From assembly GCA_013215525.1 (NCBI GenBank), contig JABSQY010000011.1:1-35590 (forward strand): a stretch of 35,590 bases of DNA, in the 5' to 3' direction. Below the pieces are notes generated by a model. That model worked only from the letters and a program-made list of their open reading frames with translations. It searched no databases and was not told where the DNA came from. A program made the position numbers and the translations under genes. The stretch is from Nanoarchaeales archaeon (GTDB lineage: Archaea; Nanobdellota; Nanobdellia; Woesearchaeales; UBA583). This document shows, in pieces, positions 1-35,590 of this stretch (its first letter is position 1; each line of letters opens with the position of its first letter).

Positions 1-2
1 AT

Positions 3-188
3 TTGAAAACATTTCAATTAAATTCAGCATTAAATCTACTAAATGAGGTTAATTCAAATAATTTAATTATATCTGATTTAATTATAAAACAAGAAAACAT
101 TATTCAAACTGTAGATAATAAAGTATTTTATGGAATGCTTTTATTATTTGTATCATTTTTTTTTTATATATTTTTGAGAAAAGAATAA
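3..188 (+). CDS. Small C-terminally anchored membrane protein, possibly 5'-partial
   Basis: The frame is open to the window edge and the listed start is a TTG, so the true start may lie outside. The visible part is 61 residues: a polar N-terminal half, then one hydrophobic segment (GMLLLFVSFFFYIFL) and a short basic tail RKE. This is the layout of a tail-anchored or single-pass membrane protein. I recognise no family. It ends 10 bases before the convergent recombinase gene. Function unknown. Confidence 0.4.
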   Translation: MKTFQLNSALNLLNEVNSNNLIISDLIIKQENIIQTVDNKVFYGMLLLFVSFFFYIFLRKE

Positions 189-198
189 TATTATATTT

Positions 199-831
199 TT
201 AACTTTCTTTAAACAAAGGTTTAGTATCTAATTCAAATCTCATTCCTTCTTCATCAAGGTCGCTGTACCATTCTAATAATGTTTTAACAGTATCTCCAGT
301 ATTTTGTTGAACTGCTTTAATATCTCTTCCTGCTCTACGAGATAGCCTAATAAATGTGTGTCTGAACCAATGAGAACTAACTTTATCAGCAAACTTGAAT
401 TCTATATTATGACTCCATTTTTTTACTATCCTATTACAAGTTTTTTCACTATATGGAAACAATTCTCTACTCTTAATTTCTAATTTTTGTCTTTCTTTTA
501 ACCACATTTTTAACAAAGGAGTGATTGTAGTAGGAAAATAAACCCATCTCCATTCATCTTTTTTAAAATCATATGTTTCAATTCTATTATTATCCCAATC
601 TATTCTATCAATTTCTTGACCAAGGCTTCTAACTTTCCCCCTTTTTTTCTGTCCTACAATATCAGAGATTCTAATTCCGAGGTTGGAGTGCCAAGTCATA
701 TAAAATTTATCTCTAACATTATCTGGAGAATTTAATAATTTTGCTAAATTTTCAGAATTAAAATATTTGTCCGCTTTGAGTATTTTATTAGACACAACTA
801 ACTGATTTTTCATTTTATTTATAAACCTCAT
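199..831 (-). CDS. Tyrosine recombinase, catalytic-domain-only
   Basis: The protein carries the tyrosine recombinase catalytic signature: Arg in LGIRISDIVG (about residue 54), a Lys-containing hairpin around residue 90, HxxR in SSHWFRHTF (154-157) and a candidate nucleophile Tyr in LLEWYSD (189). The second conserved His, normally in an LGH motif, is replaced by Asp in NTGD. At 210 residues it lacks most of the usual N-terminal core-binding domain, so it is either a short recombinase or the surviving 3' half of a longer gene. It lies just downstream of a second recombinase in the same orientation. A perfect inverted repeat sits 20-44 bases upstream of its ATG. It probably acts on integration or excision of a mobile element; activity is uncertain. 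Confidence 0.8.
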   Translation of the reverse strand: MRFINKMKNQLVVSNKILKADKYFNSENLAKLLNSPDNVRDKFYMTWHSNLGIRISDIVGQKKRGKVRSLGQEIDRIDWDNNRIETYDFKKDEWRWVYFPTTITPLLKMWLKERQKLEIKSRELFPYSEKTCNRIVKKWSHNIEFKFADKVSSHWFRHTFIRLSRRAGRDIKAVQQNTGDTVKTLLEWYSDLDEEGMRFELDTKPLFKES

Positions 832-850
832 AAAAATTAGTTTGATTTTT

Positions 851-875
851 GTCCGTTTCTACAATAGAAACGGAC
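851..875. repeat. Perfect 10-bp inverted repeat between two recombinase genes
   Basis: GTCCGTTTCT and AGAAACGGAC flank a 5-base loop ACAAT. The stem is perfect and richer in GC than its surroundings. It lies between the 493-aa recombinase stop and the 210-aa recombinase start. It could be a recombination core or arm site, an operator, or a transcript hairpin. On the minus strand no T-run follows it, so it is a poor terminator for these genes. Confidence 0.75.
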
Positions 876-894
876 AATATATTTTTTACCATTT

Positions 895-2376
895 TTAAGC
901 CAGTTTACCAAATTCATTCTCCTTATGAATTTCTTCAAACTTTTCCCTAAGGAGTGGATTTTCCATTATTGAATTAATTAAACCATTATCTAGCCCTTTT
1001 GAAACATCTAGATTATTAAAAATTCCAGGACTCATTAAAATTTTCATAAATTTCAACTCATCTTCTTTTAGTTTATGTAATTTTTTTGCTTCATTTTCAT
1101 CTAATACAGCACCACAACCACAATATCTAACTTCTGGCGAATGTTCAAATAATTCTGGTCTCTCTGGAAATCTTTCTTCGCAAATAACACATATTCTTTT
1201 ATCCATTGCTGTATCTACTTTTTTTGTTTTATTAATATCAATACCGTGAAATTTTAAAATTTTATCACTTACTGCTTCTTCACCATAGTGAACATACCTT
1301 TTATACATATTAGAATTTTCACTCCATCCACTAAATATTCTTAAATCTCTTTCATTTAATCCTTGTGTTCTATATAGTGAATCTATTTTACTGTGTCTGA
1401 AAAAATGTAAATTTGTTTTCTTATTTAATTTAATTAATTTAGCAGAACGATTAATGATGTCTTGACAAGCAACATTAGAAAGCCTTCCAAATCTATTTTG
1501 ATAACACATAGATAAAAATAGAGGAGCATTTAATTCATCCTTATATTTATGTTCATTAATTAATTTCCTTATGTAAGGTAATGAATTAACTAATATAACT
1601 CTTCTTTCTCCAGTTTTTCCATCTAATTTAATAAATCCATATTTACCTAAATCTTCAATAGAACCAATGTTACAAGCAACTAATTCACCAATTCTTGCTC
1701 CACTTTCATATAATAATGAAATTATACATTTATTTCTAGCACCAACTGTTCCACCAATTAGATTTTTTATATCTTGAGGAGTTAATACTTCATTAGGTGC
1801 TATACTTTTAATATTATCAGAACTATTATTAATTTGTAGATTCGAAACTAATTTAGGGATTTTTCCCATTACAAAATTATCTTTGTTATATGACCAAATA
1901 TAAAACCTTTTAATAGTGATAAGGTATAAATCAATTGTTTTTTGAGAAATTTTAGGTGATTTATTTCTTTGTTTATGTGTTAATGGGTTTCTAGGAATTT
2001 CAATTCCAAAACTTTTTAATTTTTTTTCTCTTATTTCAATTCTTTGCTGTGTAGTTGTTTTTTTAAAATTAATTTTATAATTATCTATATCTTCTTTTGT
2101 AGCATCTATTAAATTTTTTTCAATATATTCTCCAAATTTAATTATATTATTTACATATCTAAGTATAGATTGTTTACTTCCAATTATTTTATAATCAAAT
2201 CTTCGACCATAATCATCAGTATATGTCTGTTTAGTTCTACTTTCCAAAAAATCAACATATAAATACATTTCTTTTTTATTATTTTCATTCAATAAGGGAT
2301 TTTTTTCAATTAAGTTTTCTATTCTCCTATTGTAAAATTCTTCTACTATATCTTTATACTCTTTGTGTTGCTTCAT
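895..2376 (-). CDS. Tyrosine recombinase/integrase with C-terminal zinc ribbon
   Basis: This is a full-length archaeal-type integrase of 493 residues. It has an N-terminal SAM-like core-binding region (about 35-165) and a catalytic domain with Arg228 (GARIGEL), Lys254 (DGKTGERR), H324xxR327 (LHFFRHS), Trp351 in place of the second His (FSGWSEN) and nucleophile Tyr361 (MYKRYVHY). A C-terminal zinc-ribbon-like module follows, with CVIC and CGC cysteine pairs (about 396-421) and then a helical tail. Such zinc-ribbon extensions occur on archaeal integrases. All catalytic residues are present, so it is likely active. The TATA-like TTATGATAAAG lies about 25 bases upstream of the ATG. It points to an integrated element at the left side of the window; the extent cannot be seen. 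Confidence 0.9.
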   Translation of the reverse strand: MKQHKEYKDIVEEFYNRRIENLIEKNPLLNENNKKEMYLYVDFLESRTKQTYTDDYGRRFDYKIIGSKQSILRYVNNIIKFGEYIEKNLIDATKEDIDNYKINFKKTTTQQRIEIREKKLKSFGIEIPRNPLTHKQRNKSPKISQKTIDLYLITIKRFYIWSYNKDNFVMGKIPKLVSNLQINNSSDNIKSIAPNEVLTPQDIKNLIGGTVGARNKCIISLLYESGARIGELVACNIGSIEDLGKYGFIKLDGKTGERRVILVNSLPYIRKLINEHKYKDELNAPLFLSMCYQNRFGRLSNVACQDIINRSAKLIKLNKKTNLHFFRHSKIDSLYRTQGLNERDLRIFSGWSENSNMYKRYVHYGEEAVSDKILKFHGIDINKTKKVDTAMDKRICVICEERFPERPELFEHSPEVRYCGCGAVLDENEAKKLHKLKEDELKFMKILMSPGIFNNLDVSKGLDNGLINSIMENPLLREKFEEIHKENEFGKLA

Positions 2377-2417
2377 TTTTAATTATGTTAATACTTTATC
2401 ATAATTATATTTTTACT

Positions 2418-2458
2418 GGTTCTCACTGAGACCCACATATTATTGGGTATCAATATTG
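2418..2458. repeat. Overlapping small hairpins upstream of the integrase
   Basis: In the 165-base gap between the integrase promoter and the glutathione peroxidase stop, GGT(T)CTC pairs with GAGACC (2418-2433) and ACCCA pairs with TGGGT (2431-2435/2444-2448). The two share the ACC, so they exclude each other. CAATATTG (2451-2458) is a perfect palindrome. This could be an attachment or recombinase-binding region, but that is a guess. Confidence 0.3.
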
Positions 2459-2541
2459 AAATTCAATCCTTACTTTCACAAAGCAGATGCTTATGAAATC
2501 AAAGATATTCACAAAGTATCAATTAAAAATTTTATTTAAAA

Positions 2542-3018
2542 TTATAATAATTCTTCAATGTATCTTTCTAATTTCTCTGGAACTGTTGTAGGTTTAAATC
2601 TGTTTACAGGTGTACCTTCTTTATCAATTAAAAACTTTGTAAAATTCCATTTGATTGAATTTGTTAATGCTCCTTGTTGCATTTCTTTTAGATATGTATA
2701 TAATGGATTTTCATTATTTCCATTTACTTCAATTTTTTCCATCATTGGAAAAGTTACACCAAAGTCAATCATACAACCTTCTTGAATTGCTTGAGAATTA
2801 CCAGGCTCTTGATTTCCAAATTGATTACATGGGAATCCAATTACTACGAAATCTTTTGATTTATATTTATTATATAATTTTTCTAATCCTTCGAATTGTT
2901 TTGTAAATCCACATTTACTTGCTGTATTCACAATTAAAACAACTTTACCTTTAAAATCATTTAATGAAATTTCTTCACCTTTAATATTCTGTACTTTGAA
3001 ATCATAAATTTTTGTCAT
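2542..3018 (-). CDS. Glutathione peroxidase family (Cys type, likely thioredoxin-dependent)
   Basis: Reduces hydrogen peroxide or organic hydroperoxides in the cytoplasm. The active-site motif is NTASKCGFT, with Cys rather than selenocysteine. The conserved FPCNQFGNQEPG block supplies the catalytic Gln and a likely resolving Cys, and KWNFTKFL supplies the catalytic Trp and Asn. Cys-type members of this family generally use thioredoxin rather than glutathione. I take the ATG at 3018 (MTKIYDFKVQ) rather than the upstream GTG in the track, because it matches the family N-terminus and has an AT-rich box about 27 bases upstream. About 158 residues, normal for the family. The family is mainly bacterial and eukaryotic, so the gene was probably acquired by transfer. 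Confidence 0.92.
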   Translation of the reverse strand: MTKIYDFKVQNIKGEEISLNDFKGKVVLIVNTASKCGFTKQFEGLEKLYNKYKSKDFVVIGFPCNQFGNQEPGNSQAIQEGCMIDFGVTFPMMEKIEVNGNNENPLYTYLKEMQQGALTNSIKWNFTKFLIDKEGTPVNRFKPTTVPEKLERYIEELL

Positions 3019-3130
3019 AAGAATAATTCCTTTTGACACTTAATAAAGATTTATCACTTTAATTATTTACAAGTAGTGTAACTCAAATTTTGTATAGATT
3101 AATATGTATTTAATTAAAGAAGTGAATTAT

Positions 3131-3496
3131 TTATCTTCTTCTTTTTGAATTAATTGCAACAGCTTGGTCTATATAGTACTTTAATATCTCTGTGTCTGCT
3201 TTGTGCATTATTAAACTACGCATTTCTCTTCCAGTTCCAGTTAATAGTTTGAATCTATCTTTCATTTTAATTCCTTTTAAAAATGTAATTTCTACAGTTT
3301 GCTTCATTGTTCTCATATTACAAATTGGTCCATTGTCGTCAGCGAATGTTGTAATGATTGATTTTTGTAGTTCTAACATTTGAGGGTATGATAATAATAC
3401 TTCTCTTATGTCTAGAAATAAATTCTTACTTGATGATTCTAAGTCTTTTTCGAACTGTGTTTGTGGTTCTTTGTATTTATCAAATTCTTCTTCCAT
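3131..3496 (-). CDS. DUF1801 (YdhG-like) domain protein
   Basis: The 121-residue protein has the DUF1801 layout: a helical start (DIREVLLSYPQMLELQKSI), a central strand region with a KG pair (ITFLKGIKMKDRFKLLTGTG) and the closing REMRSLIMH segment where family members have GKxMRHIK. The domain adopts a small alpha/beta fold of unknown biochemical role; relatives are found widely in bacteria. The N-terminal 20 residues are acidic and polar. It is followed on the same strand by glutathione peroxidase, with a 90-base gap that allows a separate promoter. No catalytic residues can be named. Confidence 0.7.
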   Translation of the reverse strand: MEEEFDKYKEPQTQFEKDLESSSKNLFLDIREVLLSYPQMLELQKSIITTFADDNGPICNMRTMKQTVEITFLKGIKMKDRFKLLTGTGREMRSLIMHKADTEILKYYIDQAVAINSKRRR

Positions 3497-3560
3497 TTTT
3501 ATTTATTTTATATATAATTATTTTTTATTACTATTTATGTGTTTATTTTTACTATTATTG

Positions 3561-3752
3561 TCAATATATTTCTTTTACTCTTCCAACTTGTCCACACTCA
3601 AGCATTACCTTGATGCCGTGGTGGTGATTTGGAGAATTAGTTAATATTTTAGATACACATCCTTTTGTAATCTTTCCAGAACGCTGGTCTTGTTTTAATA
3701 CAATTCCTACATCTAGACCAGATTTGATATTATCTCTAATTGTTCCACTCAT
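3561..3752 (-). CDS. YwbE family protein (DUF2196)
   Basis: The 63-residue protein matches the YwbE family over its whole length: IRDNIKSGLDVGIVLKQDQ, then SGKITKGCVSKILTNSP, HHHGIKVMLECGQVGRVKEI. The family is a compact basic beta protein found in many bacteria and some archaea; its role is not established, although the KOW/OB-like pattern suggests nucleic acid binding. In most relatives the equivalent of HHHG is HPHG. A TATA-like CTTATAAC lies about 27 bases upstream of the ATG. It is a single gene with room for its own promoter. Confidence 0.85.
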   Translation of the reverse strand: MSGTIRDNIKSGLDVGIVLKQDQRSGKITKGCVSKILTNSPNHHHGIKVMLECGQVGRVKEIY

Positions 3753-3823
3753 AAATAATATATCTGTTTATTGTGTTATAAGTGTATGTTATTATTTAAT
3801 AAAATAGTATAAGTATGGTATAC

Positions 3824-3875
3824 ATATAGTATAATTATATAGTAAAATTATATAGTAAAATTATATAGTAAAATT
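3824..3875. repeat. Four tandem 13-bp repeats
   Basis: Four head-to-tail copies of ATATAGTAAAATT (the first has ATATAGTATAATT) lie in the 325-base gap upstream of the YwbE-like gene. The unit contains a TATA-like core. It may be a slippage-prone spacer or an array of protein-binding sites. No open reading frame covers it. Confidence 0.85.
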
Positions 3876-3911
3876 AAATCATTTATTTTAAGTAGTTAGA
3901 ATTATTTGGTT

Positions 3912-3961
3912 TGCCAGACTACATAATGTAGAATTACAGGCAGATTGATGTGCAAAGCACA
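3912..3961. other. Intergenic hairpins, possible small RNA or site
   Basis: This part of the same gap is less AT-rich. CTACAT and ATGTAG (3919-3931) form a 6-bp stem with a single-base loop as drawn, enclosed by TGCC and GGCA (3912-3915/3939-3942). TGTGC and GCACA (3949-3961) form a second stem with loop AAA. An A-rich run follows. It could be a small RNA, a transposon relic or chance; no conserved RNA family is recognised. Confidence 0.3.
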
Positions 3962-4077
3962 AGTAAAAAAAGTTTAATTTGTTTTATAAAAGTTGTTATT
4001 TTATAAGTAATTAAACAAATATTGAAATTATGAGTATTAAATGATATATTCATTAAATTAATTAAATAGTGTAACAA

Positions 4078-5232
4078 TTATAAATCAAGTGTTACTAATG
4101 GGACAAATCTTTCATCTTCATTAAATGCGCCGTGTGTTGCTTTTTGTATATTTGAGGTTGAATCAAATAATACATAGTTATCCCTCATGATTAGTATATA
4201 ATCTCCAACTCTGTCAAAAAGTTTCGGGTTTGGAGTTCCTAGTCCATAGAAATTATCATTTATTATATCTTCTCCTTTAATACACCAACAATATTTAGAT
4301 AATTTATTTTTTACTATTTTTAAAAATTTATCTACTTTATTTGGTTTTACATAACAATTTCTAACTCTTGGTTCTCCAGTTATTGGGATTGATAAACATT
4401 CCTCCAATCCTACTATATTTTCAATAAAAATTTGAGAGTCTTTATCATAATCTATCATTCCATGGTCTGATGTTATTATTAACTTTGTTTTTGTATTTTT
4501 AATATTTTTGGAAAGTTCTCTTATTTGATTATCTATTGTTTCAAAGAATAAATTTGTTTTAGGAGTCCCAACTCCTGAAATATGTTGAATTGAATCAAAT
4601 TCATCTAAATATGCGTGTATATATCTTCTATTTTTTGATTTTTGATTTATTAAATCTTTTAATTCAGGGAGGACATGTATGTCTGTTTCAGTTGGAATTA
4701 TTTTTGTGTTTGATGCTACATAATTTATAAATTTTCTTTTTGATTTTTCTTTTTCAATTATTGTGTAACAATCACTTTTAAAATCTTTATGATAAGATTC
4801 AATTTCTAATATGTTGTCTATTATTAAATTATTTTCTGATACTTGTTCATCATTATCATAATTAGTAAAAGGTAGTATTTTAACTATAGATTTTGTTTCT
4901 TTTAGATACATTGTCCATCCTGTAAGTCCGTGTTGTTGTGGTGGATATCCTACTTGGAAAGCAGTGTTTGCGCAGGTTGTTGCTGCTAAAAAAGTTGTTG
5001 AAAGTTTTGTTTTAAGATGTTTATATAAAAACGAGTCTTTTTGTGTTTTAAGATAGTTATATCCAAGACCATCAATCACAATTAATACAATATTATCATA
5101 TTTACTAAGTTCTCTTGAGTCTAATGCTTTTAGTTCATTATATTTATGTTTTTTTCCAAAATTATTTGAAATTGAACTCATTAAATTAATAATATTATTC
5201 TCTTTATAGTTTGGTTTTTCAAAGTCATACAT
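4078..5232 (-). CDS. Alkaline phosphatase superfamily phosphodiesterase/nucleotide pyrophosphatase-like
   Basis: The fold is that of type I phosphodiesterases (PF01663): a first metal-binding strand NIVLIVIDGLGYNYL (about residues 50-64), a nucleophile region TTFLAATTCANTAF with the expected Thr, and the metal-binding SDHGMIDYD near residue 260, followed by a late TxGxxN/THGAF region (KATHGAFNEDER) near the C-terminus. Family members hydrolyse phosphodiester or pyrophosphate bonds of nucleotides or lipid head groups; the substrate here is unknown. There is no signal peptide, so it is likely cytoplasmic, which is unusual for secreted relatives. The ATG at 5232 is preferred over the GTG at 5244 because CTTATAAAGG sits about 30 bases upstream. 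Confidence 0.8.
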   Translation of the reverse strand: MYDFEKPNYKENNIINLMSSISNNFGKKHKYNELKALDSRELSKYDNIVLIVIDGLGYNYLKTQKDSFLYKHLKTKLSTTFLAATTCANTAFQVGYPPQQHGLTGWTMYLKETKSIVKILPFTNYDNDEQVSENNLIIDNILEIESYHKDFKSDCYTIIEKEKSKRKFINYVASNTKIIPTETDIHVLPELKDLINQKSKNRRYIHAYLDEFDSIQHISGVGTPKTNLFFETIDNQIRELSKNIKNTKTKLIITSDHGMIDYDKDSQIFIENIVGLEECLSIPITGEPRVRNCYVKPNKVDKFLKIVKNKLSKYCWCIKGEDIINDNFYGLGTPNPKLFDRVGDYILIMRDNYVLFDSTSNIQKATHGAFNEDERFVPLVTLDL

Positions 5233-5405
5233 TATAAAAAACACTCTGAGATTATTCCTTTATAAGCTTATTTATTATTTGTATGTAGTAGATGAAATTT
5301 TCTAAAATAGTAATTATGAATTAAATAAAAAATAATTATATGGGAATATAATATTATTTTTATTAATAAATGTTAAATATTTTAGTTTATAATTTTATTA
5401 TTTTA

Positions 5406-6314
5406 TTATTCAAAGAAATCTTTTCCATTCATAATTTCTAATGGAAGATTTGGTTCTGGACCTTCAAGATAACTCTTTAAGTCTTTAGATTGTCTTCTTA
5501 GTTTTTCTTCGTGTCCTAATATTAATAATGTGTTTCCGCTGGCAAGCCCTAAATCCTTACATATTTTTCCCTCTCTATATAATCTTACATCACCAAGTGG
5601 CCCAGATCTATCGTCAACGTGATTTTCATTAAATTTCCATATGTCTACCATTCTGTCACCATCCATATCCCATATAATTGTAATTATGTATGTTGAATCG
5701 TCGTAGTATGAATCTGATTTTATTATGTTTACAATATAATCTTCTACTTCTTTTTTATTCATTCCTTTGTATGAATTTTTTGCATCTACATCAGGCCATA
5801 CAATTATTTGCATTTTATCATTAAAAAAGTCTAAACTATTGTAAAAGGAATGATTTGGTTTGTATTCGAATTCTAGGTTTGGTAGATGACCTTGTTCCCA
5901 TATACTTTTAAAAAGTTGTTTTTGAGATTTTGCAAATGATTCATCTTCTATTATTAATAATCTTTCAGAGTTGTATATTGCAACAGTATTGTCAAATATT
6001 AGTATTTCGTCATCAATTGTGTATATGTCTTTAGGAACGTATCTAAAGTTCATAAGTAGGTTTACAAATTCTTTGTTGCTTGTAAATTTTGCAACTGATT
6101 GTGTGTTTGTGATTTGGTTAAATTTGATGTTGTTATTTAGAAAATTCTTTCTTAGTGTTTCTGCTTTTTGTTTGTCAAATAAGTCTGACATGTCTGTTTT
6201 TTCAAATATAAATATTTCTTTATCTTTTGAGTTAGAAGATTTTAAAGTGATATCGTATAAGTCTTGCTGTGTTACAGGTTTTATTGTTGATATATAATTA
6301 TTCTGTTTTTTCAT
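5406..6314 (-). CDS. Unknown protein with a TrmB-C/PLD-like sensor segment
   Basis: No full-length family is recognised. I start it at ATG 6314 (MKKQNNYIST), not at the track start, because a TATATATT box lies about 26 bases upstream and this removes an overlap with the next gene. Around residues 110-150 it has DDEILIFDNTVAIYN, then ERLLIIEDESFAKSQKQLF, and KSIWEQGH. This resembles the last strand-strand-helix of the effector domain of TrmB-type regulators, but no HTH is present. Near residue 220 DMDGDRMVDIW fits a DxDGDxxxD calcium-binding loop. The C-terminus is acidic and polar. It might be an orphan ligand-sensing protein; that is inference from local similarity only. Confidence 0.55.
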   Translation of the reverse strand: MKKQNNYISTIKPVTQQDLYDITLKSSNSKDKEIFIFEKTDMSDLFDKQKAETLRKNFLNNNIKFNQITNTQSVAKFTSNKEFVNLLMNFRYVPKDIYTIDDEILIFDNTVAIYNSERLLIIEDESFAKSQKQLFKSIWEQGHLPNLEFEYKPNHSFYNSLDFFNDKMQIIVWPDVDAKNSYKGMNKKEVEDYIVNIIKSDSYYDDSTYIITIIWDMDGDRMVDIWKFNENHVDDRSGPLGDVRLYREGKICKDLGLASGNTLLILGHEEKLRRQSKDLKSYLEGPEPNLPLEIMNGKDFFE

Positions 6315-6372
6315 ATTAATTGAAATTGAATAATAATATATATTAATTGAGGTTGACAAAAATTTGTAGTTT

Positions 6373-6783
6373 TTATTTATTTCTAACACCACCTAATTCA
6401 TCAGCCCATTTTTCAGGATATGAATTTTCATATTGTTTATATGTGAATTTTTTATCTACACTTAATCTGATTGCTTGAAATACTGATGGAATTCCTATAA
6501 TTATAATATATAGTGGACCTGTGTAGTATCCTTGTAGTGTGTGTCCGTATTCGTGTTTTATAAGTTCATTATCTAATTTACTTTCATTAATAAAAATAAA
6601 TTTTCCTAAAGAAATTCCAATTAAAAGTTTTGTATCGCGTGTTGTAATTAATGTTATGTCTTTGTGTTGCGTAACATTTGCTATATCTTTTCTAAGTTTT
6701 AATATTATATATAATAAAATTCCCAATAAAGTCTGTGGAAGACACCAAGTCCAAAGTATAATATTTCTTAAAAAATAGTTCAT
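6373..6783 (-). CDS. Membrane-associated zincin-like protein (HExxH)
   Basis: The 136-residue protein begins with one or two hydrophobic segments (ILWTWCLPQTLLGILLYIIL) and carries the zinc-protease motif KHEYGHTLQ at about residues 77-85. A second hydrophobic stretch (GPLYIIIIGIPSVF) follows, then ENSYPEKWADELGGV, whose Glu or Asp could be the third zinc ligand. Similar short proteins with the HEYGH, GPLY, IPS and WADxLGG blocks occur in gut Firmicutes and Bacteroidetes and have no assigned function. It may be a minimal peptidase or a degenerate one. It lies upstream of the sensor-like gene in the same orientation, with a 58-base gap to the chosen start of that gene. Confidence 0.65.
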   Translation of the reverse strand: MNYFLRNIILWTWCLPQTLLGILLYIILKLRKDIANVTQHKDITLITTRDTKLLIGISLGKFIFINESKLDNELIKHEYGHTLQGYYTGPLYIIIIGIPSVFQAIRLSVDKKFTYKQYENSYPEKWADELGGVRNK

Positions 6784-6852
6784 AGTATAACCTTTTTTAC
6801 TTTTTATTATTTAAATTACTTTGTTATTAATTCAGATAGTTTTCTATGATTT

Positions 6853-7311
6853 CTATTGTAATATCTCTTGTGTGTTCATTCGTTTTGAATACCATACTTG
6901 GAAGCTTGTGATTGCTACTACAACCATCATCATTACTAGGAAACTTGTACCGAGAACAGAGTAACTGCCTGCGATTGCTTCAAGAACAAATGAGATTGCT
7001 GCTATAATTGCACTAAATATAAATACTGGAATTGCCCATGCTTTACGAAAAATCATTAGAACAGCACCGATGAATGCACCCCATGAACTTAGTGTAAATG
7101 CGATAATGTTAATAGTTGGAACGTTAAGAAAGAATTCAGCTTGCGTGATTGTCATACCTTGAGCAACTAAGCTTTCTACTGTCATACTGAAGAAGTCTAT
7201 ATTGTGGTATGCTCCCATTAGGTTCCAGATTAGTAATACTGCTGCAATTATCCAGAAGGATGTTGGTGTTATTGTACTTGTAGTTTTGTCATTATTTTTT
7301 AGTTTAGTCAT
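6853..7311 (-). CDS. Small four-helix membrane protein
   Basis: Four transmembrane helices are visible in 152 residues: SFWIIAAVLLIWNLMGAY, INIIAFTLSSWGAFIGAVLMIF, AIPVFIFSAIIAAISFVLEAI and TSFLVMMMVVVAITSFQVWY. The FWIIAxxxLxWNLMGA start, a segment QAEFFLNVPTIN before helix 2 and a basic turn (FRKAW) match small bacterial proteins often labelled as sugar transporter without evidence. The N-terminal 15 residues are polar and probably cytoplasmic. Transport activity is unproven. It differs in hydrophobicity and slightly higher GC from the neighbours. Confidence 0.7.
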   Translation of the reverse strand: MTKLKNNDKTTSTITPTSFWIIAAVLLIWNLMGAYHNIDFFSMTVESLVAQGMTITQAEFFLNVPTINIIAFTLSSWGAFIGAVLMIFRKAWAIPVFIFSAIIAAISFVLEAIAGSYSVLGTSFLVMMMVVVAITSFQVWYSKRMNTQEILQ

Positions 7312-7393
7312 TAAATTAATTCTATTTAAATTGTTTATAAAGATTTATATTTAAAGTTCGTGTTCGCATTTTCTAATTGAATAATGCGAAAAA

Positions 7394-7972
7394 TTAAAAT
7401 ATTTTAAAATAATCATTTAAGTGTTTTACTCTATGGATTCCTGATGGGAGTTTATCTGAAGTTTGGTTCCAAGGTTTATCTATTAATACTATGTCTCTGT
7501 TTGGCGTTACACATGCTAAGGCGTGAGTTAAGGAGTCCTCTACTAATAAATCAATTCCTATTTTATCACATACATCTCTTTTTGATAAAGGTTTTGAGTT
7601 ATCTTTTGAATAACTATTTACCATATGTATTTCATCAAATTTGTTTGGGAAAAATTTATGTATTGAGTTATATGTTTGTTCTTTAATTTCGTTCTGTCTT
7701 GCAGTAATTATTTCTAAGTTGTGGTGTTTGGATAATTGAGTTATAATTCTTTGAGAGTTTTCAACAACTTGCGCTTGCTCGAAGAATTTTGAATTGTAAT
7801 GTTCAAACATTTTATTAATTGCTTGTTCTCTTGTTCCACCCCAAACTTTCCAGAAATCATAAGATATAAAATCATCAATTGTAAGTTTTGTGTTATAAGT
7901 ATGATTATGAAATTTTATGATAGCTGGAACGTGTTCAAATAAAACATCATCATAATCGAAACCTATTTTCAT
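7394..7972 (-). CDS. 5'(3')-deoxyribonucleotidase-like HAD phosphatase
   Basis: A HAD-superfamily protein of 192 residues. Motif I is GFDYDDVLFEH, where the first Asp is the nucleophile and the Asp two residues later the acid/base. A helical cap follows (about 20-80), then motif II EIITARQ (Thr), Lys in KPLSKRDVC and motif III DLLVEDSLTHAL with the metal-binding Asp. The pattern fits the NT5C family (PF06941), which dephosphorylates nucleoside monophosphates, although many members have unknown substrates. The TATA box TATATAAAG lies about 26 bases upstream of the ATG, so the start is secure. Cytoplasmic. Confidence 0.82.
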   Translation of the reverse strand: MKIGFDYDDVLFEHVPAIIKFHNHTYNTKLTIDDFISYDFWKVWGGTREQAINKMFEHYNSKFFEQAQVVENSQRIITQLSKHHNLEIITARQNEIKEQTYNSIHKFFPNKFDEIHMVNSYSKDNSKPLSKRDVCDKIGIDLLVEDSLTHALACVTPNRDIVLIDKPWNQTSDKLPSGIHRVKHLNDYFKIF

Positions 7973-8104
7973 ACTTTGAATGTGTGTTTGCGCTTTATAT
8001 ATATTAGTATCTATATTATTTTAAAAGTGTGAACTAAATACTTTTACTAACTTGTCAAAGAATTAACACATCAGATTTAAAAAGTGTCACAGCGATTTTT
8101 ATAT

Positions 8105-10048
8105 ATGGAAACTTTCTTCGAAAAAATAAACTTCCCTTATGAAACCGTTCGAGCTGGTCAAGATAAATTTATTAAATATGTTTTTTTAACAATTAAAGAA
8201 CAAAAAAATTTAATGGTATCTGCGCCAACTGGTCTAGGTAAGACTGTGTCCGCACTTGCGCCTGCAATCGCCTATGCTCAAAAACATGAAAAAACTATTA
8301 TTTGTCTAACCTCACGTCAGACTCAAGCAAACCAAGTGATTAAAACTATTGCTGATATTAACCGAAAAGCAAAGTCACGTGGTAAGACTCGTCCTATTAG
8401 ATATATGGCATTCATTGGAAAACGTAATATGTGTGCTCACAAAGATAGAGATTTATATCCTGCATCTGATTTTAATGAATTTTGTAAAAAAACTCGTGAG
8501 ACTGGTAAATGTAAATTTTTTATTAATACTAAAAATGAAGATAATGCTGAACAAATTAAAGAAGTTATTGATGAGTCTACGCGTTCAGTTATGAATGTTG
8601 AAGGATTTGTAAATCTTGCTGGAGGTTGTAAGTTGTGTCCGTATGAAGTTGCAGGTAAGAAAGCGTTTAAAGCTGATGTTGTGATTTGCGATTATAATTA
8701 TTTATTTTCTGCAGGGATTCGTGAGAACTTTCTTGGAAAGATTGGACGTACGATTGATGAGTGTATTGTAATTGTTGATGAAGCTCACAATCTTCCTGAC
8801 AGAATCCGTTCTGCTCACAGTTATGGATTAACTACAGAATTACTTAAAAATGCGTTAAAAGAGTTACAGGCGTGTATTAAAGATGATAGTTATGATATAT
8901 ATATTAATAATATTCGTGGTGTGCTTCGTGATATTATGCTTGATAAGTTAGATTCTTCTACTACTGATTATTTGGTTTCAAAAGATGAATTTATTAAAAA
9001 TTTAACTTCACGATTTTTGAATACAAATATGCAAGATATTATTGATAAACTTGATGCTGCTGCAGCTCTTGTTAAAGAGGATAGAATTATTTCATTTGTT
9101 GAACGTGTTTCTCATTTTCTTGGAAGATGGTTTAAGGCTGATGAAGATAGTTATTTACGTATTTTAGAAAAGACTGTTAATAAAGGTGAGACTACACTTA
9201 GTTTACGTATTAAATGTATTGACCCTAGTACTATTTCTGGAGATATTTTAAATAAATCTTATTCAACTATTTTAATGTCTGGAACGCTTACGCCAATTAA
9301 GATGTATCGAGATATTTTAGGTGTTGCGAATTGCCGTACTCTTGAAGTTGAATCACCATTTTTATCTAAGAATCAGTTAACTATTGTTGATGATACTGTG
9401 ACATCGCGGTACGCTGAACGATCGGATGAAATGTTTAGTAAAATTGCTAAAAATATTGAAGATGCTTTGTTTGTTGCAAAAGATAAGAATACCATTGTGT
9501 TTTTTCCTAGTTATGATTTTTTAGATAAAATTGTATCTAAAATTAATCTTGTTGGTTTAAATAGGAAGGTTTTACGTGAACAACGTTATATGAATAAAGA
9601 AGATAAAGAAAAGTTTGTTGATAGTTTTAAGTCAACTGGAGCGTTTGATGATAAGGCTAAAGTATTGTTTGGGATTACTTCTGGAAGTTTTGCGGAAGGA
9701 TTAGATTTACCTGCTAAAGCGCTTGAGATGGTGCTTGTTGTTGGATTGCCGCTTGCAGTTCCTGATACTTTTACAAAAGCTGTAATCAAACATTTTGATA
9801 AGAAATTTGGGAAAGGACAAATGTATGGTTATATTTATCCTGCAATGAGTAAGATTATTCAGGCTGCTGGGCGTTGTATTCGTTCAGAACAAGATAAAGG
9901 TGTTGTTGTATTAATGGATAATAGGTTTATGAGTCCGTTGTATGCGCAGTGTTTTCCGTGGCAGAAGAGTATGTATGTTACAAAGGATTTGATGGGAGAT
10001 ATTGAAGGGTTCTTTGATTCCAATGATAAGGATTCTTTAGATATTTAA
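8105..10048 (+). CDS. XPD/DinG-type Fe-S superfamily 2 DNA helicase
   Basis: An ATP-dependent 5'-3' DNA helicase of the Rad3/XPD type. Visible motifs: a Q-like RAGQDKFI, Walker A SAPTGLGKTVS (about residues 40-50 of the shorter form), Fe-S cysteines in KRNMC, FNEFC, GKCKF and GGCKLCPYE, DEAH box VDEAHNLPD, motif III-like LMSGTLTP, motif V GSFAEGLDLP and motif VI QAAGRCIRSEQDKG. The cysteine positions between motifs I and II match the 4Fe-4S domain. At about 647 residues it is close to archaeal XPD length. I prefer ATG 8105 (METFFEKINFPY) to the GTG at 8084 since the family starts just before this segment. Likely role: repair or replication-associated unwinding. Confidence 0.92.
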   Translation: METFFEKINFPYETVRAGQDKFIKYVFLTIKEQKNLMVSAPTGLGKTVSALAPAIAYAQKHEKTIICLTSRQTQANQVIKTIADINRKAKSRGKTRPIRYMAFIGKRNMCAHKDRDLYPASDFNEFCKKTRETGKCKFFINTKNEDNAEQIKEVIDESTRSVMNVEGFVNLAGGCKLCPYEVAGKKAFKADVVICDYNYLFSAGIRENFLGKIGRTIDECIVIVDEAHNLPDRIRSAHSYGLTTELLKNALKELQACIKDDSYDIYINNIRGVLRDIMLDKLDSSTTDYLVSKDEFIKNLTSRFLNTNMQDIIDKLDAAAALVKEDRIISFVERVSHFLGRWFKADEDSYLRILEKTVNKGETTLSLRIKCIDPSTISGDILNKSYSTILMSGTLTPIKMYRDILGVANCRTLEVESPFLSKNQLTIVDDTVTSRYAERSDEMFSKIAKNIEDALFVAKDKNTIVFFPSYDFLDKIVSKINLVGLNRKVLREQRYMNKEDKEKFVDSFKSTGAFDDKAKVLFGITSGSFAEGLDLPAKALEMVLVVGLPLAVPDTFTKAVIKHFDKKFGKGQMYGYIYPAMSKIIQAAGRCIRSEQDKGVVVLMDNRFMSPLYAQCFPWQKSMYVTKDLMGDIEGFFDSNDKDSLDI

Positions 10049-10088
10049 TTTTTTATCTTGCTTTCACGATTTTCCATATTTTATCAAT

Positions 10089-10285
10089 AGCACTAAAATT
10101 AAGACACTAACCAATATAGCGATGCTATAATTGGGTGTCTGAATTTCAGCACTCTTGAAAAAATCTGAAAAAGAATGTAGTCACTCTCAAGTTCGTTCGG
10201 GACACTGTAAACAAGATTTACAGAGTTTTGAATTGAAGCGAAAATTGGCTGTCACTTGTTTTTCTGATTTTACGTTTTTATTTTA
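10089..10285 (+). repeat. Dispersed structured repeat, copy 1
   Basis: Shares blocks with 18195-18345: AGCACTAAAATTAAGACAC, then a variable inner hairpin, TGTCT(G/T)AATTTCAGCACT, AAATCTGAAAA, and a tail AAGCGAAAA.TGGCTGTCAC.TG. The first hairpin is AAATTAAGACAC (10096-10107) with GTGTCTGAATTT (10135-10146) around CCAATATAGC-GAT-GCTATaATTGG. A 6-base AGCACT lies on each side. This copy has about 50 extra bases in the middle, including a 7-bp stem CTGTAAA/TTTACAG. The tail can fold CGAAAAT/ATTTTaCG. It lies between convergent genes. It may be a non-coding RNA or a non-autonomous mobile element. The 64-codon ORF over it is not credible. Confidence 0.8.
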
Positions 10286-10324
10286 TCCGAACGTAGTGAG
10301 ATTATTTTTTGTGAAGCGGACTTT

Positions 10325-10343
10325 AATTTCCAGAGTGGAAATT
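10325..10343. repeat. 8-bp hairpin with GAG loop
   Basis: AATTTCCA and TGGAAATT form a perfect 8-bp stem around GAG, 12 bases before the next stem-loop. Part of the unusually hairpin-rich 360-base gap between the helicase and the beta-helix protein gene. Confidence 0.55.
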
Positions 10344-10354
10344 TTATAATGTAT

Positions 10355-10386
10355 ATTTTACGAAGTAAAATTCTATTTTTTTATAT
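10355..10386 (+). terminator. Stem-loop followed by T-run
   Basis: ATTTTAC-GAA-GTAAAAT is a perfect 7-bp stem, followed on the plus strand by TCTATTTTTTTATATT. The T-run is the element that matters for archaeal termination. It would end transcripts of the helicase or of the structured repeat before the convergent gene. Confidence 0.4.
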
Positions 10387-10408
10387 TATTTATTATTTTT
10401 ATTATAAT

Positions 10409-11230
10409 TTAAATAAATAATAGTATACTTATTGATGCTATTATTATTGATGTTATTCCTAATCCAGGTAGGTTTGTTGTACTTGTTGTTGTACTTTGTG
10501 GAGTTATAGGTGTAGGTGTTTGTGTTGGGAATGTTATAATGTTTGCAAAGTTATCACAATTATTTACATCAAAGCAATGCGCGCCACTAAATGCTGTGTC
10601 GTTGTAGTATGTGTTTCCAATTCCTCCATAATCAAAGTTATTATTCCAGAATGGAAGACTATTATAAGTTATTTTGCTTATATTACCTAAATTATTATTA
10701 TATATTGTATTTGAAAATGGTCCTGCTGAACCTGCAGAAAAATATAAATTGTGTGTGTTGTTTGTAATATTATTTAATGTTATATTATTATTTAAACTTG
10801 ATGATAAACGAATCCCTATAAAATTATTAGTTAAATTATTTGATATAATATTATTACCATCTGAAGTTGTTACATCCATGGCATATACATTATCTGTTAT
10901 TTCATTATTTGATATATTATTAAAATCGGATGTTACCAACATTGCTTTTGAAAAATTAGAAACTACACAATTTTTGATTGTTGTAGAACTACTTGTTGTT
11001 GTAATTCCAAAACTTGTTCCAACTCCAATTATTGAATTTCCTTGACAGTCAAGTTCAACGTTTGCTCCATTTATACTTATGCAATGTCCACCTGCACTTG
11101 TAATTGGTCCAGTTAGTGTGTGTGTTCCTGTCGATAACACTGTACCGCAACTTGCAACCACAGCACTATATCCAACTGATAATGAAAAGAATATTATTAG
11201 AACAAATATAATTGAATATCTTTTAATCAT
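10409..11230 (-). CDS. Secreted NosD-like beta-helix protein with C-terminal membrane anchor
   Basis: The 273-residue protein starts with a clear signal peptide (MIKRYSIIFVLIIFFSLSVGYSAVVAS). A right-handed beta-helix follows with repeated N-N-x-I units such as NNISNNEITDNVYAM, NNIISNNLTNNFIGI and NNNITLNNITNNTHNL (NosD-like, PF05048/PF13229 type). The Cys pairs in CGTVLS, GGHCISI, ELDCQG and IKNCVV recur in the archaeal group. The C-terminus has a Pro/Thr/Ser linker (TQTPTPITPQSTTTSTT) and a final hydrophobic helix LGITSIIIASISILLFI, so the protein is probably displayed on the cell surface. Many N-x-S/T sites could be glycosylated. Ligand unknown; the beta-helix type binds polysaccharides in some relatives. 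TATA box ATTTATAAAT at 11251-11260. Confidence 0.82.
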   Translation of the reverse strand: MIKRYSIIFVLIIFFSLSVGYSAVVASCGTVLSTGTHTLTGPITSAGGHCISINGANVELDCQGNSIIGVGTSFGITTTSSSTTIKNCVVSNFSKAMLVTSDFNNISNNEITDNVYAMDVTTSDGNNIISNNLTNNFIGIRLSSSLNNNITLNNITNNTHNLYFSAGSAGPFSNTIYNNNLGNISKITYNSLPFWNNNFDYGGIGNTYYNDTAFSGAHCFDVNNCDNFANIITFPTQTPTPITPQSTTTSTTNLPGLGITSIIIASISILLFI

Positions 11231-11250
11231 AATTTTTTATTCTGGTTTAA

Positions 11251-11260
11251 ATTTATAAAT
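11251..11260 (-). promoter_or_regulatory. TATA box of the beta-helix protein gene
   Basis: ATTTATAAAT is centred 25 bases upstream of the ATG at 11230, which predicts a leaderless transcript. Confidence 0.6.
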
Positions 11261-11483
11261 TATTTTCATTATCTAATTGTAATGATTTTTAGTTTTTGCT
11301 TATTTCATTTATATACTAAATTTAAATTTAAATTCTTCCTTTTTAAATGATTTTTTACTTTTTTTAACTATTTTTCAGATACCTTTATAAAGAACCTTTT
11401 ACAAATATTTATTATTCATTTATAAACAAGTTCTTAAACGTGTGTTTTTGGCTTGTAGATAAAGAAAAATATTATATAAAAAA

Positions 11484-11759
11484 ATGGCCGATGTAATTGT
11501 AGCGTTTAGAGTAATGCCTGTTGATGGTGAAGTAGAGTATTCTGATTTAGAGAGTGCAGTTAAAAAAGTAGTTGAAGCATACGCAGAAGGTAAAGTTGAT
11601 ATTAGATCAATGGAATCTGAACCGGCAATGTTTGGAATGAGTAGTTGTATTTTTGAAATTCAATACGATGAAAACTTTGGTTGTGAAAATTTAGAAAACC
11701 AATTAGATGCATTAGAAGTTACTGGAACTGTTTCTGTAACTAAGATGGATAGAATGTAG
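11484..11759 (+). CDS. Translation elongation factor 1-beta
   Basis: Guanine-nucleotide exchange factor for EF-1 alpha in translation elongation. The 91 residues match archaeal aEF-1 beta in length and pattern: MADVIVAFRVMPVDGEVEYSD at the start, the central SMESEPAMFGMSSCIFEIQY with the invariant FGM-type loop, and the closing LENQLDALEVTGTVSVTKMDRM. A possible TATA element CATTTATAAAC lies about 55 bases upstream of the ATG, which leaves a leader of about 25-30 bases, unlike most genes in this window. It is followed by TBP in the same orientation after 133 bases. Confidence 0.93.
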   Translation: MADVIVAFRVMPVDGEVEYSDLESAVKKVVEAYAEGKVDIRSMESEPAMFGMSSCIFEIQYDENFGCENLENQLDALEVTGTVSVTKMDRM

Positions 11760-11789
11760 TTATTTTAATAAATAATTATATACTAAAAA

Positions 11790-11885
11790 ACAAATTAAAA
11801 AAAACAAATTAAAAAAAATGATACAGTCAAAAATTAAAAATTTTTTCGGTACAATTTTTTGATGTTTTTTTACAAATTAAAAAAA
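11790..11885 (+). repeat. Three copies of ACAAATTAAAAAA upstream of TBP
   Basis: ACAAATTAAAAAA occurs at 11790, 11804 and 11872 in the 133-base gap between EF-1 beta and TBP; the last copy ends at the TBP start region. TCAAAAATT and AATTTTTTGA between them can pair. The spacer has no good TATA box. It may carry regulatory sites or simply be A-rich. Confidence 0.5.
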
Positions 11886-11892
11886 TAAAAAA

Positions 11893-12507
11893 ATGGCATT
11901 AGCAAAAACAAAAATCGTGAATATTGTAATCTCTACTAGTTTAGATCACAAGATTCCTTTAGAAAGATTAATTATGGATTTACCTAATACAGAGTACAAT
12001 CCTGAACAGTTTCCTGGTTTAATCATGAAGATTCGTGAACCAAAGGCATCCTTTTTAATTTTCTCATCTGGGAAAGTTGTATGTACTGGAACTAAATCAT
12101 TAGATGAAGTTGAATTAGCTTTAGAAAAGTTAGTTGAGTATATGGCAAAAGTTGATATTACAATTACTATTAAACCTAAGGTTCGTGTAGAAAATGTTGT
12201 AGCATCATCTGATATCGATATGAAATTAGATTTAAATGAGTTAGCTATTAAGTTATCAAATGTTGAGTATGAACCTGAACAATTTCCAGGTTTAGTCTTT
12301 AAGATTCGTGATGAAACTAACGCTACATTTTTAATTTTCGGTAATGGAAAAATTGTTTGTACTGGAACTAAATCTGATAAAGATGTACATATTGCTATTA
12401 AGAATTTATTAGTGATTCTAAAGAGTGCAGGTATTAAGAATTATAAAACTAAAGAAGATTCTGAAATTGAAGAGAAAAAACTTCTAGAGAAGAAGAATAA
12501 GAAATAA
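11893..12507 (+). CDS. tbp: TATA-box-binding protein
   Basis: General transcription factor that binds TATA boxes and recruits TFB and RNA polymerase. Two direct repeats of the saddle fold are plain: repeat 1 has NTEYNPEQFPGLIMKIREPK and SFLIFSSGKVVCTGTKS, repeat 2 has NVEYEPEQFPGLVFKIRDE and TFLIFGNGKIVCTGTKS. Each ends in a helix (DEVELALEKL and DKDVHIAIKNL). Most archaeal TBPs are about 180-190 residues; this one has a charged lysine/glutamate tail of about 20 residues (EDSEIEEKKLLEKKNKK). Acidic tails are common in archaeal TBPs, while this one is mixed and ends basic. The ATG is preceded by an A-rich stretch without a clear TATA box. Confidence 0.97.
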   Translation: MALAKTKIVNIVISTSLDHKIPLERLIMDLPNTEYNPEQFPGLIMKIREPKASFLIFSSGKVVCTGTKSLDEVELALEKLVEYMAKVDITITIKPKVRVENVVASSDIDMKLDLNELAIKLSNVEYEPEQFPGLVFKIRDETNATFLIFGNGKIVCTGTKSDKDVHIAIKNLLVILKSAGIKNYKTKEDSEIEEKKLLEKKNKK

Positions 12508-12695
12508 TTAGATTAATGTTTGCAATGGTGTTATTTTTTAACATCTTTTTTTAAAATCTGATTATAAAAATTATTATTATTATTTATTTCTAAATTGACT
12601 TATTATTGTGTTGTGTGAGTTTTATTATGTTTCTACTTATTTTGTTCTATTTTCTAATGATAAAGTATTTAAAGTAATAAATTCATATGTTACTT

Positions 12696-13427
12696 ATGAA
12701 ATCAAGAATGGATAGTAGTTATTTAACTTTAAAAACACAAATTGGACCTGAATTAGCAATTACTGGTTTAGGATATACTGAATTTCCTTTATTGAGTTTT
12801 TTCCCACTCCCATCTAATTTAAGAGAACCTACTAGTTTACTTGGTAATGAAAAAATCAAAAATCAAATTATTAGATTTGTTTATTCATGTTTTGGTTTAA
12901 ATGCGAATAATTATGTTAATGGTGAAATTAGTTTAGATAAGTATACTTATGGAATAAAATCAATTCCGGAATTAATAGAAAAATATAACCCAGAAGGAGA
13001 ATATTCTAAAAAATTAATTAGTAAACTTAATTCTGGAACAATTAAGCTGGAGAATACTAAGTCTGTTAATGAAAAAATATCTCGTCTTAGGGAATTGGAA
13101 AAAACATTAAATTTATTTGATGGGAAAAATATACAAATTAATTCAATTAAACATAAAATTCGAGATTGTGGACATAGTGAATATTGTAGTTGTTGTGATA
13201 GTTATTTTGTGAAATTAACTGAAAAGGAAGTACTCCCATTAGTTGAATATGGATTAATGCCTGAATCTGAAATTAAAAATTCATTATCAGAAAATAAAAA
13301 TACTAGAGATAAAGTTATTCAATTAATTAAAAAAAATAAAAATAGTTCTGAATTTGTACGGGATGAAGCTAATTCTTTAAATGAATTTTTTATAATCTCT
13401 AATGAATTAACTAACTTATTTAATTAA
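12696..13427 (+). CDS. Unknown cytoplasmic protein with a Cys cluster
   Basis: No family recognised. I prefer ATG 12696 (MKSRMDSSYLT) to the upstream ATG 12687, since the box GTATTTAAAG is centred about 26 bases before it. The protein is about 243 residues and mostly helical and polar. A His/Cys cluster RDCGHSEYCSCCDSYF lies near residue 160 and may bind zinc. No signal peptide or membrane segment. There are several Ser/Asn-rich turns, such as ENKNTRDKVIQLIKKNK. It stands alone, with about 180 bases before it in which I see no further gene. Confidence 0.6.
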   Translation: MKSRMDSSYLTLKTQIGPELAITGLGYTEFPLLSFFPLPSNLREPTSLLGNEKIKNQIIRFVYSCFGLNANNYVNGEISLDKYTYGIKSIPELIEKYNPEGEYSKKLISKLNSGTIKLENTKSVNEKISRLRELEKTLNLFDGKNIQINSIKHKIRDCGHSEYCSCCDSYFVKLTEKEVLPLVEYGLMPESEIKNSLSENKNTRDKVIQLIKKNKNSSEFVRDEANSLNEFFIISNELTNLFN

Positions 13428-13479
13428 ATTAGTTAATTTAAGTACTTTTATAATATACTTATTTTGAATTAGTATATTT

Positions 13480-14532
13480 TTAATCTACACTATAACCTTC
13501 AGTGTATTGATTTACAAAAGAATCTGTTCTATTTTCTTCTAATGCTAAATATATATCTCTGAAATGATTAAGTTTAAATTCTAATATCTCTTGAAATACT
13601 GTTTTTGTTGAACCTTTAATTTTTGTTACTAAAGCTGGACACCCATAGTATGTAGTAGTATAATTATTAAAACCATGTTCCGAAAAATAATTTATAATTT
13701 CTTCAGTATTATTAGATAGTTCAGGATTTAAAGAAATTGTTTGTGTAGATTTATCATATATATTATTTACACCTATGATATCTTTATCTAATTTTAACTT
13801 ATGTTTATTTACATAACTCTCATATTCTTTCTCTCTAGCTGTCGAATGAACTGTGTGCTTACTTGCATCTTTTGCTAATTCTCGGATTGAATTTCTAATT
13901 ATTGTATCTAAATTATTTTTTGTTAAATTTGGTTGAGTTATTAAAGGATAAAATGTTCTTAATTCTGAATCTATAAACTGAGACATTAATGCAGGTTCTG
14001 CTTTATTTTTTCCAAATAGTCTATCCATCGAGTTTATTAATCTATAATTTAATTCAAGATCTGATAATTCTCCTATTGGTTTTGAACCTACATCTTCAAA
14101 TTGTTTATCCCAAGTATCGTATTGTTCTATTAATTCGTCTTCAAATGGTTCTTTTAGAAATAAGTATAAATCTTCTTTTTGTGTTGAACCTAAATTTGTA
14201 AGTTCTGTTACATTTGCTAACTTTGATATTAATTCTTGACGTTCTGAACTATTTTTTAAATTTTTTGATGTTTGTTCCCATAAATTTGTTAATAATTGAA
14301 TTGATGCGTTATGCATAAACATTCTATCTTTAGTTGTTGTTGAAGGTTTATTCTTTATTAAATTTTCTTTATGTGTTAATATTGAAAAACTTGATTCTTC
14401 TTTTTTTAATTTTTTTTCTAATAATTCTCTTGTTATATGTGTGTGTTTTTGTTTCTTAAAAGTTATATTTGATAGTTTTTTTAATAATTTAGAAAAAGGG
14501 CATTTATTTTGTGCTGGTTCAGGTACATTCAT
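13480..14532 (-). CDS. Unknown soluble helical protein
   Basis: A 350-residue protein with no recognised domain. The N-terminal 80 residues are strongly basic (KLLKKLSNITFKKQKHTH, ELLEKKLKKEESSF) and may bind nucleic acid or be disordered. The middle is acidic and helical (KEPFEDELIEQYDTWDKQF). The C-terminal part is mixed alpha/beta (YYGCPALVTKIKGSTKTVFQEILEFKL). A run KHTVHSTAREKEYESYVNKH could be a helix. No membrane segment. TATA box GTTTTATAAG lies about 25 bases upstream of the ATG, so the start is well supported and the gene is probably expressed. Confidence 0.6.
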   Translation of the reverse strand: MNVPEPAQNKCPFSKLLKKLSNITFKKQKHTHITRELLEKKLKKEESSFSILTHKENLIKNKPSTTTKDRMFMHNASIQLLTNLWEQTSKNLKNSSERQELISKLANVTELTNLGSTQKEDLYLFLKEPFEDELIEQYDTWDKQFEDVGSKPIGELSDLELNYRLINSMDRLFGKNKAEPALMSQFIDSELRTFYPLITQPNLTKNNLDTIIRNSIRELAKDASKHTVHSTAREKEYESYVNKHKLKLDKDIIGVNNIYDKSTQTISLNPELSNNTEEIINYFSEHGFNNYTTTYYGCPALVTKIKGSTKTVFQEILEFKLNHFRDIYLALEENRTDSFVNQYTEGYSVD

Positions 14533-14651
14533 AATTATTTTAAGTTTAATTTACTTATAAAACTATCTTATTGTTACAACTAGCAGTAAATAATATTGGG
14601 ATTGAATATCATTAGTTTTGATCGTAATATTTAATGTGTTTATCGTACGAA

Positions 14652-15194
14652 TTAAATTAAACTTTTAATTTCAATTACTTGATTTAATGGTTTATTTTCT
14701 ATATATGTTGATTTTAAAAATTGAGTATAAAAATCATTACCAAATTCTTTAGCACCTTCTAAACATATATCTAAATATTTTAGTTGAGCTTTACATTTAA
14801 AGTTAAATGTTCCATTATTCTTATTTGCACTAAATAAGTAACCACTTCCTATTATTTCATTTGATTCAAAATCATATATATTAGTTTCAATTAAGTTATA
14901 TTCTTTTTCCCTTAGTTTTAATTCTTCAAAGTGTGTGTTGTCCATTTGGAACATTACTCCATTTACAATAGAATCTTGTTTGGATATAGTTTGTACATCT
15001 AGCGCGCAATGTGGTACTCCCATTATTTCTTTTTCAACTTTTGTTTCTTTGAATCCAATTGGGTCCCAAAGGTTAAAGTTTCTTTCAAATCCTTTTATGT
15101 AACATGCTTTGATATGTGTTGCGTTACGTAATTTGCGTATCAATGAATTTGTGAATACTAAAGTTCCAAATCCAAATATGATTTTACTCTCCAT
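14652..15194 (-). CDS. Gamma-glutamylcyclotransferase-like (GGCT/AIG2 fold) protein
   Basis: The fold starts with a strand and loop FGFGTLVFTNSLIRKL, matching the (Y/F)G(S/T)L substrate loop of the GGCT superfamily. Near residue 90 is NGVMFQMDNTHFEELKLREKEYN, where family members have a strand, a helix and the catalytic Glu of the xxREGY motif; here Glu in REKEYNLI is the candidate. The C-terminus (about 50 residues, FGNDFYTQFLKSTY) is typical of the longer bacterial relatives. Members cyclise gamma-glutamyl residues of small amines or peptides; the substrate here is unknown. Cytoplasmic. Confidence 0.7.
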   Translation of the reverse strand: MESKIIFGFGTLVFTNSLIRKLRNATHIKACYIKGFERNFNLWDPIGFKETKVEKEIMGVPHCALDVQTISKQDSIVNGVMFQMDNTHFEELKLREKEYNLIETNIYDFESNEIIGSGYLFSANKNNGTFNFKCKAQLKYLDICLEGAKEFGNDFYTQFLKSTYIENKPLNQVIEIKSLI

Positions 15195-15251
15195 GTTCTA
15201 AATCTTCTAATTTTAGTTTAAGATTATATTTTTAATTATAGAGTAGTTAAC

Positions 15252-15260
15252 TTTATAAAT
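15252..15260 (+). promoter_or_regulatory. TATA box fixing the start at 15281
   Basis: TTTATAAAT is centred 25 bases upstream of ATG 15281, which supports a leaderless transcript and the shorter start. Confidence 0.6.
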
Positions 15261-15280
15261 GTGTGAATTATATATATATT

Positions 15281-15727
15281 ATGTCAAAAAATTATGTTAC
15301 TATTATGGCGATAAATGAACCATTGTGTCAAAATGAACCAGAATTTAAATTTTTAGATGAAAAAATTTTAGGTTTACAAAAAATTTTAAATGATTCAAAA
15401 TTAGAAAAAGATACGAGAACAAATGCAATATTTAGGCAAACTAGAAATTATTATATTCAATGTTCAACTAAAGTTATTATAGATTATAATGAAAATAAAT
15501 ATTCACTTTCAAAAATTCTTAAAAGAGAATATGAAAATGAAGATATTTCTATAATTGGTTCAATAAAAGGATTTACTCATATACTAGTCCATTTATTATA
15601 CAAGAATGGTACTTTATCAATTGATCGAGAAGTTGAGAAATATAATCTAGGAATAAAAATTCATAAAACTATTAGAAATGGTTATCGATTACGCTCAAGA
15701 GCTACTAAAGAAAAATCAATTAATTAA
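15281..15727 (+). CDS. Unknown small basic protein
   Basis: No family recognised. The start is the ATG at 15281 (MSKNYVTIMAINEP), not the GTG in the track, because the TATA box lies 25 bases upstream. The protein is about 148 residues, soluble and positively charged at the C-terminus (KIHKTIRNGYRLRSRATKEK). A two-strand pattern (NYVTIMAINEP, STKVIIDYNENKYSLSKIL) and a hydrophobic GFTHILVHLLYKNG region suggest an alpha/beta fold. Function unknown; RNA binding is possible from charge alone. Confidence 0.6.
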   Translation: MSKNYVTIMAINEPLCQNEPEFKFLDEKILGLQKILNDSKLEKDTRTNAIFRQTRNYYIQCSTKVIIDYNENKYSLSKILKREYENEDISIIGSIKGFTHILVHLLYKNGTLSIDREVEKYNLGIKIHKTIRNGYRLRSRATKEKSIN

Positions 15728-15882
15728 ATTTTTATTTTATGGGAATTTATCTTTTTATTGAGTAAGTTTTATCAAAAGTTTAATTTTGTTCAATATAAAT
15801 GAATATTTATAAATTATACTTGTTTTATTTTTATTATATATACAAATGTATCAATACATTTTAAAAAACATATTCAATAAAA

Positions 15883-16293
15883 ATGAACAATTTAAATTTA
15901 GAATTAGATAAGATTAGGAATTCTTTTGGAGATTATTGTATTAATACTTGCAAGTCTAAGTGTTGTAAGTTTGGAAAACTTTTATTATTAAATAAGAAAG
16001 AAGTGAATTTATTTTCTCAAGATAATTCTGATTTTATTGAAAAGAGTACAAATGATGTTAATCACCATTATTTTAATTTTGAGAAAAATGGAGATAAGTG
16101 TAAATTTTTAGATAAGGAGGGGATGTGTAAAGTTTACAAAAATCCAAGTAAACCAAAAGTTTGTAATGATTTTCCTATTTTTAAGACTGGAGATTTTGTA
16201 CTTACAGCAGGCAGTTGTCCTGCTATTACTACAGGATTAGTTGATGATAAGCTAAAAGAATTATGTGAAAAACATAATTTGAAATTGATTTAA
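15883..16293 (+). CDS. YkgJ-family cysteine-cluster protein
   Basis: The 136-residue protein carries the YkgJ (PF03692) cysteine pattern: YCINTCKSKCCKFGKLLLL near residues 18-36, DKCKFLDKEGMCKVYKNPSKPKVCNDFP (about 72-100) and a last Cys in AGSCPAI. The eight or so Cys residues probably bind a metal centre such as an Fe-S cluster or zinc; no reaction is established for the family as a whole. Cytoplasmic, with no signal peptide. A TATA-like ACATTTTAAAAAAC lies about 22-26 bases upstream. Confidence 0.85.
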   Translation: MNNLNLELDKIRNSFGDYCINTCKSKCCKFGKLLLLNKKEVNLFSQDNSDFIEKSTNDVNHHYFNFEKNGDKCKFLDKEGMCKVYKNPSKPKVCNDFPIFKTGDFVLTAGSCPAITTGLVDDKLKELCEKHNLKLI

Positions 16294-16358
16294 TAAATAC
16301 TCATATTAGTAATTGGATAGTAGTTAATTATATAAAGTTTAAATATTATATACTTTTT

Positions 16359-16796
16359 ATGATTGAAGAATATGGATTAGAAGGTGTAATTACTTTTTTA
16401 AATGGAGAGATTAAAAAAATAACAGGAGAAGGAACATTAAAAAACTCAAGGTTATTTCTTGCACATATTGACTTGATAGATTCAAATAATGAAAAATCTC
16501 AAGAGAATATAATGGGAGCTCTTGTTAATACAGAAGTATTTTGTTATGGAACAGGAACAAATGAGAATTATTTAATTTTAGCCCATGAAGATTCTAATTC
16601 AGAATTACATTTAAGTTATTTAAGTAAAGATGGGCCTGAACTTTTTGGTCAGTATAAAGGTTTTTTTGATTTAGATGTTCTACCTAAAACTTATCAATTA
16701 AAACTTGATAAATTACAATATAGAGGACAATTTGTAAAAAATATACATGAAGTTTCTAATGTTGTTCCTATGACACTTACTATTTCTAAAAAATAG
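16359..16796 (+). CDS. Unknown small beta-rich protein
   Basis: No family recognised. It is 145 residues, soluble and mainly beta by pattern (GVITFLNGEIKKITGEGTL, SRLFLAHIDLID, ENYLILAHED, ELHLSYLSKDGPELFGQYKG, VPMTLTISKK). It could be a lipocalin- or OB-like barrel, but nothing proves that. A TATA box TTATATAAAG lies about 26 bases upstream of the ATG. It ends 54 bases before the next gene, which has its own TATA box and is therefore probably transcribed separately. Confidence 0.6.
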   Translation: MIEEYGLEGVITFLNGEIKKITGEGTLKNSRLFLAHIDLIDSNNEKSQENIMGALVNTEVFCYGTGTNENYLILAHEDSNSELHLSYLSKDGPELFGQYKGFFDLDVLPKTYQLKLDKLQYRGQFVKNIHEVSNVVPMTLTISKK

Positions 16797-16820
16797 TTTA
16801 TATTATATTTTTTAGTTTGT

Positions 16821-16828
16821 TTTATAAA
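16821..16828 (+). promoter_or_regulatory. TATA box fixing the start at 16850
   Basis: TTTATAAA is centred 25 bases upstream of ATG 16850. The track start (TTG 16817) would overlap this box, so the shorter reading is better. Confidence 0.6.
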
Positions 16829-16849
16829 GCTGTGAATTCAGTATATGGT

Positions 16850-17338
16850 ATGTTAAATATAAATATAAATCAAAAAAATGATGTGACAAATTATAAATAT
16901 GATAATCCATCAGTGTATTCTAATGAAGGATTTTCTGTCTGTGTTCCTTCAAGTAAAATAAAATTTTCAATTAATATGTCAGTTCATTCTCAAAATATTC
17001 CTCATGCTCCAAATAATTATATTGTGGTTAAGAGACCTCCTTTTTTAAATAAAGAAGATAACAGTAATTATAATGGGGATATTGATGACCAAGTACTAGT
17101 TAGATTTAAAGTTCATAATGATGGTGGTCTTGAAAGAATGTTTGAAAGAACACACGATTCAAATGGAAAAAAAATTATTGGAAAACAACTTCAAGGTCTA
17201 TGTGTTGAACTTCCTTTAGATAAAAATATGAACACGCTTAATGATATTTCAAATAATAATAAAGTTAGAGCTCCTCTTAAAGGTGTTATTGGTGGAACTG
17301 GAACTCCAATTAATTTACATTATAGACATTTAAATTAA
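16850..17338 (+). CDS. Unknown soluble protein
   Basis: No family recognised. The start at ATG 16850 (MLNININQKNDV) is chosen from the TATA box 25 bases upstream. It is about 162 residues, rich in Asn, Asp and Lys, with short strands (FSVCVPSSKIKFSINMSVH, NYIVVKRPP, QVLVRFKVHNDGG, GLCVELPLDKNM) and turns rather than long helices. The final region has Gly-rich turns (LKGVIGGTGTPINLHYRH). No Cys clusters and no signal peptide. It lies next to the 145-residue beta-rich protein, which also has its own TATA box, so the two are probably not one operon. Confidence 0.55.
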   Translation: MLNININQKNDVTNYKYDNPSVYSNEGFSVCVPSSKIKFSINMSVHSQNIPHAPNNYIVVKRPPFLNKEDNSNYNGDIDDQVLVRFKVHNDGGLERMFERTHDSNGKKIIGKQLQGLCVELPLDKNMNTLNDISNNNKVRAPLKGVIGGTGTPINLHYRHLN

Positions 17339-17360
17339 TTGTTTTTATTTTATTTTTATC

Positions 17361-18101
17361 TTATTTTATTTTCATATTCCACAAAAGTTCAAACTTTTGT
17401 CTATGAAAATCCGCATTTTCTTTTCCTCTCACAAGTACTACACTTGGTTCTTCATCGAGCCACAGTACAGTTGCAACGTTGTTTCCGTAAATATTTTGAG
17501 ATACTACACCATTATTAAAGTTTTCAATTAGTTTTATTTTTGTATGTTTTAATATTTTTAGTTTTGATATTACTTCTTTTGGTGTATTTTTATCAAATAT
17601 CATTCTTGTTTTTACTTTGTTATCATCACGTGTTTTTTTATATTTTGGAAAGAAAAATTTTATGATTGAGTCTGGGTCTTTTGATGTTGCTTCTATTAAT
17701 ACTTCTCCTTCAAAATTAATCATTTCTAGAAATAATTGTTTAATACCTGATTTTCCTCTGTAAAATAGTGTTTCTTTTTTGTCTTGCCATAATTTCATAT
17801 TTTCTTCAATTTGAGGAATAATTTGTTCCCAGTCAGATTGCTTTTGTTTTAGTTGTTCTAGGATTTTTGTTGGATTTTGTATTTGAAAGTATTTTAAGTT
17901 GTTTTCTTTGATGTATGCTAAGAATCCTTTGTTTACTAGTCTGTCGATTGCATCGTATACATTTCTTCTGTGGCTTCCGATTCTTCTTGCAATTTCTCCT
18001 GCTGGCGTTGGTCCTCTGACTACTAATAATTCGTATATTTTCGTTTCTAGTGTAGTTAGGTTTAAGTCTTCTAGTAGTTGTGTCAGTAAGTTTTGATTCA
18101 T
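17361..18101 (-). CDS. TrmB-family transcriptional regulator
   Basis: A winged helix (residues about 1-70: LTTLETKIYELLVVRGPTPAGEIARRIGSHRRNVYDAIDRLVNKGFL) followed by a helical linker and the PLD-like effector domain (FYRGKSGIKQLFLEMIN, EVLIEATSKDP, TRMIFDKNTP, VVLVRGKENADFHRQKFELLWN). This is the TrmB layout, used in archaea to sense sugars or other metabolites and to repress or activate promoters. I start it at ATG 18101 (MNQNLLTQLL); the track start adds a low-complexity Lys/Asn stretch. A structured repeat element lies directly upstream and the gene is divergent from the 219-residue protein. The regulated genes are unknown. Confidence 0.85.
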   Translation of the reverse strand: MNQNLLTQLLEDLNLTTLETKIYELLVVRGPTPAGEIARRIGSHRRNVYDAIDRLVNKGFLAYIKENNLKYFQIQNPTKILEQLKQKQSDWEQIIPQIEENMKLWQDKKETLFYRGKSGIKQLFLEMINFEGEVLIEATSKDPDSIIKFFFPKYKKTRDDNKVKTRMIFDKNTPKEVISKLKILKHTKIKLIENFNNGVVSQNIYGNNVATVLWLDEEPSVVLVRGKENADFHRQKFELLWNMKIK

Positions 18102-18194
18102 TTTTTTGTTTTTTCTATTTTTTTCTTTGTTTTTCTGATTCTTTTTTTTATTCTTTTCTGTCTCGCTGTGCGGAGTTCTCACATTGTGCCACTA

Positions 18195-18345
18195 GCACTA
18201 AAATTAAGACACCATTCGATATAGCTACACTATTAATCGAGTGTCTTAATTTCAGCACTATTGACAAAATCTGAAAACGAAGTTTCAAAATTAAGCGAAA
18301 AGTGGCTGTCACGTGTGTGTCTGCTTTTTCGTTTTAATTCTTTAC
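18195..18345 (+). repeat. Dispersed structured repeat, copy 2
   Basis: The second copy of the element at 10089. The main hairpin is AAATTAAGACAC paired with GTGTCTTAATTT, a perfect 12-bp stem, around TCGATATAG-ctaca-CTATtaATCGA. Compared with copy 1, the outer stem differs by one base, and the inner stem keeps pairing with other bases (TCGAT/ATCGA here, CCAAT/ATTGG there). AGCACT flanks both sides. The tail AAGCGAAAAGTGGCTGTCACGTG folds CGAAAA/TTTTCG and is followed by a T-rich run. It lies between two divergent genes. There is no coding potential. Confidence 0.8.
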
Positions 18346-18394
18346 TTTTTATTTTGTTATAGTCTATTTAGTTTTTTGAAGTTTATATATTTAA

Positions 18395-19054
18395 GTGTGT
18401 GTGGTTGTAGTTGGTGCCACGCTTGTTTATGTGTGCTTGTTTACTACTTATTGTATGTACGTTAGAGAAAGATATAAACTGGAAGAAGAATATAAAAGAA
18501 AAATATATGATGCGCTTCCTTGGCAACCTAGTAATACTTGTTCGTATAAAGAATTTGAAATTAAAAAAAAAGAACTTAATGATGAATTAGAGAAAAAAAT
18601 AAATGAATGTTATAAGAAGATGAATCTTACGTCTATTAAACGTCAAACTGAGAAAAATAATTTAATTAAACTATTAAAATCTTGTCAAGATATTAGTGAA
18701 ATTTTTAATAATGCTTCCGCAAGTAATCAAAAAAAAATTACATTTAGATATGATGTGACTCAAGATGATTATTTATTATGTGAAAAAACACCTGAATCTG
18801 AATTTCTAACAAGATTAGAATTTGAAACTGAATTAAGTACTCAAACAATTGCCAATAAGATTAAGGAAAATTCTGATTACGAATGCTATGTGCGTGGTGA
18901 TACATACATATTCGGCAAGGATAAAAAAAATGAAATCCACATTAGGGACTGGGGGAGAGTGAAATTTTCTAGTCAATCAAATCAGAAATTTGATTGTAAT
19001 ATATTATACTCAATTTTAGACCTTTATGAAAATGAATCAAAAATTAAAAATTAG
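18395..19054 (+). CDS. Membrane-anchored unknown protein with coiled-coil
   Basis: No family recognised. The N-terminus, if the GTG start at 18395 is right, is a single hydrophobic helix VVVVGATLVYVCLFTTYCMY; an alternative ATG at 18455 would remove most of it. Then follow charged heptad-like helices (RERYKLEEEYKRKIYDAL, EFEIKKKELNDELEKKINECYKKM) suggesting a coiled coil, and a mixed alpha/beta region (FRYDVTQDDYLLCEKTP, DYECYVRGDTYIFGKDKK). TTTATATATTTAAG lies close to the GTG. It starts about 50 bases after the tail of the structured repeat. Possibly a membrane-associated scaffold; unproven. Confidence 0.5.
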   Translation: MCVVVVGATLVYVCLFTTYCMYVRERYKLEEEYKRKIYDALPWQPSNTCSYKEFEIKKKELNDELEKKINECYKKMNLTSIKRQTEKNNLIKLLKSCQDISEIFNNASASNQKKITFRYDVTQDDYLLCEKTPESEFLTRLEFETELSTQTIANKIKENSDYECYVRGDTYIFGKDKKNEIHIRDWGRVKFSSQSNQKFDCNILYSILDLYENESKIKN

Positions 19055-19058
19055 TTTA

Positions 19059-19067
19059 TTTTATAAA
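19059..19067 (+). promoter_or_regulatory. TATA box of the tRNA thiolase gene
   Basis: TTTATAAAC, preceded by T-rich sequence, is centred about 26 bases upstream of ATG 19090. Confidence 0.55.
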
Positions 19068-19089
19068 CTATTTTTGATTTATTAATTTT

Positions 19090-20106
19090 ATGACACAATT
19101 AAAACCAAAAACAACACAATCTGAATCTTCTGAAATTAAAAAACCTAATGTTTATGTGTACAAATTACTTAATGGTAAAAAACTTACTAAAAGCGAATTT
19201 ATACGTTATTTTGAGAATAAGGTATATAAAACTATTAAAAAGTTTAAATTGTTTGAATTAGACGATAAAATCGTGGTTGCTGTGAGTGGTGGGAAGGATT
19301 CTATTACTGTTCTTTATTTAGTTAGACAATATCTTGCTCGTAAGAATTTACATAAAAATATTACTGCTCTTGTGATTGATGAGGGGATTGCAGATTATCG
19401 TGAACATACTATTAAATTTTTAGAAAAATTTTGTAAAGAACTTGATGTTAATTTACATATTCATTCTTATAAGAAAAAATTTGGACAAACTCTTGATACA
19501 TCTGTTGAAGTTTTAAATAAGAAAGGTATGAATGTGTCGCCGTGTAATATTTGTGGTACTTTTAGACGTAATGCTCTTAATGTTGGTGCAAGAGAGTTAG
19601 GCGCTACAAAGGTTGTAACAGGACACAATCTAGATGATGAAACTCAAAATGTTTTATTAAATATTTTTAAAAATAATTATAAAATTCTTGCAAGACTTGG
19701 ACCTAATAATGGAGTTATTAAAAATTCAATGTTTATTCCTCGTGTTAAACCACTTTATTTGTGTACTGAGAAAGAAGTTCGTTTATATACAATTTTAATG
19801 GGGTTTGATGTTGGTTATGATGAGTGTCCGTATTCTAAAGGAAGTTTTCGTGACGAACTTGCAGATATTATTAATGTATTAGAAGATAATCATAAAGGTG
19901 TTAAGAATTCAATTATTAATTTCTTTTTAGAGATTAAACCTATGCTTGCGGAGAAATTTTTAAATGTAGAAGGTGGTAGTGATGTGAAGTTTTGTACTCA
20001 GTGTGGTGAGCCTTCTCAACGTGTTGTGTGTAATACTTGTGAGATGCAGGCGCTTGTATGTGATTTAGGCGATGATGAAGATGAATCTGAAACTATTGAG
20101 AAATAA
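19090..20106 (+). CDS. NcsA/TtuA/CTU1-type tRNA 2-thiolation enzyme
   Basis: An ATP-pyrophosphatase that adenylates a uridine in tRNA and replaces O2 with sulfur. The PP-loop is VVAVSGGKDSITVL (about residues 62-75). The CxxC pair (SPCNICGTFRR, about 153-156) and a later Cys (DECPYSKGS) are the three ligands of the catalytic 4Fe-4S cluster. GHNLDDETQNVLLN is the second nucleotide-binding motif. The C-terminal zinc finger is intact (FCTQCGEPSQRVVCNTCEM). The N-terminal zinc finger of the family is missing: LTKSEFIRYFENKV occupies its place without Cys or His. Whether it makes thiouridine at position 34 or 54 cannot be told from sequence. Cytoplasmic. Confidence 0.88.
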   Translation: MTQLKPKTTQSESSEIKKPNVYVYKLLNGKKLTKSEFIRYFENKVYKTIKKFKLFELDDKIVVAVSGGKDSITVLYLVRQYLARKNLHKNITALVIDEGIADYREHTIKFLEKFCKELDVNLHIHSYKKKFGQTLDTSVEVLNKKGMNVSPCNICGTFRRNALNVGARELGATKVVTGHNLDDETQNVLLNIFKNNYKILARLGPNNGVIKNSMFIPRVKPLYLCTEKEVRLYTILMGFDVGYDECPYSKGSFRDELADIINVLEDNHKGVKNSIINFFLEIKPMLAEKFLNVEGGSDVKFCTQCGEPSQRVVCNTCEMQALVCDLGDDEDESETIEK

Positions 20107-20129
20107 TCTATTTATCACTTAGGAGTAGA

Positions 20130-20138
20130 TTTATAAAT
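20130..20138 (+). promoter_or_regulatory. TATA box of the AlaE-like gene
   Basis: TTTATAAAT is centred about 28 bases upstream of ATG 20162. Confidence 0.5.
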
Positions 20139-20161
20139 ATTATTTCATTAATAATATTATA

Positions 20162-20875
20162 ATGGAAAATAAGACCATATTTGAAGTTAATTTTACAAAT
20201 CCTATATCTAAAAAAGATGTAAATATTAATTTTACTAGGGAAGATGTATGTGATATGACTGCTCAAAATTTTTTTGCAAATGCAGTTTTATCACTTTTAG
20301 AAACTAAAGTCTTCGGTTTAGATTTTCCACTTATAGAATATACTACACAACTAACTTATCAGGAATCTTTAGATTCAAGAGTTTTTGGAACAACTTTAGC
20401 TCTTGCTGGATTTAGTAAAGTTTATGCAAAAGGACAAGATTTTAGTCGTGAAAAATTTAATATTGATTTGAAAACGAGTTCTGAAGGATTGGTTACTCTA
20501 CATGATAGTTTATACTGTGGAGTATATTCTACCATATTTTCTGCGGTGTTATATAGTCTAACAACAGATATGAATTTTGTTAATGAAATTGTACCAAGTT
20601 CTGCTTTAATAGGTGTTGTAGCACTTCCTCTTGGAAGAGTTATTTCATATAATATGGATTCTTTTAGAGACTTTTTAGGATTTAAAGAAAATCCTAAATT
20701 ATTTAAACCAATAAAAAGATTAAATAAAACTAAAAAACTTGGATTAGCTGGATTACTTCTAACTGGGTATTTAACATCTACATATTATACTTTGGATAAA
20801 TTAGATAATTTGGAATTTAATTTTCCTTTGGAAAAACAAGTTACTCAACTGTATGAAAAAATTATTACTAAATAA
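20162..20875 (+). CDS. AlaE-like membrane protein (possible L-alanine exporter)
   Basis: The 237-residue protein has several hydrophobic segments. Segment 1 (FFANAVLSLLETKVFGLDFP) is followed by the motif LTYQESLDSRVFGTTLALAGF, which resembles the MSFEQSxxSRLxxIPVN region of AlaE, then TLHDSLYCGVYSTIFSAVLYSL and IVPSSALIGVVALPLGRVISYNMDSFRDFL, in the same order as AlaE. The C-terminal 60 residues (KKLGLAGLLLTGYLTSTYYTLDKL) are an addition to AlaE length. The N-terminal 30 residues form a soluble beta pair. AlaE exports L-alanine in E. coli; the assignment here rests on local pattern likeness only. It ends one base before the decayed repeat gene begins. Confidence 0.45.
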   Translation: MENKTIFEVNFTNPISKKDVNINFTREDVCDMTAQNFFANAVLSLLETKVFGLDFPLIEYTTQLTYQESLDSRVFGTTLALAGFSKVYAKGQDFSREKFNIDLKTSSEGLVTLHDSLYCGVYSTIFSAVLYSLTTDMNFVNEIVPSSALIGVVALPLGRVISYNMDSFRDFLGFKENPKLFKPIKRLNKTKKLGLAGLLLTGYLTSTYYTLDKLDNLEFNFPLEKQVTQLYEKIITK

Positions 20876-20876
20876 A

Positions 20877-21857
20877 ATGGTGTTAAAGTTAGATAAGATA
20901 TTAATTACTGCACCAGCTGGTAGTCAGGGAGGCGATGTATTTTATTCTATGTAATATATTATTGATAATACAGAATTAACTAAATCTAAATTTAATAATA
21001 GATTATAAATTTTAATTGAAGAGTTTCCACTAGAATTTGAAATTTTTGATTCAGGACATATTAATAGTTTATCAAAAGGTATGGCTAAAAAATTATATTC
21101 TAAAAAAGGAATGATAGATAAAAGTAAATCTGGTTATGAACGAGTTCCTAGTGATTTATCAGAGATTAAAACTAAATTATGGCATTGTGCTGAGGAAATT
21201 AGATCTAAAAGTGATTTAAAATATAGAACAATTTGTAGAAGATTAACTGTTATTTCTAAAGAACATCCTAAATCTGTGATATTATCTAAAGTAGGGTATG
21301 ATTTAGCAGTTAAAGGTGAGTTTGTTGAAGAATTATTAAAACCTAAAAATTATGGTATTGCAGGTAGTAAAAAAAGAAAAAATGATTATCCTGAAATTCC
21401 GGATAATTATGGTGAATTAGATTTTAATTTAAAATATTGTGCTAAACATTTAAGAAAAGTTTCTGGAGTATCTCCAAGTAATATTAGTAATAGATTGGTT
21501 AAAGCGTATAATAAGTCTCCTGATAAATTTGTGAAATCTAAAAATGGTGAAATTATTGCAGTTAGTGCAGAATTGGTTGAAAAATTATCTAGAAAAAAAT
21601 ATGAACATTCTAAAAAAATGAGATTAACTTCAAATCAAAAACCAATCAGATTAGAAGATATTGTATTTATTGGTTCTAATGAGGTTGAACATTATCAATT
21701 CGAATATATTAAAACTCACACTAAATTAAATAATTCTCAATTTCAACAAAAGCTTAAAATGTATCAAAATGACTCTCCAACTGAATTTGATTATTCAAAA
21801 AATGGAGAAATATATAGTGTTTCAAAAACTGTGGCTAAAAAATTATTTTCATTATAA
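20877..21857 (+). pseudogene. Four-repeat protein broken by two in-frame TAA codons
   Basis: The track lists only 21081-21857, but the same frame is open back to ATG 20877 except for TAA at 20952 and 21006. The translated upstream part (ILITAPAGSQGGDVFYSM, stop, YIIDNTELTKSKFNNRL, stop, ILIEEFPLEFEIFDSG) aligns with the last repeat of the downstream protein (VFIGSNEVEHYQFEYI, then THTKLNNSQFQQKLKMYQ). The stops fall where that repeat has Glu and Lys, and each could arise by one base change. The intact part has three units of about 65-85 residues, each a helix pair followed by SKNGEI-like turn and VSKTVAKKL-like helix. No family is recognised; a nucleic-acid-binding repeat is possible. Translation may restart at 21081. 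Confidence 0.75.
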
Positions 21858-21961
21858 TGCTATTTTTTGTATATTTTTAATAGATAATTAAAAAAAATCT
21901 GACATTAGAATTAATGATAAAAATATGCATATAATAATATGATTTAAATATCAAAAAAAAA

Positions 21962-22675
21962 TTATTTAAATTTATTAATTTCAGATTCACTTAAACGTGT
22001 GAATTTCTCTTCAGTATCTAAAGTTACAACTTCTAGTCTTGATAAGTCAAAATTGTTATCTTGTACTTTTTTAAATGCGTTTAATCCTAATTTGATTGCA
22101 TCTTTAGTTGAAATATTTTCTTTATAATTTTCTTCTAAGTATTCATCCATTTTAGCTGAACCTGTACCAACTGATTTTGCTAAGTAGTTTAAGTACATTC
22201 CTGATGGTGTTGTTTGGTATAATTTAACTTTATTATCTTCAACAGCTCCAATTAGTAAACTTACTCCAAATGGTCGTACGCCTCCTGATTGCGAGTAGTG
22301 TTGTTTAATGTTTGCTAAATCTTTTACTAAAGATAAAACATCCATTTCTGTTTGGTATTTAATTCTGTGTTCTTGCGCAATTACTTGTGATTGTTCGATT
22401 AATCGTCTTCCATCACTCATTACACCAGCACCACTAATAATCATATGATTATCAACAGATACTACTTTTTTAATTGAATTCTTTACTAATAATTTAGATT
22501 TTAATCTTCTATCAGCAATATATACTAATCCATTCTTTGTTGTGATTGCTAAAACTGGCGCTCCAAGTGTTACCGCTTTTTCTGCGTATTCGATTTGTAG
22601 ATTAACTCCTGCCGGAGAAAACATACCGACCGACCGATCGTAACCCATTTCTTGGTGTTGTCTTGTGTTTTCCAT
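21962..22675 (-). CDS. psmA: Proteasome subunit alpha
   Basis: Forms the outer ring of the 20S proteasome and gates substrate entry. The N-terminal signature is GYDRSVGMFSPAGVNLQIEYAEKAV (residues 11-35), the alpha-type helix H0 and gate region. The beta-sandwich follows (VLAITTKNGLVYIADRRL, HMIISGAGVMSDGRRLI), then RPFGVSLLIGAVED and ending TRLSESEIN. No N-terminal propeptide or catalytic Thr, as expected for alpha. The length of 237 is close to the usual 230-245. The gene stands alone on the minus strand. No HbYX-like or gene-fusion features are present. A TTTTTAAAC box sits about 25 bases upstream of the ATG. Confidence 0.92.
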   Translation of the reverse strand: MENTRQHQEMGYDRSVGMFSPAGVNLQIEYAEKAVTLGAPVLAITTKNGLVYIADRRLKSKLLVKNSIKKVVSVDNHMIISGAGVMSDGRRLIEQSQVIAQEHRIKYQTEMDVLSLVKDLANIKQHYSQSGGVRPFGVSLLIGAVEDNKVKLYQTTPSGMYLNYLAKSVGTGSAKMDEYLEENYKENISTKDAIKLGLNAFKKVQDNNFDLSRLEVVTLDTEEKFTRLSESEINKFK

Positions 22676-22760
22676 AATACTACCTCTCTTATTTAGTTTA
22701 AAAACATTTGTTTGTATTGTATGATTATTTGTTCAATTTAAATGAAATGAAATGTTTGTT

Positions 22761-23003
22761 TTATTTTATTTTATTATTATTTAAATATGTTTCAATTGGT
22801 TCTGATTTATTATTTGTATAAGTTAATGTAGTTATACATGCCCCTCTGTAATGTTCTCCACACACATAAGAATTACTATCTCCTTTTTGTTCAATTAATC
22901 CCATTTCAATTAAATTTTTTAAAGTTTTAGAAGTTTGTTCTGTATTTAATATTTCAAATTCAGAGTTTCCATTATTTAATCCAATTAAGATCTTAAATTC
23001 CAT
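22761..23003 (-). CDS. Unknown protein, ORF continues upstream without a usual start
   Basis: The visible 80 residues from ATG 23003 include a helix-turn-helix-like stretch TEQTSKTLKNLIEMGLIEQKG and a later YVCGEHYRGACITTLTY with two Cys. The frame remains open to a stop near 23267, and the added part reads HLNLTQILEHNPKLIGCELSYEIK, which looks like genuine protein, but contains no in-frame ATG, GTG or TTG. ATTTATAAAT-type sequence near 23195 would predict transcription start around 23170, inside the extension. So either a non-standard start, a 5' mutation or a truncated gene. It could be a small winged-helix regulator. Confidence 0.45.
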   Translation of the reverse strand: MEFKILIGLNNGNSEFEILNTEQTSKTLKNLIEMGLIEQKGDSNSYVCGEHYRGACITTLTYTNNKSEPIETYLNNNKIK

Positions 23004-23236
23004 TAATCCTATTTGTTTATTCTCTATTTTATTTTTAGTTTTAATTTCATAACTTAGTTCACATCCAATTAATTTTGGATTATGTTCTAGTATTTGAGTT
23101 AAATTTAGATGTTTAATTTTATGAACTGGCTTTTGTTGTATAGGATTATTTTGTCTTGATTCTCTTTTTATATAATTATATACAATTTTTATATTTATAA
23201 ATGAGTGGTATCTTAAAATATACTTGGCGTAAATTG

Positions 23237-23284
23237 AACATAATTTAAAAACATAAATAGGTTTTTAAACTCAATTATGTTTTT
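23237..23284 (+). promoter_or_regulatory. Hairpin-forming leader or operator before the CNNM-type transporter
   Basis: AACATAA and TTTAAAAAC (23237-23252) can pair with GTTTTTAAA (23261-23269) and TTATGTT (23275-23281), with a 5-base bulge CTCAA. An exclusive alternative is AAAAACATAA (23247-23256) with TTATGTTTTT (23275-23284), a perfect 10-bp stem. The element ends 28 bases before the transporter ATG. It could be a regulator-binding palindrome or a leader RNA switch, but the sequence is AT-rich, so chance pairing must be considered. Confidence 0.4.
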
Positions 23285-23311
23285 AAAACTATAGGTGATT
23301 TATCGCACATT

Positions 23312-24607
23312 ATGGAAATTATTATATTTATTGTTTTAGTATTATTGGTTATTGTTCTAAGTGGTCTTATTTCAGGTTCTGAGGCTGCATTGTTATCTAC
23401 TTCTTATCCAGAGATAAGAGATTATATTACTAATTCTAGTAATAAATCAGAAAAGAAAAGTGGAGAACTTTTATTATATATTAAAGAGAATATACAAAGA
23501 TATCTTACAACTATTGTAATTTTAAATAATATTGTAAATATTATTGGGTCAATGTTTATTGGTCTACTTGCGGCTCAAATTTTTAATAGTTCATTAATTG
23601 TAGGAGTTGTGTCTGGTTTGTTGACATTTTTAATTATTTTATTTTCAGAAATTATTCCAAAAGTTGTTGGAGAAAAACATTCTTTAAAGATATCATTAAT
23701 TATTGCATCACCATTAAAAGTTATTACTAAAATTATGCATATAGTTGTTGTTCTTTTAAATAAACTTACTAATTTGTTTGTTGATACTTCAAAGGTTGAA
23801 AATTTGGTATCTGAGGGAGTTATTAAAGAAATGGCTCTTATGGGTAAAGAAGAAGGTTCAATTAATAAGTATGAGAGTGAATTAATTAAAAATGTTTTTA
23901 GTATGGATGATACTGAAATTTATGATGTTATGGTTCCAAAGAATAAGGTTAATACTGTAACTAAAAAATCAAATTTTGCAGAAATTATTAAATTAACTTC
24001 AGAGACTGGACATACTAGATTTCCTGTAATTTCTGATGATGGAGAGTTTGAAGTTTTAGGTTTAATTAATGTTAAAGATTTGTTTAAGTTTAATGGTCGA
24101 GAGTTAAGTTTTAATGTTGATAAGATACTTCGTAAGATTGAATTTGCACCAGAAACTATGAAGTTATCAACTCTTGAGAAGAGATTACGTAGAAAGAGAA
24201 CTCATATGGCTGCTGTGTTTAATGAACATGGTGAAATGTCGGGAGTTGTAACTCTTGAAGATATTTTTGAAGAACTTGTTGGAGAGATTGAAGATGAGTT
24301 TGATTTTGAAGTTAAGACTGTAAAGAAGATTAAAAGTGGAGTTTTTATTGCTGAGGGGAGTTGCGAGATTACAGAATTAAATGAAGTGTCAGGACTTAAA
24401 TTGGATACTGAGGCTGATTATTCAACTGTTAATGGTATGATTGTTGCAAAGCTTGGAATTATCCCAACTATGTCACATAAAGCGATTAAGTTTGAAGGTT
24501 GCGAGATTACGATTTTAAGAAGTAATAGAAAACAAGTTTTATCTGTTCAGGTTAAAAAATTATCTCAAAAAGAGATTGATAAAGAAGCTGAGAAGGAAGA
24601 AGAATAA
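23312..24607 (+). CDS. CNNM/CorC-type transporter with CBS pair
   Basis: A hemolysin-C/CorC family membrane protein, linked to magnesium, cobalt or sodium transport. The DUF21 (CNNM) domain occupies residues 1-170 with helices IIIFIVLVLLVIVLSGLISGSEAALLS, TIVILNNIVNIIGSMFIGLLAAQIF, IVGVVSGLLTFLIILFSEIIPKVVGE (the conserved EIxPK) and a fourth near 135-150. A CBS pair follows (VMVPKNKV, HTRFPVISDDGEF, HMAAVFNEHGEMSGVVTLEDIFEELVGEIEDEFD, a strong CorC block), then the CorC_HlyC domain (about 335-415). About 431 residues, normal size. A hairpin-rich region lies just upstream. It precedes the next gene by 2 bases, so the two form an operon. Confidence 0.9.
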   Translation: MEIIIFIVLVLLVIVLSGLISGSEAALLSTSYPEIRDYITNSSNKSEKKSGELLLYIKENIQRYLTTIVILNNIVNIIGSMFIGLLAAQIFNSSLIVGVVSGLLTFLIILFSEIIPKVVGEKHSLKISLIIASPLKVITKIMHIVVVLLNKLTNLFVDTSKVENLVSEGVIKEMALMGKEEGSINKYESELIKNVFSMDDTEIYDVMVPKNKVNTVTKKSNFAEIIKLTSETGHTRFPVISDDGEFEVLGLINVKDLFKFNGRELSFNVDKILRKIEFAPETMKLSTLEKRLRRKRTHMAAVFNEHGEMSGVVTLEDIFEELVGEIEDEFDFEVKTVKKIKSGVFIAEGSCEITELNEVSGLKLDTEADYSTVNGMIVAKLGIIPTMSHKAIKFEGCEITILRSNRKQVLSVQVKKLSQKEIDKEAEKEEE

Positions 24608-24609
24608 AT

Positions 24610-25086
24610 ATGTTTGATTTTACTTCTGGTTTGAATAATAAGAAAATAGGAAAAATAGAATATGAGTTTAATTGTACTATTTTAACTCATACAGATGATG
24701 ATATCCCAAATAAGTTTAATGGGGGATTTATTCATTATTTATACTTTCAAGAAGATAACATTTTAGGTGATATGACTTTAGGTAGAAAAGATAGAGACAT
24801 AAACGGAGTATTTCTTAAATCAGGTGGTTTGAATATTGTTTCTTTTTTTACATCAGTTAATAGTGATAATGGAAGTACTTCAGAATCTATGTTTATTTTT
24901 GAAAAAGATAGTCATGTTGATTCTTATACTAATTGTGGTTTGTATCTTGGTTATATGTGTCCAGTTGATGAGAATTTTTCTGGAAAATCATATGCTGTGT
25001 CTAAAATGAAAAGTTACATTGAGACTAGAAAGAAAAAAGGATTAGTAGTTCATGGTTTAGAAATGATTTTAAGTTTAAATAATTAA
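24610..25086 (+). CDS. Unknown soluble protein in operon with the CNNM transporter
   Basis: No family recognised. It starts 2 bases after the transporter stop, so co-transcription is very likely and translation may be coupled. The 158 residues are mixed alpha/beta with Gly/Asp turns (THTDDDIPNKFNGGF, LGDMTLGRKDRDINGVFLKSGG, TSVNSDNGSTSESMFIFEKDSH). The Cys in NCGLYLGYMCPVDEN could form a pair. No membrane helix, so it may act at the cytoplasmic face of the transporter. That link is inferred from position only. Confidence 0.6.
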   Translation: MFDFTSGLNNKKIGKIEYEFNCTILTHTDDDIPNKFNGGFIHYLYFQEDNILGDMTLGRKDRDINGVFLKSGGLNIVSFFTSVNSDNGSTSESMFIFEKDSHVDSYTNCGLYLGYMCPVDENFSGKSYAVSKMKSYIETRKKKGLVVHGLEMILSLNN

Positions 25087-25107
25087 TATAAAAAATAAAT
25101 TGATTAT

Positions 25108-26265
25108 TTAAAATAATAAAAATGCTAATGATGCAAACGCTCCTAGATAGTATGAAAATTCTATGTTTGAGAAAAATAGTATTAAGATTCCAAATAAAAA
25201 TATTCTTCCAAAGTATAATGAGAATTCTTTAAAGACTAAAAATTCTAAATGACTTTTGTGTTCTCTTGATTTCTTGTACAAATGCGTTTCGTATGGGAGA
25301 TTAATTAGTATGTTTACAAATCCAGATATTAGTGATAAATGTATTATATACTCGCTTTTTAGAAAGTATCCAATTAATATTAATAGTACAAATGTTAGTA
25401 ATGCTCCAATTTTTAATATTTTTGTGTAGCCGTGTCTGTTTGCAAGTTTACCTAAATAAATTGTAAATATTGCGCTGATTAACGAGATTGCACTTATAAA
25501 AATTCCTAACGAGATTATATTACTTGAATATAAATATAGTGTGATTGGAAGTATTAGTGAGAATACAAGTCCTGTGATTCCGTATGCCATTAGTAATAAG
25601 AATTCTTTTAGTTCTAGTTTTATTTCTTTAAATACTTTTAAGTTGAATTTTGGATGAGATATTTTTTGTTTTATTAAAAATATTGGAAATACTGATATGA
25701 ATAAAAATATTGATACAAGTGTTAGTAGAAATGAAAATCCAAAGTATGATGCAATTATTGCTCCAATTGTTGGACTTGCGATTGCGAAAATTCTTGGGTA
25801 TGACATAAATTTTGCTGTTTTTTCAGTTTGTTTTTTATTTCCCATATATTTTGCAAATAGTGAGGATATTGATAATGTGTACAGTGCTCCTGATGCCCCC
25901 ATTATAATTGGGATTATTAAATAATAGTTTCTTATAAGTGTTGATGTTTCTAATGAGAATAGTAACATTAGTCCAATTATTAGAAATGGTGTTCTTATAA
26001 GTATTATTTCTTTTAGTCCTAGTTTGTGTATTATTTTTCCATATAGTGGCGCAAGTAGTCCAAATAAAGTCCATTCCACTAATAAGTATAAAAATACTTG
26101 AGATAGTGTAAAATCAATTGTTAATAGATAAATTGGTACAAATACTGATATTAGTGATATTGCGAATGATTGTATTACAATGTGAGAATATAATAATCCT
26201 AGTTTATCTTTTAGATGGAAAAGTTTTGAAAAATGCGTATGTGTTTGGTTGTCGTGATTGTGCAT
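25108..26265 (-). CDS. MFS transporter
   Basis: A 385-residue membrane protein with about 11-12 hydrophobic helices in two halves, with a basic loop in the middle (FLIKQKISHPKFNLKVFKEIK). The loop between helices 2 and 3 has PLYGKIIHKLGLKEIIL, the MFS motif A position (DxxGRR-like). The second half has the equivalent YLGKLANRHGYTKIL. N-terminal residues MHNHDNQTHTHFSK are His-rich and cytoplasmic, perhaps binding metal. The substrate cannot be inferred. It converges with the small protein operon upstream; the gap of 22 bases leaves little room for a terminator. Confidence 0.75.
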   Translation of the reverse strand: MHNHDNQTHTHFSKLFHLKDKLGLLYSHIVIQSFAISLISVFVPIYLLTIDFTLSQVFLYLLVEWTLFGLLAPLYGKIIHKLGLKEIILIRTPFLIIGLMLLFSLETSTLIRNYYLIIPIIMGASGALYTLSISSLFAKYMGNKKQTEKTAKFMSYPRIFAIASPTIGAIIASYFGFSFLLTLVSIFLFISVFPIFLIKQKISHPKFNLKVFKEIKLELKEFLLLMAYGITGLVFSLILPITLYLYSSNIISLGIFISAISLISAIFTIYLGKLANRHGYTKILKIGALLTFVLLILIGYFLKSEYIIHLSLISGFVNILINLPYETHLYKKSREHKSHLEFLVFKEFSLYFGRIFLFGILILFFSNIEFSYYLGAFASLAFLLF

Positions 26266-26332
26266 ATTACTTATGTTGAAAAGTATTTGTTTAAATAATT
26301 TTATATTTACTCTTGTTTATTTTTATGAAATA

Positions 26333-26340
26333 TTATAAAG
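26333..26340 (+). promoter_or_regulatory. TATA box of the 75-residue membrane protein
   Basis: TTATAAAG is centred 26 bases upstream of ATG 26362. Confidence 0.55.
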
Positions 26341-26361
26341 TTTTAATTTTAAATATAATTT

Positions 26362-26589
26362 ATGAATTCAAAAATTAATAAATCTAATCAAATAAGTGCT
26401 GACAAGTTGAGAAAATCTATTACTAAGTTATCTATTTATGTTGGTGCTTTTATGATTGTAATTACTTTATTTATTAAAAATACAAAGTTTGAAGATTATG
26501 GTTGGGAGATTATGTCTGTGCTTATATTTGTGTGGTTAATTCCATTTTTAAAAATGAGTAAAAAAATCTCTGAACTAGAAAAAAAATAG
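26362..26589 (+). CDS. Small two-helix membrane protein
   Basis: 75 residues with two transmembrane segments (LSIYVGAFMIVITLFI and EIMSVLIFVWLIPFL) and a short polar hairpin KNTKFEDYGW between them. Both ends are basic and likely cytoplasmic (SADKLRKSITK, KMSKKISELEKK). No family recognised. The TATA box 26 bases upstream supports the start. It precedes inorganic pyrophosphatase, which has its own TATA box. Confidence 0.6.
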   Translation: MNSKINKSNQISADKLRKSITKLSIYVGAFMIVITLFIKNTKFEDYGWEIMSVLIFVWLIPFLKMSKKISELEKK

Positions 26590-26673
26590 TAATAGTATAA
26601 TTGAGGATGTTATTATTATAGTTACTTATAATTAAAACTTACTTTTTTAAAGACTGTATGTTTAAATAAAAGT

Positions 26674-27210
26674 ATGACTAATTTATGGCATGATGTAAAG
26701 AGAAAAAAAGTTGAAGAATTCAATGTGATTATTGAATGTCCAAAAGGGAGTAGAATTAAGTATGAAGTTGATAAAGAAACTGGATTAATTATGTTTGATA
26801 GAGTTTTATATTCTCCAATGCATTATGCTACAGATTATGGATTTGTTCCTCAAACTTTATGGGAAGATGGAGATGCTTTAGATGTGATGGTTTTAGGACA
26901 CGACCCGGTTGTTCCTGGTTGTTTAATTAGATGTCGTCCTCTTGCTTATTTAGAAATGATTGATGGTGGAGATTCTGATATTAAAGTATTAGCTGTGCCT
27001 GTTACAGATCCTAGATTTGAATACATTAAAACTATTAATGATGTTGATCCTCACTTATTAAAGGAAATTAAACATTTTTTCAAAGTATATAAAGATTTAC
27101 AAGAAAAGAAAGTTGAAGTTGGTGAATGGATTGGTTATGATGAAACTATCAAAGCTACTCAAAAATCATTTGATTTATATGATAAAGAGTTCCCAGGTAA
27201 AGCTGAATAA
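26674..27210 (+). CDS. ppa: Class I inorganic pyrophosphatase
   Basis: Hydrolyses pyrophosphate to two phosphates and so pulls biosynthetic reactions forward. Signature residues: ECPKGSRIKYEVDKETG (Lys and Glu of the active site), DRVLYSPMHYATDYGFVP (family block), then the metal-binding EDGDALDVMVLGH, which carries the three Asp ligands, and VPVTDPRFEYI near residue 110. 178 residues, the usual prokaryotic size, probably hexameric. ACTTTTTTAAAG lies about 26 bases upstream of the ATG. Cytoplasmic. Confidence 0.95.
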   Translation: MTNLWHDVKRKKVEEFNVIIECPKGSRIKYEVDKETGLIMFDRVLYSPMHYATDYGFVPQTLWEDGDALDVMVLGHDPVVPGCLIRCRPLAYLEMIDGGDSDIKVLAVPVTDPRFEYIKTINDVDPHLLKEIKHFFKVYKDLQEKKVEVGEWIGYDETIKATQKSFDLYDKEFPGKAE

Positions 27211-27233
27211 TTTTTTTATTATTTACTTTAGTT

Positions 27234-27274
27234 TTTATTTCTAGATTATAGTTTAATATTTATTTCTAGATTAT
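27234..27274. repeat. Direct repeat of 16 bp
   Basis: TTTATTTCTAGATTAT occurs at 27234-27249 and 27259-27274, 25 bases apart, in the gap between the pyrophosphatase stop and the convergent membrane protein gene. Possibly a termination or binding site, or a small duplication. Confidence 0.6.
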
Positions 27275-27287
27275 TATTTTTTGTTTT

Positions 27288-27302
27288 AATAGTTATACTA
27301 TT
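27288..27302. promoter_or_regulatory. Palindrome AATAGT-TAT-ACTATT
   Basis: A perfect 6-bp inverted repeat with a 3-base spacer. The same 15-mer recurs at 28553-28567, and its core CAGTTATACTATT at 27858-27870. Three copies within 1.3 kb suggest a DNA-binding protein site or short mobile motif. Weak evidence because of AT-richness. Confidence 0.35.
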
Positions 27303-27322
27303 TTGTATGTTATTTTATGGTA

Positions 27323-27634
27323 TTATTTTTTAAAGTTTAAATATTTTATTTCTAAATTGTCAAATTCTTTACTTTTTCGTATATATTCATTAGCTAAATC
27401 TCTAGTTTTATTATTCATTGAATTTAGTTTAAACTTATATTTTTGATGTAAATTTTCTTTTGATAAATATGTGTGAGATATGTATAATGTTGGTAATAAC
27501 ACTACTTGGATGCTAAATACTAATTTTGTAATATCTGGATATTTATAAATTAATAATAAAAATATTATTCCTTGTAATGAAGATAACCATAATACAAATA
27601 AATCTAAATTTGTTTCAAAAATAATATCTTTCAT
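27323..27634 (-). CDS. Small membrane protein with coiled-coil tail
   Basis: 103 residues: two transmembrane segments (LFVLWLSSLQGIIFLLLIYKY and LVFSIQVVLLPTLYI) followed by a charged helical C-terminus (LHQKYKFKLNSMNNKTRDLANEYIRKSKEFDNLEI). No family recognised. The start codon ATG overlaps the stop codon TAA of a 34-codon ORF just upstream (sharing one base, TAATG), so both are read from one transcript. Confidence 0.55.
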   Translation of the reverse strand: MKDIIFETNLDLFVLWLSSLQGIIFLLLIYKYPDITKLVFSIQVVLLPTLYISHTYLSKENLHQKYKFKLNSMNNKTRDLANEYIRKSKEFDNLEIKYLNFKK

Positions 27635-27738
27635 TATCTATATCTTAAATCTGCAATTAAAGAATGTATTTCATTTGCAACTTTTAAAAAATTTTCTCTT
27701 TCTTTTCTTCCTTTTTCTCGGATTTCGGTTTCTGTCAT
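27634..27738 (-). CDS. 34-residue charged helical peptide
   Basis: A short ORF missed by the track: MTETEIREKGRKERENFLKV and so on, ending LIADLRYR. It is a charged, mostly helical peptide with a hydrophobic heptad (FLKVANEIHSLIADL). Support comes from context: TAATG overlap with the next gene and a TATA-like AATTATAT box (27761-27768) about 26 bases upstream of its ATG. The first gene of a two-gene operon with the membrane protein. Function unknown. Confidence 0.55.
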   Translation of the reverse strand: MTETEIREKGRKERENFLKVANEIHSLIADLRYR

Positions 27739-27760
27739 AATATTATATGGATAAATATGT

Positions 27761-27768
27761 ATATAATT
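27761..27768 (-). promoter_or_regulatory. TATA box of the 34-codon ORF operon
   Basis: AATTATAT on the minus strand is centred about 26 bases upstream of ATG 27738. Confidence 0.45.
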
Positions 27769-27871
27769 GTGTGGTTTCAAAGTTGGAATTAATTTGACTT
27801 TTAGTTTTAAAATTCAATATTATACCTTTGTTATTATTTTATTTATTTTTACTCCGACAGTTATACTATTT

Positions 27872-28527
27872 TCAAGGTATTATAATTTCATCATATGACT
27901 TTACTATTTGGTCTGCTTGTTGTAGTTTTGAACTTGGATATGTTGTTGTGATTGCAATACAGTACATTCCTGCTGCCTTTGCTGCTGCAATTCCGTGTGG
28001 CGCATCTTCAATTACTATACAATTTTCTGGACGTATCTCTAATTGTTTTGCTGAATATATAAATATTGCTGGATCTGGTTTTGATTTGCCTTGTACATCT
28101 TCAACACTATACACTTTATTTTTAAATAATTTATATAAACCTAATTTATCATCTACATCTTTTAATAATTTCTTGTTCATTGCTGTTGAAATGCATGTAT
28201 CATATCTTGTAATCATTTCTTTATGGAAGTCTTCAAATCCATCTATGAAGTTAATTTGTGTTTTAAATAAATCTAAAACAATTTCTAATCTTTCATCTGC
28301 TAGTATTTGATTATCTCCAACTAAATTTTCATAACCTTTTAATTGTTTCATAACTCGAACTCCATCAATTAGAGATTGTCCAGTTAATAATGGTTTTACT
28401 GCTTCTCTGTCATATTTTATTCCTCTTTTTTTTAAGAATGCTATTTGACTTTTATCCCAAATTCCTTCTGAGTCAATTACTATTCCTTCACAGTCATATA
28501 ATATTGCTTCAATTATAATTTATACAT
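27872..28527 (-). pseudogene. HAD-family phosphatase/phosphoglucomutase-like with one-base frameshift near the start
   Basis: The track starts at an internal Met. The frame upstream reads IIIEAILYDCEGIVIDSEGI, the HAD motif I region, then a cap (GIWDKSQIAFLKKRGIKYDREAVKPLLTGQSLIDGV). No ATG/GTG/TTG starts that frame, and a TAA lies just before it. An ATG at 28527 is out of frame by one base; adding one A to the AAA at 28519-28521 gives MYKIIIEAILYDCEG, a normal start, and a protein of about 218 residues, typical for the beta-phosphoglucomutase-like group. Motif I is DCE instead of DxD, so the acid/base Asp is a Glu. Later: CISTAMN (Ser/Thr of motif II), KSKPDP (Lys) and VIEDAPHGI (motif III). 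Either a real frameshift or an assembly error in a homopolymer. Confidence 0.75.
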
Positions 28528-28552
28528 GTTTTTTATGTTTAAAAATGTTTCT

Positions 28553-28567
28553 AATAGTTATACTATT
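28553..28567. promoter_or_regulatory. Second copy of AATAGT-TAT-ACTATT
   Basis: Identical over 15 bases to 27288-27302. It lies in the divergent gap between the HAD gene and the nucleotidyltransferase, where an operator would be plausible. Confidence 0.35.
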
Positions 28568-28611
28568 TTTATTTTTATTATAACTATTTTATTTACAAAT
28601 TCTAACAAATA

Positions 28612-28620
28612 TATTTAAAT
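28612..28620 (+). promoter_or_regulatory. TATA box of the nucleotidyltransferase
   Basis: TATTTAAAT is centred 25 bases upstream of ATG 28641. Confidence 0.55.
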
Positions 28621-28640
28621 AAGTTTTTTACAATTATACT

Positions 28641-29408
28641 ATGAAAGATTGGGAAATTGCACTTAATAAATTTATGAAGAAATGGGAGAATAATAAAGAT
28701 GTTACAGGCGCGCTTGTTTGTGGTAGTTTTGTAACTGGGAATCCTACTAAACATTCAGATATTGATTTACATATTGTGTTAAGTGATAAATGTGATTATC
28801 GAATTCGTGGAAATGAATATATTGATGGGATTTTGATTGAATATTTTATTAATCCTCCTAAACAATACTTAAAGTATCTTGAGTCTGATTATTCTAATAA
28901 TAGAAAAATTGATTCTCATATGTTTTCAACTGGTAAAATTCTTTTTGATAAAAATGGTGATGTTAAAAAGTTAGTTACTTTGTCTAAAAAGTATTTGAAA
29001 AAATCGTTTAAGAAAACTACTGGAGTTATGGTTGAGATTAATAAGTATCATTTGTGGGATAATTGTGATAATTTAGAAGAGGTGTACATGCGTAATAAGT
29101 CTGATATTTATTTTTGTTATTATAATTATCTAAATGAGTTGTTTAATGTTTATTCTAAGTTTTTAGGGTTTGAGAGTATTTCTTTTAATAAGATTAGAAG
29201 ATTTCTTGTTGAAAAAAAAGATATTAAAAAGTATAATGTGTCAGAGTTTTCTGATAAAAAATTTGTTAAAAAGTTTATTAAGTTATTAGATTTAAAAGAA
29301 CCACAAGTTATGTTAAAGGAGTTCAAAGCTTTGAATGAGTATGTGTTAAAGCAGATGGGTAGTCTGAGTGTTGATGGTTGGAAGATTAGAACTCCTGTAG
29401 AAAAATGA
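28641..29408 (+). CDS. Nucleotidyltransferase-fold protein
   Basis: A 255-residue protein of the Pol-beta-like nucleotidyltransferase superfamily. The motif GALVCGSFVTGNPTKHSDIDLHIVL (about residues 23-47) has GS and DxD for metal binding, and YIDGILIEYFI near residue 69 offers the third acidic residue. The rest is helical with a long Lys/Phe-rich C-terminal region. Relatives in bacteria are annotated as nucleotidyltransferases, some as aminoglycoside-modifying; here the substrate is unknown. The TATA box lies 25 bases upstream of the ATG. Confidence 0.75.
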   Translation: MKDWEIALNKFMKKWENNKDVTGALVCGSFVTGNPTKHSDIDLHIVLSDKCDYRIRGNEYIDGILIEYFINPPKQYLKYLESDYSNNRKIDSHMFSTGKILFDKNGDVKKLVTLSKKYLKKSFKKTTGVMVEINKYHLWDNCDNLEEVYMRNKSDIYFCYYNYLNELFNVYSKFLGFESISFNKIRRFLVEKKDIKKYNVSEFSDKKFVKKFIKLLDLKEPQVMLKEFKALNEYVLKQMGSLSVDGWKIRTPVEK

Positions 29409-29512
29409 TAATTAATAATTTTCATATTATTTACATTAATTTAGAGTTATTACATTAATTTTATTTATTTATAATTAATAATATTTAAATACTAAATAAA
29501 TACTTTAAGAGT

Positions 29513-31066
29513 ATGATAAAACAAAATACTAAAACTATTGTTCTTGTAATTTTTGATGGTTTTGGGATTCGAGAAGATTCAAAGTATAACAGTGTCCTTA
29601 ATGCTAATATGAAAAATTATTTTAAGTTATGGAATAATTACCCTCATACACAAATTAATGCATCAGAGAAGTTTGTAGGTTTGCCTAAAGGACAAATAGG
29701 AAGTTCTGAGGTTGGACATTTGACAATGGGTGCTGGACGGCTTGTTAAACAACCGATTGTTCGAATTAATGAAGATATTAAATCTGGACATTTCTTATCT
29801 AATGTTAAATTGAATTCTGGATTTTCTAAAGTTGTAAAGTCTTCTGGAAATATTCATGTGATGGGTTTACTTGGGCCTGGTGGAGTTCATTCTCACCGTG
29901 ACCACTTGTATGCTTTATTAAAGTTTTATGATAAAAAGATATCTGATTCTAATTCTAAAAGAAATTCTAAATTTACTGGGAAAGTGTTTATTCATAATTT
30001 TTTAGATGGACGTGATTTAGCCCCTGATTCTGCAAAGTTATATATTAAACATTTAAATTTGCAACTTAAAAAATTAGTTAACAAGTCTTTGTTTGTAAAT
30101 TCAACTATGTGTGGAAGATACTTTGCAATGGATAGAGATAAGAGATGGACACGTACAAATGTTGCACTTAACATGCTTGTCTCCGGTAAAGGTGTGAACT
30201 CATCTTCTTTTGTTAAATCAATTGATGAAAGTTATTCTAGTTCTGTGTATGATGAGTTTATAACACCTGTGATTAATGAACTTGAAGTTGTTTGTAGTAA
30301 AGATTTATGTTTATTTTATAATTTTCGTTCAGATAGACCACGACAGTTAGTTAAGAAACTTCTTGATAAGTATCCAGATTTAAATATGCAAACTTTGACT
30401 CATTATTCTGATGAGTTTAAGTGTGATGTTATTTATCCAACAATTTATCCTAAAAACCCGCTTGGTGTTGTGTTAGCTAAGAAAGGCTTGTCGCAGTTGC
30501 GTATTTCTGAGTCTGAGAAATTTCCACATGTAACTTATTTTTTTAATGGTTTAAATTTTGATAAATCTTTAAATGAAGTTCAAGTTAAAATACCTTCTCC
30601 AAAAGTTGCCACATATGATTTACAACCTGAGATGAATGCTAAAGTTTTGTCTGATAAAGTATGTTCTAATGTTGAATCTAAAAAGTATGATTTTATTTTA
30701 GTTAATTTTGCTAATTCAGATATGGTTGGACATACAGGACATTACAAAGCGACAATTAAAGCTTTAAAGGTATTAGATAAATGTTTAGGAGATATTAAGA
30801 AATCTGTTGATTCTGTAGATAATTGTACTTTGTTATTTACATCTGATCATGGGAATTGCGAAATTATGAGAGATGAGAATGGAAAGCCTTTTACAAAACA
30901 TACAACTAATCTTGTGCCGTTCATTCTTTGTGATAAGAGTTACGAGTTACGTCAAGATTTTAAGAAAATTTCTTTATCAAATGTTGCTCCAACAATACTT
31001 GAATTGTTTGAGATTAAGAAAGGTGCTGTTATGACGTCTGATAGTTTGATTAAAAAGAAAAAATAG
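29513..31066 (+). CDS. gpmI: 2,3-bisphosphoglycerate-independent phosphoglycerate mutase
   Basis: Interconverts 3- and 2-phosphoglycerate in glycolysis and gluconeogenesis. Bacterial-type iPGM with an alkaline-phosphatase-like domain and an inserted transferase domain. Visible: first metal Asp in VIFDGFGIRED, phosphoserine nucleophile in GSSEVGHLTMGAGR, HSHRDHL and HNFLDGRDLAPDSAK in the transferase domain, CGRYFAMDRDKRWTR, YNFRSDRPRQL, NFANSDMVGHTG and TSDHGNCEIM supplying the second set of metal ligands. 517 residues, full length. ATATTTAAATAC lies about 27 bases upstream of the ATG. The bacterial form, rather than the archaeal apgM form, is known in several DPANN lineages. Confidence 0.96.
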   Translation: MIKQNTKTIVLVIFDGFGIREDSKYNSVLNANMKNYFKLWNNYPHTQINASEKFVGLPKGQIGSSEVGHLTMGAGRLVKQPIVRINEDIKSGHFLSNVKLNSGFSKVVKSSGNIHVMGLLGPGGVHSHRDHLYALLKFYDKKISDSNSKRNSKFTGKVFIHNFLDGRDLAPDSAKLYIKHLNLQLKKLVNKSLFVNSTMCGRYFAMDRDKRWTRTNVALNMLVSGKGVNSSSFVKSIDESYSSSVYDEFITPVINELEVVCSKDLCLFYNFRSDRPRQLVKKLLDKYPDLNMQTLTHYSDEFKCDVIYPTIYPKNPLGVVLAKKGLSQLRISESEKFPHVTYFFNGLNFDKSLNEVQVKIPSPKVATYDLQPEMNAKVLSDKVCSNVESKKYDFILVNFANSDMVGHTGHYKATIKALKVLDKCLGDIKKSVDSVDNCTLLFTSDHGNCEIMRDENGKPFTKHTTNLVPFILCDKSYELRQDFKKISLSNVAPTILELFEIKKGAVMTSDSLIKKKK

Positions 31067-31092
31067 TTGTTTGGAAATAAATAATATATTAT

Positions 31093-31491
31093 TTACTTTT
31101 TATCATCAAGTTGGATTGCATCATATGGAACTGAAAAATTTCTAGTTTCATAATTATCTAAGTTAACTCCAATTAAAAGTCTATCTTGAGTATAACACAT
31201 ATTCATTTCACCTATTTTTCTCATATTACTACTATTTTTACTTATTTTTACTCCTAAAATATGAATCTCATTAGGTTTTCTACTACTATTAACTAAAGGA
31301 TTAAACTCAGTATTTATAATTCTTATACTTTTACTTAGTTCAGATTCATTTGCATGATTTAATACTAAACCAGTTAATATTGAACACAAAGTATCATGTA
31401 CATCTTTTCTTTTAAAATCCTCACCACCACTATTCAAAGAAGCTATAAGTCCAGTAGTTGCATCAATTTCATTTACATCAATAAATACCAT
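31093..31491 (-). CDS. Unknown small soluble protein
   Basis: No family recognised. 132 residues with alternating strands (VFIDVNEIDATTGLIASL, NEIHILGVKISKNSS, EMNMCYTQDRLLIGVNLDN, RNFSVPYDAIQ) and a central helix (DVHDTLCSILTGLVLNHA). The Val-Ala-Asn-rich pattern could be a roadblock-like or profilin-like alpha/beta fold, but that is only a shape impression. ACATTTATAAATG lies about 25 bases upstream of the ATG. Ends 26 bases from the stop of phosphoglycerate mutase, convergent. Confidence 0.55.
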   Translation of the reverse strand: MVFIDVNEIDATTGLIASLNSGGEDFKRKDVHDTLCSILTGLVLNHANESELSKSIRIINTEFNPLVNSSRKPNEIHILGVKISKNSSNMRKIGEMNMCYTQDRLLIGVNLDNYETRNFSVPYDAIQLDDKK

Positions 31492-31590
31492 TTTAAATAT
31501 ATTAATTAATAATCATTTATAAATGTTGTTAATTTGAGTAGTTACACCTGAAAATTAGGAAAAATAAGGTATTATGTCAAATATAAACGT

Positions 31591-32046
31591 TTAAAGAACG
31601 CTTAATAGGATTAACATAATTGTTAAGAATACAAATTTTACAAATTCAGTTTTAAGTTCTAATTTTTGATTTGTATTTTCTATAAATAATATCAGTATTG
31701 GAAATATTGTTATAAACATAAAACTTGATTCTAGGTATGTATATGAATACATAAAAGTTATACTATATAATAAAACATTATGAATTTGTTTTAGTGAATC
31801 TATTTTTTTAACTATACTTATTAGTTTGATTAATAGTAATATAATTGTTATAAATATAATAAAACCGTAACTTGATAAAAAGTATAATAATGAACCGTAA
31901 CTTAATAATAATAATGCATCTAATGTATATGTGATTGGTTTTTGTATTTCTTTTAGTTCATCAATTACAACTTCTTCTTTTGCTAATAAATATCCTAAGA
32001 ATGTTACAAAGTATGAAATATAAAAAATTAAAATATAATTAATCAT
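31591..32046 (-). CDS. Membrane protein in operon with the DsbA-like protein
   Basis: 151 residues with five hydrophobic segments (IFYISYFVTFLGYLLA, ALLLLSYGSLLYFL, FIIFITIILLLIKLI, VLLYSITFMYSYTYLE, FITIFPILILFIE and a final FVFLTIMLILLSVL). It starts 3 bases after the stop of the thioredoxin-fold protein, so the pair are one operon. It has no Cys at all and is therefore not a DsbB/VKOR-type oxidase. It could anchor or escort the DsbA-like protein. No family recognised. Confidence 0.6.
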   Translation of the reverse strand: MINYILIFYISYFVTFLGYLLAKEEVVIDELKEIQKPITYTLDALLLLSYGSLLYFLSSYGFIIFITIILLLIKLISIVKKIDSLKQIHNVLLYSITFMYSYTYLESSFMFITIFPILILFIENTNQKLELKTEFVKFVFLTIMLILLSVL

Positions 32047-32049
32047 TTT

Positions 32050-33384
32050 TTAATTATTTGATTTCTCAAGTTCTGATTCAATTACTGCGGAGAAAGTTTC
32101 AAAGTCTACAATTCCCGATATTACTTGTTTGTTTACAAAGTATGTTGGCGTTCCTGCAACTCCATATGGTAATGCTAATTCTATTTCCTTATCGATTTGA
32201 GTATTATATTTTTGAGATGTTAAACATTCTTTAAATTGTGATTTACTTAAGTCTAATGTTTGCGCGAATTCAATTAATACTTCCTCTGTATTGTTTACTC
32301 CAACCCAACTTTCTCTATCTGAATATAATATGTCTGAGTATGCTTTGAATTGTTCTTGCTCGTTTGCGCAAAGTGCTGCATTGTGAGCTTTTCTTGCTGA
32401 AGAGTGGATTCTATCAATTGGGAAGTTATAAAATACATACTTTACAAGTCCAGTGTCTATGTATTTCTCGAATACTTTTGGAATTGTAGCTTCTGTAAAT
32501 TCAGGGTTTTGTATTTTGTATCCCTCAAATAAGATTGGACTTCCTTTCATAATAGCGCAGACTGGACATTCAAAGTCACTAAATTCAACTAATGTTACTT
32601 TTGCATCTGGATTTCCAATTACAACTGCTGAGTCTAAAAGGATTACGTCTTCAATTAAAATTTTTGATTCTAAAACCATTGGATTTAATAAATAAAAGTC
32701 AGTGTTTGCAATGTTTACAGGAATTAATACATTTTCTAATTTTTCCCAATCATCTCTTAAGTCAATTGATTTTGAGAATAAGAATACTGGAGCAATTTTT
32801 ATTCCTAAGTTAGATGTTACAATTTGTCCTTCATGAGATGAGTATTCAATTTTTGTAACTACTAAATCTTTAATTAAATTAGCTTTAATTTGATCTGCAA
32901 AGTAATCTACATTACAATTCTCACATGTTGAATCTTCTACAATTAATAGTTCATATGTTGGAGTTGATGTGTTGTCATTGTTGTTTGTGTTTGTAATTGT
33001 ATTTGTTGGATTATTTAAATCATTTACTTTTTTGTTTAAGTCATCTTCAAATGTGTTATCAGATAAAGAACCATTAAAGAATCTTAGTCCAATTACTACT
33101 GCTAAAAATAATACTACTATTACTAATATGATTGATGAAATTTTCCATAAGTTTACATCTGAAACTCTTGTTTTTTTTTTATTAATTTTTATTTCTTTTT
33201 TAGTTTCAGTTTTTTTTACTAATTTTTTGTCAACTTTCTTTGTTGCTTTACTTGTTACTTTTGTTACAGTTTTTTTTGATTTAACTGCTATTTTTTTTTG
33301 AACTTTTACATCAGTTTTTTTTGTTGTTTTAACTGATTTATCTACTGTTTTTTTTACAGAAGATTTCTTTTTAGTTTCTACCAT
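32050..33384 (-). CDS. DsbA-like membrane-anchored protein with two thioredoxin folds and Lys-rich tail
   Basis: A 444-residue extracytoplasmic thiol-disulfide protein. Residues 1-75 are a Lys/Thr/Val-rich cytoplasmic tail (about 40 percent Lys). Residues 80-103 form one TM helix (LWKISSIILVIVVLFLAVVIGL). An Asn/Thr-rich linker leads to a first thioredoxin-like domain with CENC (154-157). A second, DsbA-type domain has FSDFECPVCAIMK (CPVC at 273-276), LCANEQEQFKAY and cis-Pro GVAGTPTYFVN. The outer domains probably face outside and oxidise or isomerise secreted proteins such as the beta-helix protein; that is inference. The tail resembles histone-like or nucleic-acid-binding tails. TATA box ATTTATAAAT at 33405-33414. 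Confidence 0.85.
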   Translation of the reverse strand: MVETKKKSSVKKTVDKSVKTTKKTDVKVQKKIAVKSKKTVTKVTSKATKKVDKKLVKKTETKKEIKINKKKTRVSDVNLWKISSIILVIVVLFLAVVIGLRFFNGSLSDNTFEDDLNKKVNDLNNPTNTITNTNNNDNTSTPTYELLIVEDSTCENCNVDYFADQIKANLIKDLVVTKIEYSSHEGQIVTSNLGIKIAPVFLFSKSIDLRDDWEKLENVLIPVNIANTDFYLLNPMVLESKILIEDVILLDSAVVIGNPDAKVTLVEFSDFECPVCAIMKGSPILFEGYKIQNPEFTEATIPKVFEKYIDTGLVKYVFYNFPIDRIHSSARKAHNAALCANEQEQFKAYSDILYSDRESWVGVNNTEEVLIEFAQTLDLSKSQFKECLTSQKYNTQIDKEIELALPYGVAGTPTYFVNKQVISGIVDFETFSAVIESELEKSNN

Positions 33385-33404
33385 AACAATAAGTACAAAT
33401 TAAC

Positions 33405-33414
33405 ATTTATAAAT
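33405..33414 (-). promoter_or_regulatory. TATA box of the DsbA-like operon
   Basis: ATTTATAAAT is centred 26 bases upstream of the ATG at 33384. It faces the divergent promoter of the metallophosphoesterase. Confidence 0.6.
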
Positions 33415-33509
33415 ATCCTCTGTCACATTGTGTTGTCTATACTATTTGTATGTATTTGTTTATAGTTTATATTACAAAAACTTATATTAAATTTAAGTAT
33501 AATTATATT

Positions 33510-34601
33510 ATGGAATTAAATTCTATTTTATTTTTTTTAGCATTTATGATAGTTATAATATTAGTATTATGTGTTTGTACGTTTCCTTTTGCATTGATGA
33601 TTAATAAACAATTTGTCAAGTGTCGTAAGACTAAAGTTTTATTGTATGTGTTTGGGTTTAATGTGATTTATAATATTTTATTTATTTTCTCACATCTTGT
33701 AGCAGTTGAAGTTACGCGAATTTTATCTTATTATTTAGGTATTATTGCAATGATGTTTACTGTGTCTGTTGCTTATTGGTTTATAGAGATTATATTGTGG
33801 ATGTTTAAAAAACGTGAACTTCTTGATTTAAAATATGTTAAACATAGTTTTGTGTTTGTGTTTGTGTTTTTAGTTATTCTTAGTATTTATAACTTTGAAA
33901 AGCCTTTGGCAGTTGAGAAATTTGAAATTGAATCAGATAAGCTTGATAAAAGTTATAGATTTGTACATATTTCAGATATTCAATATGGAACTGTTTCAAA
34001 AGAATATATGAATGATGTTTTAGATTTAGCTATTAGTCAGAACCCAGACTTTATTGTAATTACTGGTGATTTGATTGATTTTGAAAAGTATGAACAAACT
34101 GATTTTGATAAGTTTAAAACATTGCCTGTTCCTGTTTATTTTGAACGTGGGAATCATGAGTTTTATCATTTTCCAGATAAAATATTTAAGTATTTGTCTG
34201 ATATAGAAACTGTTACTGTTTTAGATAATAAGAAGATAAATTTTGAAGGGATTGAGATTGTAGGAATTGATTTTGATAATAGTAATAGATATTTTAAAGA
34301 ATATTTGTCTGAGTTTGAATTGGATGAAAATAAGTATTCAATGTTACTGTATCATAGTCCTTTGGATGTGGAGTTTGCAGCAGGTTATGGTTTTGATTTA
34401 TTATTATATGGACATACGCACGGTGGACAAATCTTTCCAGCAACTTTAATTGTTGATATGATATATGATTATCCTGGTGGGTTTTATGAAATCTTTGATA
34501 CTAAAGTTTATGTGACGGATGGTGCTGGACTTTGGGGTCCTAAAATGAGGCTTGGTTCTCAGAATGAGATTGCTGTGTTTGATTTGATTAAAGTTGAATG
34601 A
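33510..34601 (+). CDS. Membrane-anchored metallophosphoesterase (YkuE-like)
   Basis: I start it at ATG 33510 (MELNSILFFLAF), with CTTATATTAAA about 23 bases upstream, rather than at the track start. Four to five N-terminal hydrophobic helices (about 1-130) are followed by a calcineurin-like phosphoesterase domain: FVHISDIQYGT (D-x-H), FIVITGDLIDF (GD), FERGNHEFYHF (GNHE), YSMLLYHSPLD (H) and LLLYGHTHGGQ (GHTHGGQ). All metal-binding motifs are present. Relatives include YkuE, with phosphatase or phosphodiesterase action near the membrane; the substrate is unknown. The 3' end overlaps the reading frame of the truncated transposase. Confidence 0.88.
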   Translation: MELNSILFFLAFMIVIILVLCVCTFPFALMINKQFVKCRKTKVLLYVFGFNVIYNILFIFSHLVAVEVTRILSYYLGIIAMMFTVSVAYWFIEIILWMFKKRELLDLKYVKHSFVFVFVFLVILSIYNFEKPLAVEKFEIESDKLDKSYRFVHISDIQYGTVSKEYMNDVLDLAISQNPDFIVITGDLIDFEKYEQTDFDKFKTLPVPVYFERGNHEFYHFPDKIFKYLSDIETVTVLDNKKINFEGIEIVGIDFDNSNRYFKEYLSEFELDENKYSMLLYHSPLDVEFAAGYGFDLLLYGHTHGGQIFPATLIVDMIYDYPGGFYEIFDTKVYVTDGAGLWGPKMRLGSQNEIAVFDLIKVE

Positions 34602-35338
34602 TTGTATATAAATAACTTATGATAATGTTCCTTAATATTTCTTCTTAAAATGTTATTATGTCTACATTTCCCACTATAATTTTTAGGTGGAAATAATAAA
34701 TAATTATTTTTTAATTTCATTAATTTAAATAATCCATAATCAAAGTATCCTTTGTCAGCAACAATTACAACATTTTTAAACTTAAATCGTTTAAAAAGTT
34801 TCCAAGTAACATAAATATCATGTCTTTGTTTCATCAAAAATGAAAAATCATAAATTTTCATTTTTCCATTCATATCAGCTATAATGTCCAATTTATGATA
34901 ATTAGATTTTGGTTTTCTACCAAATTCTTTTAATCGTTTTTCATAATATCTAGATTTAAAATGAGTATCAATGCCAGTTCCATCAATTCCCAATAGTTCA
35001 GGTTTTTCACCTGAATTTGTTTTATCTAAAACTTCTTTTAAAAAATCTAAATCAAATGATTTAACCCAATCATTTGATTTAGATTTTTTAATTTCATATT
35101 TTAGTTCTAACCAATTTGACCATTTAGTTTCTTTAAATTCTCTACAAAATGCAATTAATGATTTATGAGAATGAAAGTAAAGAATTACAACACTCAATCT
35201 TTGATCGGTTGTAAATTGTTTATTACCCATTTTATTAGGATATTTTGGAAGATTTAAACTTAAAATAATTTTATTTAATTCTTGACGAAATGAATTTTTA
35301 TGAGGAACTAATTGTTTTTGAACTAATTTGCGAATCAT
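34559..35338 (-). pseudogene. DDE transposase, 3'-truncated
   Basis: A transposase of the IS4/IS5-like DDE type. An N-terminal helical domain (QFTTDQRLSVVILYFHSHKSLIAF) is followed by the first catalytic Asp in LLGIDGTGIDTHFKSRYY, YHKLDIIADMNGKMKIYDFSF, the second Asp in VVIVADKGYFDYGLFKLM and FPPKNYSGKCRHNNILRR. The part beyond KEHYHK should contain the third acidic residue in an E-x-F-x-x-x-K block, but the ORF instead runs into antisense of the metallophosphoesterase (TLIKSNTAISF) and stops. So the element has lost its 3' end around 34605 and should be inactive. One terminal repeat survives at 35371-35385. Confidence 0.8.
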
Positions 35339-35385
35339 AAAATAAATAATCCTTACTCATTAATAAAATTACTTCGGACAGAGCC
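34605..35385 (-). mobile_element. IS remnant with one terminal repeat
   Basis: The intact 5' side ends with GGCTCTGTCCGAAGT (minus strand, 35371-35385), a common terminal-repeat start in IS4/IS5-type elements, 33 bases upstream of the transposase start. No matching repeat is found near 34600, consistent with deletion of the other end. The left boundary is estimated from where transposase likeness ends. Confidence 0.65.
35371..35385 (-). repeat. Probable terminal inverted repeat of the IS remnant
   Basis: GGCTCTGTCCGAAGT on the minus strand. Its partner is missing. Confidence 0.6.
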
Positions 35386-35399
35386 ATATATTACAAAGA

Positions 35400-35410
35400 T
35401 TTATATATAT
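35400..35410 (+). promoter_or_regulatory. TATA box of the last gene
   Basis: TTTATATATAT is centred about 24 bases upstream of ATG 35429, next to the IS remnant end. Confidence 0.55.
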
Positions 35411-35428
35411 TAAATTTAAAAAATAATT

Positions 35429-35590
35429 ATGTTTTTTGAAAATAAAAAATCATCATTTGAAAAAATGTTACAATTTTTATTAAATGAAAATGATATTCAA
35501 ACTAAATTATATAGTGAATTTCAAGAAAGTGATCAAAAGGAAAAAGTTAAAGAATTAATATTAAAATCTATCTCTAGACAAATAAGATAT
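35429..35590 (+). CDS. Unknown protein, 3'-partial at window end
   Basis: An ORF of at least 54 codons running off the window: MFFENKKSSFEKMLQFLLNE, then charged helices (TKLYSEFQESDQKEKVKELILKSISRQIRY). No family recognised. A TATA box lies at the right distance for a leaderless start, which supports the gene. Confidence 0.55.
   Translation, partial: MFFENKKSSFEKMLQFLLNENDIQTKLYSEFQESDQKEKVKELILKSISRQIRY

Follow-up and report, generated by a model that had tools for sequence, protein, structure and literature searches.

A family of strand-specific, probably mobile hairpin elements dispersed through one archaeal genome

The two structured repeats found in the stretch of DNA analysed here (the window, 35,590 nucleotides) belong to a family, labeled E, which together with a sister family, F, amounts to ~65 copies scattered through one archaeal genome. 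We consider it probable (about 0.6) that E and F form a dispersed, non-coding and non-autonomous mobile hairpin family, multiplied in this species and behaving in the manner of REPINs and MITEs, which would make it a new family within a known class of element. Short hairpin repeats of this dispersed type have been described well in bacteria but poorly in archaea, and here at least two related strand-specific families and two smaller, nested ones share a single genome. Their numbers (~65 copies, plus at least 92 of the nested element N1) are enough for structural selection to be measured directly, and the same genome separates strand-specific hairpin elements (E, F) from strand-symmetric ones (N1).

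Copies in the window

Both copies lie where the first-pass annotation had placed them, and every motif it quoted was recovered: AGCACT on either side in both copies, the outer stem ATTAAGACAC/GTGTCTNAAT, the inner stems CCAAT..ATTGG plus ATAGC..GCTAT in one and TCGAT..ATCGA plus ATAG..CTAT in the other, and the further motifs AAATCTGAAAA and GGCTGTCAC in both. The proposed extents fall short, since each element starts ~40 bases further left, at ~10047 and ~18152, and this extension adds one more small hairpin to each copy. The difference noted between the middle spacers is real, with the extra length of copy 1 being mainly a separate 49-nt two-hairpin insertion (N2, 10176-10224). The gene contexts, convergent for copy 1 and divergent for copy 2, are also as described. 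Copy 1 lies at the 3' end of a gene for an XPD/Rad3-type helicase (8084-10048, plus strand), after its stop codon, and faces an opposite-strand gene, and copy 2 is flanked by a TrmB-type regulator gene and an opposite-strand ORF. A TATA-binding protein is also encoded in the window, which marks the DNA as archaeal. The features are as follows.

10047-10280, minus strand: copy 1 of family E, interrupted by N2 (covariance model R2 match, 10057-10201, minus, 119 bits, and aligned copies)
10057-10070, minus strand: small 3' hairpin of copy 1, with an AAA/GAAA loop between short arms (aligned copies)
10070-10172, minus strand: long hairpin (P2) of copy 1, 38-nt arms at 10070-10107 and 10135-10172 (covariance model alignment)
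10176-10224, no strand given: N2 mini-element inside copy 1, two short hairpins, ~49 nt, missing here in other E copies
10238-10255, minus strand: small 5' hairpin region of copy 1, GTGACAGCCAATTTTCGC
18152-18336, minus strand: copy 2 of family E, uninterrupted (R2 match, 18162-18312, minus, 143 bits)
18162-18175, minus strand: small 3' hairpin of copy 2, CUCCGCACAGCGAG
18175-18278, minus strand: long hairpin (P2) of copy 2, 38-nt arms at 18175-18212 and 18241-18278 (minus-strand fold)
18295-18312, minus strand: small 5' hairpin region of copy 2, GUGACAGCCACUUUUCGC (covariance model alignment)

Copy number and distribution

The element had been described as two-copy, and the genome holds ~43 copies of E and ~22 of F. 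With copy 2 as query, blastn against its own genome (G000; 1,746,147 bases in 172 contigs, 88.6% complete) returned 45 hits, part of which are antisense echoes of the palindrome, with E-values for other copies reaching 1e-44. Iterated nhmmer and covariance model R2, built from 22 copies, led to the ~43 sense-strand copies of E and the ~22 copies of F, the counts for both families being the tally after removal of the antisense echoes. For the copies in the window the model returns E-values of 2e-27 and 2e-22, copy 2 being part of its training set; like the blastn values, these lie far beyond chance. E copies measure ~185 nt and differ among themselves by 20-30%, so most of them are not recent. 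F (~150 nt) has the central hairpin in common with E and different flanks, which in copies L103-L122 come in swappable variants, like exchangeable modules (ATGTTCGAA, AACAATCC and GAAAGAAAAAAAC on the 5' side; ATGTTCGAAAGC, AATCCCAAAGC and ACTTCGAAAGC on the 3' side).

E has no match in 98 relatives and F a single copy among them, in the congener G005; the spread over DPANN genomes envisaged earlier was not seen. Exact-pattern scans of GTDB genomes and IMG/VR viral contigs gave no match, and phages and plasmids searched by blastn with one F copy gave none either.

Strand and fold

The first-pass annotation read the structure on the plus strand; the selected fold is that of the minus strand, on which the element is one ~45-bp hairpin. 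The consensus energy is -35.9 kcal/mol on the minus strand versus -7.7 kcal/mol on the plus strand, and the plus-strand structure was rejected for this weak consensus. Single E copies fold at -49.7 kcal/mol (mean z -6.0) on the minus strand versus -37.1 (z -2.1) on the plus strand, the minus fold being more stable in 21 of 22; for F the values are -47.2 versus -31.8, with the minus strand better in 22 of 22. The non-Watson-Crick pairs of the minus strand point the same way, G.U outnumbering A.C by 121 to 2 in E and by 85 to 3 in F. In a plain DNA palindrome the two would be equally common, as is the case in N1, which shows 3 of each and pairs without strand bias.

The AGCACT motifs, taken before as a flanking pair, are actually inside the helix. 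On the minus strand the motif reads AGUGCU and pairs with its other copy (A-U, G-C, U.G, G.U, C-G, U-A), the self-complementary AGUGCU/AGUGCU with its tandem U.G/G.U being contained in the P2 stem of copy 2; this self-pairing makes it part of the helix and not a flanking repeat. The first wobble (U.G) alternates with U-A in 9 of the 22 E copies, and the second, G.U, is found in all 22. The element is strand-specific, and RNA and single-stranded DNA are inseparable here as the selected molecule, because G.T wobbles are the better-tolerated mismatch in DNA too.

Selection on the structure

In alignment A4, under the minus-strand structure, 96.5% of the helix cells are paired, against 76.9% in shuffles and ~45% when slid. 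Two-sided changes occur at 25 of the 39 pairs, and none of 500 shuffles scored as high on any measure. On the copy tree, a mapping that is R-scape-like but is not R-scape places 42 compensatory events over the 39 pairs. Of these events, 22 are on terminal branches, which include any evolution in unsampled master copies. With permuted partners the means were 2.1 (all branches) and 1.2 (terminal), and the maxima 10 and 5. Selection acts on the minus-strand structure. With ~2 events expected for the 42 seen, the earlier proposal that an RNA or single-stranded DNA fold is selected and its changes compensate each other is supported; a lack of further copies and covariation at background level would have spoken against that proposal, and the ~65 copies and the excess of events did not refute it.

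Two-sided changes may also be produced in a single event by quasi-palindrome repair, whose template switching would keep the arms complementary and mimic compensation with no selection at all. Such repair would erase wobble pairs and favour neither strand, whereas most or all E copies retain G.U pairs at fixed positions, which recur in F, and the minus strand combines a strong G.U excess with a near absence of A.C; we regard this explanation as highly improbable.

A multicopy structured ncRNA with a cellular function, for which minus-strand transcripts would carry a protein-bound or processed hairpin and the spread would be incidental, also has to be weighed here. Strand-specific tolerance of G.U and an invariant G.U pair are what selection on RNA is expected to leave, and the compensatory events on terminal branches could also mean that single copies are kept for function. 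The genomic context of the copies goes against it, as detailed below.

Relation to genes and transcription

Both neighbours are present for 35 copies and, taken in the plus orientation, are arranged as (-,-) in 11, (+,-) in 11, (-,+) in 8 and (+,+) in 5. Copies in all gene orientations imply no leader-like position, confirming that the element is not the leader of one gene, and a role as gene leader or terminator was ruled out by this spread. Across the copies we found no fixed TATA position of a promoter and no T-run terminator, which makes an independent RNA gene less likely. The element is free-standing, as had been suggested, but a dedicated RNA gene is not supported, given these two absences and the random orientation.

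The same features argue against a functional ncRNA, and so do its restriction to one species (apart from the F copy of the congener) and the interruption of copies by N1 and N2 at several sites. In the window nothing reached the Rfam gathering cut-off, and at six loci a relaxed search returned just microRNA-precursor matches far below the cut-off and an unrelated tRNA gene. On balance, the ncRNA reading is unlikely, and a mobile hairpin family remains the preferred one.

Evidence of mobility

The F copy of G005 is 98.2% identical over a 114-nt core to copy L114 of G000. The serS gene beside it has 82% nucleotide identity to its G000 orthologue, a value close to that of the core genes of the two genomes (~82%), and in G000 no F is found within 139 bases downstream of serS. 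In G005, the orthologue of the helicase that neighbours copy 1 (82% at the nucleotide level) aligns almost to the stop codon, and no E follows downstream. Taken together, the 98.2% identity and the serS and helicase comparisons amount to presence/absence differences and a likely recent transfer, and the family is recently mobile, at least in F. With ~65 dispersed copies in any orientation, these differences from congeners favour the small non-autonomous mobile element that the first-pass annotation had put forward as an option.

No target-site duplication was detectable for E or F, whose exact ends are uncertain, as they are not set by a same-species empty site. With this uncertainty of the ends, the longest shared flank was 7.43 within the same copy versus 7.38 between different copies in E, and 7.53 versus 7.55 in F.

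Nested mini-elements

Two smaller hairpin families, N1 and N2, show nesting with E and F. Besides the insertion in copy 1, N2-like units are found in E copy L017, at a different site, and within F copies L112 and L113; reading of the sequence adds L105. N1 has the arrangement TCAAG-hairpin-CTAAGCC-hairpin-AAAG in 45-60 nt, with at least 92 copies in G000, 28 in G005 and 10 in G002. Some N1 form head-to-tail arrays with no bases between units (G000:C107:1854-2081 and C129:13254-13406; G005:C1:90467-90568), and some arrays stop right before a TATA-like sequence and start codon.

About 10 N1 sit within E or F copies. The loop of the long hairpin is occupied in five copies of E and one of F; the other sites are the base of the small 3' hairpin, the vicinity of the E 5' end and the F 5' flank. 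The expectation is ~0.6 genome-wide, and ~5 if N1 is confined to intergenic sequence (assuming 12% intergenic), for which ~10 is a mild excess. The base 3' of N1 is T in 38 of 44 cases. In loci L055 and L058 (G000:C102:15668 and C20:2192) N1 lies within an (ACAAAC)n array whose phase is kept on both sides, showing precise insertion without target duplication. Another two-hairpin insertion of different sequence, N3, occurs at L013:8202-8253, inside an E copy, with no second copy in the loci searched.

Mobilising enzyme and proposed mechanism

Concerning the enzyme, no Y1 transposase (RAYT) was found in any of six congeneric genomes (G000 and five congeners), in a search whose positive controls matched, and neither the TnpB C-terminal domain nor a reverse transcriptase was found in G000 (88.6% complete). 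Y1, TnpB and reverse transcriptase were thus set aside as drivers; a retron or an RT-driven SINE-like element has no reverse transcriptase available in this genome at that completeness. The assembly has no recognisable Y1 transposase to serve as mobiliser, and the findings point to a mobilising enzyme missed by the families searched.

The window encodes a DDE transposase (PF01609; 34559-35338, minus strand), and the inverted repeats near its gene have, on reading, no likeness to E. That gene contains an inverted repeat (35038-35091), perfect over 24 bp and closed by a 6-nt loop. A 493-aa tyrosine recombinase (895-2376, minus strand) is XerA-like, scores far below the curated cut-off and has a long C-terminal part without assigned function.

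The presence of this recombinase in the window, the imperfect and strand-specific hairpin, and four same-direction E copies within ~5 kb of contig C119 would suit attC-like sites, folded from a single strand, at which an integron-like system or another one based on a tyrosine recombinase recombines. We consider this reading very unlikely: the arms GTTTTC..GGAAAC run opposite to the attC order RYYYAAC..GTTRRRY, the score of the recombinase is far below both the XerA and the integron-integrase cut-offs, and the copies mostly stand alone, in either orientation. With boxes judged by reading and IntI on the window recombinase, E and F do not qualify as integron attC sites.

For the preferred mobile hairpin family, the anatomy fits a non-autonomous element recognised as a folded single strand of fixed polarity. 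The long hairpin would be the feature recognised while single-stranded, either as single-stranded DNA or as transcript, by an enzyme presumably supplied in trans which copies or moves the element and may tolerate any sequence that preserves the helix and the U.G/G.U site, a mode of working that would resemble that of REPINs or IS200/IS605-derived MITEs. A more speculative proposal, which we see as quite unlikely, is that E and F are self-spreading structured RNAs, whose minus-strand transcripts, bearing the long hairpin and a U.G/G.U recognition site, would be copied into new intergenic sites by an undescribed RNA- or folded-single-strand-dependent enzyme that lacks RT or Y1 homology, with nested elements preferring the loops.

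Comparison with known systems

REPINs are replicating hairpin units with compensatory changes, mobilised by the trans-acting RAYT (Y1) transposase (PMC3116915). E and F resemble them as multicopy, intergenic and non-autonomous hairpin units that carry compensatory changes, but they are larger, have asymmetric flanking hairpins and show no conserved REP-type termini, and no Y1/RAYT gene was detected in their species or genus. By this comparison REPINs are the closest working model, but membership fails on the enzyme. IS200/IS605-derived miniature elements are like N1 in its two hairpins, lack of target duplication and preferred 3' T; no Y1 transposase was found, and the likeness is one seen for N1.

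Prokaryotic MITEs are AT-rich, intergenic, 100-200 nt long, form a stable stem-loop and are mobilised in trans (PMC10969869). E and F share these traits, trans mobilisation being the presumed one, and are likewise short, non-coding and multicopy. They differ in that no target-site duplication was found and no parent IS turned up in the families searched (Y1, TnpB and reverse transcriptase), and in a strand-specific pairing, with wobbles, instead of plain terminal inverted repeats.

The pneumococcal BOX, RUP and SPRITE repeats (PMC3049150) are also interspersed, with predicted RNA folds and variable internal modules; compared by description, they are bacterial and have another module order. In BOX the internal module gained or lost is its own, whereas E and F receive the independent families N1 and N2.
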